From: Oscillospiraceae bacterium
GTDB taxonomy: Bacteria > Bacillota > Clostridia > UBA1212
Direction of reading: 5' to 3'
NCBI GenBank assembly: GCA_015069195.1
Contig: SVJA01000011.1
Location: 1 to 63,696, forward strand
DNA length: 63,696 nt
In this document: piece by piece, positions 1 through 63,696 of the stretch
Layout: every line of letters begins with the position of its first letter
Numbering within the stretch: position 1 is the stretch's first letter
Position numbers and translations under genes: made by a program
The notes under the pieces: model-generated
Seen by the model: the letters and a program-made list of their open reading frames with translations, nothing else
The model's database searches: none
Told to the model about the DNA's origin: nothing

Positions 1-582
1 CCGCGATTGTGCTTAAAATACCTGAATAGATATTTTAAGGTTCCTGTTTCTTCGAAATTTGATATTGTATCCCAAGCGATGAATGTTGCATCGTGCCTTA
101 AAGAGAATACCGTTGATATTGTAGAAGAAAAATTAAATGAATATCTTGATTCGGAACATGGTTATCTTACCGTTGACGGTTTTATAGCTTTCCGTCTCCA
201 AGGATTGGTTGACGATATAAAGGCATTGCTGAATATCACCGTGTATGAAAATAATTTAGAAACCGAATATAATGATTTTATCTCTTTTATGAAAGAAATT
301 GTGTCGGAGCAACTTCCTGCGTATGATGAAATCTTTCTTTTAGAGGATAAAAACGGGTTTAAAATACTTTCTGATGACGGAACCGATATTACATTGGATT
401 ATTCGGGCAACGACTGTAAATGCTGTTTTTTCAACTCGGAATCGGAGCTTGATTCTGTGCTTTCGTCGGTAATTTACATTGCACCGCGGAGAATTTATAT
501 TCATTGTTCAGACGAAATGTTTATTTCATCTTTTTGTGAACTTATCAAAGGAATCTTTCCCGGAAAGGTAATAAAATGTTAA
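1..582 (+). CDS. ytxC: YtxC-like sporulation protein, 5' end cut by window edge
   Basis: The frame is open to the left edge, so the first codons shown are internal and the true start lies outside the window. The visible 190-odd residues match the YtxC pattern known from Bacillus and Clostridia: a central segment with FIAFRLQGLVDDIKALL followed by an EYNDFISFMKEIV helix, then a variable C-terminal half. YtxC is needed for efficient sporulation but has no known biochemical activity. No signal peptide or membrane segment is seen in this part. It converges with the next gene, separated only by a short GC hairpin. Family assignment is from recognised pattern, so moderately sure. Confidence 0.6.
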   Translation, partial: PRLCLKYLNRYFKVPVSSKFDIVSQAMNVASCLKENTVDIVEEKLNEYLDSEHGYLTVDGFIAFRLQGLVDDIKALLNITVYENNLETEYNDFISFMKEIVSEQLPAYDEIFLLEDKNGFKILSDDGTDITLDYSGNDCKCCFFNSESELDSVLSSVIYIAPRRIYIHCSDEMFISSFCELIKGIFPGKVIKC

Positions 583-583
583 A

Positions 584-605
584 TGCCGCAGTTTTCACTG
601 CGGCA
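584..605. terminator. Convergent hairpin terminator
   Basis: TGCCGCAG and CTGCGGCA are perfect 8-bp arms around a TTTTCA loop, located between the ends of two converging genes. The hairpin overlaps the stop codon of the leftward gene. There is only a short A/T stretch on either side, so it is probably a weak bidirectional terminator. Confidence 0.6.
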
Positions 606-1413
606 AAATAATGCTTTTGGCTGTAAGAACAATCGCTGAAATATTAAGAGACGTAAGTTTTTCAAGCTCTTGTGTTATTGATTTTTTCAGATCTTTCAGA
701 AGCATCGGGATAGGGTGACCGTAGTAAATTATCAGATCTGCTTCTATCCTTATACCTCCAGGCTTGTTATCCGCACGAAATCTTGTGACACGGGAAACAC
801 CGGGATTTTTTAATGTTATGTGCTCGACAATTTGGTAAATCGTGTAGTCAGAAATAGTATATTTGCCCAGATAGCTGAAAGTAGGGCGTACTACCGATTT
901 TTCTCCGATCAGTTCGTTTTGTCCGTTCTTTGTACTTTTAAGGACATTGAGCGGGTCGAGATAAAAACCTGAGAAGTCTTTCTTAAGTTCCATAGTCGGA
1001 ACGGGTATGACGTGTTTCCCAAGATTTTTTCTTTGGTAGAGTGCCTGTTCTATCTCTTCGGGAGACGAAATATCGGTTATATAGATGGTTTCGTCAACAC
1101 TTTCGAAACCGAGTCTTTGAGCAATTTTCTTTACCATGCCGTCGGATGTTCCGAGTATAAGAAGTTTGTCTGCTTTTTCTTCTTTTAAAACGTGCGACAC
1201 ATCAAAAGCGTGGTCATCACTGGTAAAGACCGCTGTTTTTACCGAACCGACCTTTGTTTTTTCTTTTTTTGCTGATTTTCCGGCAATAATACGGCTGCCT
1301 TTTATGAGAAGTCCGTCATCAATAATGTATTTTATTCCGTGTTCTTTTGCAACCCACGGTGCTCTGTGACTTTTTCCGGTTCCGCTGCCGCCGACAAGTG
1401 CATAAATCTTCAT
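595..1413 (-). CDS. P-loop nucleotide-binding protein with C-terminal Asp23/Gls24-like domain
   Basis: The protein has 272 residues. It begins with a Walker A loop GGSGTGKSH at residues 8-16, close to the N-terminus as in small kinases and GTPases. The last ~75 residues (about 195-272) resemble the Asp23/Gls24 fold: PGVSRVTRFR followed by a GGIRIEADLIIYYG strand and an amphipathic helix ending in NISAIVLTAKSI. Asp23 proteins are envelope-stress scaffolds; the function of this fusion is unknown. Its start overlaps the end of the DUF6062 gene by 4 bp, so the two are co-translated. No clear Walker B was assigned. What nucleotide it binds cannot be told from sequence. Confidence 0.65.
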   Translation of the reverse strand: MKIYALVGGSGTGKSHRAPWVAKEHGIKYIIDDGLLIKGSRIIAGKSAKKEKTKVGSVKTAVFTSDDHAFDVSHVLKEEKADKLLILGTSDGMVKKIAQRLGFESVDETIYITDISSPEEIEQALYQRKNLGKHVIPVPTMELKKDFSGFYLDPLNVLKSTKNGQNELIGEKSVVRPTFSYLGKYTISDYTIYQIVEHITLKNPGVSRVTRFRADNKPGGIRIEADLIIYYGHPIPMLLKDLKKSITQELEKLTSLNISAIVLTAKSIILPQ

Positions 1414-2165
1414 TCTCTTATCTCCGCTCCTGTCATTTTGTTTATCCCCCGCATAAGAGCATCTCGTGAGTTACCCCAAGGTACGTCCTGGTTTCTGTAA
1501 TCGAATTTCTTTGTAAACCAATCGACTTCTTTTTCGATTCGGTCAAGATTCACTATCTGCATTTTTATAACAGCTTCAGCAAATTCGGAGTATTTTGCTT
1601 CACCGTAGTTGTTTGCCGCCTTACTGAGTAATATCTTTAAGTGGGGCAGACAGAAACCTTTTCCTGAAACAAAGCGCTCTTTGAAACTATTTTCAGTGAA
1701 AAAGAGCCCTAAAATTATATCTATATAACGATCCATCGTATAATCAAGTTTTTTACAGATACAACATTCTTTTTCGTGTCTTTCGAGGTAGGAAACCAGT
1801 GCATCTGTTTTTTCTTCTGCAGAGGTGTTATCTTTTTTTAATATATTCTTTAAAAATGCATTTTTGGTGGAAATTCTTTTAGACTTAGAAGCTTTTTCAA
1901 TATTTTTTATCTGCTCCTGCATATAAGTGTCCAGCACAAGACCGATACCGAGTCTGTTTGCCTGAGTATTGTACATCAAACTGAAGTGTCTTCCGCAGAA
2001 ACCGGTTTTGTTTGTTTCAATGCGGTTATCCGGCTCCATAAGTGAAGGACCGACATAATACTGAACAGTATCGTTTTCGAATCGTGACTTAAGCTCGCAT
2101 ATGGGACATTCACAATCCTTTTCGAATGCCTCGCTTACGGGAATTGTATATATGGAATCCTGCAT
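1410..2165 (-). CDS. DUF6062 family protein with duplicated Cys/His module
   Basis: A 251-residue cytosolic protein of a family common in Clostridia without known function. I chose the ATG at 2165 because AAAGGA lies about 10 bases upstream; the longer open frame adds six residues with no ribosome site. Two similar modules are visible: CPIC (C20-C23) followed by FCGRH (C57, H60), and CCIC (C134-C137) followed by FCLPH (C172, H175). This pattern suggests two zinc-binding sites from an internal duplication, which is inference. It overlaps the downstream P-loop/Asp23 gene by 4 bp. Confidence 0.65.
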   Translation of the reverse strand: MQDSIYTIPVSEAFEKDCECPICELKSRFENDTVQYYVGPSLMEPDNRIETNKTGFCGRHFSLMYNTQANRLGIGLVLDTYMQEQIKNIEKASKSKRISTKNAFLKNILKKDNTSAEEKTDALVSYLERHEKECCICKKLDYTMDRYIDIILGLFFTENSFKERFVSGKGFCLPHLKILLSKAANNYGEAKYSEFAEAVIKMQIVNLDRIEKEVDWFTKKFDYRNQDVPWGNSRDALMRGINKMTGAEIRE

Positions 2166-2266
2166 ACAAAAATTTCCTTTCAAAAGTACTTTTTTTATTA
2201 TAAAATGTAAATATCAATTTATCAACACATCATTTTCAGCGTTTTCGCAATATTTCAGGTGGTTTT

Positions 2267-3163
2267 ATGCAGATTTACACAACGAAAAGTAAAAATTTTG
2301 ACAGAGCTATCGATATCTATAATGTGACGGATTTTAATCTGAAGCACATATTTGAGTGCGGTCAATGTTTCCGATGGAATCCCTTCGAAGACGGATATAT
2401 CGGCATAGCAAACGGAATTGCTGCATTTGTTACATACGATGAGAATGACCGTATCCTTACCATACAATGTGAAAATGCGTCGGATACTGCGGATTTCTGG
2501 ATAAATTATTTTGATCTTAAAAGAGATTACTCAGAGATCAAAAAAAAATTGTCAGGGATAGACAAGTATCTTAATGCTTCTGTTGATTTCGGATACGGAA
2601 TACGATTGCTGAACCAAGAACCGTTTGAAACTTTGATTTCTTTTATACTTTCTGCAAATAATAATATTCCAAGGATTAAAGGTTGCATAGAGAAACTTTC
2701 AGAAAGGTACGGCACAAAGACATCGCTTGGATTGTATACATTTCCCACGCCGAAAGATTTGATTGGCGTTTCCTCTGATGAAATAAGTGAATGTTGCCAT
2801 GCCGGTTATCGCTGTGAATATATCGTTAAAACAGTAAAAAAATATATTGAACGACCGATAGATGTATCTTTACTGAGAGAATTTTCTTTGACAGATGCCG
2901 AAAATTATATAAGACATTACGACGGAGTCGGTCCGAAAGTTGCAGACTGCATTTTATTATTTACCGGCTCGCATTATGATGCATTTCCTGTTGATGTGTG
3001 GGTTAAACGTGTAATAGAAGAATTGTATCTCGGAAAAGAATCTGCATTAAAAGAAATAAACAAATTTGCCGTCGGGCATTTCGGAGAGCTTGCAGGTTTT
3101 GCTCAGCAATATCTTTTCTATTTTGCAAGAGAACATATCGATATAATGAAGAATATAGTATAA
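2267..3163 (+). CDS. ogg: 8-oxoguanine DNA glycosylase/AP lyase, OGG1 type
   Basis: 298 residues with the OGG1 layout: an N-terminal beta domain with the family motif GQCFRW near residue 34, then the HhH-GPD domain. The helix-hairpin-helix DGVGPKVADC (about residues 219-228) carries the expected catalytic lysine in GPKVAD, and the catalytic aspartate is in FPVDVWVKR. Known role: excision of 8-oxoguanine opposite cytosine, with beta-lyase activity. Start supported by AGGTGG eight bases upstream. It is followed at once by the DUF3343 gene and then dnaG, all rightward. Eukaryote-type OGG1 glycosylases with the N-terminal domain are found in many Clostridia, so this is not odd. Confidence 0.9.
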   Translation: MQIYTTKSKNFDRAIDIYNVTDFNLKHIFECGQCFRWNPFEDGYIGIANGIAAFVTYDENDRILTIQCENASDTADFWINYFDLKRDYSEIKKKLSGIDKYLNASVDFGYGIRLLNQEPFETLISFILSANNNIPRIKGCIEKLSERYGTKTSLGLYTFPTPKDLIGVSSDEISECCHAGYRCEYIVKTVKKYIERPIDVSLLREFSLTDAENYIRHYDGVGPKVADCILLFTGSHYDAFPVDVWVKRVIEELYLGKESALKEINKFAVGHFGELAGFAQQYLFYFAREHIDIMKNIV

Positions 3164-3189
3164 AAGACTATAATTTTGAGTTGATTCGG

Positions 3190-3402
3190 ATGTATGCAGT
3201 AGTATCATCGCAACAAAGAGCGGTAAGATTATTGGAAAAACTTCAAAATAACGGTATTCACGCGTCTATCGTGAATACACCGCGTCAATATTCGTCTTAC
3301 GGTTGCTCATACAGTGTCCTCTTTGATGCCAGAGACAGCTATAGGGTGAAGCAGGTTGCGGAACAAAATTCAATAAAAATAAAACTATTTTCATTAAAAT
3401 AA
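3190..3402 (+). CDS. DUF3343 small protein, putative Se/S carrier-like
   Basis: A 70-residue protein of the DUF3343 family, which has been proposed to carry sulfur or selenium but is not proven to. The body shows the usual beta-alpha-beta pattern: YAVVSSQQRAVRLLEKLQ, then a short IHASIVNTPRQYSSYGCSYS segment with a single cysteine, then a C-terminal helix and strand. I prefer the ATG at 3190 over the upstream TTG, which abuts the only purine stretch too closely. It lies 26 bases after ogg and 67 bases before dnaG. Confidence 0.7.
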   Translation: MYAVVSSQQRAVRLLEKLQNNGIHASIVNTPRQYSSYGCSYSVLFDARDSYRVKQVAEQNSIKIKLFSLK

Positions 3403-3469
3403 AGGAAAAATGCTGATATATGTCGAAAATGACTTATGTGAGCATTATTTATAAATTGAGGGGTATCAT

Positions 3470-5269
3470 ATGCGTATTTCAGACGAACAAGTTGCTGAGA
3501 TAACAGAAAAAAATGATATCGCCGACGTTATTTCAGATTATGTGAAACTCGATCGAAAGAGCGGCGGCTTTCTCGGTTTATGTCCTTTTCACAAAGAAAA
3601 GACTCCTTCTTTTCATGTAAATGACAGCAAGCAGTTATTTAAGTGTTTCGGTTGCGGAAAAGGAGGTAATGTTGTTCATTTTATAAGACTTGCGGAAGGT
3701 CTCGGTTATGTGGATGCGCTTTTATTCCTTGCAGACCGTGCTGGCGTGACGGTTCAGTACTCAAATGACGATCCGGCACGCGGAAAGAGGGATGAACTTT
3801 GTAAAAATATACTTTCTTTGAATAAGCACACTGCTCGTTTTTTTTATGATTCACTGAAAAAAAGTGATAAGGCACTTGCTTATCTGAAAAACAGAGGACT
3901 TTCGGTTGAGACGGTCAAAAAATTTGGACTGGGATACGCACAAGAGGGCTGGAGTTCGCTTACTGATTATTTTATAGCATCAGGCACCTCGAAGGAACTT
4001 TTGAAAGAAGCCGGCCTTTCATCCAAATCATCTAAATCTGACAGGTATTATGATCGTTTCAGAGACAGACTGATGTTCCCTATATTTGACGTTATGGGAA
4101 ATGTCATTGCGTTCGGTGGCAGACGTATTTCCGATGATGATTCTCAGCCCAAGTACATAAACTCGGCTGAAACTGCCGTGTACACGAAGGGTAAACATCT
4201 TTACGGTCTTAATCTTGCGCGCAAATCGGGCAGCCGAAGGGTTATTATTGTAGAAGGTTATATGGACTGTATTGCACTTCACCAAAAAGGTATTGATTGG
4301 GCGGTCGCATCGCTTGGCACAGCGCTTACTTCTAATCAGGCACGGTTGCTGAAAAAGTACTTTGATGAAGTCATTATTGCGTATGATGCAGATGTTGCAG
4401 GCAAAGATGCCACTATAAGAGGTATGGAGATACTTTCAAATGTAGGCTTCCGTGTAAAAGTCTTTAGACTTAAAGGTGCTAAAGATGCCGATGAGTACTT
4501 GAGGAAGCACAGTTCGGAGGACTTTATAAAACAGCTCGATTCTTCATTGACTTTGATTGAGTACAAAATAAGTCTGGCTGCAGACGAGTGGTCGCTTGAC
4601 AAAAACGACACGCGTGCAGAATTTTTAAAACAGGCTACGATGATACTTGCATCCATATCGAGTGTTGTAGAGTGTGAGATGTATATTACATGGGTTTCAG
4701 AAAAGTACGGTGTGCCGAGAGAACCTCTTAAAGATCAGGTAGAAATCGTAAAAAAAGGCGGAAAATACAATGCTGATAAAACTGTTCTGAGGAGAATACA
4801 GACATCACGTTTTGATACTCTGCCAGAAAAAGATCCGGAGAAAAACTCGCCTGAGTATAAAAAAACAGACAAAAACGAAAAATATTTGTTGGTATTACTT
4901 TCCGAGGACAATGCCTGCCTGAAAAAATACGGTGAAACGGCACTTACATTGCTGACGATCGAAGAAAATAAGTTGCTTTTGAAAGTTTTGTTGAAAAAGC
5001 TTTCGGAAGGTAAAAGAACGGGCAGTGATGTTTTGCTTTCCGATGCAGAACTTGACGATGCACAGATATTGTCCGAAATCATCGGCAAATTCATCATGCC
5101 ACAGAACACGATGCTTGCCTGTCGGGAAATAATGGACAAGCTTACCAAAAAGAATACAACCGACAAAAAGAATGAAATTCTCGCAAAGCTGAAGGAAAAG
5201 AACTTGTCGCCCGCTGAGCGTGATGTATTACTTAAACAACTTAACAAGCTATTAATAAATAACAAATAA
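3470..5269 (+). CDS. dnaG: DNA primase
   Basis: 599 residues, the normal length for bacterial DnaG, which makes RNA primers at the replication fork. The N-terminal zinc ribbon is CPFHKEKTPSFH followed by FKCFGCGKGG. The Toprim domain shows VEGYMD near residue 260 and AYDADVAGKDA, the metal-binding acidic residues of the catalytic core. The C-terminal ~150 residues are lysine-rich and variable, as expected for the helicase-binding domain. Start is preceded by GAGGGG. It forms the classic macromolecular-synthesis pair with rpoD directly downstream (35-base gap). Confidence 0.97.
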   Translation: MRISDEQVAEITEKNDIADVISDYVKLDRKSGGFLGLCPFHKEKTPSFHVNDSKQLFKCFGCGKGGNVVHFIRLAEGLGYVDALLFLADRAGVTVQYSNDDPARGKRDELCKNILSLNKHTARFFYDSLKKSDKALAYLKNRGLSVETVKKFGLGYAQEGWSSLTDYFIASGTSKELLKEAGLSSKSSKSDRYYDRFRDRLMFPIFDVMGNVIAFGGRRISDDDSQPKYINSAETAVYTKGKHLYGLNLARKSGSRRVIIVEGYMDCIALHQKGIDWAVASLGTALTSNQARLLKKYFDEVIIAYDADVAGKDATIRGMEILSNVGFRVKVFRLKGAKDADEYLRKHSSEDFIKQLDSSLTLIEYKISLAADEWSLDKNDTRAEFLKQATMILASISSVVECEMYITWVSEKYGVPREPLKDQVEIVKKGGKYNADKTVLRRIQTSRFDTLPEKDPEKNSPEYKKTDKNEKYLLVLLSEDNACLKKYGETALTLLTIEENKLLLKVLLKKLSEGKRTGSDVLLSDAELDDAQILSEIIGKFIMPQNTMLACREIMDKLTKKNTTDKKNEILAKLKEKNLSPAERDVLLKQLNKLLINNK

Positions 5270-5304
5270 TACAAACGTTTTCATGAAAAAGGAGATTTAC
5301 TTTT

Positions 5305-6702
5305 ATGGCAAGAAAAAAAGCAAACAAAAACGAAGAAGTTATCGACGAGATTATTGAAACTTCAGAATCAGAAACAGAAAATAATGATCTTTTAAATGAT
5401 TATGACGATTTCGAAGAAGACACCAGCATAGACTCTATTGAGGACGTTGATGAGAACGAGCTTGAGGACATTGAAGATATTGAGGATATTTCTTCCTTAG
5501 AGGATACTATTTCCGATATTGACAAAATTCAGTCTTACAGTGAGTATGATGATTCGGAGGAAGATTCCTTGAAAGGCATTCGTATTACAGGTGTTAATGA
5601 CGATGTCGGCAACTTCAGCGAAGATAGTATGTTCAAAGGCAATGACATGATTTCCGAGGTTGAGCGTACTATCATTACGTCATTGATGGAAAAGGGTAAG
5701 AGCAAGGGTGAGCTTACCGTTGAGGAAATAACCGAAGCTTTTGAGGATATGGATGCAGAACCCGAGATTTTTGACAGAATCTATGATTTTGCGGAGCGAT
5801 TCGGAATAAAAGTTATCGGTGATACGGCATTGGTTACAGCAGATGCAGGTGTTGTTGATCTTTCCAGTGAAGTCGGTATTGAGGACCATGTCAGAATGTA
5901 TCTTAAAGAGATAGGTAAAGTACCGCTTCTCAGCGCCGAAGAAGAAGTAGCGCTTGCAAAACAGATAGAAGAAGGCAGTGAAGAAGCAAAACAAAAACTT
6001 AACGAAGCTAACTTGAGACTTGTTGTAAGTATCGCAAAAAGATATGTCGGCAGAGGTATGCAGTTCCTGGATCTTATCCAGGAAGGTAATATGGGTCTCC
6101 TCAAAGCGGTTGATAAGTTTGATTACAGAAAAGGTTACAAATTCAGTACTTATGCTACATGGTGGATAAGACAGGCTATCACACGTGCAATTGCAGACCA
6201 AGCCAGAACTATCAGAATTCCTGTTCATATGGTTGAGACGATAAACAAACTTACACGTGTGCAACGTCAGCTTTGCCAGAAACTCGGAAAAGAACCGACA
6301 CCTGATCAGATTGCAAAAGAGATGGGTATGCCTGTAGAAAAAGTAAGAGAAATCATAAAGATTTCACAGGAACCGGTATCTTTAGAGACTCCTGTAGGCG
6401 AAGAAGAAGACAGCCATATCGGTGACTTTATCCCCGATGAGGATACGCAGACTCCGGCAGAGAGCGCAGCACAGACACTTTTGAGAGAGCATATTATAGA
6501 AGTACTTAATTCGCTTACTCCAAGAGAACAGAGAGTTTTAAGACTCAGATTCGGTCTTGATGACGGACGTCCGAGAACCTTGGAAGAAGTCGGAAAAGAA
6601 TTCAATGTTACAAGAGAACGTATCAGACAGATCGAGGCAAAATCTCTTCGTAAGCTCAGACATCCTACAAGAAGTAAAAAACTCAAGGATTATATTGACT
6701 GA
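5305..6702 (+). CDS. rpoD: Primary sigma factor RpoD/SigA
   Basis: 465 residues. After an acidic, low-complexity N-terminal extension of about 110 residues come region 1.1 ([19 protein letters not shown]), region 1.2/2 ([16 protein letters not shown]), the -10 recognition helix with [13 protein letters not shown], and region 4.2 [18 protein letters not shown] ending in LRHP. These are the hallmarks of a group 1 housekeeping sigma. The Asp/Glu-rich extension is longer than in Bacillus SigA and may act as a DNA mimic like region 1.1; that is inference. Strong AAAGGAG site upstream; same operon as dnaG. Confidence 0.97.
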
Positions 6703-6719
6703 TTCTCAGGAGCGCTAAA

Positions 6720-7979
6720 ATGAATATAATCGAAATAATTGAAAAGAAAAGAGATGGTTATCCGCTCAGTGACGAAGAGATAAAATTCTTCGTCAGGGGA
6801 GTTACCGACGGTAGCATACCTGATTATCAGATATCGTCTCTTTTGATGGCAATTGTTTTAAATTCAATGGATGACAACGAAACTGCGGTTTTGACATACG
6901 AAATGGCACATTCAGGTTATGTACAGGATCTCAGTATGATACCGGGACTTAAAGCTGACAAACACAGCACAGGCGGCGTAGGAGACAAAACTTCACTTGT
7001 CTGTGTACCGGTTGCGGCAGCGTGCGGTGTGCCGGTTGCAAAACTCTCCGGAAGAGGACTCGGTCATACCGGGGGTACGATTGATAAGTTAGAATCCATA
7101 CCGGGTTTTTCTGCTGATGTATCTATGTATGATTTCATAAAAAATGTAAATGAAATTGGTCTGTGTATATCTGCTTCCACTGCAGAACTGGCACCAGCAG
7201 ACAAAAAGCTTTATGCTCTTCGTGATGTTACAGGTACTGTACAAAGTATTCCGCTTATAGCATCCAGCATAATGAGCAAAAAAATTGCTACCGGCAGTGA
7301 TTGTATCATATTGGATGTTAAGGCCGGCTGCGGGGCATTTATGAAAAACGAAGCGGAGGCTAAAGCTCTTGCTGATGCCATGATAAAAGCCGGCAGGGCA
7401 GCCGGCAAAAAGGTGAGTGCCGTTATTTCCGATATGAATGTTCCATTAGGCACAAATATTGGTAATTCTATCGAAGTTATAGAAGCTATCGAAGCGCTGA
7501 AATGTCGCAGTGAAAGTCATTTTTACGATACTTGTAAAAAGTTGGCTTCCGAAATGGTGTCTTTATCACTTGATATTGATATAAAAGATGCTCAGTCCAG
7601 ATGTGAAAAAGCATTAGAATCAGGTGCTGCTTTAGAAAAATTCGAGAAAATGATAAGCCGTCAGGGCGGAAATTCTAAAGTTATAGAAGATTATTCGTTG
7701 TTTAAGCAACCGCGTTACAGTTATGCGTATCGAGCTCCGGTTTCGGGTAAAATATCAAATATAGACGCACTTTTGTGCGGAAAAGCATCCTGCTTGCTCG
7801 GTGCAGGCAGACTTGATAAAGCATCTGTACTTGATTTGTCTGCAGGAATAACTTTGAAGGCATCCAAAGGGGATACGGTTAAGAAAGGTGATATTCTCGC
7901 CTGTCTTTATTCGGATAAGAGTGATATATCGGATACACTTCATTTATTAGAGAATTCATACTCATTTGAGGAGAAATAA
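6720..7979 (+). CDS. pdp: Pyrimidine-nucleoside phosphorylase
   Basis: 419 residues, typical for the thymidine/pyrimidine-nucleoside phosphorylase family, which splits uridine and thymidine with phosphate into base plus (deoxy)ribose-1-phosphate. The phosphate and nucleoside site is clear: ADKHSTGGVGDKTSL near residue 80, followed by AKLSGRGLGHTGGT. The C-terminal part (about 335-410) is the barrel-sandwich hybrid domain. Start has AGGAG eight bases upstream, 17 bases after rpoD. The deoA-type thymidine phosphorylase is the alternative; Gram-positives usually carry the broader Pdp form. Confidence 0.93.
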   Translation: MNIIEIIEKKRDGYPLSDEEIKFFVRGVTDGSIPDYQISSLLMAIVLNSMDDNETAVLTYEMAHSGYVQDLSMIPGLKADKHSTGGVGDKTSLVCVPVAAACGVPVAKLSGRGLGHTGGTIDKLESIPGFSADVSMYDFIKNVNEIGLCISASTAELAPADKKLYALRDVTGTVQSIPLIASSIMSKKIATGSDCIILDVKAGCGAFMKNEAEAKALADAMIKAGRAAGKKVSAVISDMNVPLGTNIGNSIEVIEAIEALKCRSESHFYDTCKKLASEMVSLSLDIDIKDAQSRCEKALESGAALEKFEKMISRQGGNSKVIEDYSLFKQPRYSYAYRAPVSGKISNIDALLCGKASCLLGAGRLDKASVLDLSAGITLKASKGDTVKKGDILACLYSDKSDISDTLHLLENSYSFEEK

Positions 7980-7980
7980 A

Positions 7981-9234
7981 ATGCACTTTAAAAGAAATAA
8001 AAGACTGATTGTCAGAATAATGAGCTTGGTTCTTTGCATATGCACGATCTTGTGTGCTTTTTTATCCACAACCGCATATGGTTTCAATAAAAATACGGCA
8101 CAAAGCATATACAAAAACGCAAAACTAGAAGAACTTGACGTAAAGGCGTATTCGGTAGTTGACTTTTCATCAGGAACATTGACAGTAAAAGGTGAAGCAG
8201 GCTATACACATTTTACTGTAGGAAATCTCGTGAAGACTATGACCTTGTATCTTACATTTGAAGCTGTTGCGGCGAAAACATTGACATTGGATTCAGAAGT
8301 ACGAGTTACAAAAAATGCACAAAATGCAGGAACCGGAAGAGAATCTGTTTTCCTTGATTACGGTAAAAAGGAAGTCATTTCCGTAAAACAAGCTATCGAA
8401 GCTATTTGTGTTGCAAATGCAAATGATGCAGCATATGCGCTATCCGAAACTCTTGCTATGAACGAAGCAGAGTTTGTTACCAAAATGAATGCAAAGGCGA
8501 AAGAATTAGGTCTTAAAGACACTTGTTTTGTTGATTCAACCGGCATAAAAACCATTGAAGACGGTCAATATTCATGTGCAAATGATATTGCGGTTTTGAC
8601 TTGCAATTTGATAAAAAAATTCCCTGAGTCGTTAGAGTACACAAAAGTGACGTACGGACATTTTGAACACACGTCTACCAGACAGCCGAAAACAGAAATG
8701 ATTTCTTCAAATGACCTAATAAGGAAGAAATTCATGGAGAACTGTGACGGATTCCTTACGGGTTATTCAAAAGCAGATGGTTATGCTCAGTGTGCGACAG
8801 CTACCGTGGATGGCAAAAGAGAAGTTGCAGTTGTACTCGGTGCAAAAGATAAAAGTACAAGAGCCGCAACCCTTCGTTTCCTGATGGAATATGCAGCAAA
8901 AAACTATTCTTATGCGTTGATTGCCACGGGCGGTACATTTGTCAGAAAAGTGAATATTAAAGAGGGAAAAAACCTTAAGATAAAAACGGCTATCGCTTCT
9001 GACTTCTATGTAATTATGAATGTCAATGATGTCGAAAACGTAAAGTCCGAAATTATACTTGACGGTGATTTGAAAGCTCCTGTCGAGAAAGGTAAAAAGG
9101 TTGGATATGTTGTATACAAACTTGATGATGTCGAAATCGGCAGGGCAGAGCTTGTTACAGATGAAAATATGGATAGAGCCGGCTGGTTTACCCGTTTAAT
9201 AAGAAAAATTCTTGAATGGCTCGGAATAAATTAA
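7981..9234 (+). CDS. DacF-like S11 family protein lacking all three catalytic motifs
   Basis: 417 residues with an N-terminal signal/anchor (about 10-33) and the fold pattern of a low-molecular-weight penicillin-binding protein (D-Ala-D-Ala carboxypeptidase). The expected SxxK is N82-L-V-K85, SxN is N146-A-N148, and KTG is L259-T-G261, so serine nucleophile, second serine and KTG lysine are all replaced. Alignment is anchored by conserved flanks (KTMT, NDAA, DGFLTGYS, VVLGA). It should therefore not hydrolyse peptide or bind beta-lactams covalently; a structural or regulatory sporulation role is possible. The ATG at 7981 has GAGGAG nine bases upstream. A C-terminal beta domain ends in a basic/aromatic tail. 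Confidence 0.85.
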   Translation: MHFKRNKRLIVRIMSLVLCICTILCAFLSTTAYGFNKNTAQSIYKNAKLEELDVKAYSVVDFSSGTLTVKGEAGYTHFTVGNLVKTMTLYLTFEAVAAKTLTLDSEVRVTKNAQNAGTGRESVFLDYGKKEVISVKQAIEAICVANANDAAYALSETLAMNEAEFVTKMNAKAKELGLKDTCFVDSTGIKTIEDGQYSCANDIAVLTCNLIKKFPESLEYTKVTYGHFEHTSTRQPKTEMISSNDLIRKKFMENCDGFLTGYSKADGYAQCATATVDGKREVAVVLGAKDKSTRAATLRFLMEYAAKNYSYALIATGGTFVRKVNIKEGKNLKIKTAIASDFYVIMNVNDVENVKSEIILDGDLKAPVEKGKKVGYVVYKLDDVEIGRAELVTDENMDRAGWFTRLIRKILEWLGIN

Positions 9235-9240
9235 TTTTTT

Positions 9241-9269
9241 GAATAATATTTTATTTATTTCACATAATA
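9241..9269 (+). promoter_or_regulatory. SigG-type forespore promoter for the SASP gene
   Basis: GAATA, a 17-base spacer, then CATAATA. This matches the sigma-G consensus (GHATR, 17-18, CATNHTA) at every defined position, and it sits about 40 bases before the start of a small acid-soluble spore protein gene, the textbook SigG target. Confidence 0.75.
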
Positions 9270-9309
9270 ACCACGCAGTACAAATTTACAAAAAAGTGTG
9301 GTGAAAATT

Positions 9310-9492
9310 ATGTCAAATAACAGAAGCAAGACAGCTTTTGACCAGATGAAGTACGAGGTTGCAAACGAGCTTGGTATCGATCTTAAGCACGGTTACAACG
9401 GCGATAAGACCTCAAGAGAGAATGGTTCTATAGGCGGTCGTATTACTCAGAAGGTTTTTGAGCAGTATACAGGAAAAGATTACAAGAAATAA
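9310..9492 (+). CDS. ssp: Alpha/beta-type small acid-soluble spore protein
   Basis: 60 residues with the family core: MKYEVANELGI, containing the Gpr protease cleavage region, and NGSIGGRITQKVFE, the DNA-binding second helix. These proteins coat spore DNA and protect it from UV and heat, then are degraded as amino-acid source on germination. I take the ATG at 9310, since the family starts with a short polar leader; a GTG four codons earlier is possible. A SigG-like promoter lies upstream and a hairpin follows. Confidence 0.95.
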   Translation: MSNNRSKTAFDQMKYEVANELGIDLKHGYNGDKTSRENGSIGGRITQKVFEQYTGKDYKK

Positions 9493-9497
9493 TTTAA

Positions 9498-9531
9498 AAG
9501 CCTTGTTTCAAATTAAATTGAAACGAGGCTT
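9498..9531. terminator. Hairpin between ssp and the M50-like gene
   Basis: AAGCCTTGTTTCAA and TTGAAACGAGGCTT form a nearly perfect stem over a six-base loop, placed between two converging genes. It lacks a long T run, so termination strength is uncertain. Confidence 0.65.
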
Positions 9532-9540
9532 ACATATTCT

Positions 9541-10212
9541 TTATGTAACGAAAATGAGTCCGAAAAGAGTATTCCACAAAGTGTCAAGCAAACCGATTGT
9601 GATATCTGCCGGTGCAAACAATATCGAACGAAGTGATGTGTAATCAATCAAAAGTATAAATCCTAAAAAGATAAACATACTGTATTTTTCTATTGTATAG
9701 AGTTTTCTGTAAACTTTGTAGGGAAGATAGTTTACGATAAGGTTGTAACCGTCAAGTCCCGGAAGTGGTATAAGGTAAAAGTTCGCAAGTGTTATGCAGA
9801 CACCGGATCCGTATAACAGTATCGTAGCAAGATATTCCAATGCTTCTATATCAAATACATAAATATTCAGATACCAAACAAGCGCATAGAAGAAAGAAAG
9901 TGCAACACCGCCAAACACAAGTCCTGCCGGGCCTGATAAAATCTGTATCGTCATATCACGGCGAATATGTTTGTAATTTCGTGAATTTGTCTGAACAGGT
10001 TTTCCCCAACCGATACCGAGAATCAGTATACACAGAAAACCTATTATATCTATATGTGCTATCGGGTTCATAGTCAACTGACCGTTTTTTTCGGGTGTAT
10101 CATCACCGAGTTTTTTTGCAACAAGAGCCTGTGCATATCCTCTTAAAGAAAAAGCGAATATTATGCCGGGGATTGTAAGCAATTTTGCAATCAAATATGC
10201 TTCGTTAAACAT
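9541..10212 (-). CDS. M50-type membrane protein with lost HExxH motif
   Basis: 223 residues, five or six membrane segments, clearly in the site-2 protease family: LVAKKLGDDTP, QLTMNPIAHIDIIG, GWGKPV, and the C-terminal PLPGLDGYN are all in the expected places. The zinc motif HEFAH of the family is instead R24-G25-Y-A-Q28, although the later aspartate (D154 in LDG) remains. Without the two histidines and glutamate it cannot be a standard zinc protease; a chaperone-like or scaffold role is inference. I start at the ATG at 10212 because GGAGG precedes it; the longer frame would place that Shine-Dalgarno inside the gene. Confidence 0.8.
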   Translation of the reverse strand: MFNEAYLIAKLLTIPGIIFAFSLRGYAQALVAKKLGDDTPEKNGQLTMNPIAHIDIIGFLCILILGIGWGKPVQTNSRNYKHIRRDMTIQILSGPAGLVFGGVALSFFYALVWYLNIYVFDIEALEYLATILLYGSGVCITLANFYLIPLPGLDGYNLIVNYLPYKVYRKLYTIEKYSMFIFLGFILLIDYTSLRSILFAPADITIGLLDTLWNTLFGLIFVT

Positions 10213-10271
10213 AACGACCTCCATGTGAATTTATGAAAGTATCATATCAAAATTTTATGCAAAATGCAAAG

Positions 10272-11168
10272 TTATATTAGTTCACCTTGCATTATTTTTC
10301 TTTCTCTTAAAGTTTTGTTAAGCGAATTAAGAACATCTTTTTTATTTAGACACCATTTTGGTGCAATAGTTAATCTTTTGTCTCCGTCGCCTGTAAGTCT
10401 GTGAATAACCACAGTCTGGGGTGTACGTCGCAAAAGTTCGCAAACGACATCAATGTACTCATCTTTTTCAAGACATTTGAACTTGCCTTTTTCATATTCT
10501 TCTGCAAGTTTTGTACCTTTCAAAACGTGAAGTAATTGAATTTTTATGCCGTCAGAATCGCTTTCGCACATAAAATTGAGTGTTTTTACATAATCTTCAA
10601 AATATTCCCCGGGCAATCCTACTATCATATGCGAAACAACGTAAATTTGCCTGCTTTTTAAGCTTTTTACAGCTTTCTTGTAAACAGAATTGTCATATCC
10701 TCGATTGAAGCTTTTTGCGGTGTTTTCATTGGACGTCTGAAAACCGAGTTCTACCCAGATAGGTTTGAATTTATTTAATTCTTCAAGTAAGTCCAAAACA
10801 TCATCCGGAAGGCAGTCCGGACGTGTCCCGATAGAAACTGCAACTATATCTGGATGCAAAATCGCTTCTGTGAAAATTTCTTTCAAATATTCAACAGGAG
10901 CGTAAGTGTTTGTATAACTTTGAAAATATGCAATGAATTTTTTGCAATCAGTTTTGTTTTTTAACAACTCTTTTGCATTTTCTATCTGTTGAAAAATTGT
11001 ATCGCCGCAGGCGGTAAACTGACCGGAACCGTCTGCACAAAAAGAACAACCGCCGAAACTTATTTTTCCGTCACGGTTAGGGCAGATCATACCGCCGTCA
11101 AGTGAAAGTTTATATACTTTTTCGCCGAATGTTTCGCGTAAATATTGATTTAATGAATAGTAAGACAT
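10272..11168 (-). CDS. TIGR01212-family radical SAM protein (YhcC-like)
   Basis: 298 residues. The iron-sulfur cluster loop is MICPNRDGKISFGGCSFC, the spaced cysteine pattern typical of the YhcC subfamily, with LSLDGG just before and IGTRPDCL and VGLPGEYFEDY later, as in Elp3/YhcC-like enzymes. Substrate is unknown; the subfamily has been linked to RNA or biosynthetic modification only loosely. I choose the ATG at 11168 (MSYYSLNQYL), the conserved family start, although the upstream frame stays open for 12 more residues. It diverges from the thrS T-box leader. Confidence 0.85.
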   Translation of the reverse strand: MSYYSLNQYLRETFGEKVYKLSLDGGMICPNRDGKISFGGCSFCADGSGQFTACGDTIFQQIENAKELLKNKTDCKKFIAYFQSYTNTYAPVEYLKEIFTEAILHPDIVAVSIGTRPDCLPDDVLDLLEELNKFKPIWVELGFQTSNENTAKSFNRGYDNSVYKKAVKSLKSRQIYVVSHMIVGLPGEYFEDYVKTLNFMCESDSDGIKIQLLHVLKGTKLAEEYEKGKFKCLEKDEYIDVVCELLRRTPQTVVIHRLTGDGDKRLTIAPKWCLNKKDVLNSLNKTLRERKIMQGELI

Positions 11169-11254
11169 AATCCGAAAAACTTTCTTTTTTATTAATTTTA
11201 CCATTGATTTAGCACTTGAACAAATAAATTTTATATGTTAAACTTCTAGGCGTT

Positions 11255-11500
11255 AAATCGTTGACGGAGAGAGTAGTGTTTATTGATTTATTCAGAGAGA
11301 GAAAACCGTGGCTGAAAGTTTTCTTATATAGATACTCACGAAAACTACTCCTGAGTGCGATGTGCAAAGCATCGACGCGTGACCTGCGTTAAAAGGTGAT
11401 TGAGTAAAAAATCAAGGTGGGACCGTGCGGTCATAATTTAGTTTTCTGCACCCTTGAGTATTGTTCTGATACAGAACAGTTACTTGAGCGGTGTTTTTTT
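11255..11500 (+). promoter_or_regulatory. T-box leader controlling thrS
   Basis: The conserved T-box sequence AAGGTGGGACCGTGCG is at 11414-11429. Upstream lies a Stem I region with the AGTA motif (about 11273), a purine-rich GAGAGAGAAAACC distal part, and on the 3' side two consecutive ACT threonine codons (11344-11349), one of which could be the specifier. Downstream is an intrinsic terminator: arms starting CACCCTTGAG (11450) and ending GAGCGGTG, followed by seven Ts to 11500. Uncharged tRNA-Thr should stabilise the antiterminator and allow thrS expression. The exact specifier was not resolved by folding. This covers most of the 330-base gap between genes. Confidence 0.9.
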
Positions 11501-11533
11501 ATATGTAAAAAATTTTTTTGAGGAGAAATTTAT

Positions 11534-13471
11534 ATGAATATTACACTTAAAGACGGTTCGGTAAAAGTTTTTGACAGTCCTATGACAGTATTTGAAATCG
11601 CTTTTTCAATAAGCGAAGGTTTATCAAGAGCAGCTTGCGGCGGTCTTGTAGACGGCGATGTTGTGGATATGTCTTATGTTATTGACAAGGATTGCAGCCT
11701 TTCTATTCTTACATTTAATGATGAAGAAGGAAGAAAAGTTTTTAGGCATACTGCTTCTCACGTTCTTGCACAGGCGGTAAAAAGATTGTTCCCCGATGTT
11801 AAACTTGCTATCGGACCTGCTATCGAAGATGGTTTTTACTATGACTTTGATTCTGAAGTTACATTTACAGCAGATGTTATCGTAAAAATTGAAGAAGAAA
11901 TGAAGAAAATTGTTAAAGAGAAAATTCCTCTTGAACGTTTTGAACTTTCCAGAGTTGAAGCTATAAAATTTATGGAAGAGAGAAATGAGCCTTACAAAGT
12001 AGAGCTTATAAACGATCTTCCTGAAGATTCAGTTATATCTTTCTACAAGCAGGGCGATTTTGTAGATCTTTGTGCAGGACCGCACCTTGAGTCTACCGGT
12101 AAAATCAAAGCGTTCAAAATTACTCAGGTTGCCGGTGCATATTGGAGAGGCAGCGAGAAAAATAAAATGCTCCAAAGAATTTACGCTACTGCATTCCCGG
12201 ACAAGAAGATGCTTGCAGAACACCTTGAGAGAATAGAAGAAGCTAAAAAGCGCGATCATAACAAACTCGGCAGAGAGCTTGAACTTTTTACAACTGTTGA
12301 TGTTATCGGTCAGGGACTTCCGATACTTCTCCCGAAGGGTGCAAAGATCATTCAGACTCTTCAGAGATTTGTCGAGGATGAAGAAGAAAAAAGAGGTTGG
12401 AGAATTACAAAAACCCCTTATATGGCAAAGAGAGAACTTTATAAGCTTTCCGGTCACTGGGATCACTACCTTGACGGAATGTTCGTGCTTGGTGATCCTC
12501 ACGATGAGACAAAAGAATGTTTTGCACTCCGTCCGATGACTTGTCCTTTCCAGTATCAGGCATATCTTAACAGAGCGAGATCTTACAGAGATTTACCTCT
12601 CCGTTACAATGAGACATCAACTCTGTTCAGAAACGAAGAGAGCGGCGAAATGCACGGTTTGATTCGAGTACGTCAGTTTACAATTTCAGAGGGACATCTT
12701 ATGTGTCTCCCCGAGCAGCTTGAAGAAGAATTCAAGAACTGTCTCGAACTTGCTATATATATGCTCAAAACTCTTGGTCTTTACGAAGATGTTTCGTACA
12801 GATTCTCTCAGTGGGATCCGGACAACCGTGAAAAATACATCGGTACAGACGAGCAATGGAACGAAGCTCAGGGTATGATGGAGAAAATCCTCAACCACCT
12901 TGAAATTCCTTACAAGGTAGGTGTCGGCGAGGCTGCTTTCTACGGACCTAAGCTTGATATACAGATAAAGAATGTTCACGGAAAAGAAGATACATTGATC
13001 ACAATTCAGATCGACCAGCTTCTTGCTGAAAAGTTCGGTATGGAATATACCGACAGAGACGGTACAAAGAAGAATCCGTACATCATTCACAGAACATCAA
13101 TTGGTTGCTACGAGAGAACACTTGCGCTCCTTATCGAAAAATATGCCGGTGCATTCCCGACATGGCTTGCTCCTGAGCAGGTAAGAGTTCTTCCGATTAT
13201 CGACAAGCAGGCTGATTACTGTGCTGAAGTTTACAGAAAGCTTCGTGATAACGGAATCAAAGCTGAACTTGATGACAGAAATGAAAAGATCGGCTACAGA
13301 ATTCGTGAAGCACAGCTCGAAAAAGTTCCTTATATGGTTGTTGCCGGTGATAAGGAAATGGAAGAGGGCAAACTCAGTGTCCGTTGCCGTAAGACAGGCG
13401 AAAATACTGTGATGACAATTGACGAATTTATCGATATGATAAAAGAAGAGATTGAAACAAAGAAACTTTAA
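11534..13471 (+). CDS. thrS: Threonyl-tRNA synthetase
   Basis: 645 residues, full length for bacterial ThrRS, which charges tRNA-Thr and edits mischarged serine. Domains in order: TGS (1-60), editing domain with HTASHVLAQA (HxxxH near residue 76), class II catalytic core with MTCPFQYQAY, FRNEESGEMHGLIRVRQF (motif 2) and HRTSIGCYERTLALLIE (motif 3), then the anticodon-binding domain from about 540. AGGAG precedes the ATG. Expression is controlled by the T-box leader directly upstream. Confidence 0.98.
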   Translation: MNITLKDGSVKVFDSPMTVFEIAFSISEGLSRAACGGLVDGDVVDMSYVIDKDCSLSILTFNDEEGRKVFRHTASHVLAQAVKRLFPDVKLAIGPAIEDGFYYDFDSEVTFTADVIVKIEEEMKKIVKEKIPLERFELSRVEAIKFMEERNEPYKVELINDLPEDSVISFYKQGDFVDLCAGPHLESTGKIKAFKITQVAGAYWRGSEKNKMLQRIYATAFPDKKMLAEHLERIEEAKKRDHNKLGRELELFTTVDVIGQGLPILLPKGAKIIQTLQRFVEDEEEKRGWRITKTPYMAKRELYKLSGHWDHYLDGMFVLGDPHDETKECFALRPMTCPFQYQAYLNRARSYRDLPLRYNETSTLFRNEESGEMHGLIRVRQFTISEGHLMCLPEQLEEEFKNCLELAIYMLKTLGLYEDVSYRFSQWDPDNREKYIGTDEQWNEAQGMMEKILNHLEIPYKVGVGEAAFYGPKLDIQIKNVHGKEDTLITIQIDQLLAEKFGMEYTDRDGTKKNPYIIHRTSIGCYERTLALLIEKYAGAFPTWLAPEQVRVLPIIDKQADYCAEVYRKLRDNGIKAELDDRNEKIGYRIREAQLEKVPYMVVAGDKEMEEGKLSVRCRKTGENTVMTIDEFIDMIKEEIETKKL

Positions 13472-13484
13472 TTAAATGAATTCA

Positions 13485-13522
13485 CAGAGTCCTTTGTAAT
13501 GTGCAGAGGGCTCTGCTTTTTT
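13485..13522 (+). terminator. thrS terminator
   Basis: CAGAGTCCT and AGGGCTCTG form a nine-pair stem (one G-T pair) followed by a run of six Ts, starting 13 bases after the thrS stop. Confidence 0.85.
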
Positions 13523-13544
13523 AAAATAATTTTTAAGTAAGTTA

Positions 13545-13573
13545 TTGACAATAAATACTTTGATTGCTATAAT
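13545..13573 (+). promoter_or_regulatory. Consensus sigma-A promoter of tRNA-His
   Basis: TTGACA, 17 bases, TATAAT: a perfect consensus housekeeping promoter ending 12 bases before the tRNA 5' end, as expected for a strongly expressed stable RNA. Confidence 0.92.
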
Positions 13574-13585
13574 GCACAAGGTTGT

Positions 13586-13660
13586 GGTGGCTGTAGCTCA
13601 GTTGGTTAGAGTACCAGGTTGTGGCCCTGGGGGTCGTGGGTTCGAATCCCATCAGCCACC
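13586..13660 (+). tRNA. tRNA-His (anticodon GTG)
   Basis: The acceptor stem GTGGCTG (13587-13593) pairs with CAGCCAC (13653-13659). The extra G at 13586 (G-1) and the C discriminator at 13660 are specific histidine identity elements. The anticodon loop reads TTGTGGC, and the T loop contains TTCGAATC. The 3' CCA is not encoded. Confidence 0.96.
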
Positions 13661-13663
13661 CTT

Positions 13664-13696
13664 AAGGTAAAATGCATTTTGCGTTTTACCTTTTTT
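13664..13696 (+). terminator. tRNA-His terminator
   Basis: AAGGTAAAA and TTTTACCTT are complementary arms around an 11-base loop, followed by Ts, four bases after the tRNA. Confidence 0.85.
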
Positions 13697-13727
13697 ATTT
13701 ACATTTTTATTTTAGGAGTGATTTTTT

Positions 13728-14231
13728 ATGAGAAGAAAAGTTGATATTTTCGGAGTATCTTTGCCGATAGCTATTATCAGTGCAGTTATGCTTTTGTTTG
13801 TGTATCTCGGATACCTGACACCGTTCCTTCTTTTGATTGCGATTGGTGCCATATTCAAACTTACCGACGAAGTTTTGGCTGTTAACACAATGAAGATCAG
13901 TATTCTTTATATCTTTGATATGATTTTCGGAGTAGTCTGGGGATTGATTACAAAGTTTGTTGTAGGATTCTTTAGCTGGCTTGCAGATATTTTCTTTAAT
14001 ATCGAAGTATTTGAAGTAGGTACTGTAATTTCAAAAATCGGTAATTGGTTCAGCGGTGCTTTCGGATTTGTTTCAGATCTTGAGAATCTTGTGTTCTTGG
14101 TATTCCTCTTGATCGGTGCTATCACACTTATAAAACGTGACGAAATCAAATTGCCGATTGCAGACAGCATTTTGAAGAAATTTGTTGCTAAAACACAAGC
14201 TGCTGAGACTACAGAAACAGTTGCAGAATAA
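13728..14231 (+). CDS. Small multi-pass membrane protein, unknown function
   Basis: 167 residues. At least three hydrophobic segments are visible: about 13-32 (LPIAIISAVMLLFVYLGYL), 58-85 and 118-138. The stretch between them, with GVVWGLITKFVVGFFSWLAD, may be amphipathic or re-entrant. The C-terminal tail is basic, then ends with TTETVAE. I do not recognise a family. The start has TAGGAG nine bases upstream, and the gene is flanked by terminators on both sides, so it is a single-gene unit. Confidence 0.65.
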   Translation: MRRKVDIFGVSLPIAIISAVMLLFVYLGYLTPFLLLIAIGAIFKLTDEVLAVNTMKISILYIFDMIFGVVWGLITKFVVGFFSWLADIFFNIEVFEVGTVISKIGNWFSGAFGFVSDLENLVFLVFLLIGAITLIKRDEIKLPIADSILKKFVAKTQAAETTETVAE

Positions 14232-14244
14232 TTTGCAAATAAAA

Positions 14245-14300
14245 CAATAAAAAAAGAGCAGGGTTACATATTATTGTGTGTATCCTGCTCTTTTTTATTG
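14245..14300. terminator. Strong hairpin terminator
   Basis: CAATAAAAAAAGAGCAGG and CCTGCTCTTTTTTATTG are nearly perfectly complementary over about 17 bases with a ~20-base loop and a T-rich 3' arm. Confidence 0.85.
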
Positions 14301-14368
14301 TTAAAACTTGAATGTAATTATAAAAAAAGATACTCTTTTATTATCAAAATTTTACTTAGGAGCATTTT

Positions 14369-14935
14369 ATGGAAAAAGCTGTAGTTTTAATTTTATTTGT
14401 ATGTATTATCGGACTCGGACTTTTAGGTTGTTCTGGTAGAATAGGTAACAATGACGATACAGGTTATTTCTCTGTAGCAGATTATTTAAAACCAAACACC
14501 AATGAAGATTTATCCGATAAGATACAGAAGATAATTGATGAAAATCCGAATAGAACAATATTTTTCCCCGATTGTACTTACCAAGTAAGCAAACCAATTT
14601 GTACTCCTGCAGATCCTTCAAAAGCAGTTTCACTTAAACTTTCGTCGTTTGCAATAATAAAGGCAAGTGATGATTGGGAATCTGATGAAGCGGTCATAAG
14701 AATTTGTGGAAAAGATCCCTATAATGAGATAAGATATGTTGGAAGTAATTATTCATTTGAAGGTGGTTACATAGACGGAAACGGAAAAGCTAACGGCATT
14801 TCTATTGACAGTGGTCGCGAAACGGTAATTAAAGAAACATCGATAAAAAATGCAAAAATAGGGCTACACATAAAACACGGAGCCAACAACAGTTCTTCTG
14901 ATGCTGATGTCTATGGCGTGAACATTGTTGGTTAG
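14369..14935 (+). pseudogene. Truncated beta-helix (pectate-lyase-like) lipoprotein
   Basis: 188 residues remain. The N-terminus is a lipoprotein signal with lipobox LLGC (Cys 21). Residues 35-75 (VADYLKP...IQKIIDE...RTIFFPDCTYQVSKPI) match the start of right-handed parallel beta-helix proteins of the pectate-lyase superfamily, and coils follow with YVGSNYSFEGGYIDGNG and TSIKNAKIGLHIKHG. Members are usually more than 350 residues, so the helix is cut. The frame stops exactly where an IS200/IS605 tnpA fragment begins, so truncation by a mobile-element rearrangement is the likely cause. Whether a shortened product is made is unknown. Start has TAGGAG upstream. Confidence 0.75.
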
Positions 14936-15198
14936 CATACCGCCAAAACTGAGTGTTTCGGGATTTATGTGATACCTCAAAGGAAAGAGTAGCCTTATGA
15001 TTTATCAAAAGTGGGGAAATATGAAGTTTGCATACCGAAACCGAGAGTTTTGGTGCAAAGGTTACTATGTTGACACTGTTGGTAAGAACACAACTGCAAT
15101 AAAAGACTATATATCAAATCAATTAAAGAGAGACAGAGAAATGGTCTAAGTTGACGTTGTTTAATACAGCAAACAACCTGTTTACGGGTCACAAATAG
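14925..15198 (+). pseudogene. Decayed 3' half of IS200/IS605 transposase TnpA
   Basis: Reading the frame that starts at 14925 gives LLVSIPPKLSVSGFM, a TGA stop at 14970-14972, then YLKGKSSLMIYQKWGNMK, FAYRNREFWCKGYYVDTVGK and a C-terminal helix ending at a TAA at 15147. The end of the family, FTGHK plus stop, appears in another frame at 15184-15198. These are the well-known HUH transposase signatures. The N-terminal half with the HUH motif is absent, so this is a dead fragment: truncated 5', one nonsense codon, one frameshift. It directly abuts the truncated beta-helix gene. Confidence 0.85.
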
Positions 15199-15532
15199 TC
15201 AATGCGTAGCTGGCAGGTCCACATAAAAGCACATTTATGTGCAGCCTGTATTATTAGGGCTATGCCAGAAAAGGTCCCCGCGAATAGTGGGTTGATATCA
15301 TTTTATAATTGTTATTTTAATTTTGTTGTAAATTTTTACATAAAATGGAAATTATATTGTTGTTCTGCTATGATTAAGAAGAAGAAAGCTGTTTAGAGAT
15401 ATTGTTTTATATTGTTGAAGATAAACGAATTTGAAAAATGAAAAACAATTGGAAATCAAATTATATGATAATCTTAATTATATAGTTTATTTATACTATG
15501 ACATGTGTAAAAAATAAAAAAAGGTGATATAC
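15199..15532. other. Noncoding: probable IS right end, then AT-rich upstream region
   Basis: No gene seen. Just after the tnpA remnant are a short hairpin GCACATTTATGTGC (15229-15242) and a stretch around 15275-15298 (CCCCGCGAATAGTGGG) that could be the hairpin-bearing right end of the IS200/IS605 element. From about 15300 the DNA becomes strongly AT-rich and leads into the NTPase island. I could not pick a convincing promoter. Confidence 0.45.
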
Positions 15533-16294
15533 ATGCTAAGCAATGAAAAAGCCAATATGTACCTATATGTTCCATTTAACCATGAATACTCTGTTCCCGT
15601 TGAATTACAATTAAAATTAACAATGAAAGAGTTTTTTGAAAATTGTTATTATGACCCCGAATTTGATAAGGTTATTCTTGAATTAAAAACGCTAACAAAT
15701 GAAGGTGAAATGAATTTTGAATATCCTATAAGTGTTGAGCAAGCAATACAAAAAGTTCAACAACAAAAAAATCAAAGAGATTTATTATTGAATTGGATCA
15801 CAAATAATGATGTGGGTATTTATTGTGTTACGGGTGATGCTGGTACAGGTAAATCAACATTTCTCAATCATTTGAAATATAATGAGTATGATAATGCAGT
15901 TTGGAAATTTTTGGATTTGCAATCTGCCATTACCCCAATAAAGGTTATGAATAACCTAATAAAATTTCTGTCTTTTGAACGTTTACACCAAAAACTGATT
16001 TCTACTATCATTTTCGATATCATCCAATCTCTTTTTATAAAAAAAGTGGATAATAGACATATCGATTTTTTAGGTACCAAAAACACCATTTTAAAATTTA
16101 TTAACTGTTTTACAGAAAATTTTGAGGAACTTTATCCTTCGAATGAAGTGTCTGAATTTTTTATGTTGTTAGCAACTGTCGATTCTGAACTTGCAGACAA
16201 AGAATTCTGTTTGAAGTGTGCCCAAATTGTTTACGACTATTTTAGTGATTTAAGTTCTGATATAAAAAATGAAAATAACTCTTTTTCACAATAA
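15533..16294 (+). CDS. P-loop NTPase, N-terminal part (Walker A half of a frameshifted gene)
   Basis: 253 residues ending at a TAA at 16292-16294. Walker A is GDAGTGKST at residues 101-109, after an N-terminal ~95-residue domain I do not recognise. No Walker B is present before the stop. Shifting back one base at the five Ts at 16282-16286 joins this frame smoothly to the next (NNSFFTIMELYLIIL), where the Walker B lies, so the two frames most likely encode one protein of about 740 residues. ATG at 15533 has AAAGGTG seven bases upstream. Base composition is much AT-richer than neighbours, suggesting transfer. Family unknown; it resembles large STAND/KAP-like NTPases of defence islands only in outline. 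Confidence 0.7.
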   Translation: MLSNEKANMYLYVPFNHEYSVPVELQLKLTMKEFFENCYYDPEFDKVILELKTLTNEGEMNFEYPISVEQAIQKVQQQKNQRDLLLNWITNNDVGIYCVTGDAGTGKSTFLNHLKYNEYDNAVWKFLDLQSAITPIKVMNNLIKFLSFERLHQKLISTIIFDIIQSLFIKKVDNRHIDFLGTKNTILKFINCFTENFEELYPSNEVSEFFMLLATVDSELADKEFCLKCAQIVYDYFSDLSSDIKNENNSFSQ

Positions 16295-17757
16295 TGGAAC
16301 TTTATCTAATAATATTAAAGTGCCAAAACTCAAATCAAAAACATATAATTGTTTTTGATAATTTAGAACGTTTTATTAGCACGGATGAAATTTATAATGA
16401 TCAAATAGGGGAGTTTTTGACTGAATTAAGAAAAATTCACGATCATTTTCATCGTCATTATATTCAACCAAATAATAATCAATCAGTATTTGCCAAGCAT
16501 TTTCAATTTATTATTGCAATGCGACATACAACTACTCGCATGTTTACACCACAGCAAAATGCAGATTTTGTTGGTCATTCTTTAAATTTAAGTGATTGGT
16601 TTTCTCTTGATAAGATTGTAGAGATTCGTGAAAAGTGGCTTATTGATAATAATTTTTTTGATAATGAGGACAAGAGACTTGTAACAATTCTTTCGGATAA
16701 AGGAATAAGTGGACCAATATTGAGAGGTTTACGCTTAAAACTCAATCTACTCTTTAATAATAATAAAAGATTAATATTGGACTTTTTACTTTCTACTCTT
16801 TGTGATGTTGGAAATGCTGATATTATTGAATACGCGGAAGGTTATTTGACAAATGAGAATTTACCTTATAATATGCAAAAATATGCATATCGTTCTATTA
16901 TTTGGAGATTAGTGTTAGACAAACTATTAGATGATGAATTGTTTAAAAATTTCCATAGTCAATTTGATGGTTTTGAAAAATATTCAGCTCTAGATTATAT
17001 GAGAAAAATTTTAATCATCTTATCAAATTATGCGTTAGAACATGAGTATGGTTATGTGTCGCTAACCGATTTGTTAAAAAAGCTGTATCCGGACAAAGAT
17101 AATGTATCAAATTGGTTATGCAGCACTGGCTGTATAAATGAACGGCAAAAAATTTGTCACTTATTATACTTTATGAATTATTATTGTCGAAGGGACAACA
17201 ATTGGTTTCAATTTATTGATATTCAATGCAACACAGAAATTTTGAATGCCATTCATATAGACAGCCCCTCGATTTTTGTTGAATTACTTGAAAAAGGTTT
17301 TTCAACGAATGATTTTAAAATTCAAATTACAACATCAGGTAAAGCATATCTAGGCTATGTTGTACAAACATTTGAATTTATTTCTAGTGTGTATAAAAAT
17401 AATCCGCCGCTTCTTTCAGTTATTCCTACGGAAGAAGAAGTAATGCTGTGTAATCGTATCGAAAATATGGACTGTTACAGAATTATTAAAGGAGTGGTAG
17501 AAAAAAGTATAACGATATGTAAAGAAATAAATGAATCATTCAAAACAAATCATGAGATATCATATTATAAAGATTTAGATAAAAAACCAGTGTCTTACGC
17601 AAATGCGATTGCAGAATCTCATACTGGATATATAGATAATTTTTGTAACTGTTTAAACAAATTATATTCAAATAATAAAGATAAAACTTTTAAAAAAAAT
17701 TTGACTACGCTTGTCATTCAAATACAAAGATTACGAAATTTATATAAATCAATTTAA
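16294..17757 (+). CDS. P-loop NTPase, C-terminal part (Walker B half)
   Basis: 487 residues. The Walker B strand HIIVFDNLERF is at residues 17-27, right after the putative frameshift point, and is followed by a long helical region with no membrane segment. The ATG at 16294 overlaps the previous stop by one base (TAATG), but there is no Shine-Dalgarno, and the frame is open back to 16279, which favours a disrupted single gene over two genes. Helical repeats after the ATPase core suggest a sensor domain, as in STAND proteins; this is inference. It is followed 29 bases later by a membrane protein gene. Confidence 0.7.
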   Translation: MELYLIILKCQNSNQKHIIVFDNLERFISTDEIYNDQIGEFLTELRKIHDHFHRHYIQPNNNQSVFAKHFQFIIAMRHTTTRMFTPQQNADFVGHSLNLSDWFSLDKIVEIREKWLIDNNFFDNEDKRLVTILSDKGISGPILRGLRLKLNLLFNNNKRLILDFLLSTLCDVGNADIIEYAEGYLTNENLPYNMQKYAYRSIIWRLVLDKLLDDELFKNFHSQFDGFEKYSALDYMRKILIILSNYALEHEYGYVSLTDLLKKLYPDKDNVSNWLCSTGCINERQKICHLLYFMNYYCRRDNNWFQFIDIQCNTEILNAIHIDSPSIFVELLEKGFSTNDFKIQITTSGKAYLGYVVQTFEFISSVYKNNPPLLSVIPTEEEVMLCNRIENMDCYRIIKGVVEKSITICKEINESFKTNHEISYYKDLDKKPVSYANAIAESHTGYIDNFCNCLNKLYSNNKDKTFKKNLTTLVIQIQRLRNLYKSI

Positions 17758-17786
17758 ATATTAAAACATAGTAAGGAGAATGTTTT

Positions 17787-18416
17787 GTGGAATATATTAT
17801 TTATTTTTTGGATATAATTAAGTGGGTAATAATAAAAATACTTCAATATTCTGAACAATTAAAGACGATTGCAGAAATTTCTATTTTAATCATAGGAGGG
17901 ATATCCGCTATTAAAGGAATTAACTATTTAAAATCTTTAAGGGAAAAGCGAGCTCTATCAACATTTAGCTTTTGGACACACTTTAATATAAAATTACTTA
18001 TGTTGAAAAACCGTCTTGATAACGATCATAGCATAATTAATAATTTATTTTCTGAAGAAATTAGAGCTACTTGGAACAATACAGGAGCTCCCTGCTCAGA
18101 TGAAAATCTAAAAAGCTTTTTATTGCTAGCTTCAGAAACTTTAGTTTTAGTAAAATCCACATCTGATCAGATGCCAGCCTATCCCGGATGGACAGATGAC
18201 TACTTAGAGTTGGTAAATTTTTTAGATGACATATTCCATTATGATATTTCAAACCCTACTTCTTGTTTTAAATTTTATAAGGTACCAACAACAGTTGATA
18301 TGAGAAATAATTTGTGTATACAAATATGTGAAACTATGAATAGATTATCAAATGGTATAAAAAAGGTACAAAAAGAAACTGAAAAGTATATATGTTCAAC
18401 AAAAAGAAAATTCTAA
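17787..18416 (+). CDS. Unknown protein with N-terminal membrane anchor, partner of the NTPase
   Basis: 209 residues starting at GTG, with AAGGAG eight bases upstream. A hydrophobic N-terminus (about 5-19) and a clear membrane segment AEISILIIGGISAIKG (about 29-45) are followed by a basic stretch and a soluble, mostly helical domain of ~150 residues with no motif I recognise. It has the same AT-rich composition as the NTPase gene and ends at a terminator, so the two form one unit. Effector of a defence-type module is a hypothesis only. Confidence 0.6.
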   Translation: MEYIIYFLDIIKWVIIKILQYSEQLKTIAEISILIIGGISAIKGINYLKSLREKRALSTFSFWTHFNIKLLMLKNRLDNDHSIINNLFSEEIRATWNNTGAPCSDENLKSFLLLASETLVLVKSTSDQMPAYPGWTDDYLELVNFLDDIFHYDISNPTSCFKFYKVPTTVDMRNNLCIQICETMNRLSNGIKKVQKETEKYICSTKRKF

Positions 18417-18463
18417 TAATTTAAAAATTACAAAAAATATAACTTCTATTTAGAATTCTAATT

Positions 18464-18509
18464 CAAAAATGGATGTATTTCAATTATTTGTGAAATGCAT
18501 CCATTTTTG
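18464..18509. terminator. Bidirectional terminator closing the NTPase island
   Basis: CAAAAATGGATGTATTTCA and TGAAATGCATCCATTTTTG form an 18-19 bp stem with an eight-base loop and A/T runs on both sides, placed between converging genes. Confidence 0.88.
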
Positions 18510-18552
18510 ACTCATGTTATTTTTTTAACAAAACATTTGGCTTCACCATTAA

Positions 18553-19746
18553 TTATTCGTTCGTAATATCAATCCATTCAGCTTCGTAAGAATAGCGGAA
18601 CTGGTAGATTTTACCGTCAGGTGTATATTTCCAACAATACTTCTCACCTGTAACATTGTTTGCCGAAATCATACCGCTTTCAGCGTCGGCTTTGATGTTG
18701 AAAAGGTTTACATAGTAAAAATTACCGTTTGCATCCATTGCTGTGAGAATTCTATCTGTGAAATTTACGTTTGCATAACCGGCTTCTACAGCAACAATGT
18801 TGCTCCAACCATCTACAATCGGCTTCATCTTTTCTGCATATTTGCCTGTCATTTTGAGTTTTCCGTCAGCAGTCAAACCGACTATCATACCTTCAGACAT
18901 TGTGAGATATGAAAGTTTTCCCCACTTGAGAATCTCTTCTGCATGTGTTCCGGTAGCAACAACCGTACCGTCACCTTTTTATCCTGCAACAGTAAGTGCT
19001 GCTATATCTACACCGAGTTTTCCGATATCGTTTCCGGTAAGCTTGGCAATATCTACAAGTGCCATATCTTTAAAGTTTGAAAAATCGAGTTCATTGTAAG
19101 CATCAGAACTTCCGCCGATATTCATAAAAACATCACCTTTGTCATTAAGAACAACAAAATCGTGCTTATCAACTTCGATACTTACAAAGTTGCCGCTTGC
19201 TTTGTCACCGGTGATAACATTTTTGAATTCATCGGTTTTCGGAACTTCGTAGAGCTGTTCACGGTTTATCCAAATAATATCGTTTCCGACAATACAATAA
19301 CCCTCAATATTTGAATTTGTTGTACAGTACGAAATATCTTTAACATCCGAAGCTACTTTTTCTTCTTTATAGTAGAGGTTTCCGTTATCAGTCAATGCAA
19401 AAACCACAGTACCAATGTTTGAAAGGCTGAGCTTTCTCACATTGGGAAGTTTTGTATACACATCGGCAAAACCCTTTTCTGATTTGTCAGCCAAGGTATA
19501 AATGGTGCCGTCATCTGCAAGGAAGAAGTAAGTACCTGTAAGATGATCGCTTGCTTTCATCGCAGATTTGATATCAGCAGAGATATTTACAACGGAGCTA
19601 CCGTTACCTTTGTTTGAATCTTTTCCGCCGCTACCACCAGTGTTACCGCCGTTTCCGTTGTTATCACTGTCAGATCCGCAAGCCGTGAACGCGAATATAG
19701 CCAAAACTGCAAGGAATAGACACAAAAATCTTTTAAAATTTCTCAT
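18553..19746 (-). pseudogene. Repeat-containing lipoprotein interrupted by one in-frame TAA
   Basis: The frame from 19746 gives a lipoprotein signal with lipobox FTAC, a Gly/Asn/Ser-rich linker, then repeated short units such as LADDGTIYTL, LTDNGNLYY, LNDKGDVFMN and, after the stop, GLTADGKLKMTG. These look like RCC1/beta-propeller-type blades. A TAA at 18979-18981 interrupts the gene after residue 255; the same frame then continues for 142 codons with matching repeat pattern, so one nonsense change (or a read error) splits a ~397-residue protein. Ribosome site AAAGGA precedes the start. Without the tail it would lose about a third of its repeats. Confidence 0.75.
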
Positions 19747-19945
19747 AAAAAATAAATCCTTTCGAGTAAAAATATATCTGAAATAATATAAAATTTTAGA
19801 GTATTGATGTCAATTACTCATACAGTCATTAGCGATAAAAAACTTGAATCGGATTGTGAAATATGATACTCTAGTGTATGCCAAACAAACTGAATAAACA
19901 GAGTAGGGGTATTTTCATTTTGGGAATAATTGTGCCCTTTAGTTT

Positions 19946-19997
19946 CTATACTACTTTTAGAATTTGGTAAAATCGCAAATTCCATTTAGTAGTATAG
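19946..19997. repeat. Long imperfect hairpin in the leader of a lipoprotein gene
   Basis: CTATACTACT (19946-19955) and AGTAGTATAG (19988-19997) are perfect arms; inside them GAATTTG and CAAATTC add a second stem. It lies in a 365-base gap (19747-20111) that otherwise holds only the terminator at 20062 and no gene. It could be an RNA leader structure or the terminal inverted repeat of a small element. Confidence 0.55.
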
Positions 19998-20061
19998 TTT
20001 GGATGTTTTATCCCTGTTCTGTTAAAGTTTGTTTGGCGACAATCGGAGTTTGCGTTTTTCG

Positions 20062-20092
20062 GTGCGTTCAACTTCGGTTGGCGCACTTTTTT
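20062..20092 (+). terminator. Intrinsic terminator immediately before a coding start (attenuator candidate)
   Basis: GTGCGTTCAAC, loop TTCG, GTTGGCGCAC, then six Ts. It ends only six bases before the AAGGAGG Shine-Dalgarno of the next gene, a placement typical of transcription attenuation rather than of an upstream gene end, since no gene precedes it on this strand. Confidence 0.75.
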
Positions 20093-20111
20093 ATTTTAAG
20101 GAGGAAAATTT

Positions 20112-20738
20112 ATGAAAAAATATTTGTTTTATTCATCATTGTCACATTGCTATTTGGTACATTGGGTTGCACAGAAAATGTAACTGATTCAACTTCGGGT
20201 AAGACTCAAAAAACATCAGCAACCAATACTGCAAAACCACAATTAACAGCCGAAGAAGTATTTTTTGCGTTCTATGAAGGTGTATATCTTGACGGTAACT
20301 TTCAAAAAGCTTCAGAGTATTACTATATGAATATAGAATCTATATTTAATCTTTTAATAAGTGAAATTGCCAAGAAGAACAATGTTTCGGAAGAACGTGT
20401 GTATGTAGCTTTACAAAGAGAAATGAAAAATGCGAATATTAACGATTTTGATTCATATATTAGTGGTTTGCCGGAATATCTAGATTTTGAAGATATGACT
20501 GATGCAGAAGTAAAATCTAAATTAGACTCTATAAAGCAACGCGTTGAAATAACTCAGAAATATTTTTACGCCGGATCCCGAATATCCAGATCATAGTAAG
20601 AAAGACCCGGATCGTTATATTTGGTTAATTAAGACTGATAATGGTTGGAAAGTTTTAGATGTAACAGATACGGGCTCTATAGGTTATATTAGAACTTCAT
20701 TAATGGGTCCATTAACGCTTTGTGATAAAGAAATCTAA
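20112..20738 (+). pseudogene. Small lipoprotein gene with two compensating frameshifts
   Basis: AAGGAGG is followed by ATG at 20112 and a run of six As. One more A would give MKKIFVLFIIVTLLFGTLGC, a perfect lipoprotein signal; as written the frame shifts after the second lysine and the signal is in another frame. That frame continues through a soluble helical domain (AEEVFFAFYEGVYLDGNFQK) until five Ts at 20563-20567, where dropping one T gives PDPEYPDHSKKDPDRYIWL and a sensible C-terminus ending at 20738. Both lesions are at homopolymers, so read error is as likely as real decay. Restored length is about 208 residues; a DUF4878-like or NTF2-like lipoprotein is possible. Confidence 0.7.
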
Positions 20739-20820
20739 GATAATAGGGCAATGACTCACTTTGAAAGTGTCTCACATATTAAAGCTTTATTGTTCTGCGT
20801 ACTGTCTATAAACAGATAAT

Positions 20821-20865
20821 AAAACAAACGGAAGATACTGTGGATATGTATCTTCCGTTTGTTTT
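20821..20865. terminator. Perfect bidirectional terminator
   Basis: AAAACAAACGGAAGATAC and GTATCTTCCGTTTGTTTT are perfect 18-base arms with a nine-base loop. It serves the lipoprotein gene on one strand and tRNA-Leu on the other. Confidence 0.9.
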
Positions 20866-20869
20866 ATTA

Positions 20870-20950
20870 TGCGGATGACAGGACTTGAACCTGCACGCTT
20901 TTGGCATCGGAACCTAAATCCGACGTGTCTGCCAATTCCACCACATCCGC
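20870..20950 (-). tRNA. tRNA-Leu (anticodon TAG)
   Basis: On the minus strand GCGGATG at the 5' end pairs with CATCCGC at the 3' end, with an A discriminator. The anticodon loop TTTAGGT gives anticodon TAG, reading CUA-type leucine codons. The variable arm is long, as expected for a class II tRNA, and the T loop has TTCAAGTC. No encoded CCA. The rest of the gap up to 21070 is AT-rich with no gene seen. Confidence 0.95.
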
Positions 20951-21069
20951 ATTTTTGTAACTTGATGATTGGATTATTGCAACAATTAATATTTTATCAT
21001 ATAATACTTTTCATAACAACTTTAAAATTTTAGATACTGTAATTTAACTATCAAAACGGAGTCAAAAAT

Positions 21070-21303
21070 ATGAAATTTTTTGAAAAGAGTTGGAAATATA
21101 TAAAAACCGGAGTAGACGGCAATGTAAGGTTATTTGGTGTTAATATTTTTAACTTTGAGTGGAAAATTACTAACAAAACAATACAAATTGATGATTTTCA
21201 TCATAATATTCCTGTTTTCCAAGTAGTTGTCAGCGATAAAACTTATGAGTTTGCTGCCGATGAAGTAAGTAATTGTGTGTGGAAATTCTATGTTTACAAA
21301 TGA
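21070..21303 (+). CDS. Small hypothetical protein
   Basis: 77 residues, beta-rich pattern, no signal peptide or membrane segment. Alternating hydrophobic residues (VRLFGVNIFNFEWKI, VFQVVVSDKTYEFAAD) suggest a small beta-barrel or a single beta-sheet domain. CGGAG lies nine bases upstream of the ATG, and a perfect terminator directly follows, which supports it as a real gene. I do not recognise the family. Confidence 0.55.
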   Translation: MKFFEKSWKYIKTGVDGNVRLFGVNIFNFEWKITNKTIQIDDFHHNIPVFQVVVSDKTYEFAADEVSNCVWKFYVYK

Positions 21304-21340
21304 AAAAGGTCGCAATCTCAAAAAAAGTTGCGACCTTTTT
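21303..21340. terminator. Terminator between the small protein and murG
   Basis: AAAAAGGTCGCAA and TTGCGACCTTTTT are perfect arms around a 12-base A-rich loop, with convergent genes on both sides. Confidence 0.9.
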
Positions 21341-21357
21341 CTATACAAATTCATATT

Positions 21358-22431
21358 TTACAGTTTACACACTTCCGCAATCACATCTGTAATTGCCTTG
21401 GTTCCGTCTGCGTTTTTATTAGCAGACATCGCAGATATAAGTTTATCCTTGTCTTTTTCAAGATATTCAAGCGATTTTAAGAGTGTCGATGGAGTAAGTT
21501 CCTCTTCTTCCAATACGATTGCAAAATCACGTTTTTCAAACGATTTTGCATTTAATATCTGATCTCCGCGGCTTGCAGCTCTTGAGAGCGGAATCAAAAG
21601 CATAGGTTTCTTAAGTGCGAGGAATTCGTGAATAGCGTTTGAACCGGCTCTTGAAATAATGAAATCTGCAAGTGCAAAGTAGTCTGGAAGTTCATCACTC
21701 ACAAATTCAAATTGTTTGTATGATTTCAATATTTCCTCATCAGAAATATCCGCAAGGTTCTTTTTGCCACAGAGATGAATGATATTAAACTGCTTGCAAA
21801 GCGTTTCAAGTTTTGATCTGACCGCTTCATTTATCACTTTTGAACCCAAACTGCCGCCGATGATGAGCAAAACTGGTTTTAAATCGAAATTCAGTGCCTT
21901 GCGGGCGTTTTCTGCATTTCCGCAGTAAAGTTCATGCCTGATAGGAGAACCTGTAAAAACGCCGATTTCCTTTGAAATATGCTCAAGTGCCTCAGGGAAA
22001 GTTACGCACAATTTTGTTGCAAAACGCTTTGAAAGTTTGTTTGCCAAACCGGGAGTCATATCGGACTCGTGTGAAATAACCGGAACTTTATATTTATGAG
22101 CCGCCGCAACAACAGGCACCGACACAAAACCGCCTTTAGAGAAAACTATATCCGGCTTTAATTCTTTCATCAATTTTTTAGCATCGTTGTAACCGCCGAT
22201 AACACGGAACGGATCGGTAAAATTCTTCCACGAAAAGTATCTTCTGAGCTTTCCGGTGCGAACTGCGTGGTATGTGATATTGTCTTCCTTTTCGATAATA
22301 TCTTTTTCAATGCCATCCTCAGAACCTACATAGTGTATTTCAAAATTATTTGCCTCTAGAAAAGGTTTTAAGGCAAGATTCGGTGTAACATGACCGGCAG
22401 AACCGCCGCCTGTAAGAATAATTTTTTTCAT
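21358..22431 (-). CDS. murG: MurG, lipid II-forming N-acetylglucosaminyltransferase
   Basis: 357 residues. The family signatures are all present: GGGSAGHVTPN at the N-terminus, FSKGGFVSVPV and SHESDMTPGLANKL in the first Rossmann half, GGSLGSKVIN and SRAGSNAIHEFLALKKP in the UDP-GlcNAc-binding half. It transfers GlcNAc to lipid I at the inner face of the membrane. The ATG at 22431 has AGAGG eight bases upstream; the 14-residue longer frame has none. The gene stands alone rather than in a dcw cluster, which may mean a second MurG elsewhere or simply scattered cell-wall genes. Confidence 0.93.
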   Translation of the reverse strand: MKKIILTGGGSAGHVTPNLALKPFLEANNFEIHYVGSEDGIEKDIIEKEDNITYHAVRTGKLRRYFSWKNFTDPFRVIGGYNDAKKLMKELKPDIVFSKGGFVSVPVVAAAHKYKVPVISHESDMTPGLANKLSKRFATKLCVTFPEALEHISKEIGVFTGSPIRHELYCGNAENARKALNFDLKPVLLIIGGSLGSKVINEAVRSKLETLCKQFNIIHLCGKKNLADISDEEILKSYKQFEFVSDELPDYFALADFIISRAGSNAIHEFLALKKPMLLIPLSRAASRGDQILNAKSFEKRDFAIVLEEEELTPSTLLKSLEYLEKDKDKLISAMSANKNADGTKAITDVIAEVCKL

Positions 22432-22539
22432 AATGATTCCTCTGAAAATTATATATATATTACAACTATTCATATTAGCATAAATTATGATGTTTTTGCA
22501 AATAATACATATAATTCAAGCACAAAAGGAGAGATTATT

Positions 22540-22989
22540 ATGAATAATAAAGTTGCAGAAGAACAGGATACCGTGAAACTGCTGAAAGAATGTGATGCCG
22601 GAGTAAAAATGGGTGTTAAATCAATTGATGATGTTATGGAATATGTTCAATCAAATGACCTAAATCAGATACTCATGGAAAGCAAAATCGAACATGAGAA
22701 AATGCAGAAAGATCTCAACACAATCCTCGATAATTTTCACGCTGACGGAAAAGATCCGAATATGATGGCTGAATCAATGTCTTGGATGAAAACCACCTTT
22801 AAATTGGGTATGAATGAGAACGATCACACGATTGCCGACTTGATTACAGACGGCTGCAATATGGGGGTAAAATCGCTCAATAAGTACCTTAATCAGTACA
22901 GTAATGCTGACAAACGTGCAAAAGATATTACAAAACGACTTATCGATCTTGAAAAATCATTGCAATTTAAGATGGAAAGTTATCTATAA
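22540..22989 (+). CDS. Small helical protein, possibly ferritin-like (DUF2383-type)
   Basis: 149 residues, predicted almost entirely helical, no signal or membrane segment. Two similar segments are visible, KECDAGVKMGVKSIDDVMEYV near residue 15 and DGCNMGVKSLNKYLNQY near 108, suggesting an internal repeat in a four-helix bundle. The pattern resembles PA2169/DUF2383-like proteins but I am not sure of the family. AAAGGAG is eight bases before the ATG; the longer open frame upstream overlaps murG on the other strand and is not used. A very strong terminator follows. Confidence 0.6.
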   Translation: MNNKVAEEQDTVKLLKECDAGVKMGVKSIDDVMEYVQSNDLNQILMESKIEHEKMQKDLNTILDNFHADGKDPNMMAESMSWMKTTFKLGMNENDHTIADLITDGCNMGVKSLNKYLNQYSNADKRAKDITKRLIDLEKSLQFKMESYL

Positions 22990-23043
22990 AACAAACCCCG
23001 TACTTTTCAATTATTAATAATTGAAAAGTACGGGGTTTGTTTT
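22988..23043. terminator. Very long perfect hairpin terminator
   Basis: AAACAAACCCCGTACTTTTC on the left is mirrored by GAAAAGTACGGGGTTTGTTT on the right, with an almost palindromic AATTATTAATAATT centre. It serves converging genes. Confidence 0.92.
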
Positions 23044-23059
23044 ATTCATATCACTTTTT

Positions 23060-23599
23060 TTATTTTAATATTTTGCTTTGTTCTAACGAAATAACAACTA
23101 TTGGTACAATAATTAATTGAATTATTATCCCCGGAAATCCGTTTAAAATCACACCTGTAAAAAATGCTTCTGCGACAAATGATTTCCCTTGCAATCCGAG
23201 CAGTATTATTTCTGCAAAACATCTTACAATTCGACCTGAAATCATCGCTGTTACCAAAGAGAAATACAGTGAACCAATTGATTTCTTCTTTGTATTGTAC
23301 TTTTTATATAGGACACAAGGAATTATTCCGTAAACAGTCATTTCAAATGCAACTGCGATTGCAGTAGGATACATAACAGGCACAGAAAACAAAAACGATC
23401 TTGATATTGGCAAAATAAAACCGATTACTGCGCCATATTTCCAATCACAAATCAAACTGCACAAAAGTATCGGAATATGCATCGGAAGCAAGATTTTTCC
23501 TATAACCGGCAATTGACCGGTCAGCATCGGTAAAATGAATCCAAGTGATAGAAACAGGGCAGAAAGTATTAGTTTTTTGATGTAATTTTTATTTTCCAT
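23060..23599 (-). CDS. ECF transporter S component, substrate unknown
   Basis: 179 residues with five or six membrane segments, the usual size for an energy-coupling-factor substrate-binding subunit. Family features: an N-terminal ALFLSLGFILPML helix, PMHIPILLCSLICDWKYG, IGFILPISRSFLF, and an aromatic/small-residue C-terminal helix. It would capture a vitamin or metal and dock to the EcfA1-EcfA2-EcfT module encoded at 28.8-31.4 kb. I take the ATG at 23599; it has no Shine-Dalgarno, and a TATACT lies close upstream, so the message may be leaderless. No riboswitch is visible, so the ligand cannot be inferred. Confidence 0.75.
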   Translation of the reverse strand: MENKNYIKKLILSALFLSLGFILPMLTGQLPVIGKILLPMHIPILLCSLICDWKYGAVIGFILPISRSFLFSVPVMYPTAIAVAFEMTVYGIIPCVLYKKYNTKKKSIGSLYFSLVTAMISGRIVRCFAEIILLGLQGKSFVAEAFFTGVILNGFPGIIIQLIIVPIVVISLEQSKILK

Positions 23600-23726
23600 T
23601 GTTATAGTATAATTCAAAACAGGTGTGGTGTAAATAAAAATGGATACACTTGTAATGGTTTAAATTTTTATGTTAAGATGTCCGAAATATTTGTTGCAAA
23701 TAAACTACAAAGGAGAATTTGTTAAA

Positions 23727-24146
23727 GTGAATGCGGAAAAACTTCAGAAATACATATTACAGGGAATCTGTAAAAAAGTTTATCCAGACAAAATTGAGTT
23801 ATACCTTCCGTTTTTCTTTGGAAATGGTGATGAAACACTTCTTTGTCTAACTTGGGATAAAGACGGCATTTTGAGCGATGGCGGCAGAACTATATCTGAA
23901 TTAAAAAAACGGGTAGGTGATATTTCTGTTTATACTGAAAATATACACAATGTTCTGAATTCACACGGCATGGTAGAATTAGTATCAGGACATATACTAA
24001 CAGTACGTCATTATTTTACTGTATTTTCCGGTGATGAAGCTTATACAGATTACCTTGCAGGTATAAGCAAACTCATCGAAGTAATATCGTTGATAAGCGT
24101 TATTGATACTATTCAGGTGTCTCATGAGGGGGAGGTATCCGTATGA
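23727..24146 (+). CDS. DUF1828-like protein
   Basis: About 139 residues. The segment LTWDKDGILSDGGRTISEL matches the DUF1828 pattern (a beta-hairpin with xDGIxxDGG), and the C-terminal ~70 residues are helical. I choose the GTG at 23727, 11 bases after AAAGGAG; an ATG at 23670 is in frame but lacks a ribosome site. It overlaps the next gene by four bases (ATGA), so the two are coupled. DUF1828 proteins are often seen near mobile elements and toxin-antitoxin-like pairs; function unknown. Confidence 0.65.
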   Translation: MNAEKLQKYILQGICKKVYPDKIELYLPFFFGNGDETLLCLTWDKDGILSDGGRTISELKKRVGDISVYTENIHNVLNSHGMVELVSGHILTVRHYFTVFSGDEAYTDYLAGISKLIEVISLISVIDTIQVSHEGEVSV

Positions 24147-24514
24147 CATTGCGGGAAATTGATAGACAGTTAGAAAAACTGTATTCTACCTACGAAAACT
24201 ACAACGGAATCACCATTTCAACAGGAATAACCTATGAAGGAAATCCGATAAACTTTTTATTTCAGAAAGAAAATGATAAGTATGTCCGTATTTATACAAA
24301 TAAAAATTTTTCTGAATGGATAGCTTGGTGTACTAATGGTTGGACAAAGGCTGCACCTAAAATCGAAAAATTAGCTGAAATATATGGTGTTCAGTGGGAT
24401 AATGATGCCGGTAGCCTTTATATTCGATTTCGTCGTAATGAATTAACGTTGGCACAAGCTGTTATGCGGTTGCAGCAGGCGGTTTCAGTAGTCGGATGTT
24501 TAGGAGAAGATTGA
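24143..24514 (+). CDS. Small protein coupled to the DUF1828-like gene
   Basis: 123 residues, soluble. N-terminal helix MTLREIDRQLEKLYSTYENY, then beta segments (INFLFQKENDKYVRIYTN) and a C-terminal helical part (TLAQAVMRLQQAVSVVG). GGGGGAGG lies eight bases before the ATG, which sits inside the stop of the upstream gene. I do not recognise the family. Tight coupling suggests that the two products form a complex. Confidence 0.6.
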   Translation: MTLREIDRQLEKLYSTYENYNGITISTGITYEGNPINFLFQKENDKYVRIYTNKNFSEWIAWCTNGWTKAAPKIEKLAEIYGVQWDNDAGSLYIRFRRNELTLAQAVMRLQQAVSVVGCLGED

Positions 24515-24540
24515 ATTTATAAAGAGAGTAGAGTACAAAT

Positions 24541-24567
24541 AAAAACGGACGGTCAATATGACCGCCC
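24541..24567 (-). terminator. tRNA-Gln terminator
   Basis: On the minus strand GGGCGGTCA, a three-base loop, TGACCGTCC, then a run of Ts; starts about ten bases after the tRNA 3' end. Confidence 0.85.
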
Positions 24568-24576
24568 GAAACTTTA

Positions 24577-24648
24577 CTGGGATGGCAAGACTCGAACTTG
24601 CGGATGCCAGAATCAAAATCTGGAGCCTTACCACTTGGCGACATCCCA
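24577..24648 (-). tRNA. tRNA-Gln (anticodon TTG)
   Basis: On the minus strand the 5' TGGGATG pairs with 3' CATCCCA; the discriminator is G, as usual for glutamine. The anticodon loop TTTTGAT gives anticodon TTG. The U1-A72 first pair is also typical of tRNA-Gln. No encoded CCA. Confidence 0.95.
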
Positions 24649-24663
24649 ATAACAAGCCTTGAT

Positions 24664-24692
24664 ATAATAATATATTATGGTGTTTTTGTCAA
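24664..24692 (-). promoter_or_regulatory. Sigma-A promoter of tRNA-Gln
   Basis: On the minus strand TTGACA (24692-24687), 17 bases, TATTAT (24669-24664). It ends about 15 bases before the tRNA and overlaps the last codons of the upstream PHP gene. Confidence 0.82.
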
Positions 24693-25486
24693 AGAATAAT
24701 TTTCTCAAAAACAGGTTTTCTTTTCTCAAAATGCACAACGTAATCGAAACCGCATTCCTTGATAATCGGCAATGTCTGATCGAATATTCTGGCAATATCT
24801 GTTGTGCAATGAGCATCCGAACCGATAGTAACCATTTCACCGCCTAATTCCTTATATCTTATGAGATTTTTCTTATCAATCGGAACCTTTTGATATGTAG
24901 ATGTATTTACTTCGAGAGCTATATTTTTAGCAATAAGATGCTTGAAAATCTCGTCCATGTAGTCTGAATAGTCGCTGTAATAAAATGTTCTATCTTCGAA
25001 CATTGTTGCATAGCGAATATGATAATCAAAATGTCCCATAGTATCATAATTTTCGTACATCATAACGTTTTTATATACTTCTTTGATGTATTCAAGATAT
25101 GTTTCTTCTTTAGATCTGCCGTTAAAGAAATTACCACTGTACGGATCCACATGGTTGATGGCATGCGTTGAACCGATAATATAATCAAATTCGTATTTGT
25201 TTATAATTTCATTTACTTGATTATATACATGAGGCTGAAAACCAACTTCAACAGCTGTAAATACATTAAATTTACCGGCGTATTTTTCTTTCAAAGGAAC
25301 AATCTTATCAAAGTATTCTTCGAATGAATATCTGAATTCATTATTGTTTCCCGGATAGTCATAATCAAAATGATCCGTAAATGCAATACCTGATAAATTT
25401 TTTTCTATTGCAGCTACAACAGCTTCCTCGGGAGCCATTCTGCCATCTGATGAAAAGTTGGTATGTGTATGGGTATCTGTATACAT
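24689..25486 (-). CDS. PHP-domain phosphatase, histidinol-phosphatase HisJ-like
   Basis: 265 residues with all PHP metal motifs: DTHTHTNFSSDG at the N-terminus, FTDHFDY, the EVGFQP glutamate, GSTHAI, GHFDY and GSDAHC near the C-terminus. The family includes HisK/HisJ histidinol-phosphatase and other phosphoesterases with three metal ions. No histidine biosynthesis genes are nearby, so the substrate is open. TAAGGAG lies eight bases before the ATG. The gene is preceded by the unusual repeat region at 25.5-25.9 kb. Confidence 0.82.
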   Translation of the reverse strand: MYTDTHTHTNFSSDGRMAPEEAVVAAIEKNLSGIAFTDHFDYDYPGNNNEFRYSFEEYFDKIVPLKEKYAGKFNVFTAVEVGFQPHVYNQVNEIINKYEFDYIIGSTHAINHVDPYSGNFFNGRSKEETYLEYIKEVYKNVMMYENYDTMGHFDYHIRYATMFEDRTFYYSDYSDYMDEIFKHLIAKNIALEVNTSTYQKVPIDKKNLIRYKELGGEMVTIGSDAHCTTDIARIFDQTLPIIKECGFDYVVHFEKRKPVFEKIIL

Positions 25487-25510
25487 ATTTTTTCTCCTTA
25501 TATTAAATTT

Positions 25511-25890
25511 AAAAGTTAAATAGAAATTGTTCTGACGATACTTGATATGTCAAACAAAATTCCTTTTAACTTTGTAATTTTAGTTTTTATGTGTTTTTGT
25601 AAATTTCCGTCACAGTCAATGGATCGACCGGACAAATAATTCTTTTTCTGTATTTTTTAAATATAAAAGTTAAAAGGAATTCTTTTAAATGATGATTGGT
25701 ATGTCAGAAGAAATTCAGATTAACTTTTATTTTAGAGTAAATTAAAATTATTGTGTAAAATATCATAATACAACTGACAAAAGTGAGCGATTCAATTAAA
25801 TCTACATTTTTTGTTATTTTAAAAGTTAAATAGAAATTTTGCAAACAATGAATTATACGTGAGAGAAAATTCCTTTTAATTTTTAAATAT
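25511..25890. repeat. Three regularly spaced imperfect dyad repeats
   Basis: AAAAGTTAAA occurs at 25511, 25665 and 25821, i.e. 154 and 156 bases apart. Each begins a ~70-base imperfect palindrome: the left arm AAAAGTTAAATAGAAATT (or a variant with AAGGAATT) is mirrored on the right by AAATTCCTTTTAACTTT or close variants. The inner parts also resemble each other (TATGTCAAACAAAATTC versus TATGTCAGAAGAAATTC). The DNA between the units is AT-rich and not obviously repeated. This fills the 540-base gap upstream of the PHP gene; no gene is seen. Confidence 0.75.
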
Positions 25891-25964
25891 AAGAAAAAAG
25901 CTTATTTTAAAGGATTTTATTATATCATAGGTTTTGACCGGTTTATCCTTTAAAAATATGCTGC

Positions 25965-25996
25965 AAATTGAACAAAATTTTTATTTTGTTCAATTT
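25965..25996. terminator. Inverted repeat after alr
   Basis: AAATTGAACAAAA and TTTTGTTCAATTT are perfect 13-base arms with a six-base loop, 30 bases beyond the end of the leftward alr gene. It lacks a T run on that strand, so it may be a weak terminator or protect the RNA 3' end. Confidence 0.6.
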
Positions 25997-26025
25997 GGCA
26001 AGAAACCTCACCAAGCACTATCCGA

Positions 26026-27213
26026 CTAAATCAAACCGTTTGTCACTCCTGTATATTGGCCGTTTTCCAGATATACACGCGGAACTCTTTTTCCGATCAG
26101 ACAAACAGTTTCATAATTTATTGTCTCGGAAAGTTCGGAAATTTCGTCACAGGAAATATTCTGTTCATAATCACAAGTTGAATTGCCACCGAAAATAATT
26201 GCAACGTCACCTGAAGAAACTTTTACAATCTGAGTTACGTCTGCCAGACATTGATCCATACAAATTCTGCCTATGATATTTGCTCTTTGACCGTTTATAC
26301 AGATTTGAGCTTTATTACCTAATCGGCGCTGGAAACCGTCTGCATAACCGATCGGAATTGTTGCGACTTTGTCACCGGCTTTTGCCGTATATGTACATCC
26401 GTAACTGATTTTTGATTCCTCTGTTAAAGTTTTAATCAACGTTATTCTGGATTTCAATGTCATTACAGGTTTTAATTCTATTCCGAGAGTTTTTGTTATT
26501 GAGGATGGATGGAGTCCGTACAATATGATACCGGCACGCACCATATCCAGATGCATGTGTGGGTATCTCAGTATTGCAGCACTGTTAGAAATGTGCTTTA
26601 TTTGAACACTAATTCCGTTAGCTTTGAGTTTTTCAATAAGTGAACAAAATCTTTCGAATTGTGATGCTGTGTATGCTTCATTATCCTCATCGGATACTGC
26701 AAAGTGTGAAAATACGCCTTCTATTTCAACAAAAGGCAATTTTGCAATGTATTTTATCGTTTCTATATCATTTTCGGGATTAAAACCTACTCTACCCATT
26801 CCGGTATCGATTTTTATATGAATTTTAACCTTTCTATTATACATCACAGCACATTTGGAAAGTCTTTCGGCATACTCTTTTGTGAAAACTGCTGCAGTAA
26901 TATTATTTAAAATAAGTTCATCGCAACGTTCAAACTCAATATCACTTAGTATCAGAATAGGTGCTGTTATCCCGCTATTTCGGAGCTGAATCGCCTCATC
27001 AAGCATTGATACACCAAGTCTAGTAATACCGTTATTAAGCAGAACTTTTGCACACTCCAATGCTCCGTGTCCGTACGCATCAGCTTTTACGATACCCATA
27101 ACCTCTGCACTTTTTGATGTTTTTTCTCTGACAAGCTTTGCATTATGCGCCAGATTATCAAGGTCTATTTCAACCCATGTTCTGCCGATGGCTCGTTCTA
27201 AATTTTTATACAT
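26026..27213 (-). CDS. alr: Alanine racemase
   Basis: 395 residues, standard length. The PLP-binding motif VKADAYGHG near residue 43 carries the Schiff-base lysine, and the second catalytic tyrosine region is KISYGCTYTA, with PIGYADGFQRRLG following, all canonical. It makes D-alanine for peptidoglycan. Start has GGGTG upstream and overlaps the end of the NAD(P)HX repair gene by eight bases, so the two are coupled; the same neighbour pair is common in bacteria. Confidence 0.97.
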   Translation of the reverse strand: MYKNLERAIGRTWVEIDLDNLAHNAKLVREKTSKSAEVMGIVKADAYGHGALECAKVLLNNGITRLGVSMLDEAIQLRNSGITAPILILSDIEFERCDELILNNITAAVFTKEYAERLSKCAVMYNRKVKIHIKIDTGMGRVGFNPENDIETIKYIAKLPFVEIEGVFSHFAVSDEDNEAYTASQFERFCSLIEKLKANGISVQIKHISNSAAILRYPHMHLDMVRAGIILYGLHPSSITKTLGIELKPVMTLKSRITLIKTLTEESKISYGCTYTAKAGDKVATIPIGYADGFQRRLGNKAQICINGQRANIIGRICMDQCLADVTQIVKVSSGDVAIIFGGNSTCDYEQNISCDEISELSETINYETVCLIGKRVPRVYLENGQYTGVTNGLI

Positions 27214-28798
27214 CTTTTATCACCCTTTTATATGCATTAGCTAAATTTTCTATAATATCTGTGGCATTTACACAAATTTCTGTTAATTTATCAGCAGCAA
27301 TATCTCCGCTCAATCCGTGAATATATGCGCCGCAATATGCCGCTTCGTAGATTGAAACGTTATTAGATGCCGCAATGCCGGCAATAATACCTGCAAGCAC
27401 ATCACCACTACCTGCTGTTGCTATACCGCTGTTACCCGTAAGATTTACGGTAAAACCGTTTGTACAATTTGCAATTATAGTCGATGAACCCTTTAAAAGA
27501 ACATTACCGTTAAGGTAATATGCCAATTGTCTTGCAAGTGTCAATCTGTCTTTAAAGGGTGCCGGCTCACCTGTAAGATTTGAAAACTCTCCGTCGTGAG
27601 GTGTAATCACAAAATCGGTACTTTCTAAATCATTTTTTAATGTTTCGATGTCGTTTCTGTATGCGTATAATGCATCCGCATCTATTATTAGACTGCACTT
27701 TTCTGATCGCTTAACAAAATTTCTTACAAATGTTTCTGTTTCATCTTTTCTACCGAGACCGGGACCAATTAAGACTACATCTGCATTTTTAGAAAACTTT
27801 ATAAGTTCATCGGTAAATTCGTCCGTAAAAAATGAACTTTCTTCCGTTCCGAGAGGTATCTTCACTGCTTCGGGTACGGTGGTTTCATATATAGTGAGCA
27901 ATTTTCTTGGGCATGCAATATAAACAAGACCAGCCCCTGAACGAAGTGCTGCCTTGGCACAAAGCTGAGCAGCTCCTGTCATTCCTTCTGCTCCGGCTAT
28001 TATCAGAACTTTACCGAAGTCTCCTTTGTGACCGTACGGATTTCTGTTAAAAATAAGTTGCTTTACAGAGGTTCTGTCTGCTTTATTATCAGCAAAGCAT
28101 TGATAGAACTTTTTTTCGGAAATTCGTTTTTCAGCAGCTGTCTCAAATAATTTTGAAGGCATTCCGATATCTGCAACATATACTTTTCCGCAATATTCTT
28201 TTCCGGGCATTAAAATGTTTCCCGGTTTGTAATTACAGAAGGTTACCGTAATATCGGCATAAATGGCAGTACTTAAAACTGATCCGGTGTCTCCGTTTAC
28301 ACCACTCGGAATATCAACCGAAATTGTAAATTTTTTATAGTCATTTATGTAGTTAATCACAATCTCGAACAAAGGCAATAAATCGCCGCCGAAACCTGTT
28401 CCGAATATTGCATCTATTACAACATCAGATTTTTTTATATCGTCCAGAATGTGCAAAATCAGACCGTTATCAGATACCGGAGTTATAATATTTACACCTA
28501 TATTTTCTTTTGCAAGTTTATCTGCAAAGAATGTCATTGTCTTGTTCAATTCCGGTTTTCTTCCCAGAATCCAAACAGTAGGATTATAACCGATTTTCTT
28601 TAAATAATATGCCGCTGCAAGGCCGTCTGCGCCGTTATTTCCCGTACCTGAAACTATAAGGATCTCAGATGCGCCCTCCGGAATATACTCACACACCGAC
28701 TCGCCTGCTCTCGTAATCAACGCAGTAAGTCGTTCAAAATCTCCGTTTGTATATGCGTTATCTGCACTTTTTATTTCGTCGGTTTTAAAAATATTCAT
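27206..28798 (-). CDS. nnr: Bifunctional NAD(P)HX epimerase/dehydratase
   Basis: 530 residues. The N-terminal half (to about 215) is the YjeF_N epimerase with GTGNNGADGLAAAYYL and SVDIPSGVNGDTG; the C-terminal half is the ADP-dependent dehydratase with NPYGHKGDFGKVLIIAG, TPHDGEFSNLTG and GNSGIATAGSGDVLAGIIA. Together they repair hydrated NADH/NADPH. I start at the ATG at 28798, which overlaps the ecfT stop as ATGA. Confidence 0.95.
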   Translation of the reverse strand: MNIFKTDEIKSADNAYTNGDFERLTALITRAGESVCEYIPEGASEILIVSGTGNNGADGLAAAYYLKKIGYNPTVWILGRKPELNKTMTFFADKLAKENIGVNIITPVSDNGLILHILDDIKKSDVVIDAIFGTGFGGDLLPLFEIVINYINDYKKFTISVDIPSGVNGDTGSVLSTAIYADITVTFCNYKPGNILMPGKEYCGKVYVADIGMPSKLFETAAEKRISEKKFYQCFADNKADRTSVKQLIFNRNPYGHKGDFGKVLIIAGAEGMTGAAQLCAKAALRSGAGLVYIACPRKLLTIYETTVPEAVKIPLGTEESSFFTDEFTDELIKFSKNADVVLIGPGLGRKDETETFVRNFVKRSEKCSLIIDADALYAYRNDIETLKNDLESTDFVITPHDGEFSNLTGEPAPFKDRLTLARQLAYYLNGNVLLKGSSTIIANCTNGFTVNLTGNSGIATAGSGDVLAGIIAGIAASNNVSIYEAAYCGAYIHGLSGDIAADKLTEICVNATDIIENLANAYKRVIKDV

Positions 28799-29601
28799 AA
28801 CCACTGCCATCCGATTTTTTCAAAGATTACAAAAATTAAAAATATTATTGAATATATCAATATGACCACATCAGCAGATGAAAATTTAAGAACACGAAGT
28901 CTCGTTCTGCCTTCTCCACCTCTGTAACATTTTGCTTCCATTGCTGTTGCGAGCTCCTCTGCTCTTCTGAATGCACCTATAAAAAGCGGTATCAGTATTG
29001 AAACAAAACTTTTTATCTTTTCATACAGATTCGGTGAATCAAAGTCGGCACCTCTTGATGATTGAGCTTTTATTATCCTGTCGGTTTCTTCCGAAAAAGT
29101 CGGGATGAACCTCAGTGCAATTGACATCATCATAGAAACATCGTGTGCAGGAAAACCAAACACCGTAAGTGGTTTTAAAAGCCGTTCCAAGCCGTCCGTC
29201 AGCATAACCGATGTTGTGGTAAATGTAAGCAAAGAGGTAGCTGAAATAAGCAATATAATTCGTATAATCATTTTTAAACTGAACATCACGCCTTCTAAGT
29301 AGATATCAAACTTCCACAGTGTAAACAATACGGTTTCACCTTTATAGAATAACAAGTTCAATATCATTGTGAAAACAATCAAAAATGTAACAGTTTTTAA
29401 ACTCTTCAGAATAAGACCGATATTTATTCTGCTAATTATGAGTGCAACAATGACAAAAACAGCTGCAATCGCATATCCGACAAAACTGTTAATGATAAGC
29501 AAAAGCACCATCATTGCAATTGTCCATAGAATTTTTGTTCTGGGATCTGCCCGATGAAATACCGAATTTCCCGGCACATACTGACCGATTGAAATTTTCA
29601 T
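28795..29601 (-). CDS. ecfT: ECF transporter transmembrane component EcfT
   Basis: 268 residues with five or so membrane helices. Between the last helices are the two coupling motifs that bind the ATPases: SSRGADF followed by ...AFRRAEELATAMEAKCYRGG, the classic A-R-G signatures. N-terminal GQYVPGNSVFHRADPRTKIL is also standard. It links the EcfA pair to exchangeable S components. Start overlaps the ecfA2 stop (TAATG) and has GGAGG upstream. Confidence 0.96.
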   Translation of the reverse strand: MKISIGQYVPGNSVFHRADPRTKILWTIAMMVLLLIINSFVGYAIAAVFVIVALIISRINIGLILKSLKTVTFLIVFTMILNLLFYKGETVLFTLWKFDIYLEGVMFSLKMIIRIILLISATSLLTFTTTSVMLTDGLERLLKPLTVFGFPAHDVSMMMSIALRFIPTFSEETDRIIKAQSSRGADFDSPNLYEKIKSFVSILIPLFIGAFRRAEELATAMEAKCYRGGEGRTRLRVLKFSSADVVILIYSIIFLIFVIFEKIGWQWL

Positions 29602-30461
29602 TATGCGTCACCTCCGTCAAGAAGGCTTGCCAATACTTTAACCGAATCTTCTACTGTATAGACTTCTTTTGAAATCCATGGAAATTCTGCATTGAGTCTT
29701 ATAAATAAATCAGTTATTTCCGGCACAGAAAGACCGATTTCATTTAATTTTTCTTTTTTCGAGAATATTTCGCAAGGTGAACCATCCATTACAATACGGC
29801 CGTCATTCATAACAATTATACGATCTGCGATTTCTGCTATATCTTCCATACTGTGCGATACAATAACAACAGCAGTACCACGTTCTTCACGAAGTTTCTT
29901 CGCAAAAGAAAGTATGTCGAATTTGCCGGCAGGGTCAAGTCCCGCAGCCGGTTCATCAAGAATAAGATAATCAGGATTCATTACGATTACTCCGGCAATC
30001 GCAACACGTCTCTTCTGACCGCCTGAAAGATCATATACGGATTTTTCGAGTATATCTTCGGACAATCCTACTGTCACTGCTGCTTTTAACACAGCAGAGC
30101 GTTCTTCTTCCTCAGTGAGTTTTAATTTTTTTAATCCGAAGGCTATATCTTTATAAACTGTTTCTTCGAATAATTGATACTCGGGATATTGGAATACGTA
30201 TCCTACTTTTTTTCTGATTTCACGAACATTCTTTTTAGTAAGAACTTCTCCGTCTATTATCACTTTGCCGTCGGAATTTTTAGGCGGCATAATAAGACCG
30301 TTAAAATGTTGAAGCAATGTGGATTTTCCGCTGCCCGTATGACCGATGATACCGACAAGTTCGCCTTTTTTTATTTCAACGTTTATATCATAAAGTGCGG
30401 TTTTCTCAAAAGGAGTTTTGGGCATATAAGTGCAGTTTATATTTTCAATTTTTACTGACAT
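29601..30461 (-). CDS. ecfA2: ECF transporter ATPase EcfA2
   Basis: 286 residues with Walker A GHTGSGKST, Q-loop VFQYPEYQLFEETV, signature LSGGQKRRVAIAG and Walker B YLILDEPAAGLDP. The QYPEYQLF variant of the Q-loop is characteristic of EcfA2. AAAGGAGG precedes the ATG at 30461, which shares one base with the ecfA1 stop; a GTG three codons earlier would overlap the ribosome site. Confidence 0.96.
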   Translation of the reverse strand: MSVKIENINCTYMPKTPFEKTALYDINVEIKKGELVGIIGHTGSGKSTLLQHFNGLIMPPKNSDGKVIIDGEVLTKKNVREIRKKVGYVFQYPEYQLFEETVYKDIAFGLKKLKLTEEEERSAVLKAAVTVGLSEDILEKSVYDLSGGQKRRVAIAGVIVMNPDYLILDEPAAGLDPAGKFDILSFAKKLREERGTAVVIVSHSMEDIAEIADRIIVMNDGRIVMDGSPCEIFSKKEKLNEIGLSVPEITDLFIRLNAEFPWISKEVYTVEDSVKVLASLLDGGDA

Positions 30462-31360
30462 TATTCGCACCTCCTTTGGATTTTACCGGAGGCGATAAGT
30501 TCTTTTATATATTCAAAAGCTTCATCTGCAGAAAGAATATCTCTTCTTACATCAAAGCCTGATTTTCTGAGTAAATTAAACATTTTTGCAGTCTGAGGAA
30601 GTTCAAGACCTGCTTTTTTAATCACGTCATCTGCAGTAAATATTTCTTTTGGTGTTCCGCTACACAAAATATGACCTTCGTCTATAATGATAACTCTGTC
30701 TGCCCCCACAATCTCGTCCATATGGTGAGTTATAAGAATAATGGTTATACCCTCTTCTCTGTTCAGTTTATGTACTGTGAAAATGACATCTTTTCTGCCG
30801 TCCGGATCAAGCATGGCAGTAGCTTCGTCAAGGACGATGCAAGACGGCTGCATAGCAAGAATTCCTGCAATGGCAACTCGCTGTTTTTGTCCACCGGACA
30901 AAAGATGAGGTTCTGTTTTTCTTTCGTTTTCCAATTTAACTGTTTTCAGACATTTGTCGATTTTAGTAAGCATTTCATCTCTCGGAATACCTAAATTTTC
31001 CATACCGAATGCAACGTCTTCTTCTACTGACATACCGACTATCTGGTTGTCGGGATTCTGAAAAACCATACCTACATTTGAACGGATATCCCATATTTTT
31101 TCATTATCTTTCGTGTCGATTCCGTTTACAATTACAACACCTTCGGTCGGGTCTAAAAGTGCATTCATAAGGCGTGCAATCGTCGATTTACCTGAACCGT
31201 TGCGGCCGGCAATTGCAATAAATTCACCTTTTTTTACAGAAAACGATATATTTTCTACCGCCATTTGAGTAACACCTACCATAGCGTCCGAATTTTCATC
31301 ATTTTCGGAAACTTCGTATGAATAATATACATTTTCAAGCGTTACATAATTATCATTCAT
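30461..31360 (-). CDS. ecfA1: ECF transporter ATPase EcfA1
   Basis: 299 residues. Walker A is [10 protein letters not shown]-loop [18 protein letters not shown] (the DNQI form marks EcfA1), signature [13 protein letters not shown], Walker [14 protein letters not shown]. Start overlaps the end of ruvB by eight bases, so transport and recombination genes are translated from one message. The C-terminal ~60 residues are the EcfA dimer extension. Confidence 0.96.
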
Positions 31361-32378
31361 TATCAAGCGGTATCCCCAGATGTTTGTAAGCTGCCGGTGT
31401 AGCCATACGGCCTCTAGGCGTTTTATTTATAAATCCGAGCTGTATAAAATACGGCTCATATACATCTTCTATAGTTCTCATATCTTCGCCGGTGGCTGCG
31501 GAAAGAGTTTCCAAACCGACAGGACCGCCTCCGAATTTTGTTATGATAGTTTCAAGTACATTACGATCAATATTATCAAGACCGAGTTCGTCAATTTCGA
31601 GTGCATCGAGACATTTGTCTGCAATTTCCGCTGTAATTACACCATCACCGTATACCTGAGCAAAGTCTCGTGCTCTTTTTAAAAGTCTATTAGCTATACG
31701 AGGTGTACCTCTGGAACGTTTTGCGATTGTAAGAGCACCGTCATCTTCTATTTCAGCACCGAGAATATTAGCAGAGCGTTTTATTATCCTTGCCAATTGT
31801 TCATGAGTGTATAGTTCTAAACGGTTAATAACACCGAATCTGTCGCGAAGAGGTGCAGTCAGGAGTCCTGCCCTTGTGGTTGCTCCTATAAGCGTAAATT
31901 TAGGTAAATTAAGCCTTAAAGAGTGTGCCATAGGACCTTTTCCCATAACAACATCCACTGCATAATCTTCCATTGCAGAATACAGAATCTCTTCAACAGT
32001 TTTATGCAGACGATGTATCTCGTCGATGAAAAGAACGTCATATTCATTTAATTTCGACAAAATACCGGTAAGATCTGCAGCTTTTTCTATAGCAGGACCT
32101 GATGTCACACGAATATTTACACCCATTTCAGATGCAATAATCGATGCAAGCGTTGTTTTACCAAGGCCCGGAGGTCCGTATAAAAGAACGTGATCAAGAG
32201 GCTCACCCCTGTGTTTTGCCGCCTTTATAAATACTTTAAGATTTTCTACAACTTTGTCTTGGCCGATATATTCATCAAAAGACCTCGGTCTGAGAATATT
32301 TTCGTTTGTATCCTCAAAACCGGACTCCATGCTGACCAATCTGTTGTATTCTTCTAACATTGACTCATATTCGTCCAT
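31353..32378 (-). CDS. ruvB: Holliday junction helicase motor RuvB
   Basis: 341 residues. Walker [13 protein letters not shown], Walker B FIDEIHRL, sensor [18 protein letters not shown], and the C-terminal winged-helix part ending [16 protein letters not shown] are all standard. With RuvA it drives branch migration. I start at the ATG at 32378 with TGAGG upstream instead of a TTG five codons earlier. Confidence 0.97.
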
Positions 32379-32396
32379 AAAATCCTCAACCAACTA

Positions 32397-32993
32397 TCAA
32401 ACGGTACTCTTCAGAGCTTCTTTTATCAATTCTTCGAGTCCCATACCGTCTTTGTATACATTTCCGACTGCTTCTTTTGCGGACTGTGCAGTGTGGCCTA
32501 AGTACATAAGCGCTTCGACTGCATCGTTCGTCACATCCGTATTTACGGATTTTTGTATTATAACACTGCTTTCGGCAGTATCAACAGCTAAATCTTTCTT
32601 TATCTTATCTTTCAGTTCAAGAACAATTCTCTGAGCAAGTTTCGGACCGACACCTTTTACTTTGCAAAGCATTTTGTAATCACCCGAAGATACAGATACA
32701 CAGAAATCATAAGATGACATCGAAGACAATATACCTATTGCCATTTTGGGACCCACTCCGTTAACGGACAAAAGCATATTGAAGGCATTCAACTCTTCTC
32801 TTGATACAAAGCCATAAAGAGAAATATCGTCCTCTTTTACACTCATAAATGTATAAAAAGTAGTAATTTCGCCGATAGCAACCTGGCCGATTGATGAATA
32901 CGAAGTAAATATTTTAAATCCTACTCCGTTTATATCAATAACTGCATAATCAGTGCCGAGCAATGCAACAGGACCTTTTAAATATTCAAACAC
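32397..32993 (-). CDS. ruvA: Holliday junction DNA-binding protein RuvA
   Basis: 198 residues: OB domain (MFEYLKGPVALLG, FYTFMSVKEDDISLYGF), two helix-hairpin-helix motifs (LLSVNGVGPKMAIGIL and LCKVKGVGPKLAQRIV) and the C-terminal RuvB-binding domain (DAVEALMYLGHTAQSAKEAV). Starts at GTG with AAGGAG nine bases upstream. Confidence 0.97.
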   Translation of the reverse strand: MFEYLKGPVALLGTDYAVIDINGVGFKIFTSYSSIGQVAIGEITTFYTFMSVKEDDISLYGFVSREELNAFNMLLSVNGVGPKMAIGILSSMSSYDFCVSVSSGDYKMLCKVKGVGPKLAQRIVLELKDKIKKDLAVDTAESSVIIQKSVNTDVTNDAVEALMYLGHTAQSAKEAVGNVYKDGMGLEELIKEALKSTV

Positions 32994-33017
32994 TTTGTAT
33001 TTCTCCTTATTTCAAAT

Positions 33018-33503
33018 TTAAATAGGTTTCGAAAACATCATCGAATGTGCGTGACACATTGCGATGGCAAGCGCATCCGCAGCATCATCCGGCTTTGGAA
33101 TTTCATTTAGCTTCAAAAGCATTTTCACCATCATCTGAATCTGCTTTTTGTCTGCTCTGCCGTAACCTGTTATGTTTTGTTTCACCTGAAGCGGTGTGTA
33201 TTCAAAAACAGGAATATAATGTTTGGCACAAGTTGCAACCGCAACGCCGCGGCCTTGAGCCGCGGCAATAACGGTTTTGGCATTGTTATTAAAAAACAGT
33301 TCTTCGATTGCGACAGCATCCGGATTGTATTTTGCAATCAATTCCTCGATTTTATCGCTTATTTGTATAAGTCTTGATGTAAACCGCTCGGTAGATTTTG
33401 TGCTTATTACACCATACTCAAGCATTTTGAAATTGTTTGCACGATATTCTATAACTCCGTAGCCTGTTATTCCGAATCCGGGATCTATACCTAAAATTAT
33501 CAT
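33018..33503 (-). CDS. ruvC: Holliday junction resolvase RuvC
   Basis: 161 residues. The four catalytic acidic residues are visible: Asp in ILGIDPG, Glu in VAIEELFF, and the pair in PDDAADALAIAMCH. FFNNNAKTVIAAAQGRG is the substrate-binding segment. It cuts four-way junctions left by RuvAB. Begins only ten bases after the stop of the GH106-like gene, so ruvCAB may be co-transcribed with it. Confidence 0.97.
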   Translation of the reverse strand: MIILGIDPGFGITGYGVIEYRANNFKMLEYGVISTKSTERFTSRLIQISDKIEELIAKYNPDAVAIEELFFNNNAKTVIAAAQGRGVAVATCAKHYIPVFEYTPLQVKQNITGYGRADKKQIQMMVKMLLKLNEIPKPDDAADALAIAMCHAHSMMFSKPI

Positions 33504-33513
33504 AATAATTCCT

Positions 33514-36483
33514 TTATTCTATGATAACTTTTACATCAGTACCAAATCGTACAAAAGCATAACGGTCTTTGTACAAATCACACGTTTCGTCGTCTTTCCA
33601 CAAAGTCTCAAGAGAGAATGTCTGAGGACCGCAAGCATATGGCTCAGGATCTGCGAAATGATGCGGACCGAGTAAGTTTCTGTTAGAATTGCAAAGTTCG
33701 ATTTTAAGGCTGTTTTTGCCCTTCTTGACGAACTCTGTTACGTCACACTCATATTCGAAAATAAGACGCTTTACAAATTCATTATTTACATAAACATCTG
33801 CGTAAGAAAATCTTCCGTCGAGTGCGATTGTGCAGTTTTTGCCGTCGAATCCAAACTCAGACTCAGCAGAAATCTTTCCGGCAAAGAACGGGAAACCGTC
33901 TGTAACAATATTCGTGAAGTCAATATCTTCTTTCTTTGTTGTGATAGCGAATGTTCCTTCATAGCAGAAGCTTCGTCTTTCGTCTGGAGTAAAGTCAGCG
34001 TCTGTCTTAACTGCAAAGTCACCGAAGAGGTAGATAGACTCGATTTCCGTATCAATAGCGAGACAGTTTCTGAGAGATTCCATTACGTCTCCGTAAAGTG
34101 TCTCATAAACGATATCCTGCTGATAGTAGTCAAAAGACATTATAATTTCATTTTCGCCTACACTTGAATATTTGAGGACATCTGCACGCTTGAAGCATCT
34201 GTCAAACCAGAAACCTTCGTCAAACGTGATATCATTGCCGTTTACACTTAATTTAAGGTCTTTCATAGGCTCTACCGCAACGTTCAATGATACAGGAAGC
34301 TTATTAACGTTGTATTTAAATCTAAGGTAAACAGGGCCTTTGTACTGCTTCTTTATGAGCATATCTGCAATAAGAAGAATTGAACGTGAATGCTCGTAGT
34401 TTACTCCGTCGTATGAAAGTTCTGCGTTATCAAGAACAACTGCGTTATCATCGCATCCTGCAAGTCTGAAGTTTTCTACACTCATAATATCTGCAGTATA
34501 CTCTTTTACGATATCATCCTTTGTTTTGGTGACAGGCTCGTCAACTTCGATGAATATTCTTGACTCTGATTTCGAGAATGACGTTGAGATAGCGGCAGAA
34601 CCGTCAACAGAATATGTATCGAGTGCGATAACGGGTTTTTTGGTCCATTCGTCGCTCTGCAATCTGATCTCTTTTACATTCTTTGCACCACGGAAGATAA
34701 CCTCACAATCGAGATAATCATTTTGTGATACATTTGCGAGGTAATAAATCTTACCGTACTCTGTATCTCTGCACATCTGCTTAATGCAGTCACATATAGC
34801 GTCACCGTTTTTGATATTAACAAAAGCATTATTGAAAATATCACCAAAAGTAACATTCTGCTTAAGCCATGAAAGATCTGCTTTTCTTCCGTCGATTCTG
34901 TCAGGAGTTTCACCGAAGAAATGTATCTTACCGCCGTTTGCGATGTACTCTTTCAAAAGCTCTGCTGTAGTCGAATCGATTGTATACATTGTCGGAAGTA
35001 CAACATATTCATACTCACAAAGACCGATTTTTATTTTGTTTCCGTTAACACTTGCATATTTTGCCATAAGTTCTTCGTCACCGTAGTGATAAGGAATCTG
35101 GTGAGCAGAGAAGTAATTAGTGATATTTATAAATCCTTCTTCCAAAGGTCTGATGGACTCAACATCTTCTTTTCTCTTATAGTCGAGATATGCGCTGTGC
35201 ATAGGATGAATGATAAGTGTGTTTACTCTTTCAGTTCCGAGTGCAAGAATTAAACCGAGTCTGTTGAAATATTCGTCAAACTCTTTCATTGCACCCTGCC
35301 ACGGAAGATGCTCGGAATAGTTGGCAGGATAGTCACGTTTTCTCTGACCTCTCATCGAATATCCGTAAAGGTGCTGACACATTACGTTTACACCTGCAGC
35401 GTACTGGAGTTCTGCGATGGATTTAAGTTCCATAGGAGTTACATCCCAACCGCAGCAAGCAAACATTTCACTCAGAACTTTCTTTTTGCCGAGCTGTGCA
35501 GCAACAGAACCGATCTGCTTTCCTGCCATATCATGATTTATATTTCTGGAAAGATAGTCAATACCTGGGATATCCTGATACTCGTAGAATGTCATAAGAC
35601 CGCCGCAACACCACATCTGGAGGAAAAGACCCGTTTCCTCGATAGCGTGTCCTGTAAGCAGGCAATCGTTTTCTTTACACCAATCGTATACGACTTTAAT
35701 CCAATTTTTAATAAAGAGGTTGTGGAGCAAAAGGTAATAGTCATATCTGAATTCCCTTGCACCTTCTGCGTCAACAAACATATAAGCAAGGCCGCTGAAT
35801 ACATCGTATCCGTAAGCTTTTTGGAATTCATCAGCAAATTTGTTTGACCACGGAGTTCCGTAGCGGTAATACTCCGGCTCATCTGTGAAGAATCCGGGCA
35901 TAGATTTACCGAAAGCTTTGCTGTCGATATGTTTCTTGTAATCTTCGTGTGTAACTTCGATAAACTTTCTTGTGATATCTGCATCTGTTGTATCTACATA
36001 CGAAGGATCAAATTTCTGATATACTGCAATATACTCTGCTGTATCGCAAGATTCTGTCACCTTTGTTATTTTATTGTCCGACAAAACATACACTCCGAGC
36101 AACACCTTGTCCTGATTACTCTCTGTCGGAAACTCTTTTGATATTTCATGAACGATATATGTAGCCCAATTTGCTCTGTCTTCTAAAACTTTACCGCCGC
36201 CGAAACCACTGGGGAAACCGTTTTCGTCATAAGACCATGCTTCCATACCGAGCTTCTCAGCCTCATCAATACAAGCATTTATGCACTCGTACCATTCATC
36301 GCTCAAATACTCAGTTTCAAGACCCGCACGAGCATGCATAAAGAAACCATTCATCTGAAGCTCCTTCATAACGTTTATCTGGCGTCTGAGTTCAGCCGGA
36401 TCAAGTTTGTCATTCCAGCTCCAGAACGGCAAAGAACCATACTCAATAGCATGTTCGTCAACATGTTTTAAAAATTTGTCCAT
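33514..36483 (-). CDS. GH106-like glycoside hydrolase
   Basis: 989 residues, no signal peptide, so probably cytosolic. The N-terminus LPFWSWNDKLDPAELRRQI with GFFMHARAGLETEYLSDEW and AWSYDENGFPSGFGGG is the typical opening of the GH106/alpha-L-rhamnosidase-related family. The middle part (LSEMFACCGWDVTPMELK; GHAIEETGLFLQ) holds candidate acidic residues, and a galactose-binding-like beta-sandwich near the C-terminus (about 850-960) resembles GH2 sugar-binding domains. It would act on imported oligosaccharides from pectin or other plant glycans; the exact bond is not clear. CGGAGG precedes the ATG. It sits between an LRR lipoprotein and ruvC, all leftward. Confidence 0.75.
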   Translation of the reverse strand: MDKFLKHVDEHAIEYGSLPFWSWNDKLDPAELRRQINVMKELQMNGFFMHARAGLETEYLSDEWYECINACIDEAEKLGMEAWSYDENGFPSGFGGGKVLEDRANWATYIVHEISKEFPTESNQDKVLLGVYVLSDNKITKVTESCDTAEYIAVYQKFDPSYVDTTDADITRKFIEVTHEDYKKHIDSKAFGKSMPGFFTDEPEYYRYGTPWSNKFADEFQKAYGYDVFSGLAYMFVDAEGAREFRYDYYLLLHNLFIKNWIKVVYDWCKENDCLLTGHAIEETGLFLQMWCCGGLMTFYEYQDIPGIDYLSRNINHDMAGKQIGSVAAQLGKKKVLSEMFACCGWDVTPMELKSIAELQYAAGVNVMCQHLYGYSMRGQRKRDYPANYSEHLPWQGAMKEFDEYFNRLGLILALGTERVNTLIIHPMHSAYLDYKRKEDVESIRPLEEGFINITNYFSAHQIPYHYGDEELMAKYASVNGNKIKIGLCEYEYVVLPTMYTIDSTTAELLKEYIANGGKIHFFGETPDRIDGRKADLSWLKQNVTFGDIFNNAFVNIKNGDAICDCIKQMCRDTEYGKIYYLANVSQNDYLDCEVIFRGAKNVKEIRLQSDEWTKKPVIALDTYSVDGSAAISTSFSKSESRIFIEVDEPVTKTKDDIVKEYTADIMSVENFRLAGCDDNAVVLDNAELSYDGVNYEHSRSILLIADMLIKKQYKGPVYLRFKYNVNKLPVSLNVAVEPMKDLKLSVNGNDITFDEGFWFDRCFKRADVLKYSSVGENEIIMSFDYYQQDIVYETLYGDVMESLRNCLAIDTEIESIYLFGDFAVKTDADFTPDERRSFCYEGTFAITTKKEDIDFTNIVTDGFPFFAGKISAESEFGFDGKNCTIALDGRFSYADVYVNNEFVKRLIFEYECDVTEFVKKGKNSLKIELCNSNRNLLGPHHFADPEPYACGPQTFSLETLWKDDETCDLYKDRYAFVRFGTDVKVIIE

Positions 36484-36515
36484 AATACTTTCCTCCGTAT
36501 ATCTGAAATTATGTT

Positions 36516-37658
36516 TTACTGATTTTGTAATTCAAAATTTTTTAGCGGTGCCGCATCGGCAACCGGATTTCCTACATAAAAAAGTTCCGTGAGCGCTTTC
36601 ATTCCAGTAACAACACTGAAATCTTTTATATAATTTCTCCGTACACTCAAAAGCTGAATATTTGGGTTAGACTTTAAACAACCGATATCTGTTATGTAAT
36701 TGTCATCAGCGTATAAACTTCTGAGTGAAGTCAATTTAGCAAGCGGATCAAGTGATGTAACCATGTTCATTGACACATTTATATAACTTAAATTTGAGAG
36801 TTTTTTTGTAAATGAGAGATCTTTTATACCATAACCCGTATAAAAATATGTCTCATCATCCATAACTTCGTAATAATTGCCGGAAGCATCTATATAAGCA
36901 AGTTTTGAACATTCCGCAACAGAACTTAAGTCGGTGAGCTTATTCTTTGAAACTATCAATGTCTCAAGATTTGTGATTTTTGAAAGAGATGTCACATCAG
37001 TCAATCCGTTGTTTGAAAGATCCAGAACTCTGAGCGACATTAAACCTTCGACGAACGTAATGTCCGAAATCTGGTTATCTTCCGCATACAACTCTTCCAA
37101 GAGCGGCAAAGACGAAAGCACATTTAAATTAAGACCGGCTGAATTACCGGAATAAAGCGTATTATAATTTTTCCCGATATTAAGCACTCTGAGCTTAAAA
37201 AGTTGACCAAGTGGTGTTATATCGTTTATTTTGTTGCCGTATAAGTCAAGTTCTTCAAGTGATGAAAAATATACAATGTCACTGATGTTGCGTATGCCTT
37301 TTACCCTTGCTTTTATAGTTTTTATCCCCGAAACATCACTTACAGTAATATCACCTATACTTTTTCCGATCATATCCCTGACGACACTTTCAAAGTACGG
37401 ATCGGTAAAATTTATAACAGGATCATACGGCTGTGAAGTGCTCAAGTCAGGATTAACTGTGGGTTTTACTATATTTTGTGAACTTTGCGGAGTAGAACTG
37501 TTACTGATCTCATCCACAAATCCCGGTGTTTTTATCGAAGGATTTTTGTCATATACACATCCGGAGAAAATAAACACCAATGCTGTTGCCCAAAGCAACA
37601 ACATCGTAAGCTTTGAAAGCCATATATGTTTTGTTTTTATATAACATTTTATCTGCAT
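36516..37658 (-). CDS. Leucine-rich-repeat lipoprotein, internalin-like
   Basis: 380 residues. A basic N-terminus and hydrophobic segment end in lipobox FSGC; a Ser/Pro/Thr-rich linker follows. From about residue 110 come repeats of the internalin type, e.g. SSLEELDLYGNKINDITPLG, LLEELYAEDNQISDITFV, NLETLIVSKNKLTDLSSV and LRSLYADDNYITDIG, giving eight to ten turns. Such proteins bind surface ligands or host glycans. It is 25 bases after an anchored protein gene and 32 before the GH106-like gene. Confidence 0.8.
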   Translation of the reverse strand: MQIKCYIKTKHIWLSKLTMLLLWATALVFIFSGCVYDKNPSIKTPGFVDEISNSSTPQSSQNIVKPTVNPDLSTSQPYDPVINFTDPYFESVVRDMIGKSIGDITVSDVSGIKTIKARVKGIRNISDIVYFSSLEELDLYGNKINDITPLGQLFKLRVLNIGKNYNTLYSGNSAGLNLNVLSSLPLLEELYAEDNQISDITFVEGLMSLRVLDLSNNGLTDVTSLSKITNLETLIVSKNKLTDLSSVAECSKLAYIDASGNYYEVMDDETYFYTGYGIKDLSFTKKLSNLSYINVSMNMVTSLDPLAKLTSLRSLYADDNYITDIGCLKSNPNIQLLSVRRNYIKDFSVVTGMKALTELFYVGNPVADAAPLKNFELQNQ

Positions 37659-37683
37659 CTGTTATATACTTCCCCGAAAAATT

Positions 37684-39222
37684 TTATCTTGCCGAAATTA
37701 CTGTAACGGCATTTATGTTAGTATTCTGAGCAACTTCAGATACATTTCCGTCACTCCACACAAACATCTTACCTTCTTTTGAATAAATAATATTATTAAA
37801 TTCTTTGTCAAAATATATATTCTTATCAATACCGTCAGCAATTCTGGTCAAACGACCGTCAACGGAATAATCCAATGAAAACTTTCCCTGACCGTTCTCT
37901 CTTGTAAGCAGATATCTATTGGTAAGCTTACCGTAATATCTTATCTCATTTACGGAAAATTTCTCTATGGAATTTGTATCAAGAATCAAATATTGAAAAT
38001 CTCCGTCAAGGTTATGATACCCGACAAACGATTTTCCCGCATAATCAAAAAGAACACCGCTACCCTCTGATACATCAGTGACTTTGTAACCCTTGTCAAA
38101 AACATTCACACGACGAAGGAAGCCTTCTGCGGACTGAATATACAAAAATGTGGAACTTTCATTAAAGAAAAACGTGCTGTTACCCATGCATGTTATAATC
38201 TTTGACGGTTTTCCGCTTTTTTGACATTTGTACAGCGAAACAAAACCATTAGGTTCGTCTTTTGTATATAAAATAAACTTTTCGTTGTCACTAAAATGAA
38301 TTATGGACCTGACATTTTTATCAACCACTTTTGTCTCTTTTTTTGTAAAGTACGTGAGTGTACCGCTACTGCCGTCCGATGAAATGTCTGTCATAAGGTA
38401 CATAAATGACACACTGTCAGAATAAAATTCGGTTTTTGTGCACGGTTCCGTAATAACGGGCAATATATTTTGTACAACAACTTTTGCATTATCAAATATT
38501 TTTACAACTTTTCCATTTACTTCGGTCACATACATCTTGTTTTCTTTGTAATACGAAATAAACTCGTCATTATCAGATATATGAAATGCTTTGGACGCAT
38601 CTATACTGTCTGCAATTTTTTTTAGATTACCCTTCAGATCAGAGCAAACCAATGTCGCAGTATTCTTTTCAAAATTATAATTATCTAAAAAAAGGAAATA
38701 CTCGTTACCGAGCTTATAAAATGTATCCGTACCTAAATTCTGTAATGATGTTTTATTTAACTTAAGACTGCCCTTATTTTTGTATGAATACAAATACAAA
38801 TCATTGGCATTATTTGTACAAAGGATTGAAGTCCTCTCGCGAAATAATTTGAATTTTGCAACACCGTCGGAAAGAGCAATTCTTCTGTTCGTGTCGATAT
38901 CATATTCGTAAAGTTTTCCGTCGCGGAGATAGTAAATATGGTTGAACTTCACATCATGGATACACGATGTAACGGTATCATCAACAACCGTACTGTTTTG
39001 ATTTTCGTCAAGCACATAAAGGGAATTATCCGCAGTATATACAAAAGGATACATAACGCTGCGCGCAGTGCCGTTGTCGGTGTTCAGCCATGTATCTTTC
39101 AGACGGCTCGGGATAAGACTAACCACAGCGAGTATAACACACGAAACAACGAGTATCACAAGCATCAATATCAAATTTTTCTTACTGTTCTTTTTAACGA
39201 AATAATAGCTTTTTTTTGCCAT
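37684..39222 (-). CDS. Membrane-anchored extracellular protein, beta-propeller-like, unknown
   Basis: 512 residues with a single N-terminal membrane segment (about 16-36, LILMLVILVVSCVILAVVSL) and a large extracytoplasmic part. Short repeats such as NSLYVLDENQN, GKLYEYDIDTN, NDLYLYSYKNKG and GKMFVWSDGNVSEV have the pattern of propeller blades (DUF5050-like). No catalytic motif is seen. CGGAG precedes the ATG. First gene of a leftward run that leads into the LRR lipoprotein and GH106-like genes; a surface-sensing role is inference. Confidence 0.65.
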   Translation of the reverse strand: MAKKSYYFVKKNSKKNLILMLVILVVSCVILAVVSLIPSRLKDTWLNTDNGTARSVMYPFVYTADNSLYVLDENQNSTVVDDTVTSCIHDVKFNHIYYLRDGKLYEYDIDTNRRIALSDGVAKFKLFRERTSILCTNNANDLYLYSYKNKGSLKLNKTSLQNLGTDTFYKLGNEYFLFLDNYNFEKNTATLVCSDLKGNLKKIADSIDASKAFHISDNDEFISYYKENKMYVTEVNGKVVKIFDNAKVVVQNILPVITEPCTKTEFYSDSVSFMYLMTDISSDGSSGTLTYFTKKETKVVDKNVRSIIHFSDNEKFILYTKDEPNGFVSLYKCQKSGKPSKIITCMGNSTFFFNESSTFLYIQSAEGFLRRVNVFDKGYKVTDVSEGSGVLFDYAGKSFVGYHNLDGDFQYLILDTNSIEKFSVNEIRYYGKLTNRYLLTRENGQGKFSLDYSVDGRLTRIADGIDKNIYFDKEFNNIIYSKEGKMFVWSDGNVSEVAQNTNINAVTVISAR

Positions 39223-39310
39223 AATAACTCCGATTACCCTTGAATAATGCTCGAATATAGTTTATCATTTCGATTATACAATATTACATCGAGGTAAACA
39301 ATAAAAATAT

Positions 39311-39607
39311 ATGAGCGCAAACAAAGTTATTTATTATATTCTTATAATTTTACGTTACGCTTTGCTGATAACAGGAATCGTTCTTATGTTGTCAGCGGCG
39401 TTGTTTGCCGTGTTCTGTTTTTTTGTCCCCAGAAACTACGACTGGTACCTGCTGGTTACATCAAACATTTTTTTGAAAGAGCTCTATCTCGGTGATTTCC
39501 GCGATTTCCTCAAGTTCGATGCGATAGTATTTTTCTCAGGTCTTTTTTCGTATTTCCTCTCAGTCATATTATCAAGACTCTCCTTTTCTTACAGGTCTGA
39601 ACGTTGA
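39311..39607 (+). CDS. Small two- or three-helix membrane protein
   Basis: 98 residues with hydrophobic segments at about 6-37 ([16 protein letters not shown] then [16 protein letters not shown]) and 70-88. The two genes overlap tail to tail: its last 36 bases lie in the end of metA on the other strand. There is only a weak GAGG far upstream, so start and expression are uncertain. No family recognised. Confidence 0.5.
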
Positions 39608-40522
39608 GTCTATATCCTCTATATCATACGGTGTAGCCTGATATACATAGTAATTCAGCCAATTCTCGAACAACAGATAAGCATGGCTTCTCCACTGCTG
39701 ATACGGAGTATTTTCCGGATTATCACCCGGGAAATAATTGTATGGAATGTCCGGATCAAGTCCTTTAAGAACATCTCTTTCGTACTCAAGTTTCAGTGTG
39801 TCTCTGTCATACTCTAAGTGACCGGTTATAAATATCTGTCGTCTGTTGTGCGACGCGCAAATTGCCATACCGGCATCATCGGATACTGCAAGAATATCAA
39901 GATCAATATTATTCTTTATTTCGGTCAAATCGTTTGTTGTGTAGCGTGAATGCGGAATATAGAATACATCATCAAATCCGCGAAGAAGTCTTACTGATTT
40001 TTTACACGGCTTATGCTTATAAACACCACAAAGCTTCTTAGGTAACTTCTTCTTATCAATTCCGTAATGATAATAAAGTCCGGCTTGTGCGCCCCAACAA
40101 ATATGAAGTGTAGTAGTTACATTATTTTTTGACCACTCCATAACCTCACAAAGCTCGTCCCAATACTCTACTTTCTTAAAATCTATAAGCTCAACAGGCG
40201 CACCTGTTATGATAAAACCGTCAAATTTTTTATGTTTTATCTCATCAAATGTTCTGTAAAATTCCGCCATATGACTTTGTGGCGTATTTTTAGAAACATA
40301 TGTGGCGGGATGAAGAAACGTTATCTCAATTTGGAGCGGTGTGTTACTTAAAAGTCTGAGAAGCTGTGTCTCCGTAACTATCTTCGTAGGCATAAGATTA
40401 AGTATCAAAATCCTAAGAGGTCTGATGTCCTGATGAAACGCCATTTTTTCGTTCATAACAAATATATTTTCTTTTCTGAGTATGTCTGTAGCAGGTAAAT
40501 TATTCGGAATTTTTATCGGCAT
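39572..40522 (-). CDS. metA: Homoserine O-acetyltransferase, MetA family
   Basis: 316 residues. The catalytic cysteine is C142 in HICWGAQAG, with H235 and E237 in GHLEYDR, numbering identical to characterised members. Residue 111 is glutamate (TGAPVEL); in the family Glu111 goes with acetyl-CoA and Gly111 with succinyl-CoA, so this should be an acetyltransferase. It commits homoserine, made by Hom in this window, to methionine. GAAAGG precedes the ATG. No SAM riboswitch is seen in the short upstream gap. Confidence 0.92.
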
Positions 40523-40616
40523 AAAATCTTAACCTTTCAAATTTATAATCATCCGTATTTTAACACGAAGGTGATAATTTGTCCATTGAAGTAATATACT
40601 TATAAAAAAATTTCCG

Positions 40617-41572
40617 GTGAAAAAATTGCTTTTTGTAATCCTTTGTATATCACTAATTTTTGTTTTTATAATTTACTCAACAAGTTGTATACCTGCTGCT
40701 GCAGATGCACTTTTTAATTGTTTCAAATCTGTCTTTCCTGCAATCTTCCCTTTTTTGGTTTTGACGGAAATGCTTAACCGAACAAATCTTTTTTCAAGCA
40801 TCGGGAACAAGACAGAAAAAATCGCAAGAATCATATTCAAGACTTCGGGTAATGCTCTGTCTGTCATATGTATCGGATTCCTCTGCGGTTTTCCCGGTGC
40901 CGCTAAAGTACAGCTGATTTTTACAATAACGGTAGAATTTCATATTCAGATGCCGTAAGACTTTCAACATTCACAAACAATCCCGGACCGCTTTTTATGG
41001 TCGGTACTGTCGGAGTTGTTTTTTTAGACTCTGCCCTTCTCGGTTTTCAACTTTTTGCAGTTCAAATTTTATCTTCATTTATTACAGGAATAATTTTAAG
41101 TCACATTATAAATATCGAAAGCACACCTCCAGTCAATAAAAAGAACAATAAAATCCTTCCGCAAAGCTCGCTGGGTATTTTCACCGAATCCATAAACACT
41201 GCAGTGCTTACAATGCTCCCTATAATCGGAACAATTGTGTTTTTTGCATTTTTTTCCGAGGCAATTATCAGTTCAAATATCATAGCATCGATCGTGAGCC
41301 TTATTTTTCCGCCCAACAGCGCTTTTCTTACAAATTGTATCATACGATGTGTTTTCGAGCTTACAGGCGGTTTAACGGCCGTTATACCGCTTTTAAAAGG
41401 CTCTTGCTTCTTGCTGCCTGGAGTATCCTTGATCTGCAGTTGGTCGGGAATTGCTATTCATATTCAAGTAACCAATTTTTATATAAAAGAAAACTTACCG
41501 GTGAAATTCTATTTTATCGGTAAGTTAATCCAATCTACACTAAGCACCGTTTTGACGGTGCTTATACTTTAA
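40617..41572 (+). pseudogene. ylbJ: YlbJ-like sporulation membrane protein with one frameshift
   Basis: The first frame (40617-40958) gives the N-terminal helices, FPAIFPFLVLTEML and GFLCGFPGAAK, then nonsense. Shifting back one base at 40905-40912 gives ADFYNNGRISYSDAVRLSTF then TNNPGPLFMVGTVGVVFLD, and the frame continues to 41572 with nucleoside-gate-like helices. A single missing base, for example a G after GTA, would restore a ~320-residue YlbJ, a protein needed for spore coat/cortex formation. It starts at GTG without a clear ribosome site. Real decay of a sporulation gene and a sequence error are both possible. Confidence 0.8.
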
Positions 41573-41603
41573 AAGCCCGTCGCTAAAATCGCAACGGGCT
41601 TTT
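41571..41603. terminator. Bidirectional terminator
   Basis: AAAAGCCCGT and ACGGGCTTTT are perfect arms with a 13-base loop, between the ends of ylbJ and the leftward binding-protein gene. A second hairpin (AAGCACCGT / ACGGTGCTT) lies just before in the ylbJ tail. Confidence 0.85.
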
Positions 41604-41613
41604 AATCAACAAA

Positions 41614-43116
41614 TTACCACTTTTTATTTGCATTATCCTGAGCCTTTTGGAGTGAATCTTCAAAAGGCACCTTATTTTTAATATAATCATCAAGCAATTT
41701 TTGAACATTTATCTCTGCAGCAGCATCGATTGACATAAAAGACGTCAATGTTGCCGGGAAATCAGCAATATTAGATGTAGCACCTTCTTCGGAATTGATA
41801 AGCACTATACGATCCGCATAGTGTGTGAATACTGAAGAGTTTTTACCGCTTACAGGATAATCACGCCAAAATCGTTTTGCTGCAATAGCTTTGTTCGCAG
41901 GAACTGTTTCGCCGTTTCCGACATAGCCTTCTGCACCGTTATCTACCAAACCGTACAAAGCAAGCTGTGCACACATATCGTAATGCTCCTGTGTATGTTC
42001 GTCATCATCGTGAACATATACTGCAAGACCATATGTTTTAGCACCGATGCTCTGGTTATAAGTCTGTATTTCACGAACAGTACCTACCGGCTCTGTAGGA
42101 GTCTGGGTTTCTTCGGTAACAACCTCAGTAACCTTTTCACCTTCCCATCTCGGGAAATGCATATAATCCCAATCAAAGTCGCACTTGTCGGAAGTAAGGT
42201 ACTCATTCCACTGAACAAGGTTTGTATGATCAGCTACGATGAAAGCATATTTAGAGAGATCTTCTGCTTTTATAGAATCAGCAGTATCCTTAAGGACAAG
42301 TCCTGAAGAAACAATCTCATTTGCAAGATACTCAAAACCGCTGATTACATCAGGATGCGTAAGATTTAATCCTTTTGTATCTGTGTTTCCGATATTGTCG
42401 TAAATATCAGAACCGAAACTTCTGGCAAAAGCACCCCAAACATCATAATCGGTATAATCCATAACGATAGGAGTTTTTATGCCGGCTTTTTCTTTTATAG
42501 CGGTAGCATCTGCTTTAAGCTCTGTCCATGTCCAGTTGTCACCCGGAACTGCAAGACCAGCTTTTTCGAGCAACGAGTAGTTTACAAAAACAAAGTTATG
42601 ATAATACTCTGTAGCACCCATATACATTTTTCCGTTGTAAATAGATGCTTCATATGCTGCTTCAAAAAGTTCTTCGGCGGGATTTATAGTTTCGTATGTA
42701 TCAAAATCCATATAGTTCTTTACATATGGGGAAAGATCAAGAATTTTGCCCTGAGCTGCATATTTTGCCATTCTCTCAGCATCAATGAGGAATACATCAC
42801 CGATGAGACCATCTTCGATTCTGCTGTCAAGCTCAGCAAAATATGAATCCATAAAGTCATCATGAATAACATTTACTTCAACATTGTTATACTGTGAGTT
42901 GAATGCACTGATATAATCCTCGATGTGAGAATCATTTGCATCTGTAATATAACCTGAGAATGTAATCTGACCGACAAGATTTTCCGGCTCCGGCTTTGCC
43001 GAAGGCTTTATGCTGTCCTTGTCTTTGTCGGAATCGGAAGAACATCCGGCGAGCATTGTCATTGCGAGAAGCAATGACAATACAGCTGTGAAAATTTTAT
43101 AAATTCTTTTTTTCAT
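41614..43116 (-). CDS. Sugar ABC transporter solute-binding lipoprotein
   Basis: 500 residues, family 1 extracellular solute-binding protein. The signal ends in lipobox LAGC, followed by an Asp/Lys/Pro-rich linker. ITFSGYITDANDSHIEDYISAFN begins the first lobe; VFLIDAERMAKYAAQGKILDL and FVNYSLLEKAGLAVPGDNWT are typical ligand-cleft and hinge segments. It is the last gene of the eight-gene operon, 18 bases after its permease pair. Ligand unknown; likely an oligosaccharide. Confidence 0.9.
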   Translation of the reverse strand: MKKRIYKIFTAVLSLLLAMTMLAGCSSDSDKDKDSIKPSAKPEPENLVGQITFSGYITDANDSHIEDYISAFNSQYNNVEVNVIHDDFMDSYFAELDSRIEDGLIGDVFLIDAERMAKYAAQGKILDLSPYVKNYMDFDTYETINPAEELFEAAYEASIYNGKMYMGATEYYHNFVFVNYSLLEKAGLAVPGDNWTWTELKADATAIKEKAGIKTPIVMDYTDYDVWGAFARSFGSDIYDNIGNTDTKGLNLTHPDVISGFEYLANEIVSSGLVLKDTADSIKAEDLSKYAFIVADHTNLVQWNEYLTSDKCDFDWDYMHFPRWEGEKVTEVVTEETQTPTEPVGTVREIQTYNQSIGAKTYGLAVYVHDDDEHTQEHYDMCAQLALYGLVDNGAEGYVGNGETVPANKAIAAKRFWRDYPVSGKNSSVFTHYADRIVLINSEEGATSNIADFPATLTSFMSIDAAAEINVQKLLDDYIKNKVPFEDSLQKAQDNANKKW

Positions 43117-43134
43117 AATTCTACCTATCCTCCG

Positions 43135-44139
43135 TTACTCTATGATACCCATACGCTCAATACCCTGAGTCAATTGTTTCTGACCGAAGATATAAACGAG
43201 AAGGACAGGTATCATTACCATAAGACATCCGGCAAAAAGCATCGGCTCTGACATAGCTTTTTCAAAAATCGTAGCACTCGAGTCACCTGCAGTAACATAT
43301 TCAGAATAAAATGTTCTGATTTTTTCAAGCTTCGGTTGCAATGTCATAATGTCTTCTTTGAACATATAAGTCGGTGTTTCGTAATTGTCGTTCCAGTGCC
43401 ATACAAATGAGAAGATACATACGATTGCTATAGCAGATTTTACCAAAGGTAACATAATCTGAATGAACAATCTTATAGGACCCGCTCCGTCGATACGAGC
43501 CGCATCGTCAAGTACATCAGGAACTCGCTGGAAGAAGTACATATAAATGAGTACAAACAGTGCACCTCTGTAACCGAGACCGAATATACACGGCAATACT
43601 ATCGGAGCCCAAGTATTTATCATACCGAGAGTTGACCACATACCGTAAGAAGAAAGGATAGTAGTCTGCGGCGGTATAAGAAGAACCAAAACTACGAAAA
43701 AGAATATAAGATTTCTTCCTTTGAATTTAAATCTACCGATTGCATATCCGATTATTGCGCATGACAATGTCTGGAATATTGCACTGAGGATAGATGTTCC
43801 GGCCGACTGAATAAATGAATTTATATAGTTAAGACCTACAAACGCTTTTGAGAAGTTAGACCACTCTATTGTAGTAGGAATCCATTCAACCGTAGGATCA
43901 AGATAATCATTTGATGTCATAAATGCCGTTGAGAATATGTAAAGGAACGGCAAAATGAACAAATAAGCCATCTCTATCAACACGAAGTACAAGAATATTC
44001 TGGATATTACAAAGCTGATTTTTTTCTTTGCTCTGTAACCGAGATTCTCATATTTTTCGATGAGTCCTTTTATTGAAAATTTTGAAGTTTTCTTTTCTGT
44101 AGTTTCAACATTTTCTACTGTAGCTGTCATTTCACTCAT
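43135..44139 (-). CDS. Carbohydrate ABC transporter permease (MalG type)
   Basis: 334 residues with six membrane helices after a ~45-residue cytosolic N-terminus. The coupling loop DDAARIDGAGPIRLF fits the EAA motif contacting the ATPase. The ATG at 44139 overlaps the stop of the upstream permease (ATGA) and has AAGGAGG eight bases before it. Confidence 0.92.
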   Translation of the reverse strand: MSEMTATVENVETTEKKTSKFSIKGLIEKYENLGYRAKKKISFVISRIFLYFVLIEMAYLFILPFLYIFSTAFMTSNDYLDPTVEWIPTTIEWSNFSKAFVGLNYINSFIQSAGTSILSAIFQTLSCAIIGYAIGRFKFKGRNLIFFFVVLVLLIPPQTTILSSYGMWSTLGMINTWAPIVLPCIFGLGYRGALFVLIYMYFFQRVPDVLDDAARIDGAGPIRLFIQIMLPLVKSAIAIVCIFSFVWHWNDNYETPTYMFKEDIMTLQPKLEKIRTFYSEYVTAGDSSATIFEKAMSEPMLFAGCLMVMIPVLLVYIFGQKQLTQGIERMGIIE

Positions 44140-45008
44140 CGTAACCACCTCCTTGTAAGAAGTACGAATACAAGAATTACAACAAGAGTCATAAGCATGT
44201 AAATCCAGCTAAGCGCGGAAGCCATACCGTATTTAGTGCCCTCTTGTGTCAATGCATTGAGAATCTTCATGACAGGATTCTGACTGTCAACGAACGAGTC
44301 AACCAAAGCGTAGATACAGTTAAGTATTACGAAAGGTGAAATGTACGGAAGAGTTACATGCCAGAAGGTCTCCCAAGCAGAAGCACCATCAAGTTCTACA
44401 ACCTCGTAGAGGATAGCAGGTACACTCTGAAGTGCAGCAAGGAAAATCAATATCTCTACACTGCTCGCCCACATCGTAGTTCCGATTGTGGACATTACCT
44501 CACCCGACAGGAAACTTCCGTATTCGGATGTTGTAACAAGTGTACTGAACACACTGAGTGTTCCGACACCGTCTGCCATAAGGTAAGTCATAATAACTCC
44601 GGCAAGAATAACAGGAATAAAGAATATTACACGGAATATAGTTCTTCCGGGGAATTCCTGTTTAAGAAGCACGGCCACAAAGAGCGCAAATGCAACTATA
44701 ATCGGAACCTTTATCAAAGATGTACCGAATGATGAGAACACAACCTCGCCGTAATCAGGATCCTGAATAACATCTACGTAGTTTTCAAAACCGACAGGTT
44801 TATTAAAACTATAGAGGTCTGTCAATACAGGCTCATAAAAACTTACACTTATCGAAAGAACAAGAGGAATGCACACAAAGCAAACGAAACCTATAAGCCA
44901 CGGTATTGAAAACATCAAACCTTCCATATTACGTCTTCTCTCGAATGACATAAAAGGAATCTTGGCAGAATGTGCAAGTTTCTTTTTTTGTTTAACTGTT
45001 TTAGCCAA
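44136..45008 (-). CDS. Sugar ABC transporter permease (MalF type)
   Basis: 290 residues, six membrane helices, EAA-type loop VVELDGASAWETFWHVTLP. It begins with TTG, eight bases after AGGAGG; no better start is present. Partner of the permease just downstream and of the binding protein at the operon end. Confidence 0.92.
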   Translation of the reverse strand: MAKTVKQKKKLAHSAKIPFMSFERRRNMEGLMFSIPWLIGFVCFVCIPLVLSISVSFYEPVLTDLYSFNKPVGFENYVDVIQDPDYGEVVFSSFGTSLIKVPIIVAFALFVAVLLKQEFPGRTIFRVIFFIPVILAGVIMTYLMADGVGTLSVFSTLVTTSEYGSFLSGEVMSTIGTTMWASSVEILIFLAALQSVPAILYEVVELDGASAWETFWHVTLPYISPFVILNCIYALVDSFVDSQNPVMKILNALTQEGTKYGMASALSWIYMLMTLVVILVFVLLTRRWLR

Positions 45009-45023
45009 TCAAATTACCTCCTC

Positions 45024-47672
45024 TCACTTTACCAACAAGTAATCCATAGCGCCGACTGTAACACCCTCAGAAACAGTGTAATCGGTATTGCCGTAGTTTA
45101 CATATACTTTATAACCATTGTCATATTCAGTGCAGAAAACATTACCGCTGTGAATATTTGATTCAGAAGTTCCTACATCCAAGCAATAGTGATCCTTTAT
45201 AGAAGCAGTTCTTACTTTGGACAATACATCTTCTGCAACTTTGTAAGCCTCAATAATCTCATCTTTGAGCAAGCTGTATTCAGACTTGAACAAATCATTG
45301 TAGAATGTGTATTTAAGCTCTTCTGTATTCTCTTTTGTTATTTCGTAAGAGAATAAGCAACCGTACTCAATAGCCTCAAGAAACGCCTTGTCAGGATGAT
45401 CGTTTCTGTTAAGAGGCTCACAGTAGTAATCTATCATACCATGATAAATAATCTGCATGAAAGGTACTGCTTCATCAACGATGAACAAGTTAGAAGACTC
45501 GGTAGGCATATCAAGCAATATATCAGCATCTTTTACTGCATAGTCAAATCCGTAATATACGGCAACCTTGCCGACGCCCTCTTTGTACTCATTGAGCCAG
45601 TTCTGATAATAATTGAGAGCCTGCTGACGAAGAAGTGCATTTTTCTGGTTGTAGTCGGTGTACAAAAGATCACCAATCTGCTTAAGATCCACATTCTTAA
45701 ATCCAAGATCTTTCAATTCTTCGATATCATCCTCGAGAAGTTTCTTATCAAAGAACTTAGGACTGATATAGTGGAACTCTGTACCGGGTGTATAGACACC
45801 TGCAGAGTTTGCAACTTTGAACATTACATAGTTCGTACCCGGTTCTTTTACAACAGCACTACGGAGAGTAATGCCAAACGCAGGTTTTGTATACAGCTTG
45901 AGGAGATTGTTTTCTGCCGCAATTGTCACGCCGTTTTCCTCAGCCCAACTGAGCAAATCTTCAAGCCCGGATTTTCCACCATAATCTCTGTCGATATCAA
46001 ACTTATCTGTAGCATTACCGTAGTAACCGTTGCTCTGCCATCCGAGGAGTGACATTCTGACATCATTAACACCGTTTGAACTCAAATCCTCATAAATATC
46101 TCTTACGTCCTCAAAAGTAGTCATTACTTTGATTTCGGTAAATATGGATGTACTGAAGTTATCTTCAGAGCCCAAAAGAACTTTAAGGTTTACAAGATCA
46201 GATTCAGTCTCATCAACTTTCTTATCTATACCCCATTTTTCTTTTAAGAATTTCTTTGCCTCAAGAGCTACATCAACATAATCGTAGCTACCTTTACTCA
46301 AATCAACTTCTCCATCTGATTTTTCATCAGTATGCATATCTAATTTTATAGTTTCCTTCATATCGCCGACGCTCAACTTTTCCTCAAGGAATTCGTAAGA
46401 GTCGCCGCTCTTTGAAATTGAGTCATAATAGTACTCGCGGAAATTGAAACGGTAAGCGACATAGTAGAAAGGAACATTTCTGTTACCATTCGGCGTACCG
46501 ATAACAATCTGTGCAGATGCCTCACCGACTTCTGCAAAAGCAGTTGTCATCTTGTGCTCTACACGTCCGGTCGGATTCTTTACATTGTGAATAGCACCGA
46601 ACACAGGAATAGAAATATCTTCGTTATTGTAATCGGGTAAGATAAATGTATCAAAAGTATCATCATATCCGTATACACGTTTTGAATACTCATCAGAAGA
46701 TGCGATACGAGCAACATCAAAATATGTAAGAGCACCGGAACCGTCCGGAGTTACATAGTAACCGTTGTCGCCTTGTCTTGCTGCACACATAAAAGGCAAA
46801 ACAGTGATAGAGGCAAGTCTCGGCATTCTGCTCGGATCATCATTTTTACCGGGAGTTCTTTCTTTTATACCTTTAGCAGGAATAGTAACATCAATTGTAC
46901 CGTCGTCATTCAAAACGAACTCAACACAGAATTCGAAGAAATACTTATCGGTTTTAATCTCACCTTTTTTGGCAGGTAAATCGTCAATAATCTTGTAAAC
47001 AATCTGGAATCCGTTTTCAATTTTATTACATACCTTATCATGAGGAATCTGATTTATACCAAGCTCAATACCGCCTTCGATACCGGACTTTGTATAACCT
47101 ACAAGAATCGGACTGGTTATAAGCTCATTGTTGTTGCGGAAATTCATAGTTCCCGGAACACCTTCTTCTGCATTCGGAGCAGGATAACTTCGCATTATGA
47201 CCGTTTTACCTTTTCTGACCTGGACAAGGCTGTTCTTTGTGTCATAAGAAAGAATGTATTCACCATTTGAACAAACAAATCCTTCTTCCTCAAATATTCC
47301 GAGAGATTTCTTCGGTTCTGACTTTGTCAGATATTCATCGGAAAACTTTATATCATTGTCGTTACCGCCGAATGCAACATTATAGATGACAAATCCGGCA
47401 AGCAACACGATTAAAGTAACAATTACAGCAGTAATTATTTTCTTTCTCTTTTTAGATTTTCTGAGTTGTTCGAGATAAGCTTCTTTTTCTGCCTCATCGA
47501 TATGTACACCCTTTGTAGGCATTATCTGCTTGGGTACAGATACTTCGGAAGCGGCAACAGTTTCCGCAATATCTGCAGTTGCCTCGCTCTCAACAACTTC
47601 AACAGTCTCGTTAACAGCTTCGTTAACTTCGATATTCTCATTCTCAGGAGTAATATTATTTATATTAGACAA
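45024..47672 (-). CDS. DUF5696 family membrane-anchored protein
   Basis: 882 residues. An acidic cytosolic N-terminus (about 1-75, rich in Glu/Val/Ala), a basic stop-transfer KSKKRKK, one membrane helix (about 79-98), and an extracytoplasmic part of ~780 residues matching the DUF5696 family, which accompanies sugar transporters in Firmicutes. The part around 560-780 (YDFDIDRDYGGKSGLEDLLSW, KNVDLKQIGDLLYTDYNQKN) has the look of a TIM-barrel glycosidase-like fold, so it may bind or cut glycans; inference. TTG start with AAAGGAG ten bases upstream; overlaps the NHL/YIP1 gene end by eight bases. Confidence 0.82.
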   Translation of the reverse strand: MSNINNITPENENIEVNEAVNETVEVVESEATADIAETVAASEVSVPKQIMPTKGVHIDEAEKEAYLEQLRKSKKRKKIITAVIVTLIVLLAGFVIYNVAFGGNDNDIKFSDEYLTKSEPKKSLGIFEEEGFVCSNGEYILSYDTKNSLVQVRKGKTVIMRSYPAPNAEEGVPGTMNFRNNNELITSPILVGYTKSGIEGGIELGINQIPHDKVCNKIENGFQIVYKIIDDLPAKKGEIKTDKYFFEFCVEFVLNDDGTIDVTIPAKGIKERTPGKNDDPSRMPRLASITVLPFMCAARQGDNGYYVTPDGSGALTYFDVARIASSDEYSKRVYGYDDTFDTFILPDYNNEDISIPVFGAIHNVKNPTGRVEHKMTTAFAEVGEASAQIVIGTPNGNRNVPFYYVAYRFNFREYYYDSISKSGDSYEFLEEKLSVGDMKETIKLDMHTDEKSDGEVDLSKGSYDYVDVALEAKKFLKEKWGIDKKVDETESDLVNLKVLLGSEDNFSTSIFTEIKVMTTFEDVRDIYEDLSSNGVNDVRMSLLGWQSNGYYGNATDKFDIDRDYGGKSGLEDLLSWAEENGVTIAAENNLLKLYTKPAFGITLRSAVVKEPGTNYVMFKVANSAGVYTPGTEFHYISPKFFDKKLLEDDIEELKDLGFKNVDLKQIGDLLYTDYNQKNALLRQQALNYYQNWLNEYKEGVGKVAVYYGFDYAVKDADILLDMPTESSNLFIVDEAVPFMQIIYHGMIDYYCEPLNRNDHPDKAFLEAIEYGCLFSYEITKENTEELKYTFYNDLFKSEYSLLKDEIIEAYKVAEDVLSKVRTASIKDHYCLDVGTSESNIHSGNVFCTEYDNGYKVYVNYGNTDYTVSEGVTVGAMDYLLVK

Positions 47673-49794
47673 GGTAACTCAACTCCTTTACAAACTGAAT
47701 AACAAACTCAATGAACTGCTGTGCAAGACCGTATACGATCAAGTAAAGGAATACAACAGCTATGACACCGAGTCCGGTAAGCACAAATACAAGCAATGCC
47801 TTGAGAGGATTGAAACCGTGAACGCCTTTAATACAGAAGAACACAAGAATAACTACCCATGCATACGAAATAATCTGTGCAAGTGAATACAGTGCCTGCT
47901 CGTTTAATGTAAGTATGTTTGACAAAATCGCCAAAGGTAATGAAATGAATATCATAGGCAAATGGCAATATGCACCGCCGATAATAACATCTCTCAAACG
48001 ACCTTCACCGTACATAATAGTTGTTACGCCATAGTTTACAACAGAAACTACAACCCACGGAAGAACGGCCCACAAGAGAACTGATCCCCACTCGATAAAC
48101 TCGAGAGGCTCACCGTTTCTGTAAATAAAGCTTGTGCAAACTTTTGCAAGACATGTTGTGATGACATATACAATCATAATCATAAATGCATCAAAGTAGA
48201 AGCCTTTGCCCTCGTATCTGATATCTTCAAATCCATCTACCGGATGGATAGTTACGCGGCAAATACCTTTTACATAATTACCAAATCTTACCAAAGCATT
48301 TTTGCTGTTGGGATCTGCAGGATGTTTCTTTCTGTATATAGACATAATAGCTTTGTATATAAAGAATATAACAACCAAAATAGCCAATATTGTAACGATC
48401 AAAGACAGATGTTCTTTTAAGAACTCTGTACGAATCTCTTCGTATGCTTCTGAAGCAAGAGCAGCATCTTCTGCATCGTAATAGAACTCTATAGACTCAT
48501 CATAACGTTCTTCTCTCCAGAGAACTTTACCCATGGACTGAAGTGCAAGTCTGTAGAAACTATCTTCTTTTATAACCTGATTCCACAAATCAAACGAGTT
48601 ATCTTCGGGATTTTCAGGATTCTGCTCTGATGTGTAAATACCTGCAAAATAGTTTCTGTTTGCCTGGTGAACAAGATCAGCAAATTTTGTAGGAGCAAAA
48701 ACATTTATTACACCCCTCTGGCTGTCGAGAACCAAAAGCTGACCATCATCTGCAATGGCAAGCGAAGCAGGCATTGAGAACTGTCCGCGACCTACACCGT
48801 TAGCACCGAAAGCAAACAAGAGTCTTCCGTCTGCATCGTATTCGTAAATACGACCGTATACACTGTCTATAATGAACATATTATTGTCCGCATCAACAGA
48901 AACGTCAACAAATGTCTGTAAACCTGTACCTGCTGTAACACCTTTATCCGAGAAGTCATATCCGGCATAAAGAACGTCTTTACCGGCAGCGTTTATCTTA
49001 CGGAGCTGTGAGTTAGCAGAACCTGTGGTTGTAGCATATACATAACCGTCATCACTGACAAAAATGTTATTAAATGTGTACGGAAGTGTTACAACAGTAC
49101 CCAGACGATCTTCACGGCTCCAAAGAAGTCTTGCGATAGACTCCCAAAGAGTAAGAGTAACATCATTTGTACCATAATAGTTTCTGAACTCACCGTCACC
49201 GCTGAGCATCAATATACCGTTTGAGTCACCAACTGAACATACATATATGTAGCCTTTTGTATCTTTTGCAACTTTGTACGGATGGTAGTTAAAGTCCTCT
49301 TGCAAAAGATCACTGGAAGGTGTCGGATAGAGATATTTGAAGTTACCGTACTTATTAAAAGAAATAAGTCTCTTGTTACCATAATCGGCAACGAGAATTT
49401 CACCGTCTTTGTCTACGAAAACGCAACGAGGCTCCTTGAGCTTACTTCCGTCATCGTCAGAACCGGTAATCTGGAAATCAAATATATATTCTCCCTGAGC
49501 GTTTTTCTTCAAAACTACTATACGGTTATTGCCTGCATCCGCAATATAGATTTTGCCGTCATCACCGATAAACAAATCCTGCGGATTGAGGAGCTTACCT
49601 GTTTCAACAGACGGGAAATCCAATATGTCTGCAATTTCATATGCTGCAGGAGTCGGGAAAATATTTCCGTTTGTTGCAATGTAATAATTAGCATACGCTG
49701 TATCAGCAGAAGCCGAAACACCGAAGCACATTGTCAACACAATTGTAAGTATGAGTGAAATACAAACATATTTCGTAAATTTCTTTGTTTTCAT
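47665..49794 (-). CDS. NHL-repeat propeller fused to YIP1 membrane domain
   Basis: 709 residues. Signal peptide 1-31 (ends SASADTAYA). Residues ~60-390 hold NHL repeats, e.g. PQDLFIGDDGKIYIADAGNN, PRCVFVDKDGEILVADYGN and ASLAIADDGQLLVLDSQRG, forming an extracytoplasmic beta-propeller. A short TPR-like helical pair follows (about 410-460), then a membrane helix (~465-485), a cytosolic linker, and five membrane helices of the YIP1 family to the end. This fusion lies exactly between the two transporter halves. It could sense or hold substrate near the permeases; function unknown. Confidence 0.85.
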   Translation of the reverse strand: MKTKKFTKYVCISLILTIVLTMCFGVSASADTAYANYYIATNGNIFPTPAAYEIADILDFPSVETGKLLNPQDLFIGDDGKIYIADAGNNRIVVLKKNAQGEYIFDFQITGSDDDGSKLKEPRCVFVDKDGEILVADYGNKRLISFNKYGNFKYLYPTPSSDLLQEDFNYHPYKVAKDTKGYIYVCSVGDSNGILMLSGDGEFRNYYGTNDVTLTLWESIARLLWSREDRLGTVVTLPYTFNNIFVSDDGYVYATTTGSANSQLRKINAAGKDVLYAGYDFSDKGVTAGTGLQTFVDVSVDADNNMFIIDSVYGRIYEYDADGRLLFAFGANGVGRGQFSMPASLAIADDGQLLVLDSQRGVINVFAPTKFADLVHQANRNYFAGIYTSEQNPENPEDNSFDLWNQVIKEDSFYRLALQSMGKVLWREERYDESIEFYYDAEDAALASEAYEEIRTEFLKEHLSLIVTILAILVVIFFIYKAIMSIYRKKHPADPNSKNALVRFGNYVKGICRVTIHPVDGFEDIRYEGKGFYFDAFMIMIVYVITTCLAKVCTSFIYRNGEPLEFIEWGSVLLWAVLPWVVVSVVNYGVTTIMYGEGRLRDVIIGGAYCHLPMIFISLPLAILSNILTLNEQALYSLAQIISYAWVVILVFFCIKGVHGFNPLKALLVFVLTGLGVIAVVFLYLIVYGLAQQFIEFVIQFVKELSYLV

Positions 49795-49811
49795 ATATCT
49801 GTATCCCCCTT

Positions 49812-50681
49812 TTATTTAATACCCGAGTGAGCCATTGTATCCATAACCTTACTCTGTGAAAGCATGAATACAATGATAGAAGGAAGTGTCATCAAAAGAC
49901 CGGCTGCAGAGTTTGCACCTGTTCTTGCCAGACCGCCCTGCAATGTATTCATATAGAATGCAAGGTTTCTCCACTGCTCATCGTAAATGTATGTAGTAGC
50001 TGTTGCAGCATCACCCCATACGCCGCCGAATGTAAGAATAATACATGTAGCACAAGCGTTTTTAAGAAGCGGAACTGCAATCTTTGTATACAACTGCCAC
50101 TCCGATGCACCGTCTATTCTGCCGGCTTCGAAGATAGAATCCGGAACCTGATCCATGAACTGTTTCATAAGGAACAAACATGTACAGTTTGCAAGCAACG
50201 GAATTATGTATACCAAAGGTGTATTATCAAGATGTAATCCTGTGATTATGAGATAACTCGGAACTGCTGCTGCACCTGCAACAAACATAAGCGCCGTAGT
50301 AATAAGGGAGAACGCACCCTTATGTCCGGGGAATTTATGTTTAGAAAGCGGATAACAAGCAAGAGAGCTTACTATAATCAACAAGAATATGTAGCAAACC
50401 GTAACAACAACGGTATTGAACAAATATCTTGTAAAAGGTACCAAACTGTCTGATGAAATCGCAAACAAATCGGCGAAGTTCTTTGTTGTAGGATTCTCAA
50501 CGTAGAATCGCGGCGGATAAAGGAACAATTCCTCAGCAGGTTTAAACGCTGTAACAATCAAATATACGATAGGAAGCGCCGAAATGATACCTGCAAGAGT
50601 AAGAAAAATTGTTATAACGGCAGGAGCATAATCTCTGCGTTTTTTAGCTCTTTTTAAATAGTCAACGTCAACTTGAAACAC
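49812..50681 (-). CDS. Carbohydrate ABC transporter permease (MalG type), second set
   Basis: 289 residues, six membrane helices. Coupling loop EAGRIDGASEWQLYTKIAVP. GTG start with AAGGGG upstream, six bases after the preceding permease. Pairs with the MalF-type permease upstream and the tethered 1103-residue binding protein. Confidence 0.92.
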   Translation of the reverse strand: MFQVDVDYLKRAKKRRDYAPAVITIFLTLAGIISALPIVYLIVTAFKPAEELFLYPPRFYVENPTTKNFADLFAISSDSLVPFTRYLFNTVVVTVCYIFLLIIVSSLACYPLSKHKFPGHKGAFSLITTALMFVAGAAAVPSYLIITGLHLDNTPLVYIIPLLANCTCLFLMKQFMDQVPDSIFEAGRIDGASEWQLYTKIAVPLLKNACATCIILTFGGVWGDAATATTYIYDEQWRNLAFYMNTLQGGLARTGANSAAGLLMTLPSIIVFMLSQSKVMDTMAHSGIK

Positions 50682-50687
50682 GAATTA

Positions 50688-51650
50688 TCACCCCTTATCT
50701 GCAAATAATTTGAATGCCACACGACCGATAACGAGAATCATTGCTGACAACATTACCGCAATCGCAGAAGCGTAACCAAGCTCAAATCTCTGACCTGCAT
50801 AGTCACTCAAGTGAAGCATAATCGTAAGACCAGCGTCCTCGGGGCTCGGGTGACCTACAACCTGCATACTGATAGCACCTACAGTGAAAGCACTTGTTAT
50901 CTGAAGAACGGCAGCGAACAAGAGCTGAGGCATAGTCTGCGGAATTTCAACATGAATAAGTCTCTGGAATCTGGATGTTACGCCATCAACAGCAGCCGCA
51001 TCGAAAAGTTCTTTATCTACGTTTGTGAAACCGGCAACGAATGAAAGGAAGCCTGTTCCCAAGCTGGACCAAAGAGCGATTATGATGATAACCGGCATAA
51101 TCCAATCAGTACTGGCAAGGAACTGAATCGGCTCATTTACAAGCCCCATTTCCAGAAGTATGGAGTTAAGATAACCTCTGCTATCGTTTGCAAAGAATAC
51201 GAGCCAAACAGCACCCATCGCAATACCCTGCGCCAAAGCAGGTGCATAGAATGCCAAAGTGTAAATCGGTTTTATCTTCTCCGGCACCTGGTTTATAAAC
51301 CAAGCGAAGAAATATGAAGCCAAATAACCAACAGGACCTACTATAACAGCGTAGAACAATGTGTTACTGAGCGCCTTTAAGAAAAGTGGGTCATCTACGA
51401 ACAAGTAAATATAGTTTTCCCATCCGATAAATTCAATTCTACCGATACCGTCAAAATAGAACAAACTCAAAACTGACGATGCAAGAAGCGGAAGAATTGT
51501 GAATACGAAGAATACAATATAGAACGGAGCAATCATTCCGTAAGATATTTTATATCTCCATATTTCGTGCATTGTGTAGCCGAAGTGCGTTTCTACATTA
51601 AAGAAACGCTTTTTCGGTGCTACAGGGGTAGATTTGTCTTTTTTACTCAT
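50688..51650 (-). CDS. Sugar ABC transporter permease (MalF type), second set
   Basis: 320 residues, six membrane helices after a charged N-terminus. EAA loop DAAAVDGVTSRFQRLIHVEI. AAGGGGG precedes the ATG. Located 17 bases after the giant binding protein gene. Confidence 0.92.
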   Translation of the reverse strand: MSKKDKSTPVAPKKRFFNVETHFGYTMHEIWRYKISYGMIAPFYIVFFVFTILPLLASSVLSLFYFDGIGRIEFIGWENYIYLFVDDPLFLKALSNTLFYAVIVGPVGYLASYFFAWFINQVPEKIKPIYTLAFYAPALAQGIAMGAVWLVFFANDSRGYLNSILLEMGLVNEPIQFLASTDWIMPVIIIIALWSSLGTGFLSFVAGFTNVDKELFDAAAVDGVTSRFQRLIHVEIPQTMPQLLFAAVLQITSAFTVGAISMQVVGHPSPEDAGLTIMLHLSDYAGQRFELGYASAIAVMLSAMILVIGRVAFKLFADKG

Positions 51651-51667
51651 TTATCATATCCCCCTTC

Positions 51668-54600
51668 TCAATTAGATTCTTTGTACTTATTGTAATAAGT
51701 ACCGTCAATAAGTTCATAATTCAAAACATAGTCAGTAAGACCGAAGTCATTCTGCTTACGTTTCATTTCTTTGTTTATCTCACGAACTGCATCCTCAAGA
51801 GCAACTCGAGGGTTCATACCCTGGAGAATAGCCTGGTTGAGAGCTGTAAGGAGATAACGGTTTGTATAGTAACCGCCGGGAACAACAGGAGTCTCCTCGA
51901 AGTCTGCCCAAACAGTCTGAATAATTTCGATTTCCTCATCAGTGTACGGCATGTTGTTTATAGCTTCTTTGTTGGCTGTCTGCCATCTTGAACCTACACC
52001 AAAAGTAGCTTCTACTTCGTTAGCATACTCAGTCTGAGTTTCAACGCCGAGCCACCACTTAAGGAATTCCCAAGAATTCATAGTTCTCTGCTCATCATTG
52101 TTATCAATAATTACACAGCTTGTGAGTGTACCACCGATAGAACGATCGATAGTACCGTCTTCTCTTACATGACCCGGAAGAGGAGCCATTTTCCACTTAT
52201 CAGCAATCTCAGGAGCAGAATACTTAAGCTGACAATAGAAGTTTGTATCTGCAATACCGATAGGTGTACCGCCCATCTTGAAGTTCATATAGAAGTTAGC
52301 TGCATAAGGAACATTGTACTTATTATATATATCACAGTATTCCATGAATGCATCAAATGCGATATCCGAATCAAGCGCAGATGTCATACCATCTTTTGCA
52401 TATACAGTACCGCCAGCCTGGTAAAGGAACGGATAGTAGTTACCGATACCGTAGTTGAAACAGAACTCGTAGTTATGCTCCTGGAGAATAGGAAGAATTT
52501 CATAAATATCATCCCAAGTCTCGGGAACATCGATTTCAAGTTCTTCGAGAATATCGGTTCTGTAGAACATTGCATTCCAGATCTGTGTCTCAGGGAATGA
52601 ATAGTAATAATCTCTGTATGCTGAATAGTTGAACGAACCCTGCGGATACTGATGCATCAAATCAACAAATCCATAAGTATTACCGTCATCTACTCCGTCT
52701 TTGTTCAAATCGTTAAGCGGAACAAGAGCGCCACGACAAGCATACTCAACAGGAGCTGCAGCGTTTACTGAAAGAGCTACATCAGGAGCAGTACCTGCAA
52801 CATAACGAAGCATAATAAGACCTTCAACACCGCCGAATACCATGTTTACATCAACTTTTATGCCTGTATTCGGAGTGAATGTTTCAGCAATCTGGTTACG
52901 GAGAATATCTACATACTCACGACCTCTGGCGACATATACCTCTATCTCACCTTTAGACTCACCCTCAAGCTCTGTACGAGTACCCATAGTCGAATAGTCA
53001 GCAGAGAAAGACTGAACAAACTGGATACAAGCAACCTTGAAATCCTGCCATGAATTACTTCTCGCATCAGCGTAGTCCTCATCAGTTCCGGAAATCACGA
53101 GATAGTCAACCTCGATAGGCATAACAGTAATTTCGGAAAGAGTTGTACTGAGACTCGAAAGCGTTTCATTTATATCATTAAGAGAAGCCGGAATATCCTC
53201 GAGATCCTCTGCCATTCTCTCAAACAAATTACGTGCAACAGAAATAGAAGAACCATAGTAAGGAAGAGCACCGCCGTTTGACTCTTTCATCATATCATAC
53301 ATATCATTGAAAGAATCGACATAATAGTCCATCTTTTCCTGTATATCTGTTATATAAAGCTGCAAGTCCCAGTCACGGTTTTTATCAACTGTGTATCCAC
53401 CGGAGTCGTTACGCTCTGCACCTGTGATTTTAGCAACGTCAGAAACGAGTTTTGAAACATCGTCCATAATTTCAGTAAGACGCTGAACAGATGCGCGAAG
53501 AGGACCAACTTTACTTGTGAGTGTAATCTCATGCTCACCTTTTGTAAGATAGAACAAATACGGATTCTGCTCTGAGTCAATAAATGCAGAACCTATCCAA
53601 CCGTCAACATACGGGAAGCAATACTCCTCTACCTCGGCAAAAGGAATAACACCGTCAATCTTTACCTCGCGGTAAACTGCAATATCGGTAAGAGTGTTCT
53701 GTGATCTGATACCGAGCTGATACCAACCATCCTCCGGAACAGTCATCATCCATGTAGCGCCTTCTCCGCCGCTGCTCCATCTGTCGCCGCCAAAAATATT
53801 ATAGCTTATATTCTTATAAGCCGGCGGATCAGAAGCTGCATTTTTATCATAGAGCATACGAAGACTCGGGTTTGTCTTATATGAAGGAACCTCGAGCTGT
53901 ACTCTGATAGAATCACCTGTGTATATTTTGTCTTCAGAGAAACCGTTGGCAACTTTGTACTCCTCATATGACATATTATCCATAGGTGCAATAACAGCAA
54001 TCTTATTTACAACAACAGGCTCTCTGGAGAAAGTAAGAGTGATTTCGTTCGTACCCGCTTTGAGATAGAACTTATACGGATTTCTGTAAATTCCGTTCGG
54101 ATGCTGAAGAACAAAGCTGTTCCATCCGAAAAGTTCCTGCTGCTGAGCCATAATTTCAGAACCGCCAACGTCAATGCTTCCGACATCATAGAAGCCGTAT
54201 GTACGCTTAAGTTCAAGGGCACCGGCTTCTTTAAAAGGATACTTACCGTTAACCTTAAATTCGAGAACCGCGCTGTTATCTCTGTTCTTCTTTACAAAGT
54301 AATCGAGAGAAAGTGAATAAAGTCCGTCCTCAGGGATATTCTCGATAGTATATGTGTAAGAATATTCCTCAGTTGTAGAAATGACAGCATTCGGATCAGC
54401 CTTTATTACACCTGACTTCTCAGCATATCGATCTTTCGGATCGGCAGAAGTCTTGTTGTAATCTGCTACATCTTCGTAATATGTGTATGAGTAATCCTCA
54501 TCAAACTTGAGCGAAGATGCATACTCTTTGCACTGAGCAATGAAAGCTTTTGCAAAGTCAGCGTCTGCGTCTGCAGTCAATTTTTCTTCCAACTTATCAT

Positions 54601-54979
54601 ACGTATACGTCTTACCTTTGTATGTAACGTTCTCAACAGCACCGGCTTTTACATTAAGCGTTACTGTCTCTCCGTTATCATGAACAAAAGAAAAAGCGGT
54701 ATACGACGAGGGATTAACAACTATATCCTCACCGGCATAGTCCTTGTACTGCTTGGACGAATACTTACTGAGAACTTTACCGTATTCGAGCAAGCCGTTA
54801 TCAAGCCTCTCCTCGTTGGAAATGAATGGATTGAATTCCATTATGTCGCTGTTATTCATTTCGAACTGTACGACCTCAGGTTTTCTATTGCCGCTGATAA
54901 CCAGAGCTACAATACACCCGATAACGATAACTGCGAAAGCGATCCATAAACAAAGTTTCTTTTTTTGCTTTTTGTTCAT
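51668..54979 (-). CDS. Giant tethered solute-binding protein with carbohydrate-binding-like modules
   Basis: 1103 residues, more than twice the usual size for this class. An N-terminal membrane segment (about 9-29) acts as anchor; it has a cysteine (VIGC) but no clear lipobox. Residues ~190-340 and ~370-505 are two beta-sandwich modules ending in YLKAGTNEITLTF and YLTKGEHEITLTS, typical of sugar-binding CBM6/35-like domains. A helical spacer (about 510-650) leads to a family 1 binding protein (about 680-1090) with VARGREYVDILRNQI, GTAPDVALSVN and PETWDDIYEILPIL. First gene of the operon behind a consensus promoter. A long-reach glycan-capturing subunit is inferred. Confidence 0.88.
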   Translation of the reverse strand: MNKKQKKKLCLWIAFAVIVIGCIVALVISGNRKPEVVQFEMNNSDIMEFNPFISNEERLDNGLLEYGKVLSKYSSKQYKDYAGEDIVVNPSSYTAFSFVHDNGETVTLNVKAGAVENVTYKGKTYTYDKLEEKLTADADADFAKAFIAQCKEYASSLKFDEDYSYTYYEDVADYNKTSADPKDRYAEKSGVIKADPNAVISTTEEYSYTYTIENIPEDGLYSLSLDYFVKKNRDNSAVLEFKVNGKYPFKEAGALELKRTYGFYDVGSIDVGGSEIMAQQQELFGWNSFVLQHPNGIYRNPYKFYLKAGTNEITLTFSREPVVVNKIAVIAPMDNMSYEEYKVANGFSEDKIYTGDSIRVQLEVPSYKTNPSLRMLYDKNAASDPPAYKNISYNIFGGDRWSSGGEGATWMMTVPEDGWYQLGIRSQNTLTDIAVYREVKIDGVIPFAEVEEYCFPYVDGWIGSAFIDSEQNPYLFYLTKGEHEITLTSKVGPLRASVQRLTEIMDDVSKLVSDVAKITGAERNDSGGYTVDKNRDWDLQLYITDIQEKMDYYVDSFNDMYDMMKESNGGALPYYGSSISVARNLFERMAEDLEDIPASLNDINETLSSLSTTLSEITVMPIEVDYLVISGTDEDYADARSNSWQDFKVACIQFVQSFSADYSTMGTRTELEGESKGEIEVYVARGREYVDILRNQIAETFTPNTGIKVDVNMVFGGVEGLIMLRYVAGTAPDVALSVNAAAPVEYACRGALVPLNDLNKDGVDDGNTYGFVDLMHQYPQGSFNYSAYRDYYYSFPETQIWNAMFYRTDILEELEIDVPETWDDIYEILPILQEHNYEFCFNYGIGNYYPFLYQAGGTVYAKDGMTSALDSDIAFDAFMEYCDIYNKYNVPYAANFYMNFKMGGTPIGIADTNFYCQLKYSAPEIADKWKMAPLPGHVREDGTIDRSIGGTLTSCVIIDNNDEQRTMNSWEFLKWWLGVETQTEYANEVEATFGVGSRWQTANKEAINNMPYTDEEIEIIQTVWADFEETPVVPGGYYTNRYLLTALNQAILQGMNPRVALEDAVREINKEMKRKQNDFGLTDYVLNYELIDGTYYNKYKESN

Positions 54980-55077
54980 AAAATCTTCCTTTCATTCCGT
55001 GTATTTAAACCAACAAATTTAAACAAAATTCCAAAAGTGGACAGACTCCACCCGCATTATGAAAATTTATCTTCTTG

Positions 55078-55106
55078 ATTATATTCAACTAAATGTTCCA
55101 TGTCAA
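55078..55106 (-). promoter_or_regulatory. Consensus sigma-A promoter of the dual-transporter operon
   Basis: On the minus strand TTGACA (55106-55101), 17 bases, TATAAT (55083-55078). The transcript would carry a ~90-base leader containing GTGGA-cagac-TCCAC (55037-55051), a small dyad that could be an operator or RNA hairpin. The gap 54980-55191 holds nothing else. Confidence 0.88.
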
Positions 55107-55191
55107 CAGATTTTTGGTTAAAACATACCATATTTATTGCCGTTTTTAGTTAAATACAACAAAATAAAGGATTTCTTACAATATTAAATTT

Positions 55192-56616
55192 TCAGTAAGG
55201 TAATTTTTTTACAAAATCAGCAAAGCAATTGCCGCGTTCTTCAAAATTTCTGAACATATCAAAGCTTGTGCTGGCAGGAGACAAAACCACATTGTCACCA
55301 TCAGTGGCATTATCATATGCACTTTTAACGGCTTCCTCGTAGTTTATACAATGAATGATTTTCAAATCAGCTGATATGCCTCTTTTTTCAAATTCTGCAT
55401 AAACAGCCTGCTCTATTTTTTTTGCCGTAGGACCGGTCAGAATTAAAACTTTAACTTTGTCGGCAATAGGCGCACCGATTTCATCGTACGGAATATTCTT
55501 ATCTTTTCCGCCCGCAATTAAAACAATATTCTTTTTATTAAAAACAGACAGTGCATTTATAGTTCTGTTCGGACTGCTGTCGATAGAACTGTTATAATAT
55601 TTTACTCCGTCAAGCTCTCTTATAAACTGCATACGATGCGCTACTCCGGCAAACTCGGTCGCAACGTTCTTTATATCTTCTACGGAAACAAGTTCAAAAA
55701 CAGCACATATTGCCGCAAGAAAGTTTTCTACATTATGTCTTCCGAGAAGTCTGATTGTATCTCTGCTCATCACTTCAACGGTCTCTTTACCATCCGAATA
55801 GTAAATCATGCCTTTTTCAAACCAAGCACCTTTTTCAACTTTTTCAACATAAGAGAACATCTTTATGTCGCCTTTTAAACCATCTGCAAAACCCGCAGTA
55901 ACGGAATTATCCTTATTTAATACAACATTTACGCCATCATTCTGAAAATTGAATATCCTTGCCTTTGCATCAATATATTCCTCATATGACTTATGAACAT
56001 CAAGATGATTCGGTGAAATGTTTGTGATAACAGAAATCTCCGGGCTGACTTTTATATTCATAAGCTGGAAACTGCTAAGCTCCAGAACAACAATATCTTC
56101 CGACTTCATTTCAGGAAGAAAACGAAGAAGCGGAGTTCCGATATTTCCTCCGACCCAAACTTTTCTTTTACCGGACTCAGAAAGGATTTTCGATATAACG
56201 GTAGTTGTCGTAGTTTTACCGTCACTTCCGGTAATGCCGACCACGGTACAAGGGCAAAGTTGCATAAGCAGTTCTATTTCCGAGGTCACAACAGCACCCA
56301 GTTCCTCTGCCTTCAAAAGCTCGGGAGTATCAAATCTGACTATAGGTGTTTTGAAAACCACATCTGAGCTGCCCGGCAAATGAGACAAATAGTCTTTGCC
56401 GATATGATATGCATCTATAAGACCTTCATCAATCATTTTATCAACTTTTGCAACAGTTTCCGCATCATCTTTGAGTTCAAAAACTATAATCTCAGAAACA
56501 CCTATTTTATTTAAAAACTCTATAAGCGGCATATTACTTATTCCGAGTCCTAAAACTGCAACAGTTTTGTCCTGTATGTAATTTTTAAATTTATCAAATT
56601 CGCCCTTAGAAAACAT
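55192..56616 (-). CDS. murD: UDP-N-acetylmuramoylalanine-D-glutamate ligase
   Basis: 474 residues. Mur ligase features: VLGLGISNMPLIEFL at the N-terminus, ATP-binding GITGSDGKTTTTT near residue 127, NISPNHLDVHKSYEEYI, GRHNVENFLAA and AGGKDKNIPYDEI. It adds D-glutamate to UDP-MurNAc-L-Ala in peptidoglycan synthesis. Some sequence detail (SEIELL, HRMQFIRELDGV) is typical of MurD rather than MurC/E. CGGAGG precedes the ATG. The gene is alone and upstream of the dual-transporter promoter. Confidence 0.94.
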   Translation of the reverse strand: MFSKGEFDKFKNYIQDKTVAVLGLGISNMPLIEFLNKIGVSEIIVFELKDDAETVAKVDKMIDEGLIDAYHIGKDYLSHLPGSSDVVFKTPIVRFDTPELLKAEELGAVVTSEIELLMQLCPCTVVGITGSDGKTTTTTVISKILSESGKRKVWVGGNIGTPLLRFLPEMKSEDIVVLELSSFQLMNIKVSPEISVITNISPNHLDVHKSYEEYIDAKARIFNFQNDGVNVVLNKDNSVTAGFADGLKGDIKMFSYVEKVEKGAWFEKGMIYYSDGKETVEVMSRDTIRLLGRHNVENFLAAICAVFELVSVEDIKNVATEFAGVAHRMQFIRELDGVKYYNSSIDSSPNRTINALSVFNKKNIVLIAGGKDKNIPYDEIGAPIADKVKVLILTGPTAKKIEQAVYAEFEKRGISADLKIIHCINYEEAVKSAYDNATDGDNVVLSPASTSFDMFRNFEERGNCFADFVKKLPY

Positions 56617-56787
56617 ATCCCGGAATCCTCCGTCATTTTGTGTAATATATATGTAGAAACATCAAAGTTTTATTCGATTTTTGTTTCCTATAGCAGTATA
56701 TAACTACCCTGCACGCATAATCAAGCATTTATTTAAATTAACAGGAAAATTTTCACTTTTTATATCTTTTACACGGCTGTTTTTGCC

Positions 56788-56816
56788 TTGACAAAAAGTA
56801 TACCTAATATTAAGAT
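56788..56816 (+). promoter_or_regulatory. Promoter of the thrC-hom-lysC operon
   Basis: TTGACA, 17 bases, TAAGAT, about 30 bases upstream of the coding start. No T-box or riboswitch is visible between it and thrC. Confidence 0.75.
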
Positions 56817-56850
56817 ATAAAAGTATTTTTTTATGGAGGTTTATGTTTCT

Positions 56851-58350
56851 ATGAAATATAAAAGCACAAGAGGCGGAGCAAGCGGTCTCAGTTTCTCCGA
56901 GGCAGTTGTAAAAGGACTCGCACCGGACGGCGGTTTGTTTGTTCCCGAAAAACCTATAGTAATTGATTCTCTCGATTTATCTGCAATGAGCTCCATGAAT
57001 TATGAGCAGCTTGCGATAAATATTATTTCAAGATATGCAGACGATTTCACACCCGAAGAAGTAAAAGATTGTGTAAAAAAAGCATATTCTTTCGGAAGCT
57101 TTCCCGAAATCGTCGCACCTGTTACAAATATTAATGACAAATTGTCTGTTTTGGAGTTGTATCACGGACCTACTTCCGCTTTTAAAGATATGGCTCTTCA
57201 GATACTTCCTAACTTCATGACTTATGCTATGAAGAAGACCGGAGAGGAAAACGAAGTTATCATTCTCACCGCTACATCCGGCGATACAGGCAAAGCTGCT
57301 CTCGAAGGATTCAAAGATATTCCGGGAATCCGTGTTATGGTATTCTACCCCGAAGATGGCGTAAGCGAGATGCAGAAATATCAGATGATCACTCAGCAGG
57401 GAAATAATGTGAGAGTTGTTGCAGTTAAAGGTAACTTTGACGATGCTCAGTCAGGCGTTAAGAAAATTTTCAGCGACGAAGAATTCGCATCAGTGATTGC
57501 AAAGGACGGAAAAGAACTTTCTTCAGCAAACTCTATAAACTGGGGACGTCTCCTTCCGCAGATTGTGTACTACTTCCACGCATATTTCACGATGGCAAGA
57601 AACGGTCAGATTCGCCTTGGTGCAAAGATAAATTTTGTAGTTCCGACCGGTAACTTCGGTAACATCCTTGCTTGTTACTATGCTAAAAAAGCGGGGCTTC
57701 CGATAAATAGGATTATCTGTGCTTCAAACGATAACAACATTTTGTCAGACTTCATGGCAACAGGTACTTACAACAAAAACAGAAGCTTTATGACAACAAT
57801 ATCCCCTGCTATGGATATATTGATTTCATCAAACCTCGAAAGACTTCTCTTTGATGCTTCGGGCGAGGATGCGGTTATGATTGCTTCACTTATGGACGAG
57901 CTTAAGAGAGACGGTGTCTATACTGTTGATAACAGAACCATGAATAATATAAACGAAACTTTCTGGGCTTCATATGCAACAGAAGCAGAAACACTCAGGA
58001 CTATTACAGATACTTACAACAAGTACAATTATCTCGTAGACCCACATACTGCAGTAGGTCTTAATGTGTACGAAAAATACAGACAGACTACAGGAGATGA
58101 CACAACAACGGTTGCAGTTTCCACAGCAAGTCCGTTCAAATTCAATTCAAGCGTTGCAGAAGCAATCTTCGGAAAAGAAGCACTCGAAGGTCTTGATGAA
58201 TTCGAAGTCCTCGAATATCTTTCCGAAAAAACAGGTATCGAAATTCCGATGCCGCTTCGCAACTTAAATAAAAAAGAGATACTTCATAAAAAAGTCTGTG
58301 AAGCATCTGACATGAAGAAAGAGGTGCTCGAATATATATGTTCAAAATAG
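56851..58350 (+). CDS. thrC: Threonine synthase
   Basis: 499 residues, PLP fold type II. The Schiff-base lysine is in TSAFKDMALQ and the phosphate-binding loop region is TATSGDTGKAALEG; FVVPTGNFGNILACYYAKK is also typical. Converts phosphohomoserine to threonine. The ATG at 56851 lies 11 bases after GGAGG; the ATG six codons earlier would place the ribosome site inside the gene. Overlaps hom by 13 bases. Confidence 0.95.
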   Translation: MKYKSTRGGASGLSFSEAVVKGLAPDGGLFVPEKPIVIDSLDLSAMSSMNYEQLAINIISRYADDFTPEEVKDCVKKAYSFGSFPEIVAPVTNINDKLSVLELYHGPTSAFKDMALQILPNFMTYAMKKTGEENEVIILTATSGDTGKAALEGFKDIPGIRVMVFYPEDGVSEMQKYQMITQQGNNVRVVAVKGNFDDAQSGVKKIFSDEEFASVIAKDGKELSSANSINWGRLLPQIVYYFHAYFTMARNGQIRLGAKINFVVPTGNFGNILACYYAKKAGLPINRIICASNDNNILSDFMATGTYNKNRSFMTTISPAMDILISSNLERLLFDASGEDAVMIASLMDELKRDGVYTVDNRTMNNINETFWASYATEAETLRTITDTYNKYNYLVDPHTAVGLNVYEKYRQTTGDDTTTVAVSTASPFKFNSSVAEAIFGKEALEGLDEFEVLEYLSEKTGIEIPMPLRNLNKKEILHKKVCEASDMKKEVLEYICSK

Positions 58351-59567
58351 CCATTATGGGTTGCGGTGTCGTAGGTTCAGGTGTTGCTGATATCCTTATC
58401 GACCAGGAAGCTGCCCTCTCAAAAAGATTTAATGAAAAAGTTTGCCTTGATAAAATTCTCGATGTAAGAGATATGGAAGGTACACCCTACGCGAAGTATC
58501 TCACAAAAGACGCTGACGTTATCTGGAACGACTCCGATATAAAGCTTGTCGTTATGACAATCGGCGGTCTTGATTTTGCATATAATCTTACAAAAAAAGC
58601 ACTTGAGTCAGGTCGCCATGTTGTTACTTCAAACAAAGAAGTTGTTGCAGCATACGGTGTAGAACTCACAAAGATTGCTTTCGAAAACAAAGTAAGATTC
58701 TTGTATGAAGCAAGTGCCGGCGGCGGTATCCCTGTTATCAGACCTCTTAATATCTGCCTTTCGGGAAATGATATTTATGAGATTCAGGGTATCCTTAACG
58801 GTACAACAAACTACATTCTTACAAAGATGAGCCAGGAAGGCGTATCATTTGCCGATGCACTCAAAGAAGCTCAGCAGAAGGGTTACGCAGAGGCAGATCC
58901 GACAGCAGATGTTGACGGACACGATGCCGCAAGAAAGATTGCTATCCTCTCTTCTATCGCTTACAAAGGCTTTGTTGATTACAAAGATGTAAAGTGCACA
59001 GGTATCAGAAAAATTACTTCTGAGGATCACAAATTCGCAGAAAAAGCAGGTTATGCTATAAAACTTATCGGAAGAAGCCGTTTGGCTGACGGAAAAGTTT
59101 CTATCTCTGTAGAACCGCTTCTTCTCCCGGGCACAAACCTTCTTTCTGCAGTAAACTCTGTATTTAACGCAGTTCTCGTAAAGGGTTCATACATCGGAGA
59201 TACACTTTTCTACGGCGCAGGTGCAGGAAAACTCCCCACGGCAAGTGCTGTTATCGGTGACGTTATCGAAATTCTCGGAAACCCCACAGAAGCTACTCTC
59301 CCCGACTTTACAGAGAAAAATGCTGTTATAAATAAAGCAGACGCTTCTAAGTCAAAGAAACTTGTCAGATTTACAACCAGAGCTAATGCATTTGATATCG
59401 AAAAGTTTGTTTCAGAAGAATACGGTGCAACATTCCTTGGTTCAGTAAATGATAAGTACGGTATCATCACAGCACCTGTTTCAGATGACGAGTATGCTGC
59501 ATTTGAGAACGTCCTCACAACTACATTCCATGCAGTTGTCGAAAACGTTGTAAATATCGTAGAATAA
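58338..59567 (+). CDS. hom: Homoserine dehydrogenase
   Basis: 409 residues. NAD(P)-binding GCGVVGSGVADIL at the start, catalytic region EASAGGGIPVIRPL with LNGTTNYILTKM and GYAEADPTADVDGHDAARK, and a C-terminal ACT regulatory domain (about 335-409). It supplies homoserine for threonine (thrC) and methionine (metA in this window). AGGTG precedes the ATG, which lies within the end of thrC. Confidence 0.96.
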   Translation: MFKIAIMGCGVVGSGVADILIDQEAALSKRFNEKVCLDKILDVRDMEGTPYAKYLTKDADVIWNDSDIKLVVMTIGGLDFAYNLTKKALESGRHVVTSNKEVVAAYGVELTKIAFENKVRFLYEASAGGGIPVIRPLNICLSGNDIYEIQGILNGTTNYILTKMSQEGVSFADALKEAQQKGYAEADPTADVDGHDAARKIAILSSIAYKGFVDYKDVKCTGIRKITSEDHKFAEKAGYAIKLIGRSRLADGKVSISVEPLLLPGTNLLSAVNSVFNAVLVKGSYIGDTLFYGAGAGKLPTASAVIGDVIEILGNPTEATLPDFTEKNAVINKADASKSKKLVRFTTRANAFDIEKFVSEEYGATFLGSVNDKYGIITAPVSDDEYAAFENVLTTTFHAVVENVVNIVE

Positions 59568-59587
59568 TTATATATAAATAATATTTT

Positions 59588-59620
59588 CAGTTTGCCTGTT
59601 ATTGAAAAGCAGGCAAACTG
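59588..59620 (+). terminator. Hairpin between hom and lysC
   Basis: CAGTTTGCCTG and CAGGCAAACTG are perfect 11-base arms with an 11-base loop, followed by only a weak T stretch. It may reduce lysC expression relative to hom rather than end the operon. Confidence 0.65.
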
Positions 59621-59648
59621 AATTTTAATGTTGAAAGGAACATAAATT

Positions 59649-61010
59649 ATGAAAGTTATTAAGTTCGGCGGAAGCTCACTTGCAGATGCCAATCAGATTA
59701 AAAAAGTTTGTGACATTGTTTTAGCAGATCCTGCAAGACGTCTCGTTGTCGTATCAGCTCCGGGTAAAAGAAATTCCGAAGATACAAAGGTTACTGACCT
59801 TCTTATCAAACTTGCAGAAACATCACTCGCAGATAAGAACTGCTCTACAGAATTAAAAGCTGTTGTTGACCGATATGCTTCTATCGCAGAAGACTTAGGT
59901 CTTGATAACGAGATTATCGATGAGATTACAAAAGATCTCACAAAGAGAGTTAACTCTTCCAAGAAAAATCCCGGAAAGTATATGGACCTTCTCAAAGCAG
60001 CAGGTGAAGATAACTCTGCAAAGCTCGTTGCTGCATATCTTAAGAGTATCGGCAAGAATGCAGAATACATCGATCCCGCAGTTGCAGGTATGATTCTCAG
60101 CGACGAATTCGGTAATGCACAGGTTCTTCCGAAATCTTACAACAAGCTCGCACGCCTTGCTAAAAAGGATTCTATAATGATATTCCCCGGTTTCTTCGGT
60201 TATTCCGAGACAGGTGAGGTTGTAACATTCTCAAGAGGCGGAAGTGACGTAACAGGCGGTATTTTGGCCGCAGCAGTAAATGCAGAACTCTACGAAAACT
60301 TCACAGACGTTGACTCTGTATACGCAGCAAACCCGAACATCGTTGACAACCCTACTCCTATTCCGATGTTCTCATACGAGGAAATGCGTGAGCTTTCTTA
60401 TGCAGGTTTCAGCGTACTTCATGAGGAAGCACTTGCTCCTGTATTCCAGAAAGGTATCACTGTTAATATTAAAAATACAAACAATCCTGCAGCTCCCGGT
60501 ACACTCATCGTTCCGAGCTATGCTTTGAATGAAGAACACAAAAAGTTCCCGGTTGTAGGTATCGCGGCAGACAAAGGATTTATGACACTTCACGTATCTA
60601 AATACATGATGAACAGAGAAATCGGTTTCGGCCGTAAACTTCTTCAGGTATTAGAAGAAGCAGGTATCTCCTACGAACACACACCGTCAGGTATCGACAG
60701 CATCTCTGTTATCATCCGTGACAAATACTATGACGAAGCGATCTTCGACAAAATAATCAAACAGTTGTATGCAGAACTCGAAGTCGACAAAGTTACACTT
60801 GAATTCGACCAGGCAATTGTTATGATAGTCGGTAACGGTATGACTCACTCAATCGGTACTGCAGCACGTGCCGCTTTTGCACTCTCAAATGCAAACATCA
60901 ACCTCAATATGATCAACCAAGGTTCTTCCGAGGTAAGCATCATGTTCGGTGTCGATGCAAAAGATGCAAAAGCATCAGTACAGGCGCTGTATAAAGAGTT
61001 CTTCGCGTAA
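59649..61010 (+). CDS. lysC: Aspartate kinase
   Basis: 453 residues. Catalytic domain with VIKFGGSSLADANQI, FPGFFGYSETGEVVTFSRGG and FTDVDSVYAANP; C-terminal tandem ACT domains from about 300 for feedback control by lysine or threonine. First step of the aspartate family pathway. AAAGGA precedes the ATG. Monofunctional, not fused to hom. Confidence 0.96.
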   Translation: MKVIKFGGSSLADANQIKKVCDIVLADPARRLVVVSAPGKRNSEDTKVTDLLIKLAETSLADKNCSTELKAVVDRYASIAEDLGLDNEIIDEITKDLTKRVNSSKKNPGKYMDLLKAAGEDNSAKLVAAYLKSIGKNAEYIDPAVAGMILSDEFGNAQVLPKSYNKLARLAKKDSIMIFPGFFGYSETGEVVTFSRGGSDVTGGILAAAVNAELYENFTDVDSVYAANPNIVDNPTPIPMFSYEEMRELSYAGFSVLHEEALAPVFQKGITVNIKNTNNPAAPGTLIVPSYALNEEHKKFPVVGIAADKGFMTLHVSKYMMNREIGFGRKLLQVLEEAGISYEHTPSGIDSISVIIRDKYYDEAIFDKIIKQLYAELEVDKVTLEFDQAIVMIVGNGMTHSIGTAARAAFALSNANINLNMINQGSSEVSIMFGVDAKDAKASVQALYKEFFA

Positions 61011-61019
61011 TTCACTGTC

Positions 61020-61061
61020 CCCCGTATTGTTACAATCTAAAAGCAATACGGGGATTATTTT
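61020..61061 (+). terminator. Terminator of the threonine operon
   Basis: CCCCGTATTG and CAATACGGGG are perfect arms with a 14-base loop, followed by ATTATTTT. Confidence 0.85.
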
Positions 61062-61084
61062 AAATGCAAGGAATAGAAATAAAT

Positions 61085-62008
61085 ATGAAATTCGAACTTA
61101 ATTCATATAATAAATCAATTTCAAAACAAGATTTAATAGATGATCTACTAAATGTTTCAAAAAGAATCAACGGTAGTTATCTTTCTAGATCTACTTATGA
61201 AAAATATGGTAAATATTCTGCAACACCTTATATAAAGAATTTCGGAAGTTGGCTTTCAGCTTTGAAAGCCGCTGGATTAAAAACATATAGAAATCCAAGT
61301 GAATACAAAATCATCGATGATAAACTATTAATCGATGATGTTATTAGAATTGCAAAATTGCTAAATCAAGATACCATCACAACAAGTGAATATAAAAAGC
61401 TCGGCAAGTATCGTGTTCAGACGGTTCTATCAAGATTTATAACATGGAATAAATTTCTTATTGAAGCAGGTCTCAAACCAACAGAGTATAAAATTGTTAC
61501 TGATGATGATTTATTTAAAGAGTTAGCAAGAATATGGATGAAAAAAGGATCACAACCTACAACAACTGATCTTCAAAAAGGAAAATCAATATACTCATTA
61601 AACACCTATGCACGTCATTTTGGTGGTTTCAGAAATGCCCTTGAAAAATTCATACTTTATTACTCTGAAAATAATGAAATCTATGATAATAATGATTTGA
61701 ACAAAGAAGATAAAAACGAAAATTCAGACTTGGATACACCTAATAATGCATTAAAATTGACAGAAACTTCTAAGACACCCTCTAACAAACACACTACACC
61801 GAGAAATATAAATGCAACATTGCGTTTTAAAGTTCTAAAAAGAGATAATTTTAAGTGTTGCGCGTGTGGCGCATCGCCTGCAAAAAATCCAAATGTAGAA
61901 TTGCATGTTGATCATATAATTCCTTGGGTAAAAGGGGGAGAAACAACATTAGAAAACCTCCAAACCCTTTGCAGTACGTGTAATTTAGGAAAAAAAGACT
62001 TAACTTGA
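61085..62008 (+). CDS. HNH endonuclease with three homing-associated repeats
   Basis: 307 residues. Three ~50-residue repeats of the HNH-associated type: around 10-65 (KYGKYSATPYIKNFGSW), 78-130 (KLGKYRVQTVLSRFITW) and 138-195 (IYSLNTYARHFGGF). A charged linker leads to an HNH domain with CCACGA, LHVDHIIPWVKGG, LQTLCSTCN: the two CxxC pairs and the His-Asp-His core are present. Such proteins are stand-alone, probably mobile endonucleases. AT-rich compared with lysC, so likely acquired. I take the ATG at 61085 after AAGGAA; an ATG at 61064 sits directly after the lysC terminator with no ribosome site. Confidence 0.85.
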   Translation: MKFELNSYNKSISKQDLIDDLLNVSKRINGSYLSRSTYEKYGKYSATPYIKNFGSWLSALKAAGLKTYRNPSEYKIIDDKLLIDDVIRIAKLLNQDTITTSEYKKLGKYRVQTVLSRFITWNKFLIEAGLKPTEYKIVTDDDLFKELARIWMKKGSQPTTTDLQKGKSIYSLNTYARHFGGFRNALEKFILYYSENNEIYDNNDLNKEDKNENSDLDTPNNALKLTETSKTPSNKHTTPRNINATLRFKVLKRDNFKCCACGASPAKNPNVELHVDHIIPWVKGGETTLENLQTLCSTCNLGKKDLT

Positions 62009-62034
62009 ATAACATCAATAAGAAAGGAGCTACC

Positions 62035-62664
62035 ATGAAAAAAATCTTATCAATCAGTGCTGTAGTTTTAATTATAGCAGGAGTATTTGTATGGATTGCA
62101 TTTTCTTTCTTCTCAGAAAGTCTTGTAATAAAGAATATAAAATCTGACCATTTAAGTGAAAAAGAAATTTCTGAATATTTTCAGGAAAAATTCGTAGCTT
62201 ACGACTATCTGAATATTTTTGACAAAAAAAACGACGTAATAGTTGTTGATTACGAACACGGTTATACGGTTAATTACTACTCTACACGCGACATTTCCGC
62301 GAAAAATGCCGGCTACATTCAGGCATGTATAAAGCAAGCCGGAATCGTAAGCGAAAATGGGCAGGTATTTCCTACGCTCACAAAAATACATTCTGAAACT
62401 GATTTCAATAAAAAAGCAGAAATCACCCAGGCAACACTCTATACTGTTTCTTCACAAAAGGCTCAAGCCGAAAATGATGAAACCGATGAATCATTCTACG
62501 GATTTAGCGATGGCAGTTCTATCATCAACGGTAGTGACAGACTTAATGTCATTGAAGATTTTGGCGCAAACAAAGAAAACAGCACGGATGAATGGAAAAC
62601 CAATTGCATAGAGGAAATGCATAACGCTTACATAGAAACCACTAACAAATTTAATAGTAAATAA
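62035..62664 (+). CDS. Membrane-anchored protein of unknown function
   Basis: 209 residues with an N-terminal membrane helix (about 4-28, ILSISAVVLIIAGVFVWIAF) and an extracytoplasmic domain starting LVIKNIKSDHLSEKEISEYF. No lipobox or catalytic motif. AAAGGAG is six bases before the ATG; the longer open frame upstream overlaps the HNH gene and lacks a ribosome site. No family recognised. Confidence 0.6.
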   Translation: MKKILSISAVVLIIAGVFVWIAFSFFSESLVIKNIKSDHLSEKEISEYFQEKFVAYDYLNIFDKKNDVIVVDYEHGYTVNYYSTRDISAKNAGYIQACIKQAGIVSENGQVFPTLTKIHSETDFNKKAEITQATLYTVSSQKAQAENDETDESFYGFSDGSSIINGSDRLNVIEDFGANKENSTDEWKTNCIEEMHNAYIETTNKFNSK

Positions 62665-62699
62665 AATCATAAATTTTTATATTGTCTTTCATATAGCAC

Positions 62700-62749
62700 T
62701 TGACAAGTTTACTTTGCAAGCGGTATATTTATGCAAAGTTAACTTTGCA
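62700..62749 (+). promoter_or_regulatory. Promoter with palindromic operator of the Xre module
   Basis: TTGACA at 62700-62705, 18 bases, TATATT at 62724-62729. Just downstream is the perfect 18-bp palindrome TGCAAAGTTAACTTTGCA (62732-62749). A close partial copy, AGTTTACTTTGCA, lies in the spacer. A repressor bound to the sites would cover the -10 region and start point; the Xre protein at the operon end is the obvious candidate. Confidence 0.85.
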
Positions 62750-62763
62750 TTGGAGGTAATGTT

Positions 62764-63117
62764 ATGGAACGTGATGAAATTTTAAAGAAAGCCGGTAAAT
62801 CTAAATTTACGGACGAGCGCGAATACGGGATATTAATACAGTCTTATCAGTTAGTGGGAGTCTCTTTCTTTGTAATAATGCTTTTCTTTACAATTATAGA
62901 GTTTCTTTATTTTAATAAATCTTTTATTACATCCGCTCTGTTTTTAACATACTTTTTTTGTACTTCAGTCAGCAGTTGGTACCGCGCATTGCGTATAAAA
63001 AGAAGAAAACTGCTTTTTATTGAAGCCATCATTGCCACAATAGCTTTCATAATATTGATAATTCTGTTTGTTATGAATGTACATCATACTTTTGAAATCA
63101 AAGGAGGATACATATGA
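62764..63117 (+). CDS. DUF6442-like small membrane protein, copy 1
   Basis: 117 residues. Begins MERDEILKKAGKS...DERE, then three membrane segments (about 33-52, 58-76, 84-105) with a basic loop IKRRK between the last two. The same opening motif is found in the next protein. TGGAGG precedes the ATG. Proteins of this size linked to an Xre regulator are common in Clostridia; function unknown. Overlaps the next gene by four bases. Confidence 0.7.
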   Translation: MERDEILKKAGKSKFTDEREYGILIQSYQLVGVSFFVIMLFFTIIEFLYFNKSFITSALFLTYFFCTSVSSWYRALRIKRRKLLFIEAIIATIAFIILIILFVMNVHHTFEIKGGYI

Positions 63118-63449
63118 ACCGTGATGAGATTTTAGAAAAAAGCCGTAAGGAAAACAAAGACGAGGATGAAAGAGAGAAAAATTTACGTTCAAAAGCTGCG
63201 ATTCCGTTTATAGCGGCATTTGGAATTGCTTTCTTCTTTTTTGTTATTTTTGAACGTCTCGTTCTGAATACAAGTATTATACATCATGTTTTGGGAACAA
63301 CTCTATTTTTTTCTATATCCGCTGAATTTTGGTTTATTGCAATAGCGATCAAGAGAAGCAAAACTAACTATTTTTCTGCTATATGCTTTACAATATGTTT
63401 TATCAGTGAAGTTGCGATGCTGATTATGTATTTAAAGGAAATTTTATAA
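63114..63449 (+). CDS. DUF6442-like small membrane protein, copy 2
   Basis: 111 residues, paralogous to the previous protein: MNRDEILEKSRKE...DEREK, then three membrane segments and the basic loop IKRSK. AAAGGAGG precedes the ATG that overlaps the previous stop. Tandem duplication with divergence; the two may form a heteromer. Confidence 0.7.
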   Translation: MNRDEILEKSRKENKDEDEREKNLRSKAAIPFIAAFGIAFFFFVIFERLVLNTSIIHHVLGTTLFFSISAEFWFIAIAIKRSKTNYFSAICFTICFISEVAMLIMYLKEIL

Positions 63450-63458
63450 GGTTAGAAT

Positions 63459-63665
63459 ATGGACGACAAACTTACACTACACAATCGACTAAAAGAATTC
63501 AGAACGCAGGCCGGACTTTCACAGGCAGATCTTGCAAAATTGGTCGGCGTATCACGAAATACAATTTCCTCTATCGAAACAGGACAATACACACCAACGG
63601 CAAAATTGGCACTTGTAATATGTATAGCACTTGATAAAAAGTTTGAAGACGTTTTTTATTTTTAA
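63459..63665 (+). CDS. Xre-family HTH regulator
   Basis: 68 residues, entirely a Cro/C1-type HTH: LKEFRTQAGLSQADLAKLVG then SRNTISSIETGQYTP, followed by ALVICIALDKKFEDVFYF, the standard C-terminus of the short YozG/Cro-like regulators. Last gene of the module, nine bases after the second membrane protein. It probably represses the module through the palindrome at 62732. Confidence 0.93.
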   Translation: MDDKLTLHNRLKEFRTQAGLSQADLAKLVGVSRNTISSIETGQYTPTAKLALVICIALDKKFEDVFYF

Positions 63666-63696
63666 AAAGGCATTTAGCCGGTATACCGAAAGTAGA

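Follow-up and report, generated by a model that had tools for sequence, protein, structure and literature searches.

In the order to which the host genome belongs, the DacF-type penicillin-binding protein has lost its catalytic serine and its KTG lysine; the loss is order-wide, has a single origin and has been followed by purifying selection. The protein through which this was recognised is encoded at 7981-9234 of the window (the whole stretch of DNA that was analysed, 63,696 nucleotides) and is called pseudo-DacF here. S11 carboxypeptidases are textbook penicillin-binding proteins. What is new is an order-wide pseudo-DacF within this known family, a protein that fails the defining features of the enzyme. 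The reading preferred here, with a probability of roughly 0.55, is that pseudo-DacF is a vertically inherited pseudoenzyme, in which catalysis was lost once in the ancestor of the order, and which has been kept for a non-catalytic binding or scaffolding job in vegetative cells. Order-wide loss combined with intact retention, even in members that do not form spores, suggests that this job is probably a non-enzymatic one in the growing cell wall.

The Window Protein and Its Fold

The features of the gene are as follows.

7968-7973, + strand: GAGGAG, resembling a ribosome-binding site, 7 nt 5' of the ATG (sequence)
7981-9234, + strand: pseudo-DacF, predicted inactive DacF-type S11 protein of 417 aa (open frame; PF00768, E=1e-39; PF07943, E=2e-15; PBP5 fold)
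7981-8085, + strand: N-terminal hydrophobic signal segment, end approximate (sequence; helix 7-31 in the model)
8224-8235, + strand: SxxK site, N82-L-V-K85, nucleophile Ser replaced by Asn (alignment; in the family N 23/26, G 2, Y 1)
8416-8424, + strand: SxN site, N146-A-N148 (alignment; in the family S 17, G 8, N 2)
8668-8679, + strand: derived hairpin, H230-T-S232-T233 (in the inactive clade H 27/27, S 23/25, T 26/26; not conserved in intact relatives)
8755-8763, + strand: KTG site, L259-T-G261, Lys replaced by a hydrophobic residue (alignment; in the family L 11, M 8, I 5, and G, S and C 1 each)
8920-9174, + strand: PBP5_C domain, residues 314-398 (Pfam)
9184-9231, + strand: C-terminal amphipathic helix WFTRLIRKILEWLGIN, predicted PBP5-type membrane anchor (sequence; helix 402-413 in the model)

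The reading frame is open over its 417 codons from the ATG, as the initial annotation had stated. Membership of the homologous family is clear from the match to Peptidase_S11 (PF00768), which scores 136.7 bits against a cut-off of 27.6. The predicted structure adopts the PBP5 fold with a mean pLDDT of 92. In Foldseek, the model matches the S11 domain of 5tr7 with a TM of up to 0.92, and the structures of E. coli PBP5 and PBP6 and P. aeruginosa PBP5 with a TMt of about 0.77-0.83; these three share the fold of pseudo-DacF but, unlike this predicted inactive protein, are active penicillin binders. The top structure match is YxkC-DacA, on which a literature search returned no paper. In its arrangement of S11 domain, PBP5_C domain and C-terminal amphipathic helix, as well as in its fold, pseudo-DacF resembles the DacF proteins of Bacillus and Clostridia (MEROPS S11), and W402 of the C-terminal helix is found in 24 of 26 aligned members of the pseudo-DacF family.

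Loss of the Catalytic Residues

Orthologues were sought in 58 related genomes and each motif was then read. The order is represented by 31 genomes from 12 genera, which yielded 27 orthologues (one of them without coverage of position 82), and the class by 54 DacF relatives from other orders. Motif positions were set by alignment with solved enzymes of the PBP5 type and with clostridial DacFs. This alignment places the sites exactly at the codons proposed earlier, namely NLVK from 8224, NAN from 8416 and LTG from 8755. A single residue is altered in each motif of the window protein, and the flanking family residues K85, N148, T260 and G261 are in place, again as the initial annotation had it.

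Across the order, serine at the SxxK site is found in none of 26 orthologues and lysine at the KTG site in none of 27. The DacF relatives elsewhere in the class have the nucleophile serine in 54 of 54 cases and the KTG lysine in 53 of 54. Since 26 further genomes share the losses of Ser82 and Lys259 (one does not cover position 82), neither chance nor sequencing error accounts for them. The SxN serine, on the other hand, is present in 17 of 27 orthologues. The suggested uniform loss of all three motifs with conservation of the fold thus holds for the window protein, but not for the family: only this protein and a handful of its relatives show the triple loss, and the family-wide losses are those of Ser82 and Lys259. 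One DacF relative outside the order, L215 (G258), has an intact SxxK and QTG in place of KTG, possibly an early or independent step of loss.

In S11 chemistry, the SxxK serine and the KTG lysine are both essential, and the lysine contacts the substrate carboxylate. Judged by this established chemistry, pseudo-DacF is predicted to have neither catalytic activity nor covalent penicillin binding.

Single Origin and Selection

A profile search of 391 genomes of the class separates the family well, with full-length sequences from the order at 496 bits or more, one partial copy at 418, and the next relatives at 350 or less. In a tree from which the motif columns were excluded, the 27 inactive sequences form one clade with an SH-aLRT of 100, implying one change on the tree; the tree was built by a quick method, with SH-aLRT as its sole support measure in place of a bootstrap. 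Pairwise dN/dS is about 0.03-0.12 for pairs with estimable dS, values that are rough because dS is high.

The inactive clade has also acquired residues of its own, including G81 (26/26), N82 (23/26), H230 (27/27) and T233 (26/26), and is without other residues common to all active relatives. New fixed residues together with the loss of residues of the active relatives point to a changed function and not to decay. The fixation of asparagine at the nucleophile position, instead of a scatter of random residues, fits selection for a non-enzymatic role. Such selection had been proposed from the window protein alone, and the proposal gains support from the order-wide fixation in one clade, the low dN/dS and the preserved fold.

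Proposed Role and the State of the Cleft

By its position, the protein descends from the clostridial DacF. D,D-carboxypeptidase activity and penicillin binding would have disappeared a single time, in the ancestor of the order. After secretion, the C-terminal amphipathic helix would hold the protein on the outside of the membrane, where it most likely acts by binding, either docking on cell-wall enzymes or scaffolding them; these could be other PBPs or the S11 paralogue that is still intact. A separate S11 protein with intact SxxK and KTG is encoded in most genomes examined. The inactive M50 membrane protein encoded next door is a candidate partner.

A precedent for such a mode of action is given by the degenerate LytM factors (EnvC, NlpD, ActS, DipM, SpoIIQ), in which a cell-wall peptidase fold has likewise been retained without its catalytic residues (PMC10336132, PMC8360153), and one of which, DipM, binds and stimulates autolysins (PMC10336132). 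The likeness is one of working only, since these factors have the fold of the M23 zinc peptidases and pseudo-DacF that of the S11 serine peptidases. A literature search on inactive S11 proteins or pseudo-PBPs found nothing relevant, and in a search of full texts, a body that leaves most subscription journals outside, none joined pseudoenzyme, peptidoglycan and penicillin-binding.

An alternative is that the inactive cleft has kept its affinity for D-Ala-D-Ala peptides but leaves them uncut, and that pseudo-DacF serves, in the manner of a lectin and with no protein partner, to sense or cap peptidoglycan that is not crosslinked. The state of the cleft is compatible with this, as K85 (25/26), N148 (17/27) and G261 (25/27) are retained and asparagine has become fixed, without drift, where the nucleophile used to be; the cleft thus seems constrained, which leaves room for a sensor. 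However, leucine, methionine or isoleucine in place of the KTG lysine should weaken D-Ala-D-Ala binding, and Thr260 is frequently lost too. A stem-peptide sensor is therefore considered unlikely, and a scaffold or regulator is preferred because the KTG lysine has almost everywhere given way to a hydrophobic residue.

An inactive DacF that a whole order has retained, and that has outlived sporulation, implies a non-catalytic role of the fold in growing cells; ordinary PBP5-type proteins may have such a role too, masked by their activity. The pseudo-DacFs of this order are natural separation-of-function proteins with which non-catalytic roles of S11 proteins can be tested.

Gene Neighbourhood

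Pseudo-DacF follows three genes in the order dnaG-rpoD-pdp-pseudo-DacF, with gaps of 35, 17 and 1 nt.

3470-5269, + strand: dnaG, primase, upstream in the same gene run (Pfam)
5305-6702, + strand: rpoD, sigma-70, upstream in the same gene run (Pfam)
6720-7979, + strand: pdp, pyrimidine-nucleoside phosphorylase, ancestral DacF neighbour, 1 nt upstream (Pfam; synteny)
9541-10224, - strand: pseudo-M50, descendant of an M50 (site-2-protease-like) membrane protein, HExxH replaced by RGYAQ (motif reading; profile comparison)

In the outgroup genomes G054 and G041, the intact gene lies in a pdp-DacF-M50-scpA-scpB locus, and the pdp upstream and M50 downstream of pseudo-DacF match this arrangement, identifying it as the positional orthologue. 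The locus is thus common to pseudo-DacF and the DacF of its class relatives. Unlike DacF, pseudo-DacF has neither the nucleophile serine nor the KTG lysine, occurs in non-sporulating genera as well, and sits in a vegetative gene run.

The arrangement varies within the order. Pseudo-DacF adjoins pdp in genera g1, g7 and g10 and an M50-like gene in families f1, f4, f5 and f6, while in genus g3 it directly follows rpoD. Upstream partners include pdp, rpoD and genes resembling uracil-DNA-glycosylase. No constant operon partner was found, the commonest recurring downstream neighbour being M50. In a promoter scan, promoter-like sites were no commoner than expected by chance.

Is Pseudo-DacF a Sporulation Protein?

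In other Firmicutes, dacF encodes a spore peptidoglycan enzyme under sigma F/G control (PMC3789822, PMC3416734). This descent makes it conceivable that pseudo-DacF serves the spore cortex by controlling, without catalysis, how it is cross-linked in the forespore. An alpha/beta SASP gene at 9310 lies downstream of pseudo-DacF in the window, and the host genome has SpoIVA, SpoIIIAE and a strong CwlD-like match. The initial annotation had tentatively proposed control of the spore cortex from the nearness of the SASP gene, a suggestion that comparison across the order does not support. None of the 14 genomes of g3 (6 genomes) and g10 (8), seven of which are 93-97% complete, has SpoIVA, SpoIIIAE or a strong CwlD match; there, matches to the CwlD profile are limited to weaker amidase relatives. 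Pseudo-DacF is nevertheless retained in 5 of the 6 g3 genomes and 7 of the 8 g10 genomes. Spo0A_C was of little use for judging sporulation, giving matches, though weaker ones, in genera without the other markers.

The SASP gene stands beside pseudo-DacF in only three genomes, and the position behind dnaG-rpoD-pdp also speaks against the forespore. No sigma F/G-like site was seen in the region 5201-7985, which was scanned with just two simple patterns. A spore-cortex function is contradicted as the sole role of the protein and is, on the whole, improbable. Retention without sporulation genes, the lack of conservation of the SASP neighbour and the run of housekeeping genes suggest instead that the role is at least partly vegetative. 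Given the sigma F/G-controlled spore gene of other Firmicutes, this lineage appears to have shifted a spore gene to vegetative use.

Residual Activity or Decay

Could pseudo-DacF still be an enzyme that relies on a different nucleophile or carries out a different reaction in this cleft? The SxxK lysine (Lys85) and, in many copies, the SxN serine are present, and in some other pseudoenzymes the catalytic residues have migrated (PMC10211241). A scan of the whole window protein for alternative motifs, however, revealed no [KHR][TS]G, and its only S..K is S42-IYK, which occurs in 1 of 27 orthologues; a replacement SxxK or KTG elsewhere in the protein, which would have counted against the proposed loss, was thus not found. 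In the family alignment, none of the invariant columns holds a serine, cysteine or threonine. Retained enzymatic activity is accordingly very improbable.

The reading of pseudo-DacF as a decaying passenger of its operon, for which the missing catalytic residues and an internal stop in the G017 copy might be cited, deserves next to no credence, being contradicted by the absence of internal stops from 26 of 27 copies, dN/dS of 0.03-0.12, differing gene contexts and newly fixed residues. The exception (L014, G017:C51:491-1714) has an internal TAA, either an assembly error or a true pseudogene.

The Neighbouring Inactive M50 Protein

The pseudo-M50 gene lies downstream of pseudo-DacF on the opposite strand and is convergent to it. 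With Pfam, its M50 match falls below the cut-off; a profile comparison with five intact M50 homologues gives a probability of 100% (E=1e-52). HExxH is replaced in 24 of 24 copies of this M50 descendant in the order (the window copy and copies among L280-L309) by RGYAQ, KGFGQ, KGWAK, RGFFQ and similar sequences, and the asparagine of the NxxP..DG motif is likewise replaced. The outgroup M50 copies that were read all have HExxH. The dN/dS of the inactive M50 is 0.12-0.19 for computable pairs. iRhoms, the rhomboid pseudoproteases, show that a family of intramembrane proteases can be retained after catalysis has gone (PMC3149277), but the parallel is only an analogy, as they belong to another protease family and another domain of life.

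Of the genomes of the order, 24 carry both genes and 3 only pseudo-DacF, while pseudo-M50 never occurs by itself and 4 genomes (76-88% complete) have neither; Fisher's test gives p=0.001, a value that ignores shared ancestry and assembly gaps. In family f2, the two genes are not adjacent and both are retained, and the inactive M50 lies beside scpA/scpB in several genomes. In another family, L368 (G272) and L371 (G302) are M50 proteins with QGYAR and QGYAK in place of HExxH and without the aspartate of DG, and no S11 gene lies within about 9 kb; this is probably a separate loss. An inactive M50 is thus possible without an inactive DacF nearby, which weakens a strict pairing in which the former needs the latter next to it.

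A tentative and somewhat doubtful extension of the scaffold reading is that catalysis disappeared from DacF and the neighbouring M50 alike when the order arose, and that the two survive together as a non-enzymatic pair, a pseudo-PBP and a pseudoprotease, forming a vegetative module of cell-wall control. A second degenerate S11 family would fit the same trend.

Other S11 Proteins of the Order

In g3, the only other S11 proteins found (L141, L271-L275) have intact SxxK and KTG, with SFG or SFA at the SxN site. A canonical S11 carboxypeptidase may thus be missing from the g3 genomes.

The second degenerate S11 family has a C-terminal membrane segment and is represented by G000:C21:22944-24284 on the - strand (L172:4371-5711), L247, L249-L260, L262-L265 and L276. 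Its SxxK region resembles DCSLLARLMTC, its SxN region resembles LCNADNAAR, and KTG is absent. Most of the order's genomes carry the family, which forms its own clade in the tree; it was not found in g3. Its relatives in other orders, L267, L268 and L269 (G036, G044 and G054), have the broken or shifted motifs HSSLANRIM, HISIANKIM and PPSIMCKLM, which suggests that degeneration of this second family may extend further across the class.
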